Shown here piece by piece: positions 1-38,082 of a stretch of 38,082 nt of DNA. The position numbers and the translations under genes are program-made. The stretch is from Candidatus Schekmanbacteria bacterium RIFCSPLOWO2_02_FULL_38_14 (lineage in GTDB: Bacteria; Schekmanbacteria; GWA2-38-11). The notes beneath the pieces are model-generated. The model saw only the letters and a program-made list of their open reading frames with translations, made no database searches and was not told the origin of the DNA. The DNA lies in NCBI GenBank assembly GCA_001790855.1, contig MGDH01000039.1, positions 1 through 38,082 of the forward strand, given 5' to 3'. Position 1 is the first letter of the stretch, and every line of letters starts with the position of its first letter.

Positions 1-40
1 CCTGATTGGGAATAAATACAGGAATGATCAAGGGCTTCAT
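1..40 (-). CDS. Start of a gene coupled to rnc (possibly a radical SAM protein), truncated by the window edge
   Basis: The ATG at 40-38 overlaps the TGA stop of rnc (39-37) in an ATGA junction, which suggests translational coupling. The frame stays open to the window edge and encodes MKPLIIPVFIPNQ. That N-terminus resembles the first residues of elongator-like radical SAM proteins, which start with a similar stretch just before their cysteine motif, and such a gene does follow rnc in some bacteria. The cysteine motif itself lies outside the window, so the family assignment is inference from 13 residues. The coupled start is the better supported part of this call. Confidence 0.5.
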   Translation of the reverse strand, partial: MKPLIIPVFIPNQ

Positions 41-726
41 TTTATCTCCAGCTTTTCAAGGGCTTCCTTTGCAGCCCTCTGCTCCGCCTCTTTTATGGAT
101 TTCCCGCTGCCATAGCCAACAGGATTTTTGTTGACCTCAAGGCATATCCTGAAGGTCTTGTCATGAACAGGCCCCATTTCCTCTATCAGACTATATACAG
201 GAAACGTATTGTATTCTTTCTGAATAACTTCCTGAAGTCTTGACTTATAATCTCTCAGGTCAAGAAACTCTGAAGACTCCGCCTTTTTAATTATTTTTTT
301 CAGCACAAATAACCTTGCCTGCTCAAGTCCTCCGTCAAGATAAACAGCGCCAATAACTGCCTCCAAGGCAGCAGCTATTATTGAATCCCTCAGGCGCCCC
401 CCTGCTGCGTCTTCTCCCCTGCCAAGCATGAGATGATTTCCAAGGTCAGCCCCTTTGCCGACGCGGGAGAGAAATCTGTCAGATACTATCATTGACTTGA
501 ATTTTGAAATGGCGCCAATATCATTCTCAGGAAATTTTTCAATTGAATATTCTCTCACAACAAGCTCAAGCACTGAATCTCCGAGAAACTCGAGTTTCTC
601 GTTGGATTCCTCTGTTTCCGTGTTACTCTCATTCAGATAAGAACTATGGGTCAATGCCTTTTTCAGAAAACAAATTGACTTAAAAGAATATCCAAGTAAA
701 TTTTCTAAAACAGTAAAGTCCTTCAT
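37..726 (-). CDS. rnc: Ribonuclease III
   Basis: Double-stranded RNA endonuclease that processes rRNA precursors and structured mRNAs in the cytoplasm. At 229 residues it has the usual family length. The N-terminal catalytic domain carries the RNase III signature NEKLEFLGDSVLEL (about residues 42-55), with the acidic metal-binding residues, and a second acidic region ending in ALEAVIGAVYLDGG. A double-stranded RNA-binding domain fills about residues 158-229, starting near DYKSRLQE and ending in a KEAEQRAAKEAL helix. The gene follows acpP on the same strand, but an intrinsic terminator lies immediately upstream and no strong ribosome binding site is visible. It may be expressed by read-through. 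Its stop overlaps the start of the next gene. Confidence 0.95.
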   Translation of the reverse strand: MKDFTVLENLLGYSFKSICFLKKALTHSSYLNESNTETEESNEKLEFLGDSVLELVVREYSIEKFPENDIGAISKFKSMIVSDRFLSRVGKGADLGNHLMLGRGEDAAGGRLRDSIIAAALEAVIGAVYLDGGLEQARLFVLKKIIKKAESSEFLDLRDYKSRLQEVIQKEYNTFPVYSLIEEMGPVHDKTFRICLEVNKNPVGYGSGKSIKEAEQRAAKEALEKLEIK

Positions 727-738
727 AATTTAAATAAG

Positions 739-778
739 AAAAAAAACGGACATAGAAATTGGAAAAATTTCTATGTCC
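739..778 (-). terminator. Intrinsic terminator or attenuator between acpP and rnc
   Basis: A perfect 13-bp inverted repeat (arms 748-760 and 766-778, 5-base loop) is followed on the minus strand by an uninterrupted run of T residues (about 739-746). That is the standard form of a rho-independent terminator acting on transcription from acpP. Its T tract ends only about 13 bases before the rnc start codon, so it would limit rnc expression relative to acpP. Confidence 0.8.
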
Positions 779-799
779 ATTATTTTAGATTATATTGAT

Positions 800-1036
800 T
801 TACATATGTTCTTCAATGTATTCAATGGCGTCTTTCACAGTAACGATTTTCTCTGCATCCTCGTCAGAAATTTCCATATCAAACTCCTCCTCAAGCGCCA
901 TAACCAGCTCCACTACATCAAGGGAATCAGCGCCAAGGTCATCAAAAAATGATGCATCAGAAGTCACTTCATCTTCGCTTACCTGCAACTGTTCAACGAT
1001 TATTTTTTTCACTCTTTCTTCTACTGTCATCAACAT
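800..1036 (-). CDS. acpP: Acyl carrier protein
   Basis: Carries growing acyl chains on a phosphopantetheine arm during type II fatty-acid synthesis. The 78-residue acidic protein has the attachment motif [18 protein letters not shown], whose serine (in DSL, about residue 38) is modified by holo-ACP synthase. An AGGAGG sequence lies 4 bases before the first ATG (1036) and 10 bases before a second in-frame ATG (1030). The true start could be either; the second gives the more usual spacing and begins [10 protein letters not shown], as many ACPs do. The gene follows fabG by 28 bases and precedes the terminator at 739-778. No fabF lies between acpP and rnc, although one commonly does in other bacteria. 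Confidence 0.96.
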
Positions 1037-1064
1037 TTCACCTCCTAAAAAATTTTATTAATAA

Positions 1065-1814
1065 TTACATGTACATCCCGCCGTTTACGTGGATTACCTG
1101 TCCAGTTATGTAAGAAGCCTTATCAGATACAAGGAAATTCACAAGATGCGCAACATCAGCAGCAGAACCAAACCTGTTAAAGGGAATCTGCTTTTTCATC
1201 TCCTCCTTAGCCTTCTCAGGCAAACCATCCGTCATATCTGTTTCAATAAATCCCGGAGCAACTGCGTTCACATTGATATTTCTTGATGCAAGCTCTCTTG
1301 CCACACTTTTTGTAAAACCGATAATCCCTGCCTTTGAAGCGCAGTAATTAGTCTGTCCTGCATTCCCTGTCACTCCAACAATTGATGTGATATTAACTAT
1401 TTTCCCATACCTTGCTTTTATCATAGATTTCATCACTGCTTTTGTACAGAAAAATGTTCCTTTAAGATTGACGTTTAAAACCTCATCCCATTCCTTCCAG
1501 TCCATTCTCAGCACAAGATTATCCCTTGTTATTCCGGCATTGTTAACAAGGATATCAATCTTCTGATAGCGTTCAGAAATGCCATCAACAAGCGCTGATA
1601 TCTCCTCGTAATTTTCAACCCTTGCCTTTTTAATCTCTCCCTTTCCGCCCTTTTCAAGAATCTCCTGCAGGGTTTGCTGTGCTGCTGCCTCATTTGAAGA
1701 ATAATTTATTATTACAATAGCGCCTGCTTCTGCTAAATTTTTTGAAATGGATTTTCCTATCCCCCTTGAACCGCCTGTAACAATGGCTACCTTGCCCTCA
1801 AGAAACTTCTCCAA
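1065..1814 (-). CDS. fabG: 3-oxoacyl-[acyl-carrier-protein] reductase
   Basis: NADPH-dependent short-chain dehydrogenase that reduces 3-oxoacyl-ACP to 3-hydroxyacyl-ACP in fatty-acid elongation. The 249 residues show the cofactor-binding loop TGGSRGIG (about residues 14-21), NNAGITRDN, the catalytic serine in ITSIVG, and the YCASK pair (Tyr-x-x-x-Lys). The C-terminus is the usual VIHVNGGMYM. The start is TTG at 1814, supported by a GGAG about 9 bases upstream and by the conserved N-terminal reading; no in-frame ATG is placed to replace it. It lies in a fabD-fabG-acpP operon. The 122-base gap to fabD contains a small hairpin repeat. Confidence 0.95.
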   Translation of the reverse strand: MEKFLEGKVAIVTGGSRGIGKSISKNLAEAGAIVIINYSSNEAAAQQTLQEILEKGGKGEIKKARVENYEEISALVDGISERYQKIDILVNNAGITRDNLVLRMDWKEWDEVLNVNLKGTFFCTKAVMKSMIKARYGKIVNITSIVGVTGNAGQTNYCASKAGIIGFTKSVARELASRNINVNAVAPGFIETDMTDGLPEKAKEEMKKQIPFNRFGSAADVAHLVNFLVSDKASYITGQVIHVNGGMYM

Positions 1815-1876
1815 ATTATTTTACTCCTTTTATAGCTGCAGAGATAAAATTCATTTTTAAAATAAATAATTTATTT

Positions 1877-1900
1877 GGTAGGACAGCCGTCTCGGCTGTC
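1877..1900. repeat. Dispersed small hairpin repeat (copy 1)
   Basis: Perfect 8-bp arms GACAGCCG (1882-1889) and CGGCTGTC (1893-1900) around a 3-base loop, preceded by GGTAGG. It lies between fabD and fabG. On the minus strand, in the direction of transcription, it is not followed by a T run, so it does not look like a terminator. It resembles the hairpins at 5384, 18502, 18570 and 22108. Confidence 0.7.
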
Positions 1901-1936
1901 TTCTTTTATTATATTAATTTTTAAAAATACATTATA

Positions 1937-2872
1937 TTAATGATGCAGAACCTCCAAAGTTTTTTCAAGGCTTTTTTTATCTTCAACGTTAAGGCAAACC
2001 GCCTCTCTGTCAATCTGTCTTACAAGCCCCGAAAGAACCCTTCCGGGTCCAACCTCTACAAATAAATTAATTCCTTCCTGCTTAATTCTTAAAACAGAAT
2101 CTTCCCAGAGAACTGGTCTTGAAACCTGTCTCCTGAGAGAATCCCTCGCGTCTTTCCCTTTATTTATAACCCTTGCATCAACATTGGTTATAATTGGAAA
2201 CTCTAAATCCCTAAACTCAGTATCATCAAGATACGCAGAAAGCTTTTCCTCTGCGGGCTCCATAAGACGGCAATGAAACGGAGCGGATACAGGAAGAAAG
2301 ACCGCCTTCTTTGCTCCTTCTTTTTTAAACACCTCAACAGCCTTCTCAACAGCCTCTTTTTCTCCTGATATGACTATCTGTCCCGGGCTGTTGAAATTCG
2401 CTGCTTCAACTATCCCGTTTTCGATTTTTCTTAAACCCTCTTCAACCTTCTTTCTCTCAATCCCGAGCAAAGCCGCCATTGCCCCTTTCCCTTCAGGGAC
2501 TGCTTCCTGCATAAATTTCCCTCTTGCCCTTACAATCCTCAGCGCAGCCGCAAGGTCAAGAGTGCCGGCTGCAACAAGGGCAGAATACTCGCCAAGGCTG
2601 TGCCCTGCCCCTATATCAGGCTTTATTCCGCTCAGGTCAAGAACCTTTTTTGTCACAATGCTGCAAAGAAGTATTGCAGGCTGAGTATATTCTGTCAGTT
2701 TAAGCCTCTCCTCGGGTCCCTCGAAACAAAGCCTCGTAATGTCAAACCCCAAAACATCATTTGCCATCCCAAAAAGTTCTTTTGCAACCGCATAATTATC
2801 ATAAAATTCCTTTGCCATGCCAACATACTGCGAAGCCTGGCCCGGAAAGAGAAAAGCTATCTTTTTCACCAT
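1937..2872 (-). CDS. fabD: Malonyl-CoA:ACP transacylase
   Basis: Transfers malonyl groups from CoA to ACP to supply the extender unit for fatty-acid synthesis. The 311 residues include the nucleophile elbow GHSLGEYSA (serine near residue 93), the substrate arginine region IVRARGKFMQ, the catalytic histidine in VSAPFHCRLM, and the late FVEVGPGRVLSGLVRQI motif. The ATG start at 2872 precedes MVKKIAFLFPGQASQ, the conserved N-terminus. It is the first gene of the fabD-fabG-acpP operon, with a good promoter upstream. Confidence 0.96.
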   Translation of the reverse strand: MVKKIAFLFPGQASQYVGMAKEFYDNYAVAKELFGMANDVLGFDITRLCFEGPEERLKLTEYTQPAILLCSIVTKKVLDLSGIKPDIGAGHSLGEYSALVAAGTLDLAAALRIVRARGKFMQEAVPEGKGAMAALLGIERKKVEEGLRKIENGIVEAANFNSPGQIVISGEKEAVEKAVEVFKKEGAKKAVFLPVSAPFHCRLMEPAEEKLSAYLDDTEFRDLEFPIITNVDARVINKGKDARDSLRRQVSRPVLWEDSVLRIKQEGINLFVEVGPGRVLSGLVRQIDREAVCLNVEDKKSLEKTLEVLHH

Positions 2873-2918
2873 TATATTTGCCCGCTATGCACTTTCAACC
2901 CCTTTGCGTACCCGCCTC

Positions 2919-2946
2919 TGTATAACAACCGAGTTTTTTTTGTCAA
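2919..2946 (-). promoter_or_regulatory. Sigma-70-type promoter for fabD operon
   Basis: On the minus strand a perfect -35 element TTGACA (2946-2941) is separated by 16 bases from TATACA (2924-2919). It points at fabD, about 47 bases downstream of the -10 element. Confidence 0.6.
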
Positions 2947-3044
2947 ACAAAAAATGAAAATTTATAATTACAGAAATTTCATACTCAAAATTTAAATCTC
3001 TGTAATCTGATTTTAATCCCTGCAATCTCCAGAAGAGTTTTTGC

Positions 3045-3072
3045 TTGAATAATTTGTTATTAAATCTATAAT
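3045..3072 (+). promoter_or_regulatory. Candidate promoter for the response regulator
   Basis: TTGAAT (3045-3050), a 16-base spacer and a perfect TATAAT (3067-3072). It lies 41 bases before the ATG at 3114. If active, it rules out the upstream in-frame TTG at 3072, which overlaps the -10 element. Confidence 0.5.
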
Positions 3073-3113
3073 TGGCAAAAATCTTTTGGAAGGGTACAGG
3101 GTTAAGCACTTAT

Positions 3114-4487
3114 ATGACTCCTAAAAAAATACTTATTGTTGATGATGAAAGCACTATACGGATGTCTTTGGCGAGAATTCTTGAAAAAGAAGGCTATGCT
3201 GTAGCTCAGGCTGAAAACGGCAAAAAGGCAATTGAGCTTTTAAAGAAAGAACCTTTCCATCTTATACTCACTGACCTTAAGATGCCTGAAGTAGACGGTT
3301 TTGAAGTCCTGAAGCAGGCAAAATCCATATCGCCTGATTCAGTTGTTATAGTTCTCACTGCCTATGTATCTGTTGAATCGGCAATCAGCGCAATGAAAGC
3401 CGGCGCCTATGATTATCTCTCAAAACCCATAAACATTGATGAGGTAAGGATTGTAATAAGAAAAGCCCTGAATCAGATGACTCTGGTTGAAGAGAATATC
3501 CTGCTAAAGAAACAGCTCAAAGGCAAATACAGGTTTGAAAATATAATAGGGGTCTCTCCCCAGATGCAAAAGGTCTATCAGCTGATGGAAAGGGTGATTG
3601 AGACTGACAGCACCATTCTTATCCAGGGAGAAAGCGGAACAGGAAAAGAACTTGTAGCAAAGGCAATCCATTATAACAGCTACAGGAAAAACCATCCATT
3701 CGTAACCATAAACTGCGGTGCGATTCCAAAGGACCTGCTTGAGAGCGAATTCTTTGGCCATGTAAAAGGCTCTTACACAGGAGCCTTTTATGACAGGACA
3801 GGAAAGTTTGAGCTTGCTAACAAGGGAACAATATTTCTTGATGAAATTGGCACAATGGCTCCTGACCTGCAGGTAAAGGTTTTAAGGGTTTTTCAGGAAA
3901 GAGAACTTGAAAAAGTTGGGGATTCCAGAAAAATAAAAGTGGATGTAAGGGTAATTTCAGCAACAAACGTAAACCTTGAAGACCTTGTTACAAAAGGGCT
4001 TTTCAGGGATGATCTTTTTTATCGCTTAAACGTAATATCCCTAACACTCCCCCCCCTGAGAGAAAGGGTGGAAGATATCCCTCTTTTAACCAGCACCTTT
4101 CTTAAAAGATTCTGCAAAGAAATGGAAAAAGGGGAAAAAAAAGTTTCAAACAGCACAATGGAGTTCTTGATAAAATACCACTGGCCCGGAAATGTAAGGG
4201 AGCTTGAAAACACGATTGAAAGGGCATTGGCTCTGGCAGATGGAAAGTTGATAACCCCGAAACACCTTTCGCCTAAAATTATTAATTTACCTCCTTCTGT
4301 TGAATGGCACGGGATAAAAATCCCTGACGAAGGAATAGATTTAAACAGCATAGTTAAAAATCTTGAAGTGGACCTGATTAATCAGGCTCTCCGGAAATCC
4401 AACGGCGTTAAGAGCAAGGCGGCAAAACTCCTGAAGGTTAACCGCACAACACTGGTTGAGAAGATGAAAAAGATAGGACTGTCTTAG
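3114..4487 (+). CDS. Sigma-54-dependent response regulator (NtrC family)
   Basis: A 457-residue transcription activator with three domains. The receiver (about 1-120) has the acidic pair D10/D11, phospho-acceptor D54 in LTDLKMP, T82 and K104. The AAA+ domain (about 140-375) has Walker A GESGTGKE, Walker B TIFLDEIG and the RDDLFYRLNV region. The C-terminal Fis-type helix-turn-helix ends in AAKLLKVNRTTLVEKMKKIG. The sigma-54 contact loop reads GSYTGA instead of the canonical GAFTGA, so its aromatic residue is tyrosine. The ATG at 3114 is preferred over the TTG at 3072 because it starts the receiver fold and the TTG overlaps a promoter. No sensor kinase lies nearby. The stop shares bases with the convergent tlyA stop. 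Confidence 0.93.
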   Translation: MTPKKILIVDDESTIRMSLARILEKEGYAVAQAENGKKAIELLKKEPFHLILTDLKMPEVDGFEVLKQAKSISPDSVVIVLTAYVSVESAISAMKAGAYDYLSKPINIDEVRIVIRKALNQMTLVEENILLKKQLKGKYRFENIIGVSPQMQKVYQLMERVIETDSTILIQGESGTGKELVAKAIHYNSYRKNHPFVTINCGAIPKDLLESEFFGHVKGSYTGAFYDRTGKFELANKGTIFLDEIGTMAPDLQVKVLRVFQERELEKVGDSRKIKVDVRVISATNVNLEDLVTKGLFRDDLFYRLNVISLTLPPLRERVEDIPLLTSTFLKRFCKEMEKGEKKVSNSTMEFLIKYHWPGNVRELENTIERALALADGKLITPKHLSPKIINLPPSVEWHGIKIPDEGIDLNSIVKNLEVDLINQALRKSNGVKSKAAKLLKVNRTTLVEKMKKIGLS

Positions 4488-5281
4488 TTATTTAAAATTA
4501 ACTTATCTATCGTTTCAAAAATCACTTCCGGGTCTAATCCGTGCTTAGATTTTGAGAGATACAGGAAAAATTCCTTGTTCCCTTTCTGCCCGCGGATTGG
4601 AGACTTTGTTATTCCTTTTACAGAAAGATTATGCTTTTCTGAAAATTCAACTATTTTCAAAAGAACCGCTCTGTGTTTTTCACTGTTTTTAACTATCCCT
4701 CCTTTTCCGACTTCTCCTTTTCCGACTTCAAACTGCGGTTTAATAAGTGCAATAATCACTCCCGAACTTTTTAAAAGTTCCATAACCTTGGGAATAACCT
4801 TTGTCAGGGAAATAAAAGAAACATCAATTACTGCAAGGTCAGCCTCCTTAGGTATATCCTCCTTTTTTAAATAACGGATGTTTTTTTCCTCAAGATTTAT
4901 AACCCTGCTGTCATTTCTAAGGCTCCAGTCAAGCTGCCCATAGCCAACATCAACAGCATAGACCCTTTCTGCTCCTCTTTTTAGCAGACAATCTGTAAAA
5001 CCCCCTGTTGACGCTCCTACATCAATGGCAGTTTTTCCTTCAGCCCTTATTTTAAACTCTTCCATTGCTTTTTCAAGCTTTACTCCGCCACGGCTGACAT
5101 AGGGAATGTCTGCCCCTTTAACAAGGATTTCTTCATCAGGCGAAACCATGCTTCCTGCCTTATCAACCCTCTGTCCGCGGACAAAAATTCTTCCCTCCAT
5201 TATCAAAGCCCTTGCTCTTTCAAGGCTTCTGGCGATTCCAAGGTCAACAACAAGCTTATCAAGTCTTGTTTTATTCTTCAT
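4484..5281 (-). CDS. tlyA: TlyA family rRNA 2'-O-methyltransferase (hemolysin A family)
   Basis: TlyA proteins methylate ribose 2'-OH groups of cytidines in 16S and 23S rRNA using S-adenosylmethionine. The 265-residue product has an N-terminal S4 RNA-binding domain (about 1-60, LDKLVVDLGIARSLERARAL and GQRVDKAG). An FtsJ/RrmJ-type methyltransferase follows, with SAM-binding motif AIDVGASTGGFTDCLL, AVDVGYGQLDW and VIDVSFISL. The frame extends upstream to 5380, but the ATG at 5281 is preferred because it directly precedes the conserved S4 start and follows an AGGA about 11 bases away. The stop TAA shares bases with the stop of the convergent response regulator (TTAG at 4484-4487). Confidence 0.92.
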   Translation of the reverse strand: MKNKTRLDKLVVDLGIARSLERARALIMEGRIFVRGQRVDKAGSMVSPDEEILVKGADIPYVSRGGVKLEKAMEEFKIRAEGKTAIDVGASTGGFTDCLLKRGAERVYAVDVGYGQLDWSLRNDSRVINLEEKNIRYLKKEDIPKEADLAVIDVSFISLTKVIPKVMELLKSSGVIIALIKPQFEVGKGEVGKGGIVKNSEKHRAVLLKIVEFSEKHNLSVKGITKSPIRGQKGNKEFFLYLSKSKHGLDPEVIFETIDKLILNN

Positions 5282-5376
5282 ATTTTCATTCCTGCCCCCA
5301 TTTCCATGAGGGTAAACTCCAGCAGAAATCCAGCTCCACTCATTACCGTCATAGATGACAAAGGAAGAGAATAAAT

Positions 5377-7824
5377 TCAAAAGCCACGTGCGGAAGCACG
5401 TGGTAATTTACTTCTGACAAAACATAAAATCAAAAACAGAATATAAAAGATAAATGCAAATGTTGTTACCTCAAGCCCCAATGGAAACCCCGGATGGATA
5501 AAGCTTAACTTCACTCTACTAACCCCTGAATCCAGCGGAACCCCGACAAAAGCATAATCAACTCTGACAACATCTCTTCCCTTTCCATTAACAACTGCCT
5601 CCCAGCCGGGAAAGAAATTCTCAAGAAAAACCAGAAAGCCCTGCTCTTTCAGGGCAACATTTAATGAAATTGAGTTTGGTTCATAATTTAAAATTTCAAG
5701 CCTGTTTTCGCCTCCAGCATTACTGGTTAAAGATTCCCTGCTATTTTCAATAAAATCTTTCCTTGAAACTATAACTTCTTCTTTTGGATTAAATTCATCT
5801 GATGACAGCGATTCAAGGATTTCCTGCTCTGTCAAACAGGTTCTGACTTTTTTCACCGTGAATAGTTTTGGCAGAAAAGACGTATTTTTAAAAACTGCAA
5901 ACTCGCCTTTTGGATGTATGAAAACTGCAGGATAGGGAGTTTTTTCAAAAAATTCCTTTGGCGCAAAAATATATTTTATATTCATCAAATCAAATGAAAT
6001 TCTCTTCCCTTTAAGCCTCTCAACCAGTTCTTTTTGTTTTCTTAACTGGAATGAACCGTAAAAATCTCCGTGAAAAATTCCAAAATTCATTCCTGTTGCC
6101 GCTTTAAGAATGTTTTTATTAAATATCCATGTCTTTTCATTTGCAGATAGTTCCTCAAGTTCAGGATAATTGTATCCCTTAATGAACTTGTCAGAGCAAT
6201 ATGTCCTGAAAAACTCCGGTTTTTTATTTTCTATCCTGTCAATCACAAGCTTTCCGTAAGGGATAAAATCGTAATAATCCTCACGGAACAAAGGGTAGGA
6301 TTTAAGCCCAATCTGCCACAGGTCTATAATGAGAACGAGAATTATAGCTGCGGGTAAAACCCTTGAAGAAATCTTTTGCCTCAGACCAAGCCAGATTAGA
6401 GAAACAGATAAGGCTGAGATGAAGAAAAAATAGAAACCTGCACTTTTTAAAGAAGAAAGAATATCATTTAAAGAAACATTAATGTTCCTGCTCAATAAAA
6501 AAATTTTGAAATTTAAAGGTGCGGTTTTCAGATAAACAGTGAAAGAGAAAAGAAGAACAAGCAGGATGATGATAAGGATTGAAATATTCTTAATAATTTT
6601 TATTTCAAATCCACCTGAATCTACCTTTGCTGAAGAAGGAACAAGGGGGATTTTTTTAAGATATTCTTCAAATCCCAACCCTCCGAGAATTGCCAGAGAA
6701 AACGAGGTAAATATCAGATATTTTTCCGGGTATCTGAAGGAGCTGAAAAAAGGAAAGGTTTTGTAGAATAAAAAATAAAGCGGAGTAAAAGAACCAAAGG
6801 CTAAGATTAGGGACAGAGCGCCAAGAAAGGAAAAAAAGCGCGTATCCCTGTCCTTCTTTAAAAAAAAAGCATAGACAGAAAATACAAGAGGCAATATCCC
6901 GATATAAACAATCTCAGTCCACACCCTTTCAGCCTTCTGGCTCTGAAGAAACATTCCCCAATAGTTATTATCATAAATTGTACTGCCAAAAACATAGGGA
7001 GTGAAAAACTCAATTATCCGCAAAGGGTGAAAAGACCATTTGGTTGCTTCATCAAAAGCGTAGCCTGAGCCCCTGTCTGAAAAAGGGAGAAGAAAATAGA
7101 TTGGTAAAATCAGAACAGCTGAAAATAAGCACGTAAAGAACAAAACAAAAATCATTCTGAAGGAATATTTGATTAAGTGTCCTGAGACTGAAGCCTTTGA
7201 TTCCTTTAAGCTGAATAAAATATAAATCAGGAAAAACACGAATTCCGCATATACCAGCTGAATATCTCCGCCAAGAACCTGAATCCCCGTGATGAAAGAA
7301 CAGGCAATACACCAGAAAAGCTTTTTTCCATCCTGAAAGATTTTCATAAAGAAAAAAAATGCAAGAGGCATCCAGGCAGCAGACGATATGTAGATTGGGT
7401 TTGAGTGGCTAAAAACCATATAACCGCAGAACATAAATGCAATTCCTGAAAACAGCGAACCGTAGGTGCTGCATCTCAGTCCCCTCATCAGGAAATATGC
7501 TGCCAAACCTGCAATTAAATAATGAGAAATGATGAACAGTTTATAAAAAAGATTAAAATTAAAAATCAAAGAAAGAAATGTCAGCGGATAAAACATCTGC
7601 TGAACAGGGTCAGATACCACAGGCATTCCGCAAGCAACATAAGGGTTCCACTGGGGAATTGAAAAATTTCTGAGATTAGAAGCAATAAATCGTTTTAGCG
7701 GATAATATAAAAGGTAAGTGTCTCCGTAAATAAATGTGGTTTTTGTAAAAAGAGCCTTTGCAAAAAAGGCAATTGTAAGCGCCAGAAATAAAAATATTAT
7801 CCAGAGGTTATTTTTTTTAAACAA
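5377..7824 (-). CDS. YfhO-like multipass membrane protein
   Basis: An 815-residue integral membrane protein. It has an N-terminal hydrophobic helix, then more than ten hydrophobic segments up to about residue 510, a soluble region of about 260 residues, and a final membrane helix near the C-terminus. The early motif GDTYLLYYPLKRF, followed by SIPQWNPYVACGMPVVSDPVQQMFYPLTF, is typical of the YfhO/GT-C superfamily, whose members are thought to transfer sugars from lipid carriers; the substrate here is unknown. The start is TTG at 7824, with AAGGA about 9 bases upstream. The last residues PRASARGF come from a palindromic repeat (5384-5403), so the original C-terminus was probably slightly different. 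The adjacent hisS is divergent. Confidence 0.85.
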   Translation of the reverse strand: MFKKNNLWIIFLFLALTIAFFAKALFTKTTFIYGDTYLLYYPLKRFIASNLRNFSIPQWNPYVACGMPVVSDPVQQMFYPLTFLSLIFNFNLFYKLFIISHYLIAGLAAYFLMRGLRCSTYGSLFSGIAFMFCGYMVFSHSNPIYISSAAWMPLAFFFFMKIFQDGKKLFWCIACSFITGIQVLGGDIQLVYAEFVFFLIYILFSLKESKASVSGHLIKYSFRMIFVLFFTCLFSAVLILPIYFLLPFSDRGSGYAFDEATKWSFHPLRIIEFFTPYVFGSTIYDNNYWGMFLQSQKAERVWTEIVYIGILPLVFSVYAFFLKKDRDTRFFSFLGALSLILAFGSFTPLYFLFYKTFPFFSSFRYPEKYLIFTSFSLAILGGLGFEEYLKKIPLVPSSAKVDSGGFEIKIIKNISILIIILLVLLFSFTVYLKTAPLNFKIFLLSRNINVSLNDILSSLKSAGFYFFFISALSVSLIWLGLRQKISSRVLPAAIILVLIIDLWQIGLKSYPLFREDYYDFIPYGKLVIDRIENKKPEFFRTYCSDKFIKGYNYPELEELSANEKTWIFNKNILKAATGMNFGIFHGDFYGSFQLRKQKELVERLKGKRISFDLMNIKYIFAPKEFFEKTPYPAVFIHPKGEFAVFKNTSFLPKLFTVKKVRTCLTEQEILESLSSDEFNPKEEVIVSRKDFIENSRESLTSNAGGENRLEILNYEPNSISLNVALKEQGFLVFLENFFPGWEAVVNGKGRDVVRVDYAFVGVPLDSGVSRVKLSFIHPGFPLGLEVTTFAFIFYILFLILCFVRSKLPRASARGF
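5384..5403. repeat. Dispersed small hairpin repeat (copy 2), inside the YfhO reading frame
   Basis: Perfect 8-bp arms CCACGTGC (5384-5391) and GCACGTGG (5396-5403) with loop GGAA. It supplies the last codons of the membrane protein gene (PRASARG), just before the stop at 5377-5379. It could act as a transcript 3' hairpin before tlyA, but no T run follows on the minus strand. Confidence 0.75.
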
Positions 7825-7875
7825 ATTTTATTTCCTTGAATTTTTTTCAGCTTTTTTTATTTCAGTTAATTAGCC

Positions 7876-7904
7876 TTGACTTTTTTCCAGCACACCCTTA
7901 AAAA
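7876..7904 (+). promoter_or_regulatory. Candidate promoter for hisS
   Basis: TTGACT (7876-7881), a 17-base spacer and TAAAAA (7899-7904). It would give a leader of about 60 bases before the hisS ATG at 7972. The -10 element is weak. I saw no T-box-like structure in the leader by eye. Confidence 0.35.
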
Positions 7905-7971
7905 AATCTTTATTGATGTTTCAACATTACAACTTTTGGTTCTTCATAAACTATATTGGTGAGGCAAGTTA

Positions 7972-9414
7972 ATGTCAAATGCCAAAGCTCAAAATTCAAA
8001 CGACAAAAAAAAGCATGAGCCAATAAAAGGCGTAAAAGGCACGCAGGACATATTTCCAAAAGAATATTACAGAAGGACAGAGGTCTTTAAAGCCATTCAG
8101 GAATGTTTTGAATCCTACGGCTATCAGGGAATGGATGTCCCGATAATTGAACCCCTTGAGCTGCATCTGAGAAAATCAGGGGATAAAATAGTAAAAAGCA
8201 TGTACACCTTCAAGGATTACGGCAACAGGGACATATGCCTGCGTCCGGAAATCACAGCCTCTGTTGTAAGGGCTTTCAATGAAGGGCTTTCAAATGAAAG
8301 CAGGCCTGTTAAGATATATTACTTTGGACCAACTTTCCGTTACGACAAGCCGCAGGAAGGAAGGTTTCGCCAGTTTACACAGGCAGGAGTTGAAATCATT
8401 GGAAGCAACTCCCTTGAGCATGACGCAGAAGTCATAAAGCTTGCCTGTGACTGCATGGAAAAAATAGGAATAAAAAATTATGAAATAGCAATAAGCGATG
8501 TGGAAATTCTTTTTACAATATTTAAAAAGCTGACAATACCGGAAAGAGAAAAAAGCCTTTTAATAGGAGCTCTTGAAGACCTTAACAAACTCAAGGACAT
8601 AAAGTCAGGAATTCCTGATGTTAAAAAGAAATTAATTGAGCTTGGAATATCAAAGGATGAGACTGAATCAGAAGAGGGAAAATATTTCAGAATCCTTGAA
8701 GCAATAGTTGAACTCAGCACAATCAGGGGAACGCCTGATTATGTGTTTCCAAAGATAGAATCACTTCTGAGAAAATACATTGATGATTTAACCGTGCTTA
8801 AACCCCTTGAAAATTTAAAAATAGTCTCATCCTGCCTTGATTCATTTGGAATCAACTGGCAGAAGGCAAGGATAGATTTCGGCTTCGGGAGGGGGCTTGA
8901 ATATTATACAGGGACTATTTTTGAAATCTACTGTCCAAGGCTTGGTGCAGCAAACCAGGTCTGCGGAGGAGGAAGATATGATGAATTGTTAAGCCTTCTT
9001 GGCGGAAGAGGTGATTCGCAGTCTATTGGCTTTGCCTTTGGTTTTGAAAGGCTTCTTCTTGCCATTGAAAGGGAGGAAGAAAATAAAGAAGACTCCGCAT
9101 ACCAGGGAAACCTGAAAACATCCCATCTCGACGCCCTGGTAATTCCATTAGATAAAAAACTTTTCCGCTATGCAATAAAAATATCTCAGACCCTGAGAGT
9201 CAGAGGGGCTAAACTTGACATTGATTTCTCTCTGAGAAAATCAGGCAAAATCACTAAAAAAGCAGACCAGCTTAAAATCCCTTTTGTAATCTATATAGGA
9301 GAGGAAGAAGAGAAGCAGGGGTTTTTGAGTATAAAGGATTTAAAAAGCGGCATTCAGGAAAAGTATCCGCTCAATGACATTGAAAAAATCATAGAAAAAA
9401 TTTCTGATCGGTAG
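7972..9414 (+). CDS. hisS: Histidyl-tRNA synthetase
   Basis: Class II aminoacyl-tRNA synthetase that charges tRNA-His. The 480 residues include the N-terminal VKGTQDIFPKE, motif 2 (FGPTFRYDKPQEGRFRQF), the histidine-binding motif GFGRGLEYYTGTIFE, and motif 3 (GGGRYDELLSLLGGRGDSQSIGFAFGFERLL). A C-terminal anticodon-binding domain spans about residues 375-470, which separates it from the HisZ paralogue. It is somewhat longer than typical HisRS, partly from a lysine-rich N-terminal extension of about 20 residues. A GGTGAGG ribosome binding site precedes the ATG. It converges with the GspE-like gene 9 bases downstream. The tRNA-His gene is also in the window (31170). Confidence 0.95.
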   Translation: MSNAKAQNSNDKKKHEPIKGVKGTQDIFPKEYYRRTEVFKAIQECFESYGYQGMDVPIIEPLELHLRKSGDKIVKSMYTFKDYGNRDICLRPEITASVVRAFNEGLSNESRPVKIYYFGPTFRYDKPQEGRFRQFTQAGVEIIGSNSLEHDAEVIKLACDCMEKIGIKNYEIAISDVEILFTIFKKLTIPEREKSLLIGALEDLNKLKDIKSGIPDVKKKLIELGISKDETESEEGKYFRILEAIVELSTIRGTPDYVFPKIESLLRKYIDDLTVLKPLENLKIVSSCLDSFGINWQKARIDFGFGRGLEYYTGTIFEIYCPRLGAANQVCGGGRYDELLSLLGGRGDSQSIGFAFGFERLLLAIEREEENKEDSAYQGNLKTSHLDALVIPLDKKLFRYAIKISQTLRVRGAKLDIDFSLRKSGKITKKADQLKIPFVIYIGEEEEKQGFLSIKDLKSGIQEKYPLNDIEKIIEKISDR

Positions 9415-9423
9415 CTAAAAAGA

Positions 9424-11358
9424 CTATACAGCTACAGAATGTATGGCAACATATTCCGTTTTACAGTAAGGGCAGTAATTCCATTCCTGTTCTCTTGGTT
9501 TTCCGCAAGAACTGCACAGACTTGTAACATAATAGCCACAGTTGGGGCAGTTGACAAAATCAGACTTTATGGATGTGTTGCACTTCGGACAGCCCATCAT
9601 ATCTTCATCTTCAAAAACAAGCATCCTGTTCAACTCTTCCAAAGTCGTAAGACCTTGTTTCACTTTTTTTATACCATCGTGTATTATATAGTTTAATCCT
9701 GAGGATAAAGCTGCTTTGGTAATTGCATCTTCAGATGCATCAGACGCTATTAAATCCCTTATCTGAGAATTGATATTTAAGACCTCAAATATTCCAATCC
9801 TTCCCTTGTAACCGGAATTGCCACAATTCTCACACCCTGTCCCCTTGTAAAACCTCATCCCTTTGGTATCATCAACCCTCATCCCTATGCTGATAAATTC
9901 ATCCGGGGATGGAATATAGGGAATCTTGCATTTGGGACAAATCAATCTGAGCAGTCTTTGGGCAACAACACCATTTAAAGAAGAACTAATAAGATAATTA
10001 GGAACTCCCATATTTTTCAATCGTGTTATAGTAGCGACACTACTGTTTGTATGAAGAGAGCTTAAAACAAGATGTCCTGTAACAGATGCCTGCATGGCAA
10101 TAAATGCAGTCTCGCTATCCCTTATCTCACCAACCAAAATTACATCCGGGTCCTGGCGCAGAACAGCCCTTAGGCTAAAGGCAAAAGTAAGACCTACTTT
10201 TTCATTGATACCCACCTGGCTGATTCCCGGAAGTTCATACTCTATAGGATCTTCAAGGCTGACAATATGAATTTTCTCTGATTTAACGTGGCTAAGCATA
10301 CCATACAGAGTAGACGTTTTCCCGCTGCCAGTGGGTCCTGTAACTAAAACAAAGCCCTGAGGCCTCTTGAACATAGTTTTTACAAGCTCTTTATGTTCAT
10401 TAGAAAATCCAATGCTTTCCAGATCAAATACACCAGACTTAGAATCTAAAATTCTTATTACAACATTTTCCCCGTACTGTGTAGGAAGTGTCGAAACCCT
10501 GAGATCCATTTCTCTCCCTTGTATGCGTATTTTTATTCTTCCATCCTGCGGGATTCTTCTCTCAGATATATCCATCTTTGCCATTATCTTGATTCTTGAG
10601 ATTATAAGAGCCTGAACCCATTTGGGAAATGTTATTGCATCTCTCAATAACCCATCCACCCTTTCTCTCAATTTAAGGTTATTCTGATGTGGCTCAATAT
10701 GTATATCGCTTGCTCTGTTTCTGACGGCATTGCCTATTACTGTGTTTACCATTGTTATAATAGGAGCCGTTTCACTCCTTTTGACAAGTTCTGAAATTTC
10801 TGCATCAGAATCCCTATCATAAATAATTTCAATAAAGCTCTGCTTAAAAGAAGACATATTTTTTACTAATTCCTGAAGAGGGGTATTAATATGGTAGTAG
10901 CGTTCTATCGCTTCTTTAATCTGCTTAGGAGTTGAAACAGCAGGGATAACTGAGCGGCTGGTTCCAAATCTCAGGTCGTCTATGGCTTCAAGGTCAAGCG
11001 GGTCAGCAAAGACAGCGATGACAGTCCTTTTATCAGAGCTGATTGGAATAAAAGTATGTTCCCGGCATAGCTTTTCAGAAACAAGCTGTAAAACCTCAGG
11101 TTCAACTGATACGGAAGAAAGGTCTATAAAGCGGATTCCCAATTGAAGCGCTATTACTTTTGCAATATTTTCTTCAGAAACAAATCCAAGCTCTACTAAA
11201 ATCTCGCCGACTTTCTTCTTGGTCCCCTTCTTCTTCTCTAAAGCATTTTCCAGTTGTTCCTGTGTAATAAGCCCTGCCTCAGCAAGAAGCTCTCCTGTCT
11301 TTTTTAATTTTTCCTTTAATCCCTTTACAGTCATATGTTTCTCGCAAAAATTTGACAC
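9424..11358 (-). CDS. GspE/PilB-type secretion or pilus assembly ATPase with a C-terminal zinc-ribbon pair
   Basis: Hexameric ATPase of the type II secretion/type IV pilus class, acting at the inner membrane. Residues 1-150 form a GspE N-terminal (MshEN-like) domain with two similar 24-residue segments (KKTGELLAEAGLI and KKVGEILVELGFV). The ATPase core has Walker A GPTGSGKTSTLYG (about 338-350), the Asp-box SLEDPIEYELPG, Walker B DVILVGEIRDSETA, and a CPKC/CENC zinc knuckle. Unusually, the last 50 residues carry four more CxxC pairs (CPKC, CPNC, CSSC, CPYC), predicting two zinc ribbons. The GTG at 11358 has no clear ribosome binding site, so the ATG at 11334 (MTVKGLKEKL) is a good alternative. 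No other secretion or pilus genes adjoin it. Confidence 0.92.
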   Translation of the reverse strand: MSNFCEKHMTVKGLKEKLKKTGELLAEAGLITQEQLENALEKKKGTKKKVGEILVELGFVSEENIAKVIALQLGIRFIDLSSVSVEPEVLQLVSEKLCREHTFIPISSDKRTVIAVFADPLDLEAIDDLRFGTSRSVIPAVSTPKQIKEAIERYYHINTPLQELVKNMSSFKQSFIEIIYDRDSDAEISELVKRSETAPIITMVNTVIGNAVRNRASDIHIEPHQNNLKLRERVDGLLRDAITFPKWVQALIISRIKIMAKMDISERRIPQDGRIKIRIQGREMDLRVSTLPTQYGENVVIRILDSKSGVFDLESIGFSNEHKELVKTMFKRPQGFVLVTGPTGSGKTSTLYGMLSHVKSEKIHIVSLEDPIEYELPGISQVGINEKVGLTFAFSLRAVLRQDPDVILVGEIRDSETAFIAMQASVTGHLVLSSLHTNSSVATITRLKNMGVPNYLISSSLNGVVAQRLLRLICPKCKIPYIPSPDEFISIGMRVDDTKGMRFYKGTGCENCGNSGYKGRIGIFEVLNINSQIRDLIASDASEDAITKAALSSGLNYIIHDGIKKVKQGLTTLEELNRMLVFEDEDMMGCPKCNTSIKSDFVNCPNCGYYVTSLCSSCGKPREQEWNYCPYCKTEYVAIHSVAV

Positions 11359-11373
11359 ATAATTTTCTAAGAT

Positions 11374-11401
11374 TTTATATTAAAGAAGTGTTGACCGTCA
11401 A
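11374..11401 (-). promoter_or_regulatory. Promoter for the GspE-like ATPase gene
   Basis: On the minus strand TTGACG (11401-11396), a 16-base spacer and TATAAA (11379-11374) point at the gene starting at 11358 or 11334. The -10 element lies only about 15 bases before the GTG, so the ATG at 11334 leaves a more normal leader. Confidence 0.55.
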
Positions 11402-11426
11402 GAGTTTATTTATCTTAATTTGAATA

Positions 11427-11456
11427 TTGACAGAACAGGTTTAAGTATGTTAAAAT
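11427..11456 (+). promoter_or_regulatory. Promoter for the HD-GYP gene
   Basis: Perfect TTGACA (11427-11432), an 18-base spacer and TAAAAT (11451-11456), 55 bases before the ATG at 11512. A further TATAAT at 11468-11473 lacks a good -35. It is back to back with the promoter at 11374-11401. Confidence 0.55.
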
Positions 11457-11511
11457 TTTTTCAGTACTATAATAATACAAATTGTTAGATAGTTTTATAA
11501 GAAAAATTTTA

Positions 11512-12477
11512 ATGACAAATTTAAAATTAAATCTAAAAGTTGACAAAGAGCTTATAATAATATCTCTTTTAGTAATAATTACAGGAATAATCTACTTTTT
11601 TGTAAATAACCAAAGGGCATTCCTAAACTTCTTTTACCTTCCTGTTCTTTTAGGCGCATTCTTCTACGGGAAAAAACATGGAATATATTCAGCAATTCTT
11701 TCTGTACTAATTATATTTGCCATCGCATATTTTATCCCCGATACATTTTCTAAAGACGCAAATGATATAAACCTTGATAAATGGTTAGATGTCTCTATTT
11801 GGGGAGGATTTCTTATATTAACTGGATATACAACAGGATTCCTTTATGAAAAGAAGGAAGCCTATAACAATGAGCTAAGAAAAACTTACTCGGGTATCAT
11901 AACAATGCTTTCTGTTGTAATAGATTCAGTAGATAAATACACTCAGAATCATTCTTATCGTGTCTCAAGATATGCAGAAAAGATAGCCATAGCTGCTGGA
12001 TTGCCTGGACCAGAGGTAGAAGACATAATGGTAGCTGCGCTTCTTCATGATATTGGAAAAATTGGGGTTGGTGAAGAAGTTCTTAACAAGATAGGAAATC
12101 TCTCGGAAAAAGAGAGGAAAGAGATGGTTGATCATACAGGAAAAGCGTCAGAGTTATTAGAACCTCTTGGAGGCAGGGTATTAAAAATACTACCCTTGAT
12201 TCTTAACCACCACGAACGGTATGATGGTAAAGGATATTACGGGCTTATTGGAGGTTCTATCCCAATTGGAGCAAGAATCATTGCCGTAGCAGATGTATAT
12301 GATGCCTTGATAACTGATAGGCCTTACAGAAAAGCTCTTTCACCTGAACAGGCAAAAAATGAGATAATCAACGGTTCCGAAACACACTTTGACCCTGAGG
12401 TCATAAAATATTTTCAAAAAGTCTTCTCAACAATAGATTCTGAGGAAGAAGGACCTATGCTTTTCAAAGCAGATTAA
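11512..12477 (+). CDS. Membrane-anchored HD-GYP domain protein (putative cyclic-di-GMP phosphodiesterase)
   Basis: HD-GYP proteins hydrolyse cyclic di-GMP. The 321-residue product has about four hydrophobic segments in its first 120 residues, then an HD-GYP domain with HSYRVSRYAEKIA, the metal-binding LLHDIGKIG, HTGKASELL, and HHERYDGKGYYG. The signature motif HHExxDGxGYP is changed to GYY, while the rest of the domain (IIAVADVYDALITDRPYR) is intact. The ATG at 11512 is chosen over the TTG at 11482. Its divergent neighbour encodes an ATPase with an MshEN-like domain, a fold known to bind cyclic di-GMP in some homologues, so the two may be linked. Its stop shares bases with the convergent recN stop (TTAA at 12474-12477). 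Confidence 0.88.
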   Translation: MTNLKLNLKVDKELIIISLLVIITGIIYFFVNNQRAFLNFFYLPVLLGAFFYGKKHGIYSAILSVLIIFAIAYFIPDTFSKDANDINLDKWLDVSIWGGFLILTGYTTGFLYEKKEAYNNELRKTYSGIITMLSVVIDSVDKYTQNHSYRVSRYAEKIAIAAGLPGPEVEDIMVAALLHDIGKIGVGEEVLNKIGNLSEKERKEMVDHTGKASELLEPLGGRVLKILPLILNHHERYDGKGYYGLIGGSIPIGARIIAVADVYDALITDRPYRKALSPEQAKNEIINGSETHFDPEVIKYFQKVFSTIDSEEEGPMLFKAD

Positions 12478-14165
12478 ATCTCCCTTTCCTTCAATATCTC
12501 CCTTGCGTGTTTTCTTGAAATCTCAGATACCTTTTCTCCTCCCAACATCTTGGCAATTTCCTCTACCCTGCTGTTTCTGTCAAGCTCATCAACTTTAACA
12601 GCGGTCTTTCTGTCAATTATTTTCTTTGATACTTTAAAGTGAGCATCAGCAAAACCTGCAATCTGGGGAAGATGGGTTATGCAGAGAACCTGTCTCTTTT
12701 TTGCAACCTCCTTTAACTTCTCCCCAACTACTTCTGCAACCACTCCTCCGATTCCTGAATCTATTTCATCGAATATGAGAACAGGAACCCTGTCTGCTTC
12801 AGCCAATATTGATTTTATTGCAAGCATCACCCTTGAAAGCTCTCCCCCTGAGGCGATTTTTGCAAGTGGTTTTAGTTCTTCGCCGGGATTTGGAGAGATT
12901 AAAAACTCTATATCATCTATCCCTTTTGAAGTAACCCTGTATAAACCCTTTTCACTCTTTGGTCTTTCTGCAAAGCTTATCGCGAACCGGGCTTTTTCCA
13001 TCTTAAGCCTTTTTAATTCCTTCTCAACTTTTTTCTCTATCTCCCTTGCAATACTCTTTCTCTTTCCAGAAAGTTTTAGGGAAATCTTTTGCAGCTCAGA
13101 CTCAAGCCTCTCTTTTTCCGCTTCAAGTCTCTCAATCTCCTGTCCTGAGTTATCCATAGCCCTGAGTTCTGCTTCTTTTTCTTCTTTGAGCTTTAATATT
13201 TCTTCAAGGCTTGCATTATATTTTCTCCTCAACCTGTTTAAAAAATCTATCCGCTCCTCAATCTCTTCAAGCCGCTTGGGATTAGAATCAATTCCGTCAG
13301 CATAGGAGCGAAGCTCTCCTGCAAGCTCTCTTATCTGCACAGCAATCTCCTCAAGTCTTTTGTAAAAGGAAGCCAGATTTTCGTCAATTGATGCTATTCT
13401 TGAAAACTCAGGCTTGATGCTGCTCAAGATACTGTAAGCAGAGCTGTCTCCCTCATAAATGGCTTCACAGGTTTTAAATGATGTCTGGGTTAAAAGAAGG
13501 GAATTTTTTAAAATCTCCTTTTCTTTTTTAAGCTCTTCATCCTCTCCTGGTCTTAGATTTGCATTTGTAATTTCCTGAATCTGAAATTTTAAAAACTCTT
13601 CCTTCTGCGCTTTTTCAGAATATCCCCTTTTTATCTCCTCAAGCCTGTTCTCAACTTCATGAAACTCTTCAAGCCTTGTTCTGGCTTCATTCCTCAGGTC
13701 AAAAAGATTCCCGAATGAGTCAAGAACATCCATCTGGTTCTCCCTGCGAAGAAGCAACTGGTGGTCATGCTGGCCATGGATATCAACAAGGTATTCACCG
13801 ATTTTTTCAAGGGTTGATAGATTGAATCTCTCGCCATTGATATAAACCTGACTCTTTCCTGCCGCATTTATCTCCCTCTTTATTATCAGGTCATCTTCGG
13901 AGCCAATCTTAATACCTGTTTCATCAAGAAGCTTCTTAATGTGAGAATTCCCTGAAATGTCAAAAACTGATTCAACAGATGCTGATTTTTCACCTGTTCT
14001 GATAAATTCAGAAGAAGACCTTTCCCCAAGAACAAGGTTCAGTGCATCAATGATTATTGATTTTCCTGCCCCTGTCTCCCCTGTCAGGATATTTAATCCG
14101 GGTTTAAAGGATATGCGCAGGTTATCAATAATGGCAAAATTTCTGATTGAGAGTTGTGTCAGCAT
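12474..14165 (-). CDS. recN: DNA repair protein RecN
   Basis: SMC-like ATPase that acts at DNA double-strand breaks. The 563-residue length is typical. It shows Walker A GETGAGKS (about 30-37) in MLTQLSIRNFAIIDNL, a Q-loop region GEYLVDIHGQHDHQLL, a long central coiled coil (about 160-390, rich in E, K and L), the ABC signature ASGGELSRVMLAIK, Walker B LIFDEIDSGIGG and a final CITHLPQIAGFADAHFKV. It lies downstream of nadK, a common arrangement, separated by a 193-base spacer that holds a long heptamer-based hairpin. The start ATG has no strong ribosome binding site nearby. Confidence 0.96.
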   Translation of the reverse strand: MLTQLSIRNFAIIDNLRISFKPGLNILTGETGAGKSIIIDALNLVLGERSSSEFIRTGEKSASVESVFDISGNSHIKKLLDETGIKIGSEDDLIIKREINAAGKSQVYINGERFNLSTLEKIGEYLVDIHGQHDHQLLLRRENQMDVLDSFGNLFDLRNEARTRLEEFHEVENRLEEIKRGYSEKAQKEEFLKFQIQEITNANLRPGEDEELKKEKEILKNSLLLTQTSFKTCEAIYEGDSSAYSILSSIKPEFSRIASIDENLASFYKRLEEIAVQIRELAGELRSYADGIDSNPKRLEEIEERIDFLNRLRRKYNASLEEILKLKEEKEAELRAMDNSGQEIERLEAEKERLESELQKISLKLSGKRKSIAREIEKKVEKELKRLKMEKARFAISFAERPKSEKGLYRVTSKGIDDIEFLISPNPGEELKPLAKIASGGELSRVMLAIKSILAEADRVPVLIFDEIDSGIGGVVAEVVGEKLKEVAKKRQVLCITHLPQIAGFADAHFKVSKKIIDRKTAVKVDELDRNSRVEEIAKMLGGEKVSEISRKHAREILKEREI

Positions 14166-14200
14166 TAGTAATTTTTATATTTTCCTATAATTTCTGTTTT

Positions 14201-14355
14201 AAATCCAAACAAAGGAAGTTCTAAATCCCAAGCACTAAATCCCAAACAAATCCAAAATTCTAAATACAAATATTCTAAACCAGTTTTGTTTAGGATTTTT
14301 AATTTTGGTCATTTGAGATTGTTTAGGATTTAGATATTGGAATTTGGAATTTTAT
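14201..14355. repeat. Long AT-rich inverted repeat built of 7/14-base units
   Basis: The nadK-recN spacer contains a left half with a 7/14-base period (CTAAATC, CCAAGCA, CTAAATC, CCAAACA, AATCCAA and so on from 14221) and a right half that is its approximate reverse complement. The outer arms 14234-14247 and 14320-14333 match at 13 of 14 positions, and an inner stem closes near 14274-14294. The whole can fold as an imperfect hairpin with arms near 48 bases. It contains no gene. Confidence 0.75.
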
Positions 14356-14358
14356 ATT

Positions 14359-15219
14359 TCATCTTTCCCCCCATCTCAACTTTGTTCTCAGGGTTTCGTA
14401 GTAGTTTCTTTCCTTTGGATGGATTAGAGTAATTCCCTTTTCTGCCTTTCTTATCTCAACAACATCCTTTGCCCTTAACGCAAAACCGACCTGTCCGTCA
14501 AAAGTGAGAAGAACATCCTCGTTTTCTGACTCAAGTATTACCTCAACCTTTGAAGCATCAGGAATCACAATTGGGCGGTTGCTAAGGGAGTGAGGGCATA
14601 TCGGAGAAAGAGCAATTACATTAAGGTCAGGGTAGATTATTGGTCCTCCTGCTGCAAGGGAATAGGCAGTTGAACCGGTTGGTGTCGAAATAATCAAGCC
14701 GTCAGCCCTGTAAGTAGTAAGGTATCTGGAATCAACATAGGTCTTGAGGGTTATCATTCGTGAAAGTGCGCCCTTTGTTATGACCACATCATTTAAAACA
14801 GAATACTCGCCAATCCTCTCACCCTGCCTGTGCACATGGGTTGAAAGCATAAGGCGCTTATCAGTTATGTAATCCCCTTTCAGCACCGCTCCAAGCACAG
14901 GATAGATATCATCAAGCTTTACCTCTGTTAAAAAACCGAGACCGCCAAGGTTTATTCCTAAAATAGGAGTATCCTTTCCCCCTATAAGCCTCCCAACGCT
15001 TAAAAAAGTCCCGTCTCCGCCAAGAACTAACAGGAGGTCAACCATATCAGGGATTTTATTCTTCTTGAAAACATTCCCATTAAATCCACCAAGAAGCGAT
15101 GCTGTATCTTCATCAAGAAAAGTTTCTATTTTCTTTTCTGCAAGCCACCGAACAAGTTCCCTGACAACATCTGGGGCTTTTTCTCTATGAGGCTTGGCGA
15201 TTATTCCAATTTTTTTCAT
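14359..15219 (-). CDS. nadK: NAD kinase
   Basis: Phosphorylates NAD to NADP. The 286 residues carry the diagnostic LGGDGTFLSVGRL (about 66-78), NLGGLGFLTEV, the LNDVVITKG segment, and the TPTGSTAYSLAAGGPI motif that binds the nucleotide. The C-terminal beta domain includes LTFDGQVGF. The ATG at 15219 follows AAAGGA about 6 bases upstream. It probably leads a nadK-recN transcript. Confidence 0.95.
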   Translation of the reverse strand: MKKIGIIAKPHREKAPDVVRELVRWLAEKKIETFLDEDTASLLGGFNGNVFKKNKIPDMVDLLLVLGGDGTFLSVGRLIGGKDTPILGINLGGLGFLTEVKLDDIYPVLGAVLKGDYITDKRLMLSTHVHRQGERIGEYSVLNDVVITKGALSRMITLKTYVDSRYLTTYRADGLIISTPTGSTAYSLAAGGPIIYPDLNVIALSPICPHSLSNRPIVIPDASKVEVILESENEDVLLTFDGQVGFALRAKDVVEIRKAEKGITLIHPKERNYYETLRTKLRWGER

Positions 15220-15444
15220 AAAAATTCCTTTTTTAAATTTTACTAATGATAGAAGGGAAAAATAAATTTTTCAATGCTAAAATACATTATAAAAGAGATT
15301 GCCAATTAGTTGCAGGTTGGTTATAGTCATTTTAATTTTTATCAGAACATGATTCCTATAGATGGATTCCTGAATTTATTTCAGAATCTCAAGTAGATGC
15401 TCAAACAGTTTCAGCATGATAGATTTTGATAATTTTAATCAAAT

Positions 15445-17100
15445 ATGAGTACATTGAAAAAAACTTTAAAACAAGCAATAATGGAGGCAATTGAAGTTTT
15501 CAAGAAAGAACTCGGGCAGGAAGAATTCCCTCCTCTTATTATTGAGATTCCCAAAGATGCAAAATTCGGTCATTTTTCTACAAACATAGCCCTTGCTCTT
15601 TCATCAAAATTAAATAAACCTCCAAGAAAGATTGCAGAAGAGGTTTTAAATAAATTCTCCTGCCCTGTTGTTGAAAAAACAGAGATTGCAGGAGCGGGGT
15701 TTATTAATTTTTTCATCACTGAAAAAGCCTGGCAGAAACTAATTCCTGAAGTAATTTTAAATGGAGAAAAATTCGGCTCCTCCAATATTGGAAATAATGA
15801 GAGGATACAGATTGAGTTTGTAAGCGCAAATCCAACAGGCCCTCTTCACATAGGCCACGGCAGGGGAGCAGCAGTTGGCGATGTGCTGGCAAATACCCTT
15901 GAGTTTGCTGGCTTCAATGTGGAAAGGGAATACTATATCAATGATGTTGGCATTCAGATGGCAAATATTGGAAAAACCCTTAAGGCGCGATACCTTGAAC
16001 TTTTAGGGAAAGAAACAAAATTTCCTGAAAATGGCTATCCGGGCGCATATGTGAGGGAGATTGCCGAAAAATTCAAAATTCAAAATTCAAAATTCAAAAT
16101 TCAAAATGATGATGATTTGCAGTTTTTCAGCGATTTTGCAGGAGAGAAAATCTTAGGAGGAATAAAGAAAGACCTTGAAAGTTTCAGGGTAAGATTTGAT
16201 AAATGGTTTTCTGAAAAAAGCCTTTTTGAAAGCGGAGAAGTAAAAAACTCAATTGAGCTGCTGAAGAAAAATGGTTTTATCTTTGAAAAGGAGGGCGCGT
16301 GGTGGCTCAAGGCAAGCGACTTTGAAGATGAAAAGGACAGGGTAGTCATAAAAACAGACGGTTCAACCACATATCTTGCTTCAGATATTGCCTACCATAA
16401 AAACAAGCTGGAGAGAGGCTATAAAAAGCTTGTCAATATATGGGGAGCAGACCATCACGGCTATATTCCCAGGATGAAAACCGTTGTAAGGCTGCTTGGT
16501 TACCCCGAAGAAATGCTCGCCGTGATACTCGTGCAGATGGTCAATTTACAGAAACACGGCAAACCTGTTGCCATGGGCAAGAGAGAAGGGGAGTTTGTTA
16601 CACTGAGGGAGGTAATGGATGAGGTTGGGGTTGATGCCTGTCGCTTCTTCTTTCTTGAAAGAAAAAGCAATGCTCATTTGAACTTTGACCTTGCCCTTGC
16701 AAAGGAGCAGTCAAATAAAAACCCTGTTTATTATGTTCAGTATGCCCATGCAAGAATCTGCAGTATTTTCAGCAAAGCAGAAGAGAAGGGAATAACCCTT
16801 CCAGAAATTGATAAAACTGATTTCAGCCTTCTCAATACAGAAGAAGAGCTTTCAATAATGCGTAAAATCTACCAGTTTCAGGAAATAATAGAGGTAATCG
16901 CCAATACCTGTGAACCACACCATCTTACTTTTTATCTGAAAGAACTTGTTGCCCTTTTCCACAAATATTATAATGAGCATCCGATTTTAGGAGATGAAAG
17001 CAGGCTTACAGATTCCCGTCTTGCCCTTTGTATGGCAATCAGGATTGTCCTTAGGAATGGAATGAGGCTTTTGGGAATCTCTGCGCCTGAAAGGATGTAA
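15445..17100 (+). CDS. argS: Arginyl-tRNA synthetase
   Basis: Class I synthetase that charges tRNA-Arg. The 551 residues include the N-terminal tRNA D-loop-binding domain (Arg-S N, about 1-90), SANPTGPLHIGHGRG with the HIGH motif (near residue 139), EYYINDVGIQ, the KMSK-equivalent AMGKREGEFVTL, and a C-terminal DALR anticodon-binding domain ending LLGISAPERM. Residues about 209-220 (EKFKIQNSKFKIQN) come from five perfect tandem copies of ATTCAAA (16071-16105), inserted in a region that normally varies in length. The frame is intact across it. The ribosome binding site before the ATG at 15445 is weak. Two tRNA-Arg genes lie elsewhere in the window. Confidence 0.95.
   Translation: MSTLKKTLKQAIMEAIEVFKKELGQEEFPPLIIEIPKDAKFGHFSTNIALALSSKLNKPPRKIAEEVLNKFSCPVVEKTEIAGAGFINFFITEKAWQKLIPEVILNGEKFGSSNIGNNERIQIEFVSANPTGPLHIGHGRGAAVGDVLANTLEFAGFNVEREYYINDVGIQMANIGKTLKARYLELLGKETKFPENGYPGAYVREIAEKFKIQNSKFKIQNDDDLQFFSDFAGEKILGGIKKDLESFRVRFDKWFSEKSLFESGEVKNSIELLKKNGFIFEKEGAWWLKASDFEDEKDRVVIKTDGSTTYLASDIAYHKNKLERGYKKLVNIWGADHHGYIPRMKTVVRLLGYPEEMLAVILVQMVNLQKHGKPVAMGKREGEFVTLREVMDEVGVDACRFFFLERKSNAHLNFDLALAKEQSNKNPVYYVQYAHARICSIFSKAEEKGITLPEIDKTDFSLLNTEEELSIMRKIYQFQEIIEVIANTCEPHHLTFYLKELVALFHKYYNEHPILGDESRLTDSRLALCMAIRIVLRNGMRLLGISAPERM
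16071..16105 (+). repeat. Five perfect tandem copies of ATTCAAA inside argS
   Basis: Five consecutive identical 7-base units, preceded by an extra run of A. Because 7 is not a multiple of 3, three units encode seven residues, which explains the repeated peptide KIQNSKF. The unit has no stop codon in any frame on the coding strand, so the gene stays open. Confidence 0.95.
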
Positions 17101-17102
17101 AA

Positions 17103-17276
17103 ATGGTAGAACTCCGTGATGTTGAAAAAATAAGAGAGGCAAGAGAACAAAGCTCTTATTCATTTGTCTCTGTAATCATAACAAGCCTCCTTTTATTTCT
17201 TCTTGGAATAATAACCGGAGTATACTTTTCAGATTTTTTAAAAGAAATTTTTAATATTTTCCCATTATCGCCATGA
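17103..17276 (+). CDS. Small single-pass membrane protein
   Basis: A 57-residue product starting MVELRDVEKIREAREQ, two bases after the argS stop. A charged cytoplasmic N-terminus of about 18 residues is followed by one hydrophobic helix (about 20-42, SFVSVIITSLLLFLLGIITG) and a short tail. Its TGA overlaps the ATG of the SPOR-domain gene (ATGA at 17273-17276). It looks like the missing N-terminal membrane anchor of that protein, made as a separate coupled peptide. I recognise no named family. Confidence 0.65.
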   Translation: MVELRDVEKIREAREQSSYSFVSVIITSLLLFLLGIITGVYFSDFLKEIFNIFPLSP

Positions 17277-17518
17277 AAGAGTCCTGTTACAGTATAAAAG
17301 TCTCTGCATTTACTGTTGAAAAGTTTGCTAACTCCCAATATGAATCCCTCAAGAAAAAAGGGTATGATGCCTATATTGAAAAAGAAGGCGGGTTTGCAAA
17401 AAAAAAGACCTACACAGTAATGGTTGGAAAATTCAAAACTTATAAAGATACAGAGAAAATAGCAGAAATTATCAGGGAAAAAGAACGGCTCAGGGCAGAG
17501 GTCGTGTTTAAAGAATAA
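17273..17518 (+). CDS. Small SPOR-domain-like protein
   Basis: An 81-residue protein that consists almost entirely of one SPOR-like domain: [55 protein letters not shown] domains bind denuded septal peptidoglycan, so they normally sit outside the inner membrane behind an anchor. This product has no signal peptide or membrane segment. The preceding gene, overlapping by ATGA, encodes a membrane helix in another frame. Either the two are coupled partners or an ancestral anchored SPOR protein has been split. It overlaps the convergent oppF-like gene by 11 bases. Confidence 0.7.
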
Positions 17519-18476
17519 GATGGCACGACACCAAAACTCCATCCCCTGCATCTTTTAGCTGAGGCTCAACTTGTCTGCACTTTGGCTCTATTATCCACGG
17601 ACAGCGCGGATGGAAATGGCAGCCCGAAGGGCGGTTTATGGGGCTTGGAACATCTCCCTCTGCAATGATTCTCTTCTTTTTTACCCTTGGATTTAGTGAT
17701 GGAATTGCGGATAAAAGAATCCTTGTATAAGGATGCTTTGGGTCATTATAAACTTTTTCACAATCTCCTGTCTCAACAATTTTTCCAAGGTACATAACTG
17801 CAACCCTGTCTGAGATATAGCGGATAATGCTTAAATCGTGGGAGATGAAAAGATAGGTTAGTTTGAATTTCTCTTTAAGCTCTGCAAGGAGGTTTATTAT
17901 CTGTGCCTGTATTGAAACATCAAGTGATGAAACCGGTTCATCTGCAATTACAAGGTCCGGGGTTAAGGCAATTGCCCTTGCAATCCCGATTCTCTGCCTC
18001 TGTCCACCGCTGAATTCATGGGGATAACGGTCATAATGTTCCTCATTAAGACCAACGATTTTCAGAAGCTCTGAAACCCTTTCCCGCCTCTCCTTTCTGT
18101 TTCCTCTTTTGTGAATTACAAGAGGCTCTCCTATTATGCTGCCAGCCCTCATTCTCGGATTCAGGGATGCAAACGGGTCCTGAAATATCATCTGCATTCT
18201 TCGTCTTAACCCCTTCATTTTTTTCCTGTCACAGGCAAAAATGTTGTTCCCTTCAAAATAGACTTTTCCTTCTGTTGGCTCAATCAGTCTCAGAATTGTT
18301 CTTCCAATGGTTGTCTTGCCGCATCCGCTCTCTCCAACAAGACCCAGAGTCTCTCCCTTTTTTAGAACAAAATTAACCCCGTCAACAGCATAGACAACGC
18401 CTTTTTTTCTTGAGAAAAAAGTTGAGGTTATCGGGAAATGGGTTTTAAGGTCAATGACTTCTAAAAGGTTCTGCAT
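17508..18476 (-). CDS. Oligopeptide/dipeptide ABC transporter ATP-binding protein (OppF/DppF type)
   Basis: ATPase subunit of a peptide-class importer, at the cytoplasmic face of the membrane. The 322 residues have Walker [13 protein letters not shown] (about 47-58), Q-loop [14 protein letters not shown], signature [14 protein letters not shown], Walker [13 protein letters not shown] and the H-loop YLFISHDLS. The C-terminal oligopeptide-transporter extension has a cysteine set (CHFHPRC, EPKC, SCH) as in OppF/DppF, which can bind an iron-sulfur cluster in some homologues. No permease, binding protein or second ATPase gene adjoins it on either side, so it is either the last gene of a scattered system or an orphan. 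Its upstream spacer is full of repeats. Confidence 0.9.
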
Positions 18477-18501
18477 CTTTATGATAACAAATTCCGGGTA
18501 G

Positions 18502-18519
18502 GGGCGACTTTAGTCGCCC
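18502..18519. repeat. Dispersed small hairpin repeat (copy 3)
   Basis: GGGCGAC and GTCGCCC arms around TTTA, preceded by GGGTAGG (18496-18502). It lies between the oppF-like gene and tsaC. It forms an inverted pair with the copy at 18570-18587. Confidence 0.75.
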
Positions 18520-18569
18520 TTAATCGTTCGACTGAACTCAGGACGACTTAGCACAATTGAATAATCATA

Positions 18570-18587
18570 GGGAGGCTAAAGCCTCCC
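18570..18587. repeat. Dispersed small hairpin repeat (copy 4), inverted relative to copy 3
   Basis: GGGAGGC and GCCTCCC arms around TAAA, followed by CTACCC (18588-18593). Read on the minus strand it has the same GGTAGGGG lead-in and TTTA loop as copy 3. Three stem positions differ, and in each the partner base has changed too, so pairing is kept. Confidence 0.75.
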
Positions 18588-18691
18588 CTACCCAATCTTA
18601 TTGACAAATCTTTTTATATTAGAGAAAAAATCTATAATCTTAGATTTTTCAACTATAATGGATGGACAGGCTAATGTCAATTATCAAAGAA

Positions 18692-18754
18692 AAGTTTCAA
18701 GTTGCATGTTTCAGGTTTCAGGTTAGCTGAAAACTGAATGCTGATAGCTGACAG
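18692..18754. repeat. Nine consecutive degenerate heptamers upstream of tsaC
   Basis: Starting at 18692 the sequence divides into nine successive 7-base units. The first five are AAGTTTC, AAGTTGC, ATGTTTC, AGGTTTC and AGGTTAG. The last four are CTGAAAA, CTGAATG, CTGATAG and CTGACAG. Two different heptamer families are joined in phase. The array ends 14 bases before the tsaC start codon, so it would sit in the tsaC leader. Confidence 0.85.
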
Positions 18755-18768
18755 CTAAATTTAAAACC

Positions 18769-19404
18769 ATGACTGAGATTATAAAAATAAATCCTTTAAA
18801 CCCTGAAACTCATCTGCTTAAAAAGGGAAAAGAAGTTCTGGAAAAGGATGGAATCATTGGATATCCAACTGACACTGTTTACGGGCTCGGGGTAAATGCC
18901 TTTAACAGCAAAGCTGTCAGAAAGGTTTTCGCTTTAAAGGAAAGGGATTTTTCAAAACCAATATTACTGGTAATTTCAAAGGAGTTTAACCTGAAAGAAA
19001 TTGTAGCTGAAATTCCCTCTCAGGCTTTAAAACTTATTAAAACCTTCTGGCCAGGACCCCTGACTATCATTTTTAAAGCAGGCAGAAAACTCCCTTCAAT
19101 CCTTACAGGAGAAAAAGGAACTGTTGGAATAAGGGTGCCTGACAATTTAATAACACTGAAGCTTTTATCGCTTTGCAGATTCCCTATTACATCAACAAGC
19201 GCCAATCCCTCAGGAATGCCGTCAGCTGAGAATGTCTTGCAGGTAAATAAATATTTTTCTGATAAACTTGACCTCATAATTGATGGCGGAAAGTGCAATA
19301 ATCCCGAACCTTCTACAATTGTTGATTTTGCTGAACAAGGAATCAAAATTGTCAGGGAAGGAAGGATAAGCGCAGATAAGATTTTGAGCATCTTGACAAA
19401 TTAA
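18769..19404 (+). CDS. tsaC: L-threonylcarbamoyladenylate synthase (Sua5/YrdC/TsaC family)
   Basis: Makes threonylcarbamoyl-AMP from threonine, bicarbonate and ATP, the first step in the t6A modification of tRNAs that read ANN codons. The 211 residues have the YrdC-domain motifs GIIGYPTDTVYGLG (about 29-42), FALKERDFSKPILL, and TSTSANPSG, and lack the extra C-terminal Sua5 domain. The start is an ATG directly after a heptamer repeat array, with no clear ribosome binding site. A probable terminator follows the gene, which separates it from the rpmH cluster. Confidence 0.92.
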   Translation: MTEIIKINPLNPETHLLKKGKEVLEKDGIIGYPTDTVYGLGVNAFNSKAVRKVFALKERDFSKPILLVISKEFNLKEIVAEIPSQALKLIKTFWPGPLTIIFKAGRKLPSILTGEKGTVGIRVPDNLITLKLLSLCRFPITSTSANPSGMPSAENVLQVNKYFSDKLDLIIDGGKCNNPEPSTIVDFAEQGIKIVREGRISADKILSILTN

Positions 19405-19405
19405 T

Positions 19406-19433
19406 GCCAATCTAATATGGTAGATTTGCTTTT
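19406..19433 (+). terminator. Probable intrinsic terminator after tsaC
   Basis: A 9-bp stem with one mismatch (19406-19414 with 19421-19429), a 6-base loop and TTTT followed by AT-rich sequence, just past the tsaC stop. The stem is A+T-rich, so it may be weak. Confidence 0.45.
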
Positions 19434-19462
19434 AAATTAATTGTCCATTTCAGAATAAAGGA

Positions 19463-19544
19463 TTATAGGGTTCTAGGGTTTTAGGGAAATTTGAATTTTA
19501 AGTTTTGAATTTCACGCAAATCCTTGACTCCTTGAGTCCTGATG
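19463..19544. repeat. Octamer and heptamer repeats in the tsaC-rpmH spacer
   Basis: Three tandem octamers TTATAGGG, TTCTAGGG, TTTTAGGG (19463-19486) are followed by a TTTGAAT/TTTAAGT stretch with 7-base spacing. Then come TCCTTGAC and TCCTTGAG with a partial third copy TCCTGATG (19521-19544). The period in the outer blocks is 8, unlike the 7-base arrays elsewhere. The last block supplies the -35 element of the candidate rpmH promoter. Confidence 0.7.
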
Positions 19545-19551
19545 TTAATAT
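19524..19551 (+). promoter_or_regulatory. Candidate promoter for the rpmH cluster
   Basis: TTGACT (19524-19529), a 16-base spacer and TAATAT (19546-19551), 21 bases before the rpmH ATG at 19573. The -35 element lies within the repeated TCCTTGA units. Confidence 0.5.
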
Positions 19552-19572
19552 TTTTTAACTAAGGATACAATA

Positions 19573-19707
19573 ATGTCAGTAACTTACAAACCAAAAAAGA
19601 AAAAAAGAAAAAGAAAACACGGGTTTTTAAAAAGAATGAGTACTAAGGGCGGAAGAAAGATACTCAAAAGAAGGAGGGCGAAGGGGAGAAAGAGGCTTAC
19701 AGTCTAA
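19573..19707 (+). CDS. rpmH: 50S ribosomal protein L34
   Basis: A 44-residue, highly basic large-subunit protein. It ends in the family's conserved [28 protein letters not shown] pattern (HGFLKRM, GGRKIL and [10 protein letters not shown] are visible in order). The N-terminus, [16 protein letters not shown], is more lysine/arginine-rich than the usual MKRTYQPS type. An AAGGA lies about 8 bases before the ATG. It is the first gene of the conserved rpmH-rnpA-yidD-yidC order and precedes rnpA by 28 bases. Confidence 0.95.
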
Positions 19708-19735
19708 GCAAAGAAATTCACAGAACAACACCTTG

Positions 19736-20101
19736 ATGGAAAAGGTTAACTCATTAAAACCAATTGAAAGAATTAAAAGAAACTCTGAGTTTAAGCTTGT
19801 TTTGGGAAAAGGTGAAAGAGTAGAGTCAGGCAACCTAATCTTCTACTTTGCAGAAAACCAGTTAGGGTTTTCAAGAATCGGTCTTTCTCTCAGCAAAAAA
19901 ACAGGCAATGCCGTAAAACGAAACAGGATTAAAAGACTTATCAGGGAAGTCTTCCGCAGGAAAAAAAAAGGATTCAAGAAAGGGTATGATATAGTTGTAA
20001 TGTGCAGAAAAACCATTCCTGAAATCAAATTAACACAGATGGAAATTATTTTTAGCAGGGCATTGTCTATAAGTAAAATTTTACAGGAAGAGAACTTTTG
20101 A
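19736..20101 (+). CDS. rnpA: Ribonuclease P protein component
   Basis: Protein subunit that assists the RNase P RNA in removing 5' leaders of pre-tRNAs. The 121 residues carry IKRNSEFKLVLGKGERV at the N-terminus and the RNR signature region SKKTGNAVKRNRIKRLIREVFR (about 54-75), which contacts the RNA. The ATG at 19736 is preferred over the adjacent TTG at 19733. The stop overlaps an alternative TTG start of yidD, so the two are probably translated together. Confidence 0.93.
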   Translation: MEKVNSLKPIERIKRNSEFKLVLGKGERVESGNLIFYFAENQLGFSRIGLSLSKKTGNAVKRNRIKRLIREVFRRKKKGFKKGYDIVVMCRKTIPEIKLTQMEIIFSRALSISKILQEENF

Positions 20102-20103
20102 AG

Positions 20104-20325
20104 ATGGCAAATATTTTAAAACTTTTTGTTGTTTTTCTAATAAAAGTCTATCAGGTTCTGCTTTCCCCGCTTTTGCCCCCCTCTTGTAACTACTCACCTT
20201 CCTGCTCAGAGTATGCCTGCCAGGCTTTTAGCCGCTATGGCTTGGTCAAAGGCTTATGGCTATCAGCAAGGCGGGTTGCAAAATGCAACCCGTTCGGGCA
20301 AGGTGGATTTGACCCTTTAAAATAA
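20104..20325 (+). CDS. yidD: Membrane protein insertion efficiency factor YidD
   Basis: Small membrane-associated protein that helps YidC-dependent insertion. The 73 residues have a hydrophobic amphipathic N-terminus and the family signature CNYSPSCSEYACQAF, then RYGLVKGLWLSARRVAKCNPF, ending GQGGFDPLK. The cysteine and proline positions fit the family. I place the start at the ATG 20104; a TTG at 20098 that overlaps the rnpA stop is possible. It lies between rnpA and yidC in the standard order. Confidence 0.93.
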   Translation: MANILKLFVVFLIKVYQVLLSPLLPPSCNYSPSCSEYACQAFSRYGLVKGLWLSARRVAKCNPFGQGGFDPLK

Positions 20326-20415
20326 AAAACTGTTAAAAGAAGTTTGTGTGCGGAATCTTTTTAAATATCTGTAATCAGAAATTTTCAAATTAGCTTGTAA
20401 AATAGAGGAGAAATA

Positions 20416-22098
20416 ATGCAAATAAGGCTTGTAGTCTTTATAGTTTTAAGCCTTTTACTGATAACAACCTACCAGTATCTCTTCATGCCCCAGCAGGAAA
20501 ATCTGGGAAAGAACGGGAAGATTTCAGAGGGTGCAAAATCTTCAGTAAAAGATTCTCTGCCGCAACCTGAATCAATCCCCTTATCAAAGGAAAATATTTT
20601 AAAGACCATTACCTCACCATATCCGGTACAAAATCAGGAAACCATAAAAGACGATTTCATTAAGGTTGACACTGAACTCTACACAGCAAGATTCTCCAAA
20701 AGAAAGGCAGTTTTGGAAGAGCTTGTTCTTGAAAAATATAAGGATGCTAGCGGAAAAGGAGTCAGGTTAATAGGTAAAGAAAAAAAAGATGAAAATTCCC
20801 GTACCCTCGATTTTGCTCTAAACCAGAATTCCTCTTCTCAGAGGCTTATTTTTGATGCTGATAAAAAGCTCCTCTCCTTAAACAGCAGCAATACAGGCGG
20901 TGTCATTAATTTTATATCAATCCCTGATGCTAGCGGATTAAAAGTAACAAAAAGCCTAAAATTTAATAACAGTTCATATTTAATAAATATGCATATTGAA
21001 GTTGAAAATTTAAGTGAATCCCCTGCTTCTTTCTCAAGCCAGATATTTCTTGGCCCTTCTTTCTATCTTGGTGGGGCTGATGAATCGAATGCATATGGGC
21101 ATTTTGGACCGCTGATAAAAAATGATGGCAAGGTTATCAGAGAACAGACTGAGAAAATAAAGGAACCATTAATTTTTTCTAACGGAAATGTGGAATGGGT
21201 TGGACTTGAGTCAAAATATTTTCTTGCCTCAATAATGCCTGAAGAGGAAAAAACTGCAGGCTTCATGCTCAATGACAAGAACAAAAAGAGCTTGGTTGGA
21301 ATACAAACCGCTGTTTCAAAAATAAAAGGCAGAGAAAGGCTTTCCCGGAATTACAGCGTTTACATAGGTCCCAAAGAGTTCAACAGCTTAAAAGCGCTAA
21401 AGCTTGAAAACGCCATAGACTTTGGCTGGTTCGGGGTTGTTGGAATACCTCTTCTTAAGGCTTTAAATTTTTTCAATCTCTATCTTAAAAATTATGGACT
21501 CACAATAATCCTGATTACTTTTATCATAAAAATCCTTTTTATCCCCTTTACTCAAAAAAGTTTTAAATCCATGCAGGCTATGCAAAAGCTCCAGCCACAG
21601 ATAAAAGCGCTTAAGGAGAGATATAAAAAAGAGCCTCAGAAGTTGAACCAGGAAACTATGGAGCTTTACAAAAAGCATAAGGTTAATCCTGTTGGAGGCT
21701 GCCTTCCAATGGTTTTCCAGATTCCGGTTTTCATAGCCTTTTATAATGTTCTTATGAATTCAATAGAATTAAGGGGTGCTCCTTTTTTTCTTTGGATAAG
21801 CGATCTGTCTGCAAAAGACCCCTATTACGTTACGCCAATCATTATGGGCATAACAATGTTTGCCCAGCAGAAAATGAGTCCAACCACGGCAGACCCAAAG
21901 CAGGCTCAGATCATGCTCATAATGCCGGTTATATTTACTTTTATGTTTATGTCTTTCCCGACCGGACTGGTGCTCTATTGGACCGTTAACAACATACTCA
22001 CCATAGGACAGCAGTATTTTATTATGGGAAAGTTTGCAGCAAAAGAAACAGATGATGAGAAAGGGAAAAACAGAAAAAAGAAAAATAATGATAAATAA
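20416..22098 (+). CDS. yidC: Membrane protein insertase YidC
   Basis: Inserts membrane proteins, alone or with SecYEG. The 560-residue length and layout are those of Gram-negative YidC: an N-terminal membrane helix (about 5-22), a large periplasmic beta domain (about 70-330, with FGPLIKNDGKVI and WVGLESKYFLASI), then the conserved core. The core starts at FGWFGVVGIPLLKALNFF and includes IPFTQKSFKSMQAMQKLQPQIKALKERYK, VGGCLPMVFQIPVFIAFYNVLM and FPTGLVLYWTVNNILTIGQQY. A basic cytoplasmic tail follows. A GAGGAG ribosome binding site lies 5 bases before the ATG. Confidence 0.97.
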   Translation: MQIRLVVFIVLSLLLITTYQYLFMPQQENLGKNGKISEGAKSSVKDSLPQPESIPLSKENILKTITSPYPVQNQETIKDDFIKVDTELYTARFSKRKAVLEELVLEKYKDASGKGVRLIGKEKKDENSRTLDFALNQNSSSQRLIFDADKKLLSLNSSNTGGVINFISIPDASGLKVTKSLKFNNSSYLINMHIEVENLSESPASFSSQIFLGPSFYLGGADESNAYGHFGPLIKNDGKVIREQTEKIKEPLIFSNGNVEWVGLESKYFLASIMPEEEKTAGFMLNDKNKKSLVGIQTAVSKIKGRERLSRNYSVYIGPKEFNSLKALKLENAIDFGWFGVVGIPLLKALNFFNLYLKNYGLTIILITFIIKILFIPFTQKSFKSMQAMQKLQPQIKALKERYKKEPQKLNQETMELYKKHKVNPVGGCLPMVFQIPVFIAFYNVLMNSIELRGAPFFLWISDLSAKDPYYVTPIIMGITMFAQQKMSPTTADPKQAQIMLIMPVIFTFMFMSFPTGLVLYWTVNNILTIGQQYFIMGKFAAKETDDEKGKNRKKKNNDK

Positions 22099-22107
22099 CT
22101 ATGCAGT

Positions 22108-22126
22108 GGCAGGGCTTGCCTCTGCC
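22108..22126. repeat. Dispersed small hairpin repeat (copy 5)
   Basis: GGCAG and GGC arms pair with GCC and CTGCC around TT, with one bulged T (22121). The stem has 8 pairs. It lies in the 57-base gap between yidC and jag, and no T run follows it, so it is unlikely to be a terminator. Confidence 0.65.
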
Positions 22127-22155
22127 CAATGAATATTTGATTTTAAGGAGAAATT

Positions 22156-22812
22156 ATGAAGATTATTGAAGAGGGAAAAACCCCGCAGGAAGCTATTGAA
22201 AAAGCAATAAAAAAACTCAATGTGTCAAGAGATGATATAAAAGTGGAAATCCTGGAAAAAGGGAGCAAGGGAATACTCGGATTTAACAGCAAACCAGCAA
22301 AAATAGAGGCAACTATCTCAAGCGACGGCATTGAAGCAAAAGCCAGAAATTTTCTTGAAAAGTTATTTAAGCTCATGGATTTCCAGATTTCAATGAATGT
22401 AAAAAAAGAAAAAGATTCAATAATTTTTGAGGTGTGTGGCGAAAACACAGGGTTATTAATAGGAAGAAAAGGGCAAACCCTTGAAGCCCTCCAGCATCTC
22501 ATTGACAGGATTATGAACAAGGATGATAACATCAGATTCAAGGTGCTCATAGATATAGAAGGGTACAGAAAAAAAAGAGAAGAGGCTCTGATAAAGCTCG
22601 CTGACCGCATGGCAGAAAAAGTAAAAAATACCGGCGCCTCAACTGCAACCCCTCCAATGAATCCAAAAGAAAGAAGGGTTATCCATATGGCGCTGTGTGA
22701 AGATAAAGATGTAAGAACTGTCAGCATGGGAAATGGTCCCTTGAAAAAAGTAGTAATATACCCCAGCAATAAACAGGCACCTGAAAAGAGTTATAAATGG
22801 GATGAAAGATAA
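22156..22812 (+). CDS. jag: Jag/KhpB RNA-binding protein (SpoIIIJ-associated)
   Basis: RNA-binding protein normally encoded next to yidC. The 218 residues contain an N-terminal Jag domain (about 1-50, MKIIEEGKTPQEAIEKAIKK and KGSKGILGF), a KH-type domain (about 75-150, GLLIGRKGQTLEALQHL) and a C-terminal R3H domain (NPKERRVIHMAL, about 173-184, then VRTVSMGNGPLKKVVI). An AAGGAG ribosome binding site lies 5 bases before the ATG. The exact role differs between bacteria; in some it regulates cell envelope and division genes. Confidence 0.93.
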   Translation: MKIIEEGKTPQEAIEKAIKKLNVSRDDIKVEILEKGSKGILGFNSKPAKIEATISSDGIEAKARNFLEKLFKLMDFQISMNVKKEKDSIIFEVCGENTGLLIGRKGQTLEALQHLIDRIMNKDDNIRFKVLIDIEGYRKKREEALIKLADRMAEKVKNTGASTATPPMNPKERRVIHMALCEDKDVRTVSMGNGPLKKVVIYPSNKQAPEKSYKWDER

Positions 22813-22880
22813 AAAAGTTAAGAGCATCGCAGTTAAAAGATTTTAAGTTTTTAAAAAAGCCTGCAGCCAATACAGTCATT

Positions 22881-24263
22881 ATGTTAAACAACGACACTAT
22901 CGCCGCTATTTCAACTCCAATCGGAAAGGGGGGAATCGGAATAGTAAGGCTAAGTGGTCCCCTTTCTTTTCAAATCGGGAAAAAAATCTTAAAATTGTCA
23001 TCTTCAGATAACCTCCTCCAAACAACATCCCACACAGTGCTTCACGGATGGCTTTTTGACCCTGAGAGAAAAATATCAATAGATGAGGTTCTTGTAACGC
23101 TCCTGAGAGAACCAAAGACCTATACAAGAGAGGATATGCTTGAGATAAGCTGCCACGGAGGTGAAATCGCACTGAAAGAAGCCCTTGCGCTCTGTATGAA
23201 AAACGGAGCAAGAATAGCAGAGCCGGGAGAATTCACAAAACGCGCTTTTTTAAACGGAAGGATTGACCTCTCTCAGGCTGAAGCAGTGCTTGATATAATA
23301 AACTCAGGCGCTGAAAAGTCTCTTTTAGCCGCAGCAGAGCAGCTCCAGGGAGGTCTTGGAAAAAGAATCAATGAAATAAAAGATTCTGTAATAAACACCG
23401 TCTCTCAGCTTGAAGCATCAGTTGATTTCCCTGAAGAAGAGCTTGAGTTTGAGAAAAGGGAGAACATTCTCAAAGGGCTTTCATCACAGGTTGAAAAAAT
23501 AGATTCTCTCCTGAGCACTGAAAGGACAGGAAAAATATTAAGGGAAGGGTTAACCTGTTCCATAGTCGGGAAGCCGAATGTTGGGAAATCCACTCTCTTT
23601 AACATACTCCTTGATGAAGAAAGGTCAATAGTAACCCCAGTTCCCGGAACCACAAGGGATTTTATAAAAGAAGAGTTTTCAGTTGACGGATTTCCCTTAA
23701 AACTTGCTGACACTGCCGGCATTGCTGAAATGGATGATGAGCTTGGAAGGGAAGGGGTCAGAAGAAGCCGGGAGCAGATTAAAAAGTCTGATTTTGTAAT
23801 TTTTCTCCTTGATGCCTCCCGCGGGCTTTCAGACGAGGACGGCAAAATCTTCTCTTTGATAGAGTCAAAGGAAAAAATAATCCTCTTAAACAAAACCGAC
23901 CTTCCAAAAAAGATTAACACCGGAATTTTAAATACACTCATAAACAGGGAGAAATTTATTGAAGTCTCCTTAAAGGAAAAAAAAGGAGTTGATGAATTTC
24001 TGCTTGAAATTAAAAGAATCATAACAGGGAATAATTCCGGAGAATTCTCTGCAATAACCATAAACCTTCGCCACAAGAGCCTTCTTGAAAAAACAAAGGA
24101 ATCGATTCGTAAGGCAGAAAAAAGCATAAGAGACAATTTATCTGAAGAGTTTGCATCCTTTGATTTAAAAGAAGCCTTGAACTATCTCGGAGAGATTACA
24201 GGGGAAACCTACACAGAGGAGATACTTAACAGGATTTTTGAAAATTTTTGCATAGGTAAGTAG
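22881..24263 (+). CDS. mnmE: tRNA uridine-5-carboxymethylaminomethyl modification GTPase MnmE
   Basis: GTPase that, with MnmG, modifies the wobble uridine of certain tRNAs. The 460 residues show the folate-binding N-terminal domain (DTIAAISTPIGKGGIGIVRLSGP, then CHGGEIALKEAL). A GTPase domain is inserted in the helical domain, with GKPNVGKSTLFN (about 227-238), TTRDF, DTAGIAEMDDELGREGV and NKTDLP. The C-terminus is the catalytic FCIGK. MnmG is not in the window. The gene converges on pyk 24 bases away. Confidence 0.96.
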   Translation: MLNNDTIAAISTPIGKGGIGIVRLSGPLSFQIGKKILKLSSSDNLLQTTSHTVLHGWLFDPERKISIDEVLVTLLREPKTYTREDMLEISCHGGEIALKEALALCMKNGARIAEPGEFTKRAFLNGRIDLSQAEAVLDIINSGAEKSLLAAAEQLQGGLGKRINEIKDSVINTVSQLEASVDFPEEELEFEKRENILKGLSSQVEKIDSLLSTERTGKILREGLTCSIVGKPNVGKSTLFNILLDEERSIVTPVPGTTRDFIKEEFSVDGFPLKLADTAGIAEMDDELGREGVRRSREQIKKSDFVIFLLDASRGLSDEDGKIFSLIESKEKIILLNKTDLPKKINTGILNTLINREKFIEVSLKEKKGVDEFLLEIKRIITGNNSGEFSAITINLRHKSLLEKTKESIRKAEKSIRDNLSEEFASFDLKEALNYLGEITGETYTEEILNRIFENFCIGK

Positions 24264-24287
24264 GCGGGAGTCCATAAATCCAACCCT

Positions 24288-25706
24288 CTATAACCTGAAA
24301 GCCTTTATAATATTTGTATTTCCTTTCTTTCCAACAGGCAAACCCGCTGTCATAACAACCATATCTCCCTTTTTCACAAGCCCTGACTCCAGAGAGGCCT
24401 TTTCAGCTTTGTTTATCATGTCATCAGTGTTTTTGAAACTATCTATCAATATTGAACAGACACCCCAGCATAATGAAAGTCTTCTGACTGTTTTAATATC
24501 AGGGCTTACTGCAATTATTACCTGCCATGGTCTGAACCTTGAGACCTGTATTGCAGTATAACCGGACTGGGTTGGAGCAATTATTGCCTTTGCATTTAAA
24601 TCAAGGGCTGTTAAACAGGCAGTATGGGATATGGCATCAGGGATTGTCTTTTCTCTTTTCATATTTTCTTTGCAGAAAATCTTCTGCTCCGGAAGATATT
24701 TTTCTGTGCTTTCAGCAATCTTTGACATAATCTTCACTGCCCTGAGCGGATATTTTCCAACCGCAGTCTCTTCAGACAACATCATGGCGTCTGTCCCATC
24801 AAGAACTGAATTGGCAATATCAGTTACCTCTGCCCTTGTAGGCTCCGGATTCTCCACCATTGATTTTAACATCTGTGTGGCTGTTATAACAGGTTTTCCG
24901 CAGAGATTACTCTTGTTTATTATCATCTTCTGAACCTGAGGTATCTCTTCTATAGGGATTTCAACTCCCAAATCACCCCTTGCTACCATTAACCCGTCAG
25001 ATGCTTCAATTATCTCATCAATCTTTTTTACTGCTTCAGGTTTTTCGATTTTTGCTATAACTGGAATTGAAGCCCCTTTTTTTCTTATTATCTCCTTTAC
25101 CTTTTTGATGTCCTCTGCACTGCGCACAAATGAGAGTGCTATAAAATCCACATTGCACTTAATTCCAAGCTCTAAATCCTTAATATCCTTTGCAGTTAGA
25201 GATGGGATTTTTAATTTTGTGAATGGGAGGTTTATTCCTTTTTTTGATGAAATTAACCCCCCTGCTGTTACTTTGCATCTTATCTCAGTTTTAGATTTGC
25301 CAATTACCTCAGCCCTGACAGAGCCGTCTGCAATCAGTATAGTGTCGCCTTTTTTTATTTCCTGAGGGAGATTTTTATAATTTACTGATATCCTTTTCTC
25401 GCCCCCAATAATATTCTGCGTTGTCAGGTCAAACAGCATTCCATTTTTAAGCAGAATACTTTTATCTTTTAAATTGCCAATCCTTATCCTTGGTCCTGTG
25501 AGGTCCTGGAGTATTGCAATCGGTTTGCCAAGCTCTGAAGATATTTTTCTGATGGATTGGATGAGACTCTTGTGCCACTGCCTTGTTCCGTGGGAAAAAT
25601 TAAGCCGTACCACATTGACCCCTGCTGATATAAGCTCTTTAAGAACTTGCTCTGAACTGCTCGCAGGTCCAATTGTGGCAACAATTTTTGTCTTACGCAA
25701 AATCAA
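24288..25706 (-). CDS. pyk: Pyruvate kinase
   Basis: Converts phosphoenolpyruvate and ADP to pyruvate and ATP. The 472 residues carry TKIVATIGPASSS, VVRLNFSHG, FIALSFVRSAEDI, the active-site lysine region IPVIAKIEKPEAV, MVARGDLGVEIP and ITATQMLKSM. The C-terminal domain is of normal size, with no extra PEP-utiliser domain. The start is a TTG that overlaps the TGA of pfkA (TTGA at 25706-25703), so translation is probably coupled to pfkA. It is the last gene of a four-gene minus-strand operon. Confidence 0.95.
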   Translation of the reverse strand: MILRKTKIVATIGPASSSEQVLKELISAGVNVVRLNFSHGTRQWHKSLIQSIRKISSELGKPIAILQDLTGPRIRIGNLKDKSILLKNGMLFDLTTQNIIGGEKRISVNYKNLPQEIKKGDTILIADGSVRAEVIGKSKTEIRCKVTAGGLISSKKGINLPFTKLKIPSLTAKDIKDLELGIKCNVDFIALSFVRSAEDIKKVKEIIRKKGASIPVIAKIEKPEAVKKIDEIIEASDGLMVARGDLGVEIPIEEIPQVQKMIINKSNLCGKPVITATQMLKSMVENPEPTRAEVTDIANSVLDGTDAMMLSEETAVGKYPLRAVKIMSKIAESTEKYLPEQKIFCKENMKREKTIPDAISHTACLTALDLNAKAIIAPTQSGYTAIQVSRFRPWQVIIAVSPDIKTVRRLSLCWGVCSILIDSFKNTDDMINKAEKASLESGLVKKGDMVVMTAGLPVGKKGNTNIIKAFRL

Positions 25707-26812
25707 TCCCCAAAAGATGTGCCTACTGACCTTGCATACCTTACAAGATGAGAATCTGGAGAAACCTTTTTCAGGCTTTTAATGGCTTTTTCAATTTCGA
25801 CAGGGGTGATTTTCCATCCATTTAAAGCAACCATCTTGCCAAAATTCTTTTCAGCTACAAACCTCACAGCCTCGCACCCAAACTTTGTCGCAAGAATCCT
25901 GTCATATGCAGTTGGAGAACCTCCGCGCTGTATGTGGCCAAGAACAGTTACTCTCACTTCAAGCCCTGTTATTTTTTCAATCTGTGCTGCAACACAGTTC
26001 CCTATACCACCAAGCCTTATAGGGTCCGGGCTGTCTGTAACAATTTTTTTTACCACCATCTCACCGTCTTTTGGCTTTGCCCCTTCAGAAACAACAATAA
26101 TGCTGAACTTTTTTCCGCTTCCCCTGCTTCTATCAAGAACCCTCCGGCAGATTTTTTTTATTTCAAATGGTATTTCAGGAATAAGGATAATGTCAGCGCC
26201 TCCTGCAATCCCTGAACAAAGCCCAAGCCACCCCGCATAACGCCCCATAACCTCAACTATCATCACCCTGTGATGGGACTGGGCTGTTGTCTGGAGCTTG
26301 TCAATTGCATCTGTTGCTATAACCACAGCTGAATCAAATCCTGAGGTCGTATCAGTAAAATTGACATCATTGTCAATGGTCTTTGGTATGCCAATGACAT
26401 TTATCCCTTTTTTGTAAAGTTTATACGCAATTGAAAGTGTTCCGTCTCCACCGGTACATATCAAGGCATCAAGCCTGTTTTTTTTATAATTTTTTAAAGC
26501 AATGTCTGAAAGGTCTTTGTGAAGAATCTTACCGTTTTTTTTCACAGGGTAACTGAACGGGTTAGCTTTGTTTGAAGTGCCAAGTATTGTCCCGCCCTGA
26601 CTCATAATTCCTGATGCTGCCATAAAGGATAGTTTTTGGAATCTGTTTTCAACAAGCCCCTCATAGCCATCCTTAAAGCCTATCACCTCAAAGCCGTATT
26701 CGTTGATTGCAGTTTTTGTAACGGCCCGAATCACTGCATTAAGCCCCGGGCAGTCGCCTCCGCCTGTTAGAATTCCGATTTTTTTTCTGTTTTTCATTTT
26801 AGCCATAACCAT
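25703..26812 (-). CDS. pfkA: 6-phosphofructokinase (phosphoryl donor uncertain)
   Basis: Phosphorylates fructose 6-phosphate in glycolysis. The 369 residues have GGGDCPGLNAVIR (about 17-29), TGGDGTLSIAYKL (120-132), PKTIDNDV (143-150, catalytic base D147), the MIVEVMGRYAGWLG segment and LGHIQRGGSP. Two residues are informative: G124 matches the glycine of ATP-dependent enzymes, whereas K144 in PKTIDND matches the lysine typical of pyrophosphate-dependent enzymes. This mixed pattern is known in a group that includes ATP users, so ATP is more likely but not proven. The ATG follows the stop of the lipoprotein gene directly. Confidence 0.92.
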   Translation of the reverse strand: MVMAKMKNRKKIGILTGGGDCPGLNAVIRAVTKTAINEYGFEVIGFKDGYEGLVENRFQKLSFMAASGIMSQGGTILGTSNKANPFSYPVKKNGKILHKDLSDIALKNYKKNRLDALICTGGDGTLSIAYKLYKKGINVIGIPKTIDNDVNFTDTTSGFDSAVVIATDAIDKLQTTAQSHHRVMIVEVMGRYAGWLGLCSGIAGGADIILIPEIPFEIKKICRRVLDRSRGSGKKFSIIVVSEGAKPKDGEMVVKKIVTDSPDPIRLGGIGNCVAAQIEKITGLEVRVTVLGHIQRGGSPTAYDRILATKFGCEAVRFVAEKNFGKMVALNGWKITPVEIEKAIKSLKKVSPDSHLVRYARSVGTSFGD

Positions 26813-27925
26813 CTAAGGATTTGACGGAACGCTCTGGCTCTGGGATTTGCCCGTCTCTGCAGCAGGCAATGGTTTATTCTCTGGCTCTTTAACAGGGCTG
26901 ATAACAGCAACGCCTTCCTGAGATTTGCCGGCATCTGTTTTTTCAGAAGGGACGATATTGGTTTCCTCAACACGCGACATTCCTTTTTTCAACCCCAAGG
27001 AAAATTTTGCGAGGAACTCAGGATTGCCTTTATACTGTTTTCTTATATCGTCCTCAACCCTCATTGACCATTCCTCAAAGCCAAGGGTGCTTAAAGACAA
27101 TACCGATTCAGCAGCTTTTGAAGGGTCCAGAGCGCTGTTGCCATTTAAGTAAAAAAGATATTTGCTGGCATCATACAAACTAAACGCAAGGTTTCTCTTG
27201 AAATATTCTGTTCTGCTTGTCTCACCCGGGGCTTCGCAACTCGCCTTTACCCCCTTATCAATCTTCTCCTGCGGAAGGTAAATCACAATTTTTCTCGGTT
27301 CTTCATTTATTCTCTGCTTTGAAAGAATTGTAAACATATCAACTTTTAATTTGCCCATTTCATCTGTAGTAGCTTCGCTTACCATCTCTTCATTGAGACA
27401 TATCTGAAGTTTTTTCTTCGCTAAAGGAGTAACTTTTTTTACTTCTTCCTTTTCAGATTTTGTAAAAGACCTTGAGATCTCTTTAAACTCTGACCGTTTT
27501 TCAGACTCCATATTCATAAAAGGATTTAAACCTGACATTGTCATGCTAAACTGCTCGCCAAGCCAGTCATTTGGTATGGCGCCAAAAAAAGGAATGATAT
27601 CCAAAACATTTAAAACTATAGCTACAGGAATTCCTCCGATGCCCAAGAAAAATTCGTAAGACTCCCTCCATCCTTGATAAGGAGTAAATTCTTCCAATTT
27701 AACAGTATGTTTTTCCTTTGCGATTATAGATTTTTTTATCTCGTCAAGCTCCAGATTATAAGCAAGTTTTTCCTTGTTATTGGCTTCTCCGTTAATATCT
27801 GAAATAACATTGCCTGCTGTGCTTGATTCCTCTCTTGAAACATCTTCTGCATTTTCAATATATTTTATATGGTTTGCGCATCCGGCAAGAAAAAATATAA
27901 TAACAACAAAGATAATTTTTCTCAT
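26813..27925 (-). CDS. Predicted lipoprotein of unknown function
   Basis: A 370-residue protein with a lipoprotein signal: MRKIIFVVIIFFLAGC, lipobox LAGC, lipidated cysteine at residue 16. The mature part is charged and probably helical, except for a hydrophobic stretch at about 92-117 (FFLGIGGIPVAIVLNVLDIIPFFG), which could be a membrane segment or hairpin. The C-terminus (about 320-370) is low in structure and rich in proline, glutamate and serine. I recognise no family. Its ATG overlaps the TGA of the upstream secreted-protein gene (ATGA), and its stop abuts pfkA. The two envelope proteins may act together; a link to glycolysis is not evident. Confidence 0.75.
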   Translation of the reverse strand: MRKIIFVVIIFFLAGCANHIKYIENAEDVSREESSTAGNVISDINGEANNKEKLAYNLELDEIKKSIIAKEKHTVKLEEFTPYQGWRESYEFFLGIGGIPVAIVLNVLDIIPFFGAIPNDWLGEQFSMTMSGLNPFMNMESEKRSEFKEISRSFTKSEKEEVKKVTPLAKKKLQICLNEEMVSEATTDEMGKLKVDMFTILSKQRINEEPRKIVIYLPQEKIDKGVKASCEAPGETSRTEYFKRNLAFSLYDASKYLFYLNGNSALDPSKAAESVLSLSTLGFEEWSMRVEDDIRKQYKGNPEFLAKFSLGLKKGMSRVEETNIVPSEKTDAGKSQEGVAVISPVKEPENKPLPAAETGKSQSQSVPSNP

Positions 27926-28449
27926 TGTTTTACCCCTGTAAAATTAAGCGCTCCTGAAAAATTAGCAGTGCCGATATCCTTTTCTATAGGTCCTAACTTA
28001 TATATAACCTTGCACTTTCCTGTAATCGTGCCACTTCCTTTTATACTGCCATCTGTCTGCATAGTTGTAATTATCTGATAATTTTTTATGCTTATCTCCA
28101 GTTCGGTATTATCCAGATAGCTTCCATAATTGTCATTGATATATTTTTGGGCTTGGCTTCTTATCTTATTTTTATCAAGGGTCAAATAGAGCTTTTTTGC
28201 TCCTGCCTTTTTCCATGTTCCTGCAAAGTTATATGTCCCGATATCAATGGTCACGGTCTTATTGGCATTGATGACAACCTGCTTCCCTGTGAAACTGTTT
28301 GTGCTTTCCTTCTTTATCTTCTTGAACTTTGCTTTAATATCATAAGTTCCGTCAACAATCCATGTTCCTTTAAAATCCGCTGCAAAAGAAGAAAGAGCAA
28401 AAGCTAAAAATATACTTATTATTGAAAGAATCAGATTTCTTTTCCTCAT
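27922..28449 (-). CDS. Predicted secreted beta-rich protein of unknown function
   Basis: A 175-residue protein with a clear signal peptide (MRKRNLILSIISIFLAFALSSFAA, cleavage near 23-24). The mature part has many short polar/hydrophobic alternations with GTW, TYDIKAKFKKIKK, VVINANKTVTI, TYNFAGTWKK, KKLYLTLDK and SIKGSGTITGKCKVIYKL. This suggests a lipocalin-like or small beta-barrel fold, but I do not recognise the family. AAAGGAG lies 7 bases before the ATG and a promoter lies upstream. It is the first gene of the operon and overlaps the lipoprotein gene by ATGA. Confidence 0.7.
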   Translation of the reverse strand: MRKRNLILSIISIFLAFALSSFAADFKGTWIVDGTYDIKAKFKKIKKESTNSFTGKQVVINANKTVTIDIGTYNFAGTWKKAGAKKLYLTLDKNKIRSQAQKYINDNYGSYLDNTELEISIKNYQIITTMQTDGSIKGSGTITGKCKVIYKLGPIEKDIGTANFSGALNFTGVKQ

Positions 28450-28491
28450 AGATAGGCTCCTTTAAAATTTAAGCTGTTTTATTAAAAAAAT

Positions 28492-28519
28492 AGTTTATCT
28501 GGTTTAGCTCTTTTGTCAA
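28492..28519 (-). promoter_or_regulatory. Promoter for the secreted protein-lipoprotein-pfkA-pyk operon
   Basis: On the minus strand a perfect TTGACA (28519-28514), a 16-base spacer and TAAACT (28497-28492), 42 bases before the start codon at 28449. Confidence 0.5.
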
Positions 28520-28574
28520 ACCATTTTTATAAAGTATGAGAACTTACAGCTAATCTGTGCAATTATATCTGATA

Positions 28575-28603
28575 TTGACATATAAGGAAAAATATTGGAT
28601 ATG
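28575..28603 (+). promoter_or_regulatory. Weak candidate promoter for cysS
   Basis: Perfect TTGACA (28575-28580), a 17-base spacer and a poor -10 GATATG (28598-28603), 31 bases before the cysS ATG. Only the -35 element is convincing. Confidence 0.3.
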
Positions 28604-28634
28604 AAAGTTCTGTAAATCAGATGAAAGGTTTGCG

Positions 28635-30104
<1,470 letters not shown>

Positions 30105-30116
30105 CCTTCTGGTATT

Positions 30117-30899
30117 ATGGATAAAGAATCACAAAATTTTGTCTATGGCATAAACCCTGTTCTTGAGCTTTTAAAAGCAGAAAGAAGAAAAGCCCGGAAG
30201 CTCTTACTGTCAAGAGAGAACCGTTCAAAGGCGGTTGACCGGATATTAACTTTTGCAGGGGAAAAAGGCATCCAGATTGAATGGAAGGAAAAAAAAGAGT
30301 TGGATAAAATCTCGCTTTTCTCAAACCATCAGGGGATTATCTGTCTTACAACCCCATTTACTTTTAAAAAGCTGGCTGATTCCATTGATGAAAAAACTGA
30401 CCGCGCCACCAGCGCTGACTTTTACATCATCCTTGACAGCATAAACGACCCAATGAATTTTGGCTCAATAATAAGGAGCTGCGTGATTGCCGGAGTTGAC
30501 GGGATAGTTATTCCAAAACACGGCTCCTGCCCTGTAACAGCAACAGTTGCAAAAGCCTCTGCAGGGGCTGTTGAATATGCCTCAATAATAATGGAGACCA
30601 ATCTCGTAAATGCAATCTCTTTAATGAAAGAAAAGGGGCTTTGGGTTTTTGGTCTTGATGAAAAGGGACGCCTTCCCTATACAGAAATAGATTTTTCTGT
30701 CCCCCTTGCCCTTGTTTTTGGAAGCGAAGGAAAAGGAATTAGAAATCTGGTAAAAAAGAACTGCGACGAAACAGTTTCTATCCCGTCAAGGGCAGGTATG
30801 ACCTCCCTCAATGTATCTTCAGCGGTTTCAGTTGTTGCCTTTGAGGTTGCAAGACAGCGCGGGGTTAGACTCGGAAAGGGCTCTAATTCTAAAGCCTGA
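30117..30899 (+). CDS. rlmB: SpoU/TrmH family RNA 2'-O-methyltransferase (probable 23S rRNA RlmB)
   Basis: SPOUT-class methyltransferase that uses S-adenosylmethionine to methylate a ribose 2'-OH. The 260 residues have an N-terminal substrate-binding domain (about 1-85, YGINPVLELLKAERRKARKLLLS) and the three SpoU motifs: ILDSINDPMNFGSIIRSC, LALVFGSEGKGIRNLV and IPSRAGMTSLNVSSAVSVVAFEV. RlmB methylates a guanosine of 23S rRNA; the exact target cannot be read from the sequence, and a TrmH-type tRNA target is possible. The cysS-rlmB order is common. Confidence 0.88.
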   Translation: MDKESQNFVYGINPVLELLKAERRKARKLLLSRENRSKAVDRILTFAGEKGIQIEWKEKKELDKISLFSNHQGIICLTTPFTFKKLADSIDEKTDRATSADFYIILDSINDPMNFGSIIRSCVIAGVDGIVIPKHGSCPVTATVAKASAGAVEYASIIMETNLVNAISLMKEKGLWVFGLDEKGRLPYTEIDFSVPLALVFGSEGKGIRNLVKKNCDETVSIPSRAGMTSLNVSSAVSVVAFEVARQRGVRLGKGSNSKA

Positions 30900-30977
30900 C
30901 TCATTATTATTTTAAGAAAAGTTCACCTCTTTCTGCCTTGACAAATCTTTTTAAGACATTTAAAAGAAAACACACCT

Positions 30978-31051
<74 letters not shown>

Positions 31052-31058
31052 ATAAAAC

Positions 31059-31161
31059 AGTGAATAGTCGTTAGTGAATAGTGAACAGGGATTATAGATT
31101 GATTAATTCTTTTAATATTCAATTAGTTTTGCTATTTACTATTCACTGAATACTATTCACT
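31059..31161. repeat. Inverted heptamer repeats between two tRNA genes
   Basis: The left arm (31059-31093) divides into AGTGAAT, AGTCGTT, AGTGAAT, AGTGAAC and AGGGATT. The right arm (31134-31161) divides into ATTTACT, ATTCACT, GAATACT and ATTCACT, the reverse complement family. An AT-rich 40-base centre separates them. The element occupies nearly the whole spacer between tRNA-Arg and tRNA-His. Confidence 0.85.
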
Positions 31162-31169
31162 AACTTCAC

Positions 31170-31243
31170 GGTGAGCGTAGCTCAATTGGTAGAGCACTGG
31201 ACTGTGGCTCCAGTGGTTGCGGGTTCAATCCCCGTCGCTCACC
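31170..31243 (+). tRNA. tRNA-His (anticodon GTG)
   Basis: Acceptor arms GTGAGCG and CGCTCAC pair, and the extra G at -1 (31170) can pair with discriminator C73 (31243), the identity element of tRNA-His. The anticodon stem CTGGA/TCCAG encloses CTGTGGC with anticodon GTG. The T arm is GCGGGTTCAATCCCCGT. CCA is not encoded. Confidence 0.95.
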
Positions 31244-31290
31244 CTCCTCTCCTTTATAATTGCCATAATCTTAAGCGCTAAGGGCGAAAT

Positions 31291-34170
31291 ATGAAAAAGA
31301 TTATTCTTGTTCCTTTTCATAAAATTAATCCTGAGAAAATTATCCTTGATGAAACAGGAAGGCTTGGTCTGTCATCATTTGAAAAATGCCTCTGGCTTGT
31401 CCCGTCAGTGAGAAGAATAAGGAAAATACAAAAAGCCCTTGCTGATACCATTGAGAAGGAATCCTTTGTTCCCCCAGGTCTTTTTACTATTGATACATTT
31501 GCCAAGGAGCTCTTTCTCTCTTTTGATAACCGCATCTTGATTGACAATGTCAGTCGTCTTTTAATCCTTCATAGATTATTGAATAGAATTAAGGATAAAC
31601 TTTCTCCGCTTATGCCTGCAGGAAATCCTTATTTTTTCTCAGGTATTTTAAAAAGCGTTGCCAGATGGATAAAAAATTTGAAGGACTATATTATTCCTTC
31701 AATCGGTCTTGAAGGAGCCATAACTCTTTTGGGTTCCAAAGCCTCCCAGTATCAGATTCCTGAAGATGTCTGGCAAAAGTGTTTAAGGGTAATTGATGTT
31801 TTTAAGGAGTATGAGCAGCTTTTAAATGAAAAAGGACTTCTGGATGAAGAGGATTTGATTCTTAACCTGCCATCACTTATCCAAAAAGCCGCAAAACCGG
31901 AGCTTGTAATAATTGACGGGTTTTATAACCTGACAAATGCTGAGAAAAGGGCATTTGAAGCCATAATCCAATATTCAAAAAATTGTCTTGCCATCTGCTT
32001 CGGGAGTGAAGCAGGAAAAGAATCCTCTCCCTCGTCAAAATCATTTATTGAGTTTCTGAAAAAAAATGGTTTTGAACAAGCGCTATTTACTGAGAAGAAA
32101 AGAAAAATAAAAAGAGAGATAATCGAATATAGCTCTCCTGAGGGAGAAGTTGAAGGCATTGCAACAGGGATTAAAACATTATGTCTTAAGGAAAAGGTTG
32201 ACCCGTCAGATATTGCTGTTACATTCCCTTCTCTTTCAAAATATGAGCTTACGATTAAAAGGGTTTTTAAAAAATACGGGATAGATTTTTTCATCAACAC
32301 CCCGGTCTCTTTTTTAAATACGCCATCTGTGATGCCTGCAATCAAATGCCTTAAGGCAATAGATGATGACTTTCCAAGGAGGCTCTTTGCATCAGTTCTA
32401 CGCTCCCCATATTTTAAGAAGATTCCCTATGAAATTAAATTCTCTGCTGAAAATATATCAATAAAAGCCGGGATAATAAAAGGATGTGATGAATGGATTT
32501 CATCTCTTGAGACACTCAAAAAGGAGATTCTCAGAAAAGAAAAAGATGGAGAAGAATCGATTGACCCGCAACCGGAAAAGTTAATTGAAAGAACAATTAA
32601 CTTTCTGAATGATTTCTTCTCCATTGCAAAAAGGCTTAAAGAGGAGAACGGTCATACCTTTGAAGAATACAAAGATATCATGGAAGAACTTTTTGAATTT
32701 TTAGAGTGGTCTTCCCTTGAAAGCAGCGGAGAGGTTTTTCAGGAAGAAGAAAAGGAGATAAGAGAGTTCAAAAACCTCCTTGAAGGCTTTGTTATTGCTG
32801 AAGAGATAATTGGCAGGGAGAAAATCGATTTTTCAAGCTTCTTGAAGCTGTTGCAGATTCTTTTAAATGCAAAATCGTTTTTGCCCGAGAGAAAAGAGGC
32901 AGGGGTTGAAATTTTAAATATTTCTGATGCAGGAAATATCAGTCCATCAGTTTTATTCTTTGGGGGCTTGATTGAAGGAGAATATCCGCAAAAGCCTGCA
33001 AAAGACTTAATACTTCCTGAGAGATTAAAAAAGGAATTATCCCTTTTGACAATTGACGAGTTTCTGGAGCTTGAGAGATTTGATTTTGAGAAGCTTCTTG
33101 ATTTGCCCAAAAAACAGATTATTCTCTCATATCCCTCCTCAGAGGCAGATAAACTATATCTCCCCTCATCCTTTCTGATGGATATAATTCAGGAACCGCC
33201 TCGAAAAGTCCTTGATTTCTCCTATGAAATTTTAAAAGAAGAGGTCTATTCTTATGAAGAGTTTTTAAGAATCAGGGGATTGGTTGAGGGAAAAATTTTC
33301 CAGGGCGCCAATGTTTCCGGGGAATTGAATTTTCAGGGTCCCCTCCTTGACCTTATCCTTACAAGATATGGAAATAACGCGGTCTTTTTCCCTACCGAGC
33401 TTGAGGTTTATGCAAGATGTCCTCATCTTTTCTATCTTCAAAAGATTTTAAAGCTTGAAGAGGTTTCAGAACCTACAGAGGAATGGGACCCCGGAACATG
33501 GGGCAAGGCAGTCCACAGGGTTCTTTACCGGTTTTTTAAAAAGGGTTTTTACCTTAAGAATAGCTTAAGAGAATTTAAAGAAGGAATTGCCAATGCTATC
33601 AGCGAGGTTTCAAAAGAAGAACTCTTTAATCCATTTATGCAAGAGATGCTCTTATCATACTTAGATTCTGTTTCAGAATTTTTATTTGAACAGGAAAGGG
33701 AGTTCAGAATCAATGGATATTGCCCGCTTGAAATGGAAAAGATGTTAAAAGGAGAACTTGAAAAAGGGACAATGGTAGCAGGCCGTATTGACAGGCTCGA
33801 CTCCAATGGGAAGGATTTGAGAATAATTGACTACAAGACCGGAAAATCCCCTGCTCTAAAAGAGATAAAAGAAGGAACCCATCTCCAGATGCCTCTTTAT
33901 CATCTTCTTGCCAAAAAGAATTTTCCCGGATTTAGTGTTGAAGAGGCTGGTATTCTTAATCTGAAAGAAAAGGAATGGAAAGAGTATTTTAAAAAAAATA
34001 AAGAACATTTTGAAGGAGCTAAAGGCAAAGCAACAGAGCATGTTGCAAATATCAGAGAAGGGAAATTCCCCAGAAACCCTCCTGAAGAAGATGATATTTG
34101 CGACTGGTATTTTTCAAAGTGTGCTTTTTTTGCCTTGGGAGCCTGTGAAGGAGGAAAAAACAGGAGATGA
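31291..34170 (+). CDS. addB: AddB-like subunit of a helicase-nuclease (PD-(D/E)XK nuclease)
   Basis: Partner of AddA in double-strand break resection. The 959-residue protein has a helicase-like N-terminal part without an obvious ATP-binding loop, as expected for some AddB proteins. A C-terminal RecB-type nuclease domain (about 690-959) carries VAGRIDRLDSNGKDLRIIDYKTGKSP, with the catalytic D and DYK residues. A cysteine before the nuclease (YARCPHLFYLQKIL) and three at the C-terminus (CDWYFSKCAFFALGAC) fit the iron-sulfur cluster staple of AddB. It is shorter than the Bacillus protein. Its TGA overlaps the ATG of addA (ATGA at 34167-34170). The gene begins 47 bases after tRNA-His. Confidence 0.85.
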   Translation: MKKIILVPFHKINPEKIILDETGRLGLSSFEKCLWLVPSVRRIRKIQKALADTIEKESFVPPGLFTIDTFAKELFLSFDNRILIDNVSRLLILHRLLNRIKDKLSPLMPAGNPYFFSGILKSVARWIKNLKDYIIPSIGLEGAITLLGSKASQYQIPEDVWQKCLRVIDVFKEYEQLLNEKGLLDEEDLILNLPSLIQKAAKPELVIIDGFYNLTNAEKRAFEAIIQYSKNCLAICFGSEAGKESSPSSKSFIEFLKKNGFEQALFTEKKRKIKREIIEYSSPEGEVEGIATGIKTLCLKEKVDPSDIAVTFPSLSKYELTIKRVFKKYGIDFFINTPVSFLNTPSVMPAIKCLKAIDDDFPRRLFASVLRSPYFKKIPYEIKFSAENISIKAGIIKGCDEWISSLETLKKEILRKEKDGEESIDPQPEKLIERTINFLNDFFSIAKRLKEENGHTFEEYKDIMEELFEFLEWSSLESSGEVFQEEEKEIREFKNLLEGFVIAEEIIGREKIDFSSFLKLLQILLNAKSFLPERKEAGVEILNISDAGNISPSVLFFGGLIEGEYPQKPAKDLILPERLKKELSLLTIDEFLELERFDFEKLLDLPKKQIILSYPSSEADKLYLPSSFLMDIIQEPPRKVLDFSYEILKEEVYSYEEFLRIRGLVEGKIFQGANVSGELNFQGPLLDLILTRYGNNAVFFPTELEVYARCPHLFYLQKILKLEEVSEPTEEWDPGTWGKAVHRVLYRFFKKGFYLKNSLREFKEGIANAISEVSKEELFNPFMQEMLLSYLDSVSEFLFEQEREFRINGYCPLEMEKMLKGELEKGTMVAGRIDRLDSNGKDLRIIDYKTGKSPALKEIKEGTHLQMPLYHLLAKKNFPGFSVEEAGILNLKEKEWKEYFKKNKEHFEGAKGKATEHVANIREGKFPRNPPEEDDICDWYFSKCAFFALGACEGGKNRR

Positions 34171-37100
34171 GCGTAGAAGATATCTTTGATGTAACAAGAA
34201 ATGTTGCCATTTCCTCTCCTGCAGGCTCAGGGAAAACAGAAAAGCTAGCCAGGAGGTATATCAGCCTCATTATTTACGGGGCAGAAATTGAAAAAATTGT
34301 CGCATTTACATTTACTGAAAAAGCTGCACAGGAGATGAAGGAGAGGGTTTTTAAAATCTTAAAAAGCGAACACCCTGATATCTGGAGGGGATATAAAGAT
34401 ACTCCGCACAGGTTTCGCATCTCAACAATCCATTCATTTTTAAGGGGAATGCTTCTTAGATTTCCCTATGAGGCGCTGGTTGACCCTGAATTTGAAATGC
34501 TTGATGAAACGCAGACCAGGCTCTGGTTTGACGAGATAATCCACGACTCGTTAATTGAAATTTCAAGAAATCAGGAATCTGAAGAACATAAAACCCTGAA
34601 AAAACTTTTCCTCCTTTCAGGAAATTCCTGGGCAAACCTGAAAAGCTCTATAAAGGAATTCTTCGCTAAAAGACCGTTTTCAGAAGCCGGTTTCAGGGCG
34701 CCGTCTCTGCCTGAGCTCTTCTCAAATCTTCAGGGCGATGTAAGGGATAGGCTTGAACATCTTGCAAAAGCAGGCAATCCGGAATTACTTCCCTCGCTTG
34801 CATCACCGCTCCTTCAGGGTGGATTGCAGGATATAGGAGAAGAACTCGCCAAAACAGAAAACGATTTAAGATATCTTAAAAAAATGTTTTTAACTCAGAA
34901 AAATGAGGCATACAAAAAACATAAGCCCGGGTTTGGTTCCTGTCCTGAGATTTTTATCTCCCTTTCCAACAGTATTTACCACTTCTCTCCTCTTGCAGAA
35001 ACCCTGCTTAATGAAATTAAAACCTTTCTCTTTAACATACTTTTTAAAAGAACCAATGAAAGGTATGAACAGAAAAAAATGGAGGCTGGAGTTGTTGACT
35101 TTGCAGATTTAGAAACAAAGGCTTTGAAGCTCATAAATGAAAACGAAAGATGTTTTGAGATTCTTCTGGCTTTTGAGGAGAACACGGACCACATTCTTGT
35201 AGATGAGTTTCAGGACACAAACTCCTTTCAGTGGGAAATAATTAAAAAGTTCACAGAGGATTGGCGCTCAGGTCATGGGTATAAGATGGAGAAGGGAGTC
35301 ACCTCTACAATATTTCTGGTTGGAGACCCGAAACAGTCTATCTATCTTTTCAGGGGAGCAAATGTAGAGGTCTTTGAGAAAGCAAAGAGAGAGCTTAAAA
35401 ATTATGCCCCGAAAAATTTTGTATTTTACGAGCCGCCTGAAAACTACAGAAGCCTTCAGAGCATAATTGATTTCAGCAATTTCTTCTTCTCCAAAATCAT
35501 GAAAAGAAATAACGAAGAGGAGCTCTGGCGGACCATTTATAGCCCGTTTGAGAAGAAACGAGCTCTTCAGGACAAAGGCATGGTAGAGCTTCTTTTAACC
35601 TCTGACCCGGAACTTAAAAAAAAGAAGGATAGGAAAAGAAAAGAAGCAGAGACTATTGCAAAAAGGATTAAATCTTTAATCAGAAAAGAGATTGTCTTTG
35701 ATAAATCATCTTTGGAAGAAGCTGAAAAAAAGCGCGCATTAAGGTATGAGGATATAACAATACTTTTAAGGGCAAGAACATATCTTCCCGAGATTGAGCA
35801 GGCTCTCCGGGAATACAAGATCCCCTATTTTGTCCTGAAAGGGGTTGGATTCTGGGAATCGCCGGAGATTTCGCTGGTGCGGAGTTTTTTGTTTTTTCTG
35901 ACAAATCCATTTGATGACCTCTCCCTTTATACCATTCTGAAAAGTCCTTTTTTTAATTTTGAAGAAGAGATTTTTTTAAAGGCAAGATTTGAAAACGGAA
36001 AGAATCTCTTTGAGCAGGCAGAGTGCCTTCTTAAAAAAGAAAAAGACAGCAGGATTTCTGACTTTGAGCTTTTAAAGCAATATTTAAGCAAAGTGGATAC
36101 TGTCCCTGTTTCTTATATGATTGAGCAGTTTTTTAAGGACAGAAATGGTTGGGAGTTTTTATGGGAGCCGCAGCAGGCAGCCAATATCAAGAAGTTTATA
36201 AAAATTCTTGAGGGATACGACAAGGAAGGGCTCCTTCTTGGAGAAATTTGTTCAAGGCTCGCAAACCTCATAAATTCCTCAGACGAATCAAACGAATCAA
36301 AGGCAAATATTAATGTTGAAGGGGTGGATGCTGTAAGGATAATGACTATTCACGCTGCAAAGGGACTCCAGTTTCCAGTAGTTGTAGTCGCAGGTATAGG
36401 GGATATAAAAAGCACAAACAGGAACGAAGGGCTTTTAATTGATGGGAATGAGATGGTTCTGAATCCTAAAAAAGAACACAGGCTCTCTTATCTGAGAAGT
36501 GAAAAACAGATTGAAGAGGTAAAGAGGCTTTGCTATGTCGCTGTGACAAGGGCAAGGGACTGCCTCATATTATCAGGATTCTTTGAGGGAGGCAAGGGGA
36601 TCTCCGGTTTTAACTTCCTCTCTTCTGCAATAGATGAGTTTCAGATAAAAGAAAATGGCGGAGAATATGAGTTTAATAAAAATTTTGTAGATGGTTTTGG
36701 TATCTTAAGCAATTCAGGGCTTGATAGGATTTATAAAATTGAAAATGATGAGAAAAAACCTGAAGGTCATCTGCCAAACCTGATAGATGAGAAAGTAAAA
36801 GCAGGGGACTCAGGCAAGCTGATGCAGGTCTCAGAAGGGGAAGAGGATTTTCATCACAAACATCATACTGACCCTCTTTTAGGGGTTGTGCTCCATAAAA
36901 TCTTAGAGCTTTTATCCAAGGGGAACCTTTCCCGCAATGAGGATGCGGTAAGAAAAAAGGCAGAAAGCCTTGTGAGGTTCTACGAGGCTCGAATTTCAAA
37001 AGAAAAAGAGATTGTAGATGAAGTAATTAAACATTTAAAAACCTTGGAAGAAAACGGATTGCTTGATGAAGTGGTGATTACCACAAATAAAAATTTTGCA

Positions 37101-37355
37101 GAGATTCCATTTATTTTAAAACATAATGGCAGGAACTATTCAGGAAGGATTGACAGGGTTGTATTTCGTGAAGATGATGCTTTTATTTATGATTACAAAA
37201 CCTTTCCTGTTGAAAAAGGAGAAATTCCGGCTTTAAAAAATGCTTTTTCCTTTCAATTAAATATTTACAGGGAGGCAGTAAAATCCATTTTCTCCCCCAA
37301 GAGAATTTTTACCTATCTCCTGCTCACAAGTTCCGGGAAACTGATTGAGATTTAA
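34167..37355 (+). CDS. addA: AddA-like helicase-nuclease (UvrD/Rep family)
   Basis: ATP-dependent helicase and nuclease that unwinds and resects broken DNA ends for RecA. The 1062 residues carry Walker A SSPAGSGKTEK (16-26), AFTFTEKAAQEM, Walker B HILVDEFQDTNSFQW, VGDPKQSIYLFRGAN, PPENYRS, VRIMTIHAAKGLQFPVVVVAG and LCYVAVTRARDCL. A C-terminal nuclease domain ends in YSGRIDRVVFREDDAFIYDYKT. Two nuclease motifs, one in each subunit, suggest an AddAB rather than RecBCD type; no recC or recD is present. Translation is probably coupled to addB. Its stop codon shares bases with a possible gene remnant on the other strand. Confidence 0.92.
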   Translation: MSVEDIFDVTRNVAISSPAGSGKTEKLARRYISLIIYGAEIEKIVAFTFTEKAAQEMKERVFKILKSEHPDIWRGYKDTPHRFRISTIHSFLRGMLLRFPYEALVDPEFEMLDETQTRLWFDEIIHDSLIEISRNQESEEHKTLKKLFLLSGNSWANLKSSIKEFFAKRPFSEAGFRAPSLPELFSNLQGDVRDRLEHLAKAGNPELLPSLASPLLQGGLQDIGEELAKTENDLRYLKKMFLTQKNEAYKKHKPGFGSCPEIFISLSNSIYHFSPLAETLLNEIKTFLFNILFKRTNERYEQKKMEAGVVDFADLETKALKLINENERCFEILLAFEENTDHILVDEFQDTNSFQWEIIKKFTEDWRSGHGYKMEKGVTSTIFLVGDPKQSIYLFRGANVEVFEKAKRELKNYAPKNFVFYEPPENYRSLQSIIDFSNFFFSKIMKRNNEEELWRTIYSPFEKKRALQDKGMVELLLTSDPELKKKKDRKRKEAETIAKRIKSLIRKEIVFDKSSLEEAEKKRALRYEDITILLRARTYLPEIEQALREYKIPYFVLKGVGFWESPEISLVRSFLFFLTNPFDDLSLYTILKSPFFNFEEEIFLKARFENGKNLFEQAECLLKKEKDSRISDFELLKQYLSKVDTVPVSYMIEQFFKDRNGWEFLWEPQQAANIKKFIKILEGYDKEGLLLGEICSRLANLINSSDESNESKANINVEGVDAVRIMTIHAAKGLQFPVVVVAGIGDIKSTNRNEGLLIDGNEMVLNPKKEHRLSYLRSEKQIEEVKRLCYVAVTRARDCLILSGFFEGGKGISGFNFLSSAIDEFQIKENGGEYEFNKNFVDGFGILSNSGLDRIYKIENDEKKPEGHLPNLIDEKVKAGDSGKLMQVSEGEEDFHHKHHTDPLLGVVLHKILELLSKGNLSRNEDAVRKKAESLVRFYEARISKEKEIVDEVIKHLKTLEENGLLDEVVITTNKNFAEIPFILKHNGRNYSGRIDRVVFREDDAFIYDYKTFPVEKGEIPALKNAFSFQLNIYREAVKSIFSPKRIFTYLLLTSSGKLIEI

Positions 37356-37528
37356 AATAGGCAGGGGATGAACTGTTTACCGCCTACTCTTATGCCTATG
37401 AGATGCTTTTCAGAAAGAGGCCCAAAAGCCTCAAGATAACCACTATAAAACTTTGCGCTCTTAGAAATACTGCTATTGCCTTGACTAAATAAACATGATA
37501 AAGGGCTTTCTGGTGTTAATATGGGAAT
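37352..37528 (-). pseudogene. Possible C-terminal gene remnant, convergent with addA
   Basis: On the minus strand an open stretch of about 55 codons ends in TAA at 37354-37352, sharing TTAA with the addA stop, as at the recN and tlyA junctions. It encodes FYSGYLEAFGPLSEKHLIG and then IRVGGKQFIPCLF near the end. It has no ATG, GTG or TTG start; an in-frame TAG lies just upstream. It may be the tail of a decayed gene or a chance open frame. I recognise no family. Confidence 0.25.
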
Positions 37529-37573
37529 CTACAAAAAAGTAAAATGGCTGTAACTTATTTATTATATTAGTTT

Positions 37574-37647
<74 letters not shown>

Positions 37648-38082
37648 CAAATTAAAAGCCCTACATCGCTTTCTTTAACCACCCGTTTTAAAATTCCGTT
37701 GAGGTGGAAGTGACAGTTTTTGTCAATGATGTAGGGCTTATAAATTTCTCCGCAATGCCGTGTTTAAAAATTTGCTTGAACCTGGCTAACCAGTAGAGCA
37801 ACTTCTTTCCATGACATTAGGCTTCCCCGGCAGTTTTTACACTGTCATGTTTAAGGGCTTGCACACTGCCATCTTTACGTGTCGCTCTCTATTCTTTTGT
37901 TGGTTCAAGAATAGATTTTAAAATCACGCGCACCGCAGAGAATATCTTGCTCTCTAGTTACTAAGATATGTTGAGAATTCCGTCTGTCAAGAGGTAAAAA
38001 ATAAAGTTTTTTCATGTTAAAGCCAAGTCAATATGTCAGTTAACTGCCGAGTAAAAATGTCAGTAACGGTATAAAGTTTATT
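37648..38082. other. Gene-free tail with inverted and direct repeats (possible mobile element edge)
   Basis: No convincing reading frame is visible in these 435 bases. A perfect 12-bp inverted repeat, AAGCCCTACATC (37656-37667) with its complement at 37728-37739, encloses 60 bases that include TGACA and TGTCA arms (37711-37725). Near the right edge are the palindrome CAGTTAACTG (38037-38046) and two similar direct copies of ATGTCAGT followed by AAC (from 38033 and from 38057). Such clustered repeats are typical of insertion sequence ends, but no transposase is present in the window. Confidence 0.4.

Follow-up and report, generated by a model that had tools for sequence, protein, structure and literature searches.

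The window, a 38,082-nt stretch of DNA from a Candidatus Schekmanbacteria genome, carries the genes of two class I aminoacyl-tRNA synthetases, argS and cysS, each with a perfect array of tandem heptamers in its reading frame (Table 1). The argS assignment was based on TIGR00456 (E 6.6e-151; 503.5 bits, cut-off 261.65). Within this gene, exactly five copies of ATTCAAA occupy positions 16071-16105, and the array is translated in frame as KFKIQNSKFKIQN, residues 209-221 of ArgS. Sequence, TRF and TIGR00456 all confirmed the preliminary description of this DNA, which had reported five perfect in-frame copies encoding a repeated peptide, KIQNSKF. Because 7 and 3 share no common factor, every frame of ATTCAAA yields the same seven-residue peptide; all registers of the unit are free of stop codons. 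The array consists of direct units only and has no palindrome. A chance origin is excluded, as about 2e-15 lag-7 runs of this length are expected per 38 kb from base composition. An AlphaFold2 model of ArgS, built from a two-sequence alignment and unusable at a mean pLDDT of 39.6, placed residues 210-221 between two helices and was given little weight.

Table 1. Genes and heptamer arrays of the window
Feature	Position	Strand	Evidence
argS, arginine--tRNA ligase, 551 aa	15445..17100	+	TIGR00456 equivalog; solved ArgRS relatives, e.g. 3fnr
Perfect heptamer array in argS, unit AAAATTC/ATTCAAA, 5.7 copies, encodes KFKIQNSKFKIQN	16068..16107	+	TRF (period 7, 100% matches), translation
cysS, cysteine--tRNA ligase, with second in-frame heptamer array	28635..30104	+	TIGR00435, E 7e-181
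Perfect array AGCGGTC, 5.1 copies, in variable linker of CysS, encodes SGQRSAVSGQRS	29634..29669	+	
Intergenic degenerate heptamer arrays AAATCCC, AAATTCT, TTGGAAT	14221..14352	.	
Intergenic degenerate heptamer arrays AAGTTTC and AGCTGAA	18692..18756	.	
Intergenic heptamer arrays AGTGAAT / CTATTCA between two tRNA genes	31059..31162	.	

That the array is an assembly or sequencing artefact was considered, the genome being a draft of 43 contigs. However, at 40 bp the array fits within an ordinary short read, the reading frame is unbroken, and comparable in-frame arrays were encountered in many independent genomes (see below), and we regard this explanation as highly improbable.

ArgS was compared across approximately 29 other genomes, with kinship taken from the supplied labels. 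The array lies between YPGAYVREIAE and FFSDFA, in a variable linker between helices whose sequence is different in each relative and whose length varies. The array peptide is therefore not conserved, and the alignment that the preliminary description had proposed found it missing from every other ArgS among these approximately 29 genomes. In 3fnr, the best-scoring solved structure, the linker is likewise non-conserved and of similar length. The variability supports the view that this linker may tolerate sequence change. Same-order relatives carry 16 residues at this site (ELKAQNGKSLLASDDA in genome G002 and ELVQKFGDSLSNKEVE in genome G003) versus 18 in the window, a net gain of two residues that indicates that the array mostly replaces ordinary variable linker. 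The suspicion that residues 209-220 are an insertion was thus upheld in part: the segment is lineage-specific and sits where relatives differ, but only two residues were added on balance.

Heptamers were also found at the argS site of two relatives. In the same-family genome GWA2_38_11 (G001), the name-giver of the phylum Candidatus Schekmanbacteria, the linker is longer by about 34-35 residues than in the window or G002, and the extra DNA consists of other heptamer runs (GGGGCAA/AGGGCAA and AGCTGAT/AGCCGAG/AGCTAAT/AGCTGAG) surrounding a small palindrome, GCAGGCCTTAGCCTGC. The argS gene of G002 possesses (GCTCAAA)x2, AGCTCAAAGCTCAAA, in register with the window array, and both of its units, as read from the alignment, depart from ATTCAAA by the identical two transitions. 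A contig break at the argS site of G003 was examined as a possible consequence of repeats and rejected as a coincidence, its ends sharing a 17-bp overlap with no array.

We then considered the consequences of copy-number change for the frame. The gain or loss of one or two units in the argS array leads to a stop at codons 217-242 of 551, whereas changes of three units keep the frame open, which bears out the earlier expectation that a change of one unit shifts the frame. From this expectation, the preliminary description had suggested that the copy number could act as an on/off switch or be under strong selection. With such a switch, unit gain or loss would leave argS off in some cells of a population and on in others. 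Like contingency repeats, the array is a non-triplet repeat inside coding sequence whose unit number toggles the frame. Unlike them, it has a low copy number (5.7) and resides in an essential rather than a dispensable gene; truncation of ArgS near residue 230 would presumably be lethal. No off-frame arrays were found among the array-bearing asd, leuS and cca orthologues described below or in the argS relatives that were read, and the class to which the array belongs is mainly intergenic in its own genome. The switch is therefore disfavoured, and we give it almost no credence.

The wider occurrence of such arrays was assessed by counting period-7 segments with a score of at least 12 in sampled stretches, with an order-2 Markov model as the control. 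In 750 kb of the window's own genome, 44 arrays were counted at period 7, 21 at period 14 and 11 at period 21, with 0-9 at the other tested periods; the control had none at periods 7, 14 and 21. G001 contained 16 period-7 arrays in 258 kb (control 0), G002 none in 323 kb (control 0) and G003 one in 187 kb. The trait is strong in the window's family and nearly absent from the sister family, as sampled in G002 and G003. Most of the own-genome arrays (38 of 44) are intergenic and only six lie in ORFs, although a simple ORF call marks approximately 82% of the sampled DNA as coding (binomial 6e-23). The argS array is thus one of a genome-wide class of heptamer tandem repeats that lie mainly between genes. 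A stop-free strand was found in 10 of the 38 intergenic arrays, so that a stop-codon filter accounts for part of the depletion within genes. The intergenic arrays are degenerate and may have a function, and the two longest perfect arrays of the own-genome sample are those of argS and cysS. One in-frame heptamer array (YSLFTVYCS) was noted in a glycosyltransferase gene of the same genome (L095:3306-4589), which also carries a NPPSPPLTKGGNGGF peptide resembling another repeated element.

TRF also detected the other period-7 arrays of Table 1. Within the window, the AGCGGTC unit of cysS resembles the argS unit in being stop-free in all registers. Two of the intergenic array groups form inverted repeats: positions 14216-14280 and 14288-14352 make up an imperfect 65-nt inverted repeat from heptamer arrays, with arms 71% complementary, and the AGTGAAT / CTATTCA arrays form a 30-nt inverted repeat that is 83% complementary. 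Judged from their letters, these convergent pairs (14216-14352 and 31059-31162) could fold into hairpins. A different small palindromic element, the inverted repeat GGGTAGGGGCGACTTTAGTCGCCCT / AGGGAGGCTAAAGCCTCCCCTACCC, was noted at 18496-18593 and is similar in kind to the palindrome in argS of G001. A 6S RNA (RF00013, 66.7 bits) was also identified at 37743-37944 on the minus strand.

The heptamer words were found to recur in unrelated phyla. The ATTCAAA word AATTCAAAATTCAAAATTC was found in 12 of 290 genomes, compared to 2 of 290 for a reversed-pattern control, and the AGCGGTC word AGCGGTCAGCGGTCAGCGG in 7 of 290, compared to 0 of 290. The contexts of the ATTCAAA word are chiefly intergenic heptamer arrays; the genic ones comprise prepilin leaders, the N-terminus of a secreted protein, asd and leuS. 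In two different genomes (L073, L074), ATTCAAA arrays encode the leader immediately before a prepilin-type cleavage motif. The cysS unit AGCGGTC also recurs in a distant genome (L183, G240), where it lies in frame within a CCA nucleotidyltransferase-like gene.

Such sharing among unrelated phyla is what a mobile element would produce, with the array having been copied from another site of the genome or acquired by transfer, and the heptamers and small palindrome at the same argS site in G001 point the same way. Rickettsia palindromic elements are a precedent, being short repeats tolerated in frame in coding genes. The same tolerance is documented for PARCELs (PMC2996958). However, those two kinds of element have longer palindromic or 25-residue units that spread as copies, whereas the argS array has neither a palindrome nor a second genomic copy: its exact 19-mer was found in argS alone when its own genome was searched. 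By inspection, no target duplication flanks the array, the net gain is a mere two residues, units vary by locus, and the in-gene arrays of another phylum, described next, largely keep their register in place. An origin by mobility was accordingly judged unlikely.

We sought further in-gene arrays in a family of another phylum (f131; 10 genomes in 4 genera), where gene names were assigned by reading the sequences and not by a family scan. The examined matches to the ATTCAAA word lie in frame in asd, leuS, cca (CCA nucleotidyltransferase), a ROK-type kinase gene and tmk, and further in-frame matches were found in a KDO-transferase-like gene and a glycosyltransferase gene. Of the 14 period-7 arrays in 400 kb sampled from G132, half (7) lie within ORFs. 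Among the asd (L200, L209, L072), leuS (L071, L201) and cca (L202, L214) orthologues, the array occupies the same loop and nearly keeps its length, while the unit differs by species. The asd units are ATTCAAA, GAATTCA, AAATTGC, AAAATCA and AAAATGC; those of leuS are GAATTCA (perfect in G295), AATTCAA, AAATTTG/AAATTGC, AAATTCG and GAATTCT; and those of cca are ATTCAAA, GAATTCA, AAAACTC, CTGCAAA, GAAGGCA and AATTACG. The exceptions in length are extra residues in asd of G295 and in leuS of G291 and G294, and the cca gene of G294 has no array. It was noted that leuS of G294 (L237) carries a 60-nt in-frame tandem duplication, with TVEFRILNSELRIQVFTTRP present twice, that takes in the heptamer hairpin of the editing domain of LeuRS; this duplication may be genuine or may stem from misassembly.

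The copies within these arrays were found to change together. As a share of the paired between-species differences, the same change was seen at lag 7 in 0.49 for asd, 0.60 for leuS and 0.47 for cca, fractions that are descriptive and not P values, as the species are non-independent and the three genes were picked via the ATTCAAA word search. At lag 14, the fractions were 0.49, 0.62 and 0.37, respectively. Lags 5, 6, 8, 9 and 12 within the arrays gave at most 0.17, and the flanking coding sequence gave 0.09-0.12 at lags 7 and 14 (0.10-0.12 at lag 7). A second cca site was not counted as support, since its concerted signal is weaker (44/154 versus 15 expected) and identity within the array is not above that between species. 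Likeness between arrays is independent of kinship: the asd arrays of G290 and G269, which belong to different genera, are 96% identical, compared to 56% for the third positions of their flanks. Taken from the aligned letters, the concerted change of copies at mostly fixed length supports homogenisation in place.

Loci of a single genome in this family carry differing units, so that the process looks local; a genome-wide templating with one unit per genome was rejected on the same observation. In the LeuRS proteins of the family, the hairpin pattern F-x-I-x-N is retained while the units change, which indicates that a protein-level constraint acts there. For ArgS, this pattern would favour a functional reading, in which a charged, amphipathic linker is kept by selection on its peptide. 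The ArgS linker sequence, however, is not conserved in any relative examined, and selection on the protein leaves the 7-nt period across codons unexplained; we consider a functional peptide quite improbable.

Tandem heptamers as such have been described before. STRR sequences of heterocystous cyanobacteria are degenerate tandem heptamers spread through the genome. They share degenerate genome-wide heptamers with the present arrays and are set apart, by description, in units and lineage. According to the SPADE survey, heptamer repeats are the most abundant tandem repeats of intergenic regions in many prokaryotes, with "no clear clue" to their function (PMC6344855), and heptameric simple sequence repeats are enriched in Xanthomonas and Nostoc (PMC4692102). 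The arrays described here resemble those repeats (PMC4692102, PMC6344855) in their 7-bp period, their many loci per genome and their mostly intergenic placement with an intragenic minority, and they display the marks of that class: a tandem 7-bp unit beyond chance, a genome-wide period-7 excess and a predominantly intergenic location. They differ in that the unit is not G-rich, that essential genes contain perfect arrays in frame, and that the in-gene arrays of the other phylum change their unit in concert at nearly fixed length. Direct repeats of TAACTGA occur in Beggiatoaceae, Cyanobacteria and Bacteroidetes, some of them in ORFs and at the protein periphery (PMC4679880). Both sets are tandem heptamers common to distant phyla with some members in ORFs; TAACTGA repeats, however, keep to a single unit and are mostly located upstream of start codons, whereas many locus-specific units were found here in internal loops of essential enzymes, and the argS unit is ATTCAAA, not TAACTGA. 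Intergenic heptamer repeats are thus already known, while unit turnover of a concerted, length-preserving kind within essential genes appears to be undescribed, as no description of it was found in the literature searched.

We infer a slippage mechanism and neutrality for the ArgS array. Heptamer arrays would arise and spread locally through 7-nt steps of replication slippage or short-range template switching, and most of them would persist only between genes. The argS array would persist because its unit is stop-free, because it changes the net length by a multiple of three and because its linker tolerates almost any sequence; a stop-free unit and an in-frame length are both observed. Within coding sequence, only length-neutral or three-unit events would pass selection, with changes of one or two units being lost. 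A slip-and-return event could then convert a neighbouring unit with no change in length, invisible to the frame, and the array would become homogenised. Alternatively, the argS copies may be alike simply because the array is young. Of the two origins named in the preliminary description, homogenisation is supported in asd, leuS and cca of the other phylum; for argS, it is suggested by analogy with those arrays and hinted at locally, and a recent origin may apply instead. That in-gene arrays of essential genes are in general kept alike by active, local, length-preserving slip-and-return, with arrays drifting between 7-mers in concert across species, is a tentative proposal that we hold to be somewhat short of an even chance.

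The account as a whole, in which the array is a member of a local slippage or template-switching class that is tolerated in the ArgS linker and has homogenised or young copies, is in our judgement likely. A counterpoint to a purely neutral account is that the two most perfect own-genome arrays are both in aminoacyl-tRNA synthetase genes, although the numbers are small and the window was preselected. An enrichment of arrays in such genes (argS, cysS and, elsewhere, leuS) is striking and is not claimed, given the few cases and the preselected window. Rather than an on/off switch, the argS array probably represents a tolerated by-product of a heptamer-repeat type that is common in bacteria.

In-gene arrays of essential genes constitute a clean natural experiment, as the frame fixes the length and the alignable flanks fix the site. 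The turnover of units is thus directly readable and separable from regulation. Given the pattern seen in asd, leuS and cca, existing genomes and a frameshift reporter could be used to test whether such repeats are a mutational by-product or a regulatory element. If slip-and-return holds true, the 7-bp period of bacterial genomes would be a footprint of this copying and not a regulatory signal.
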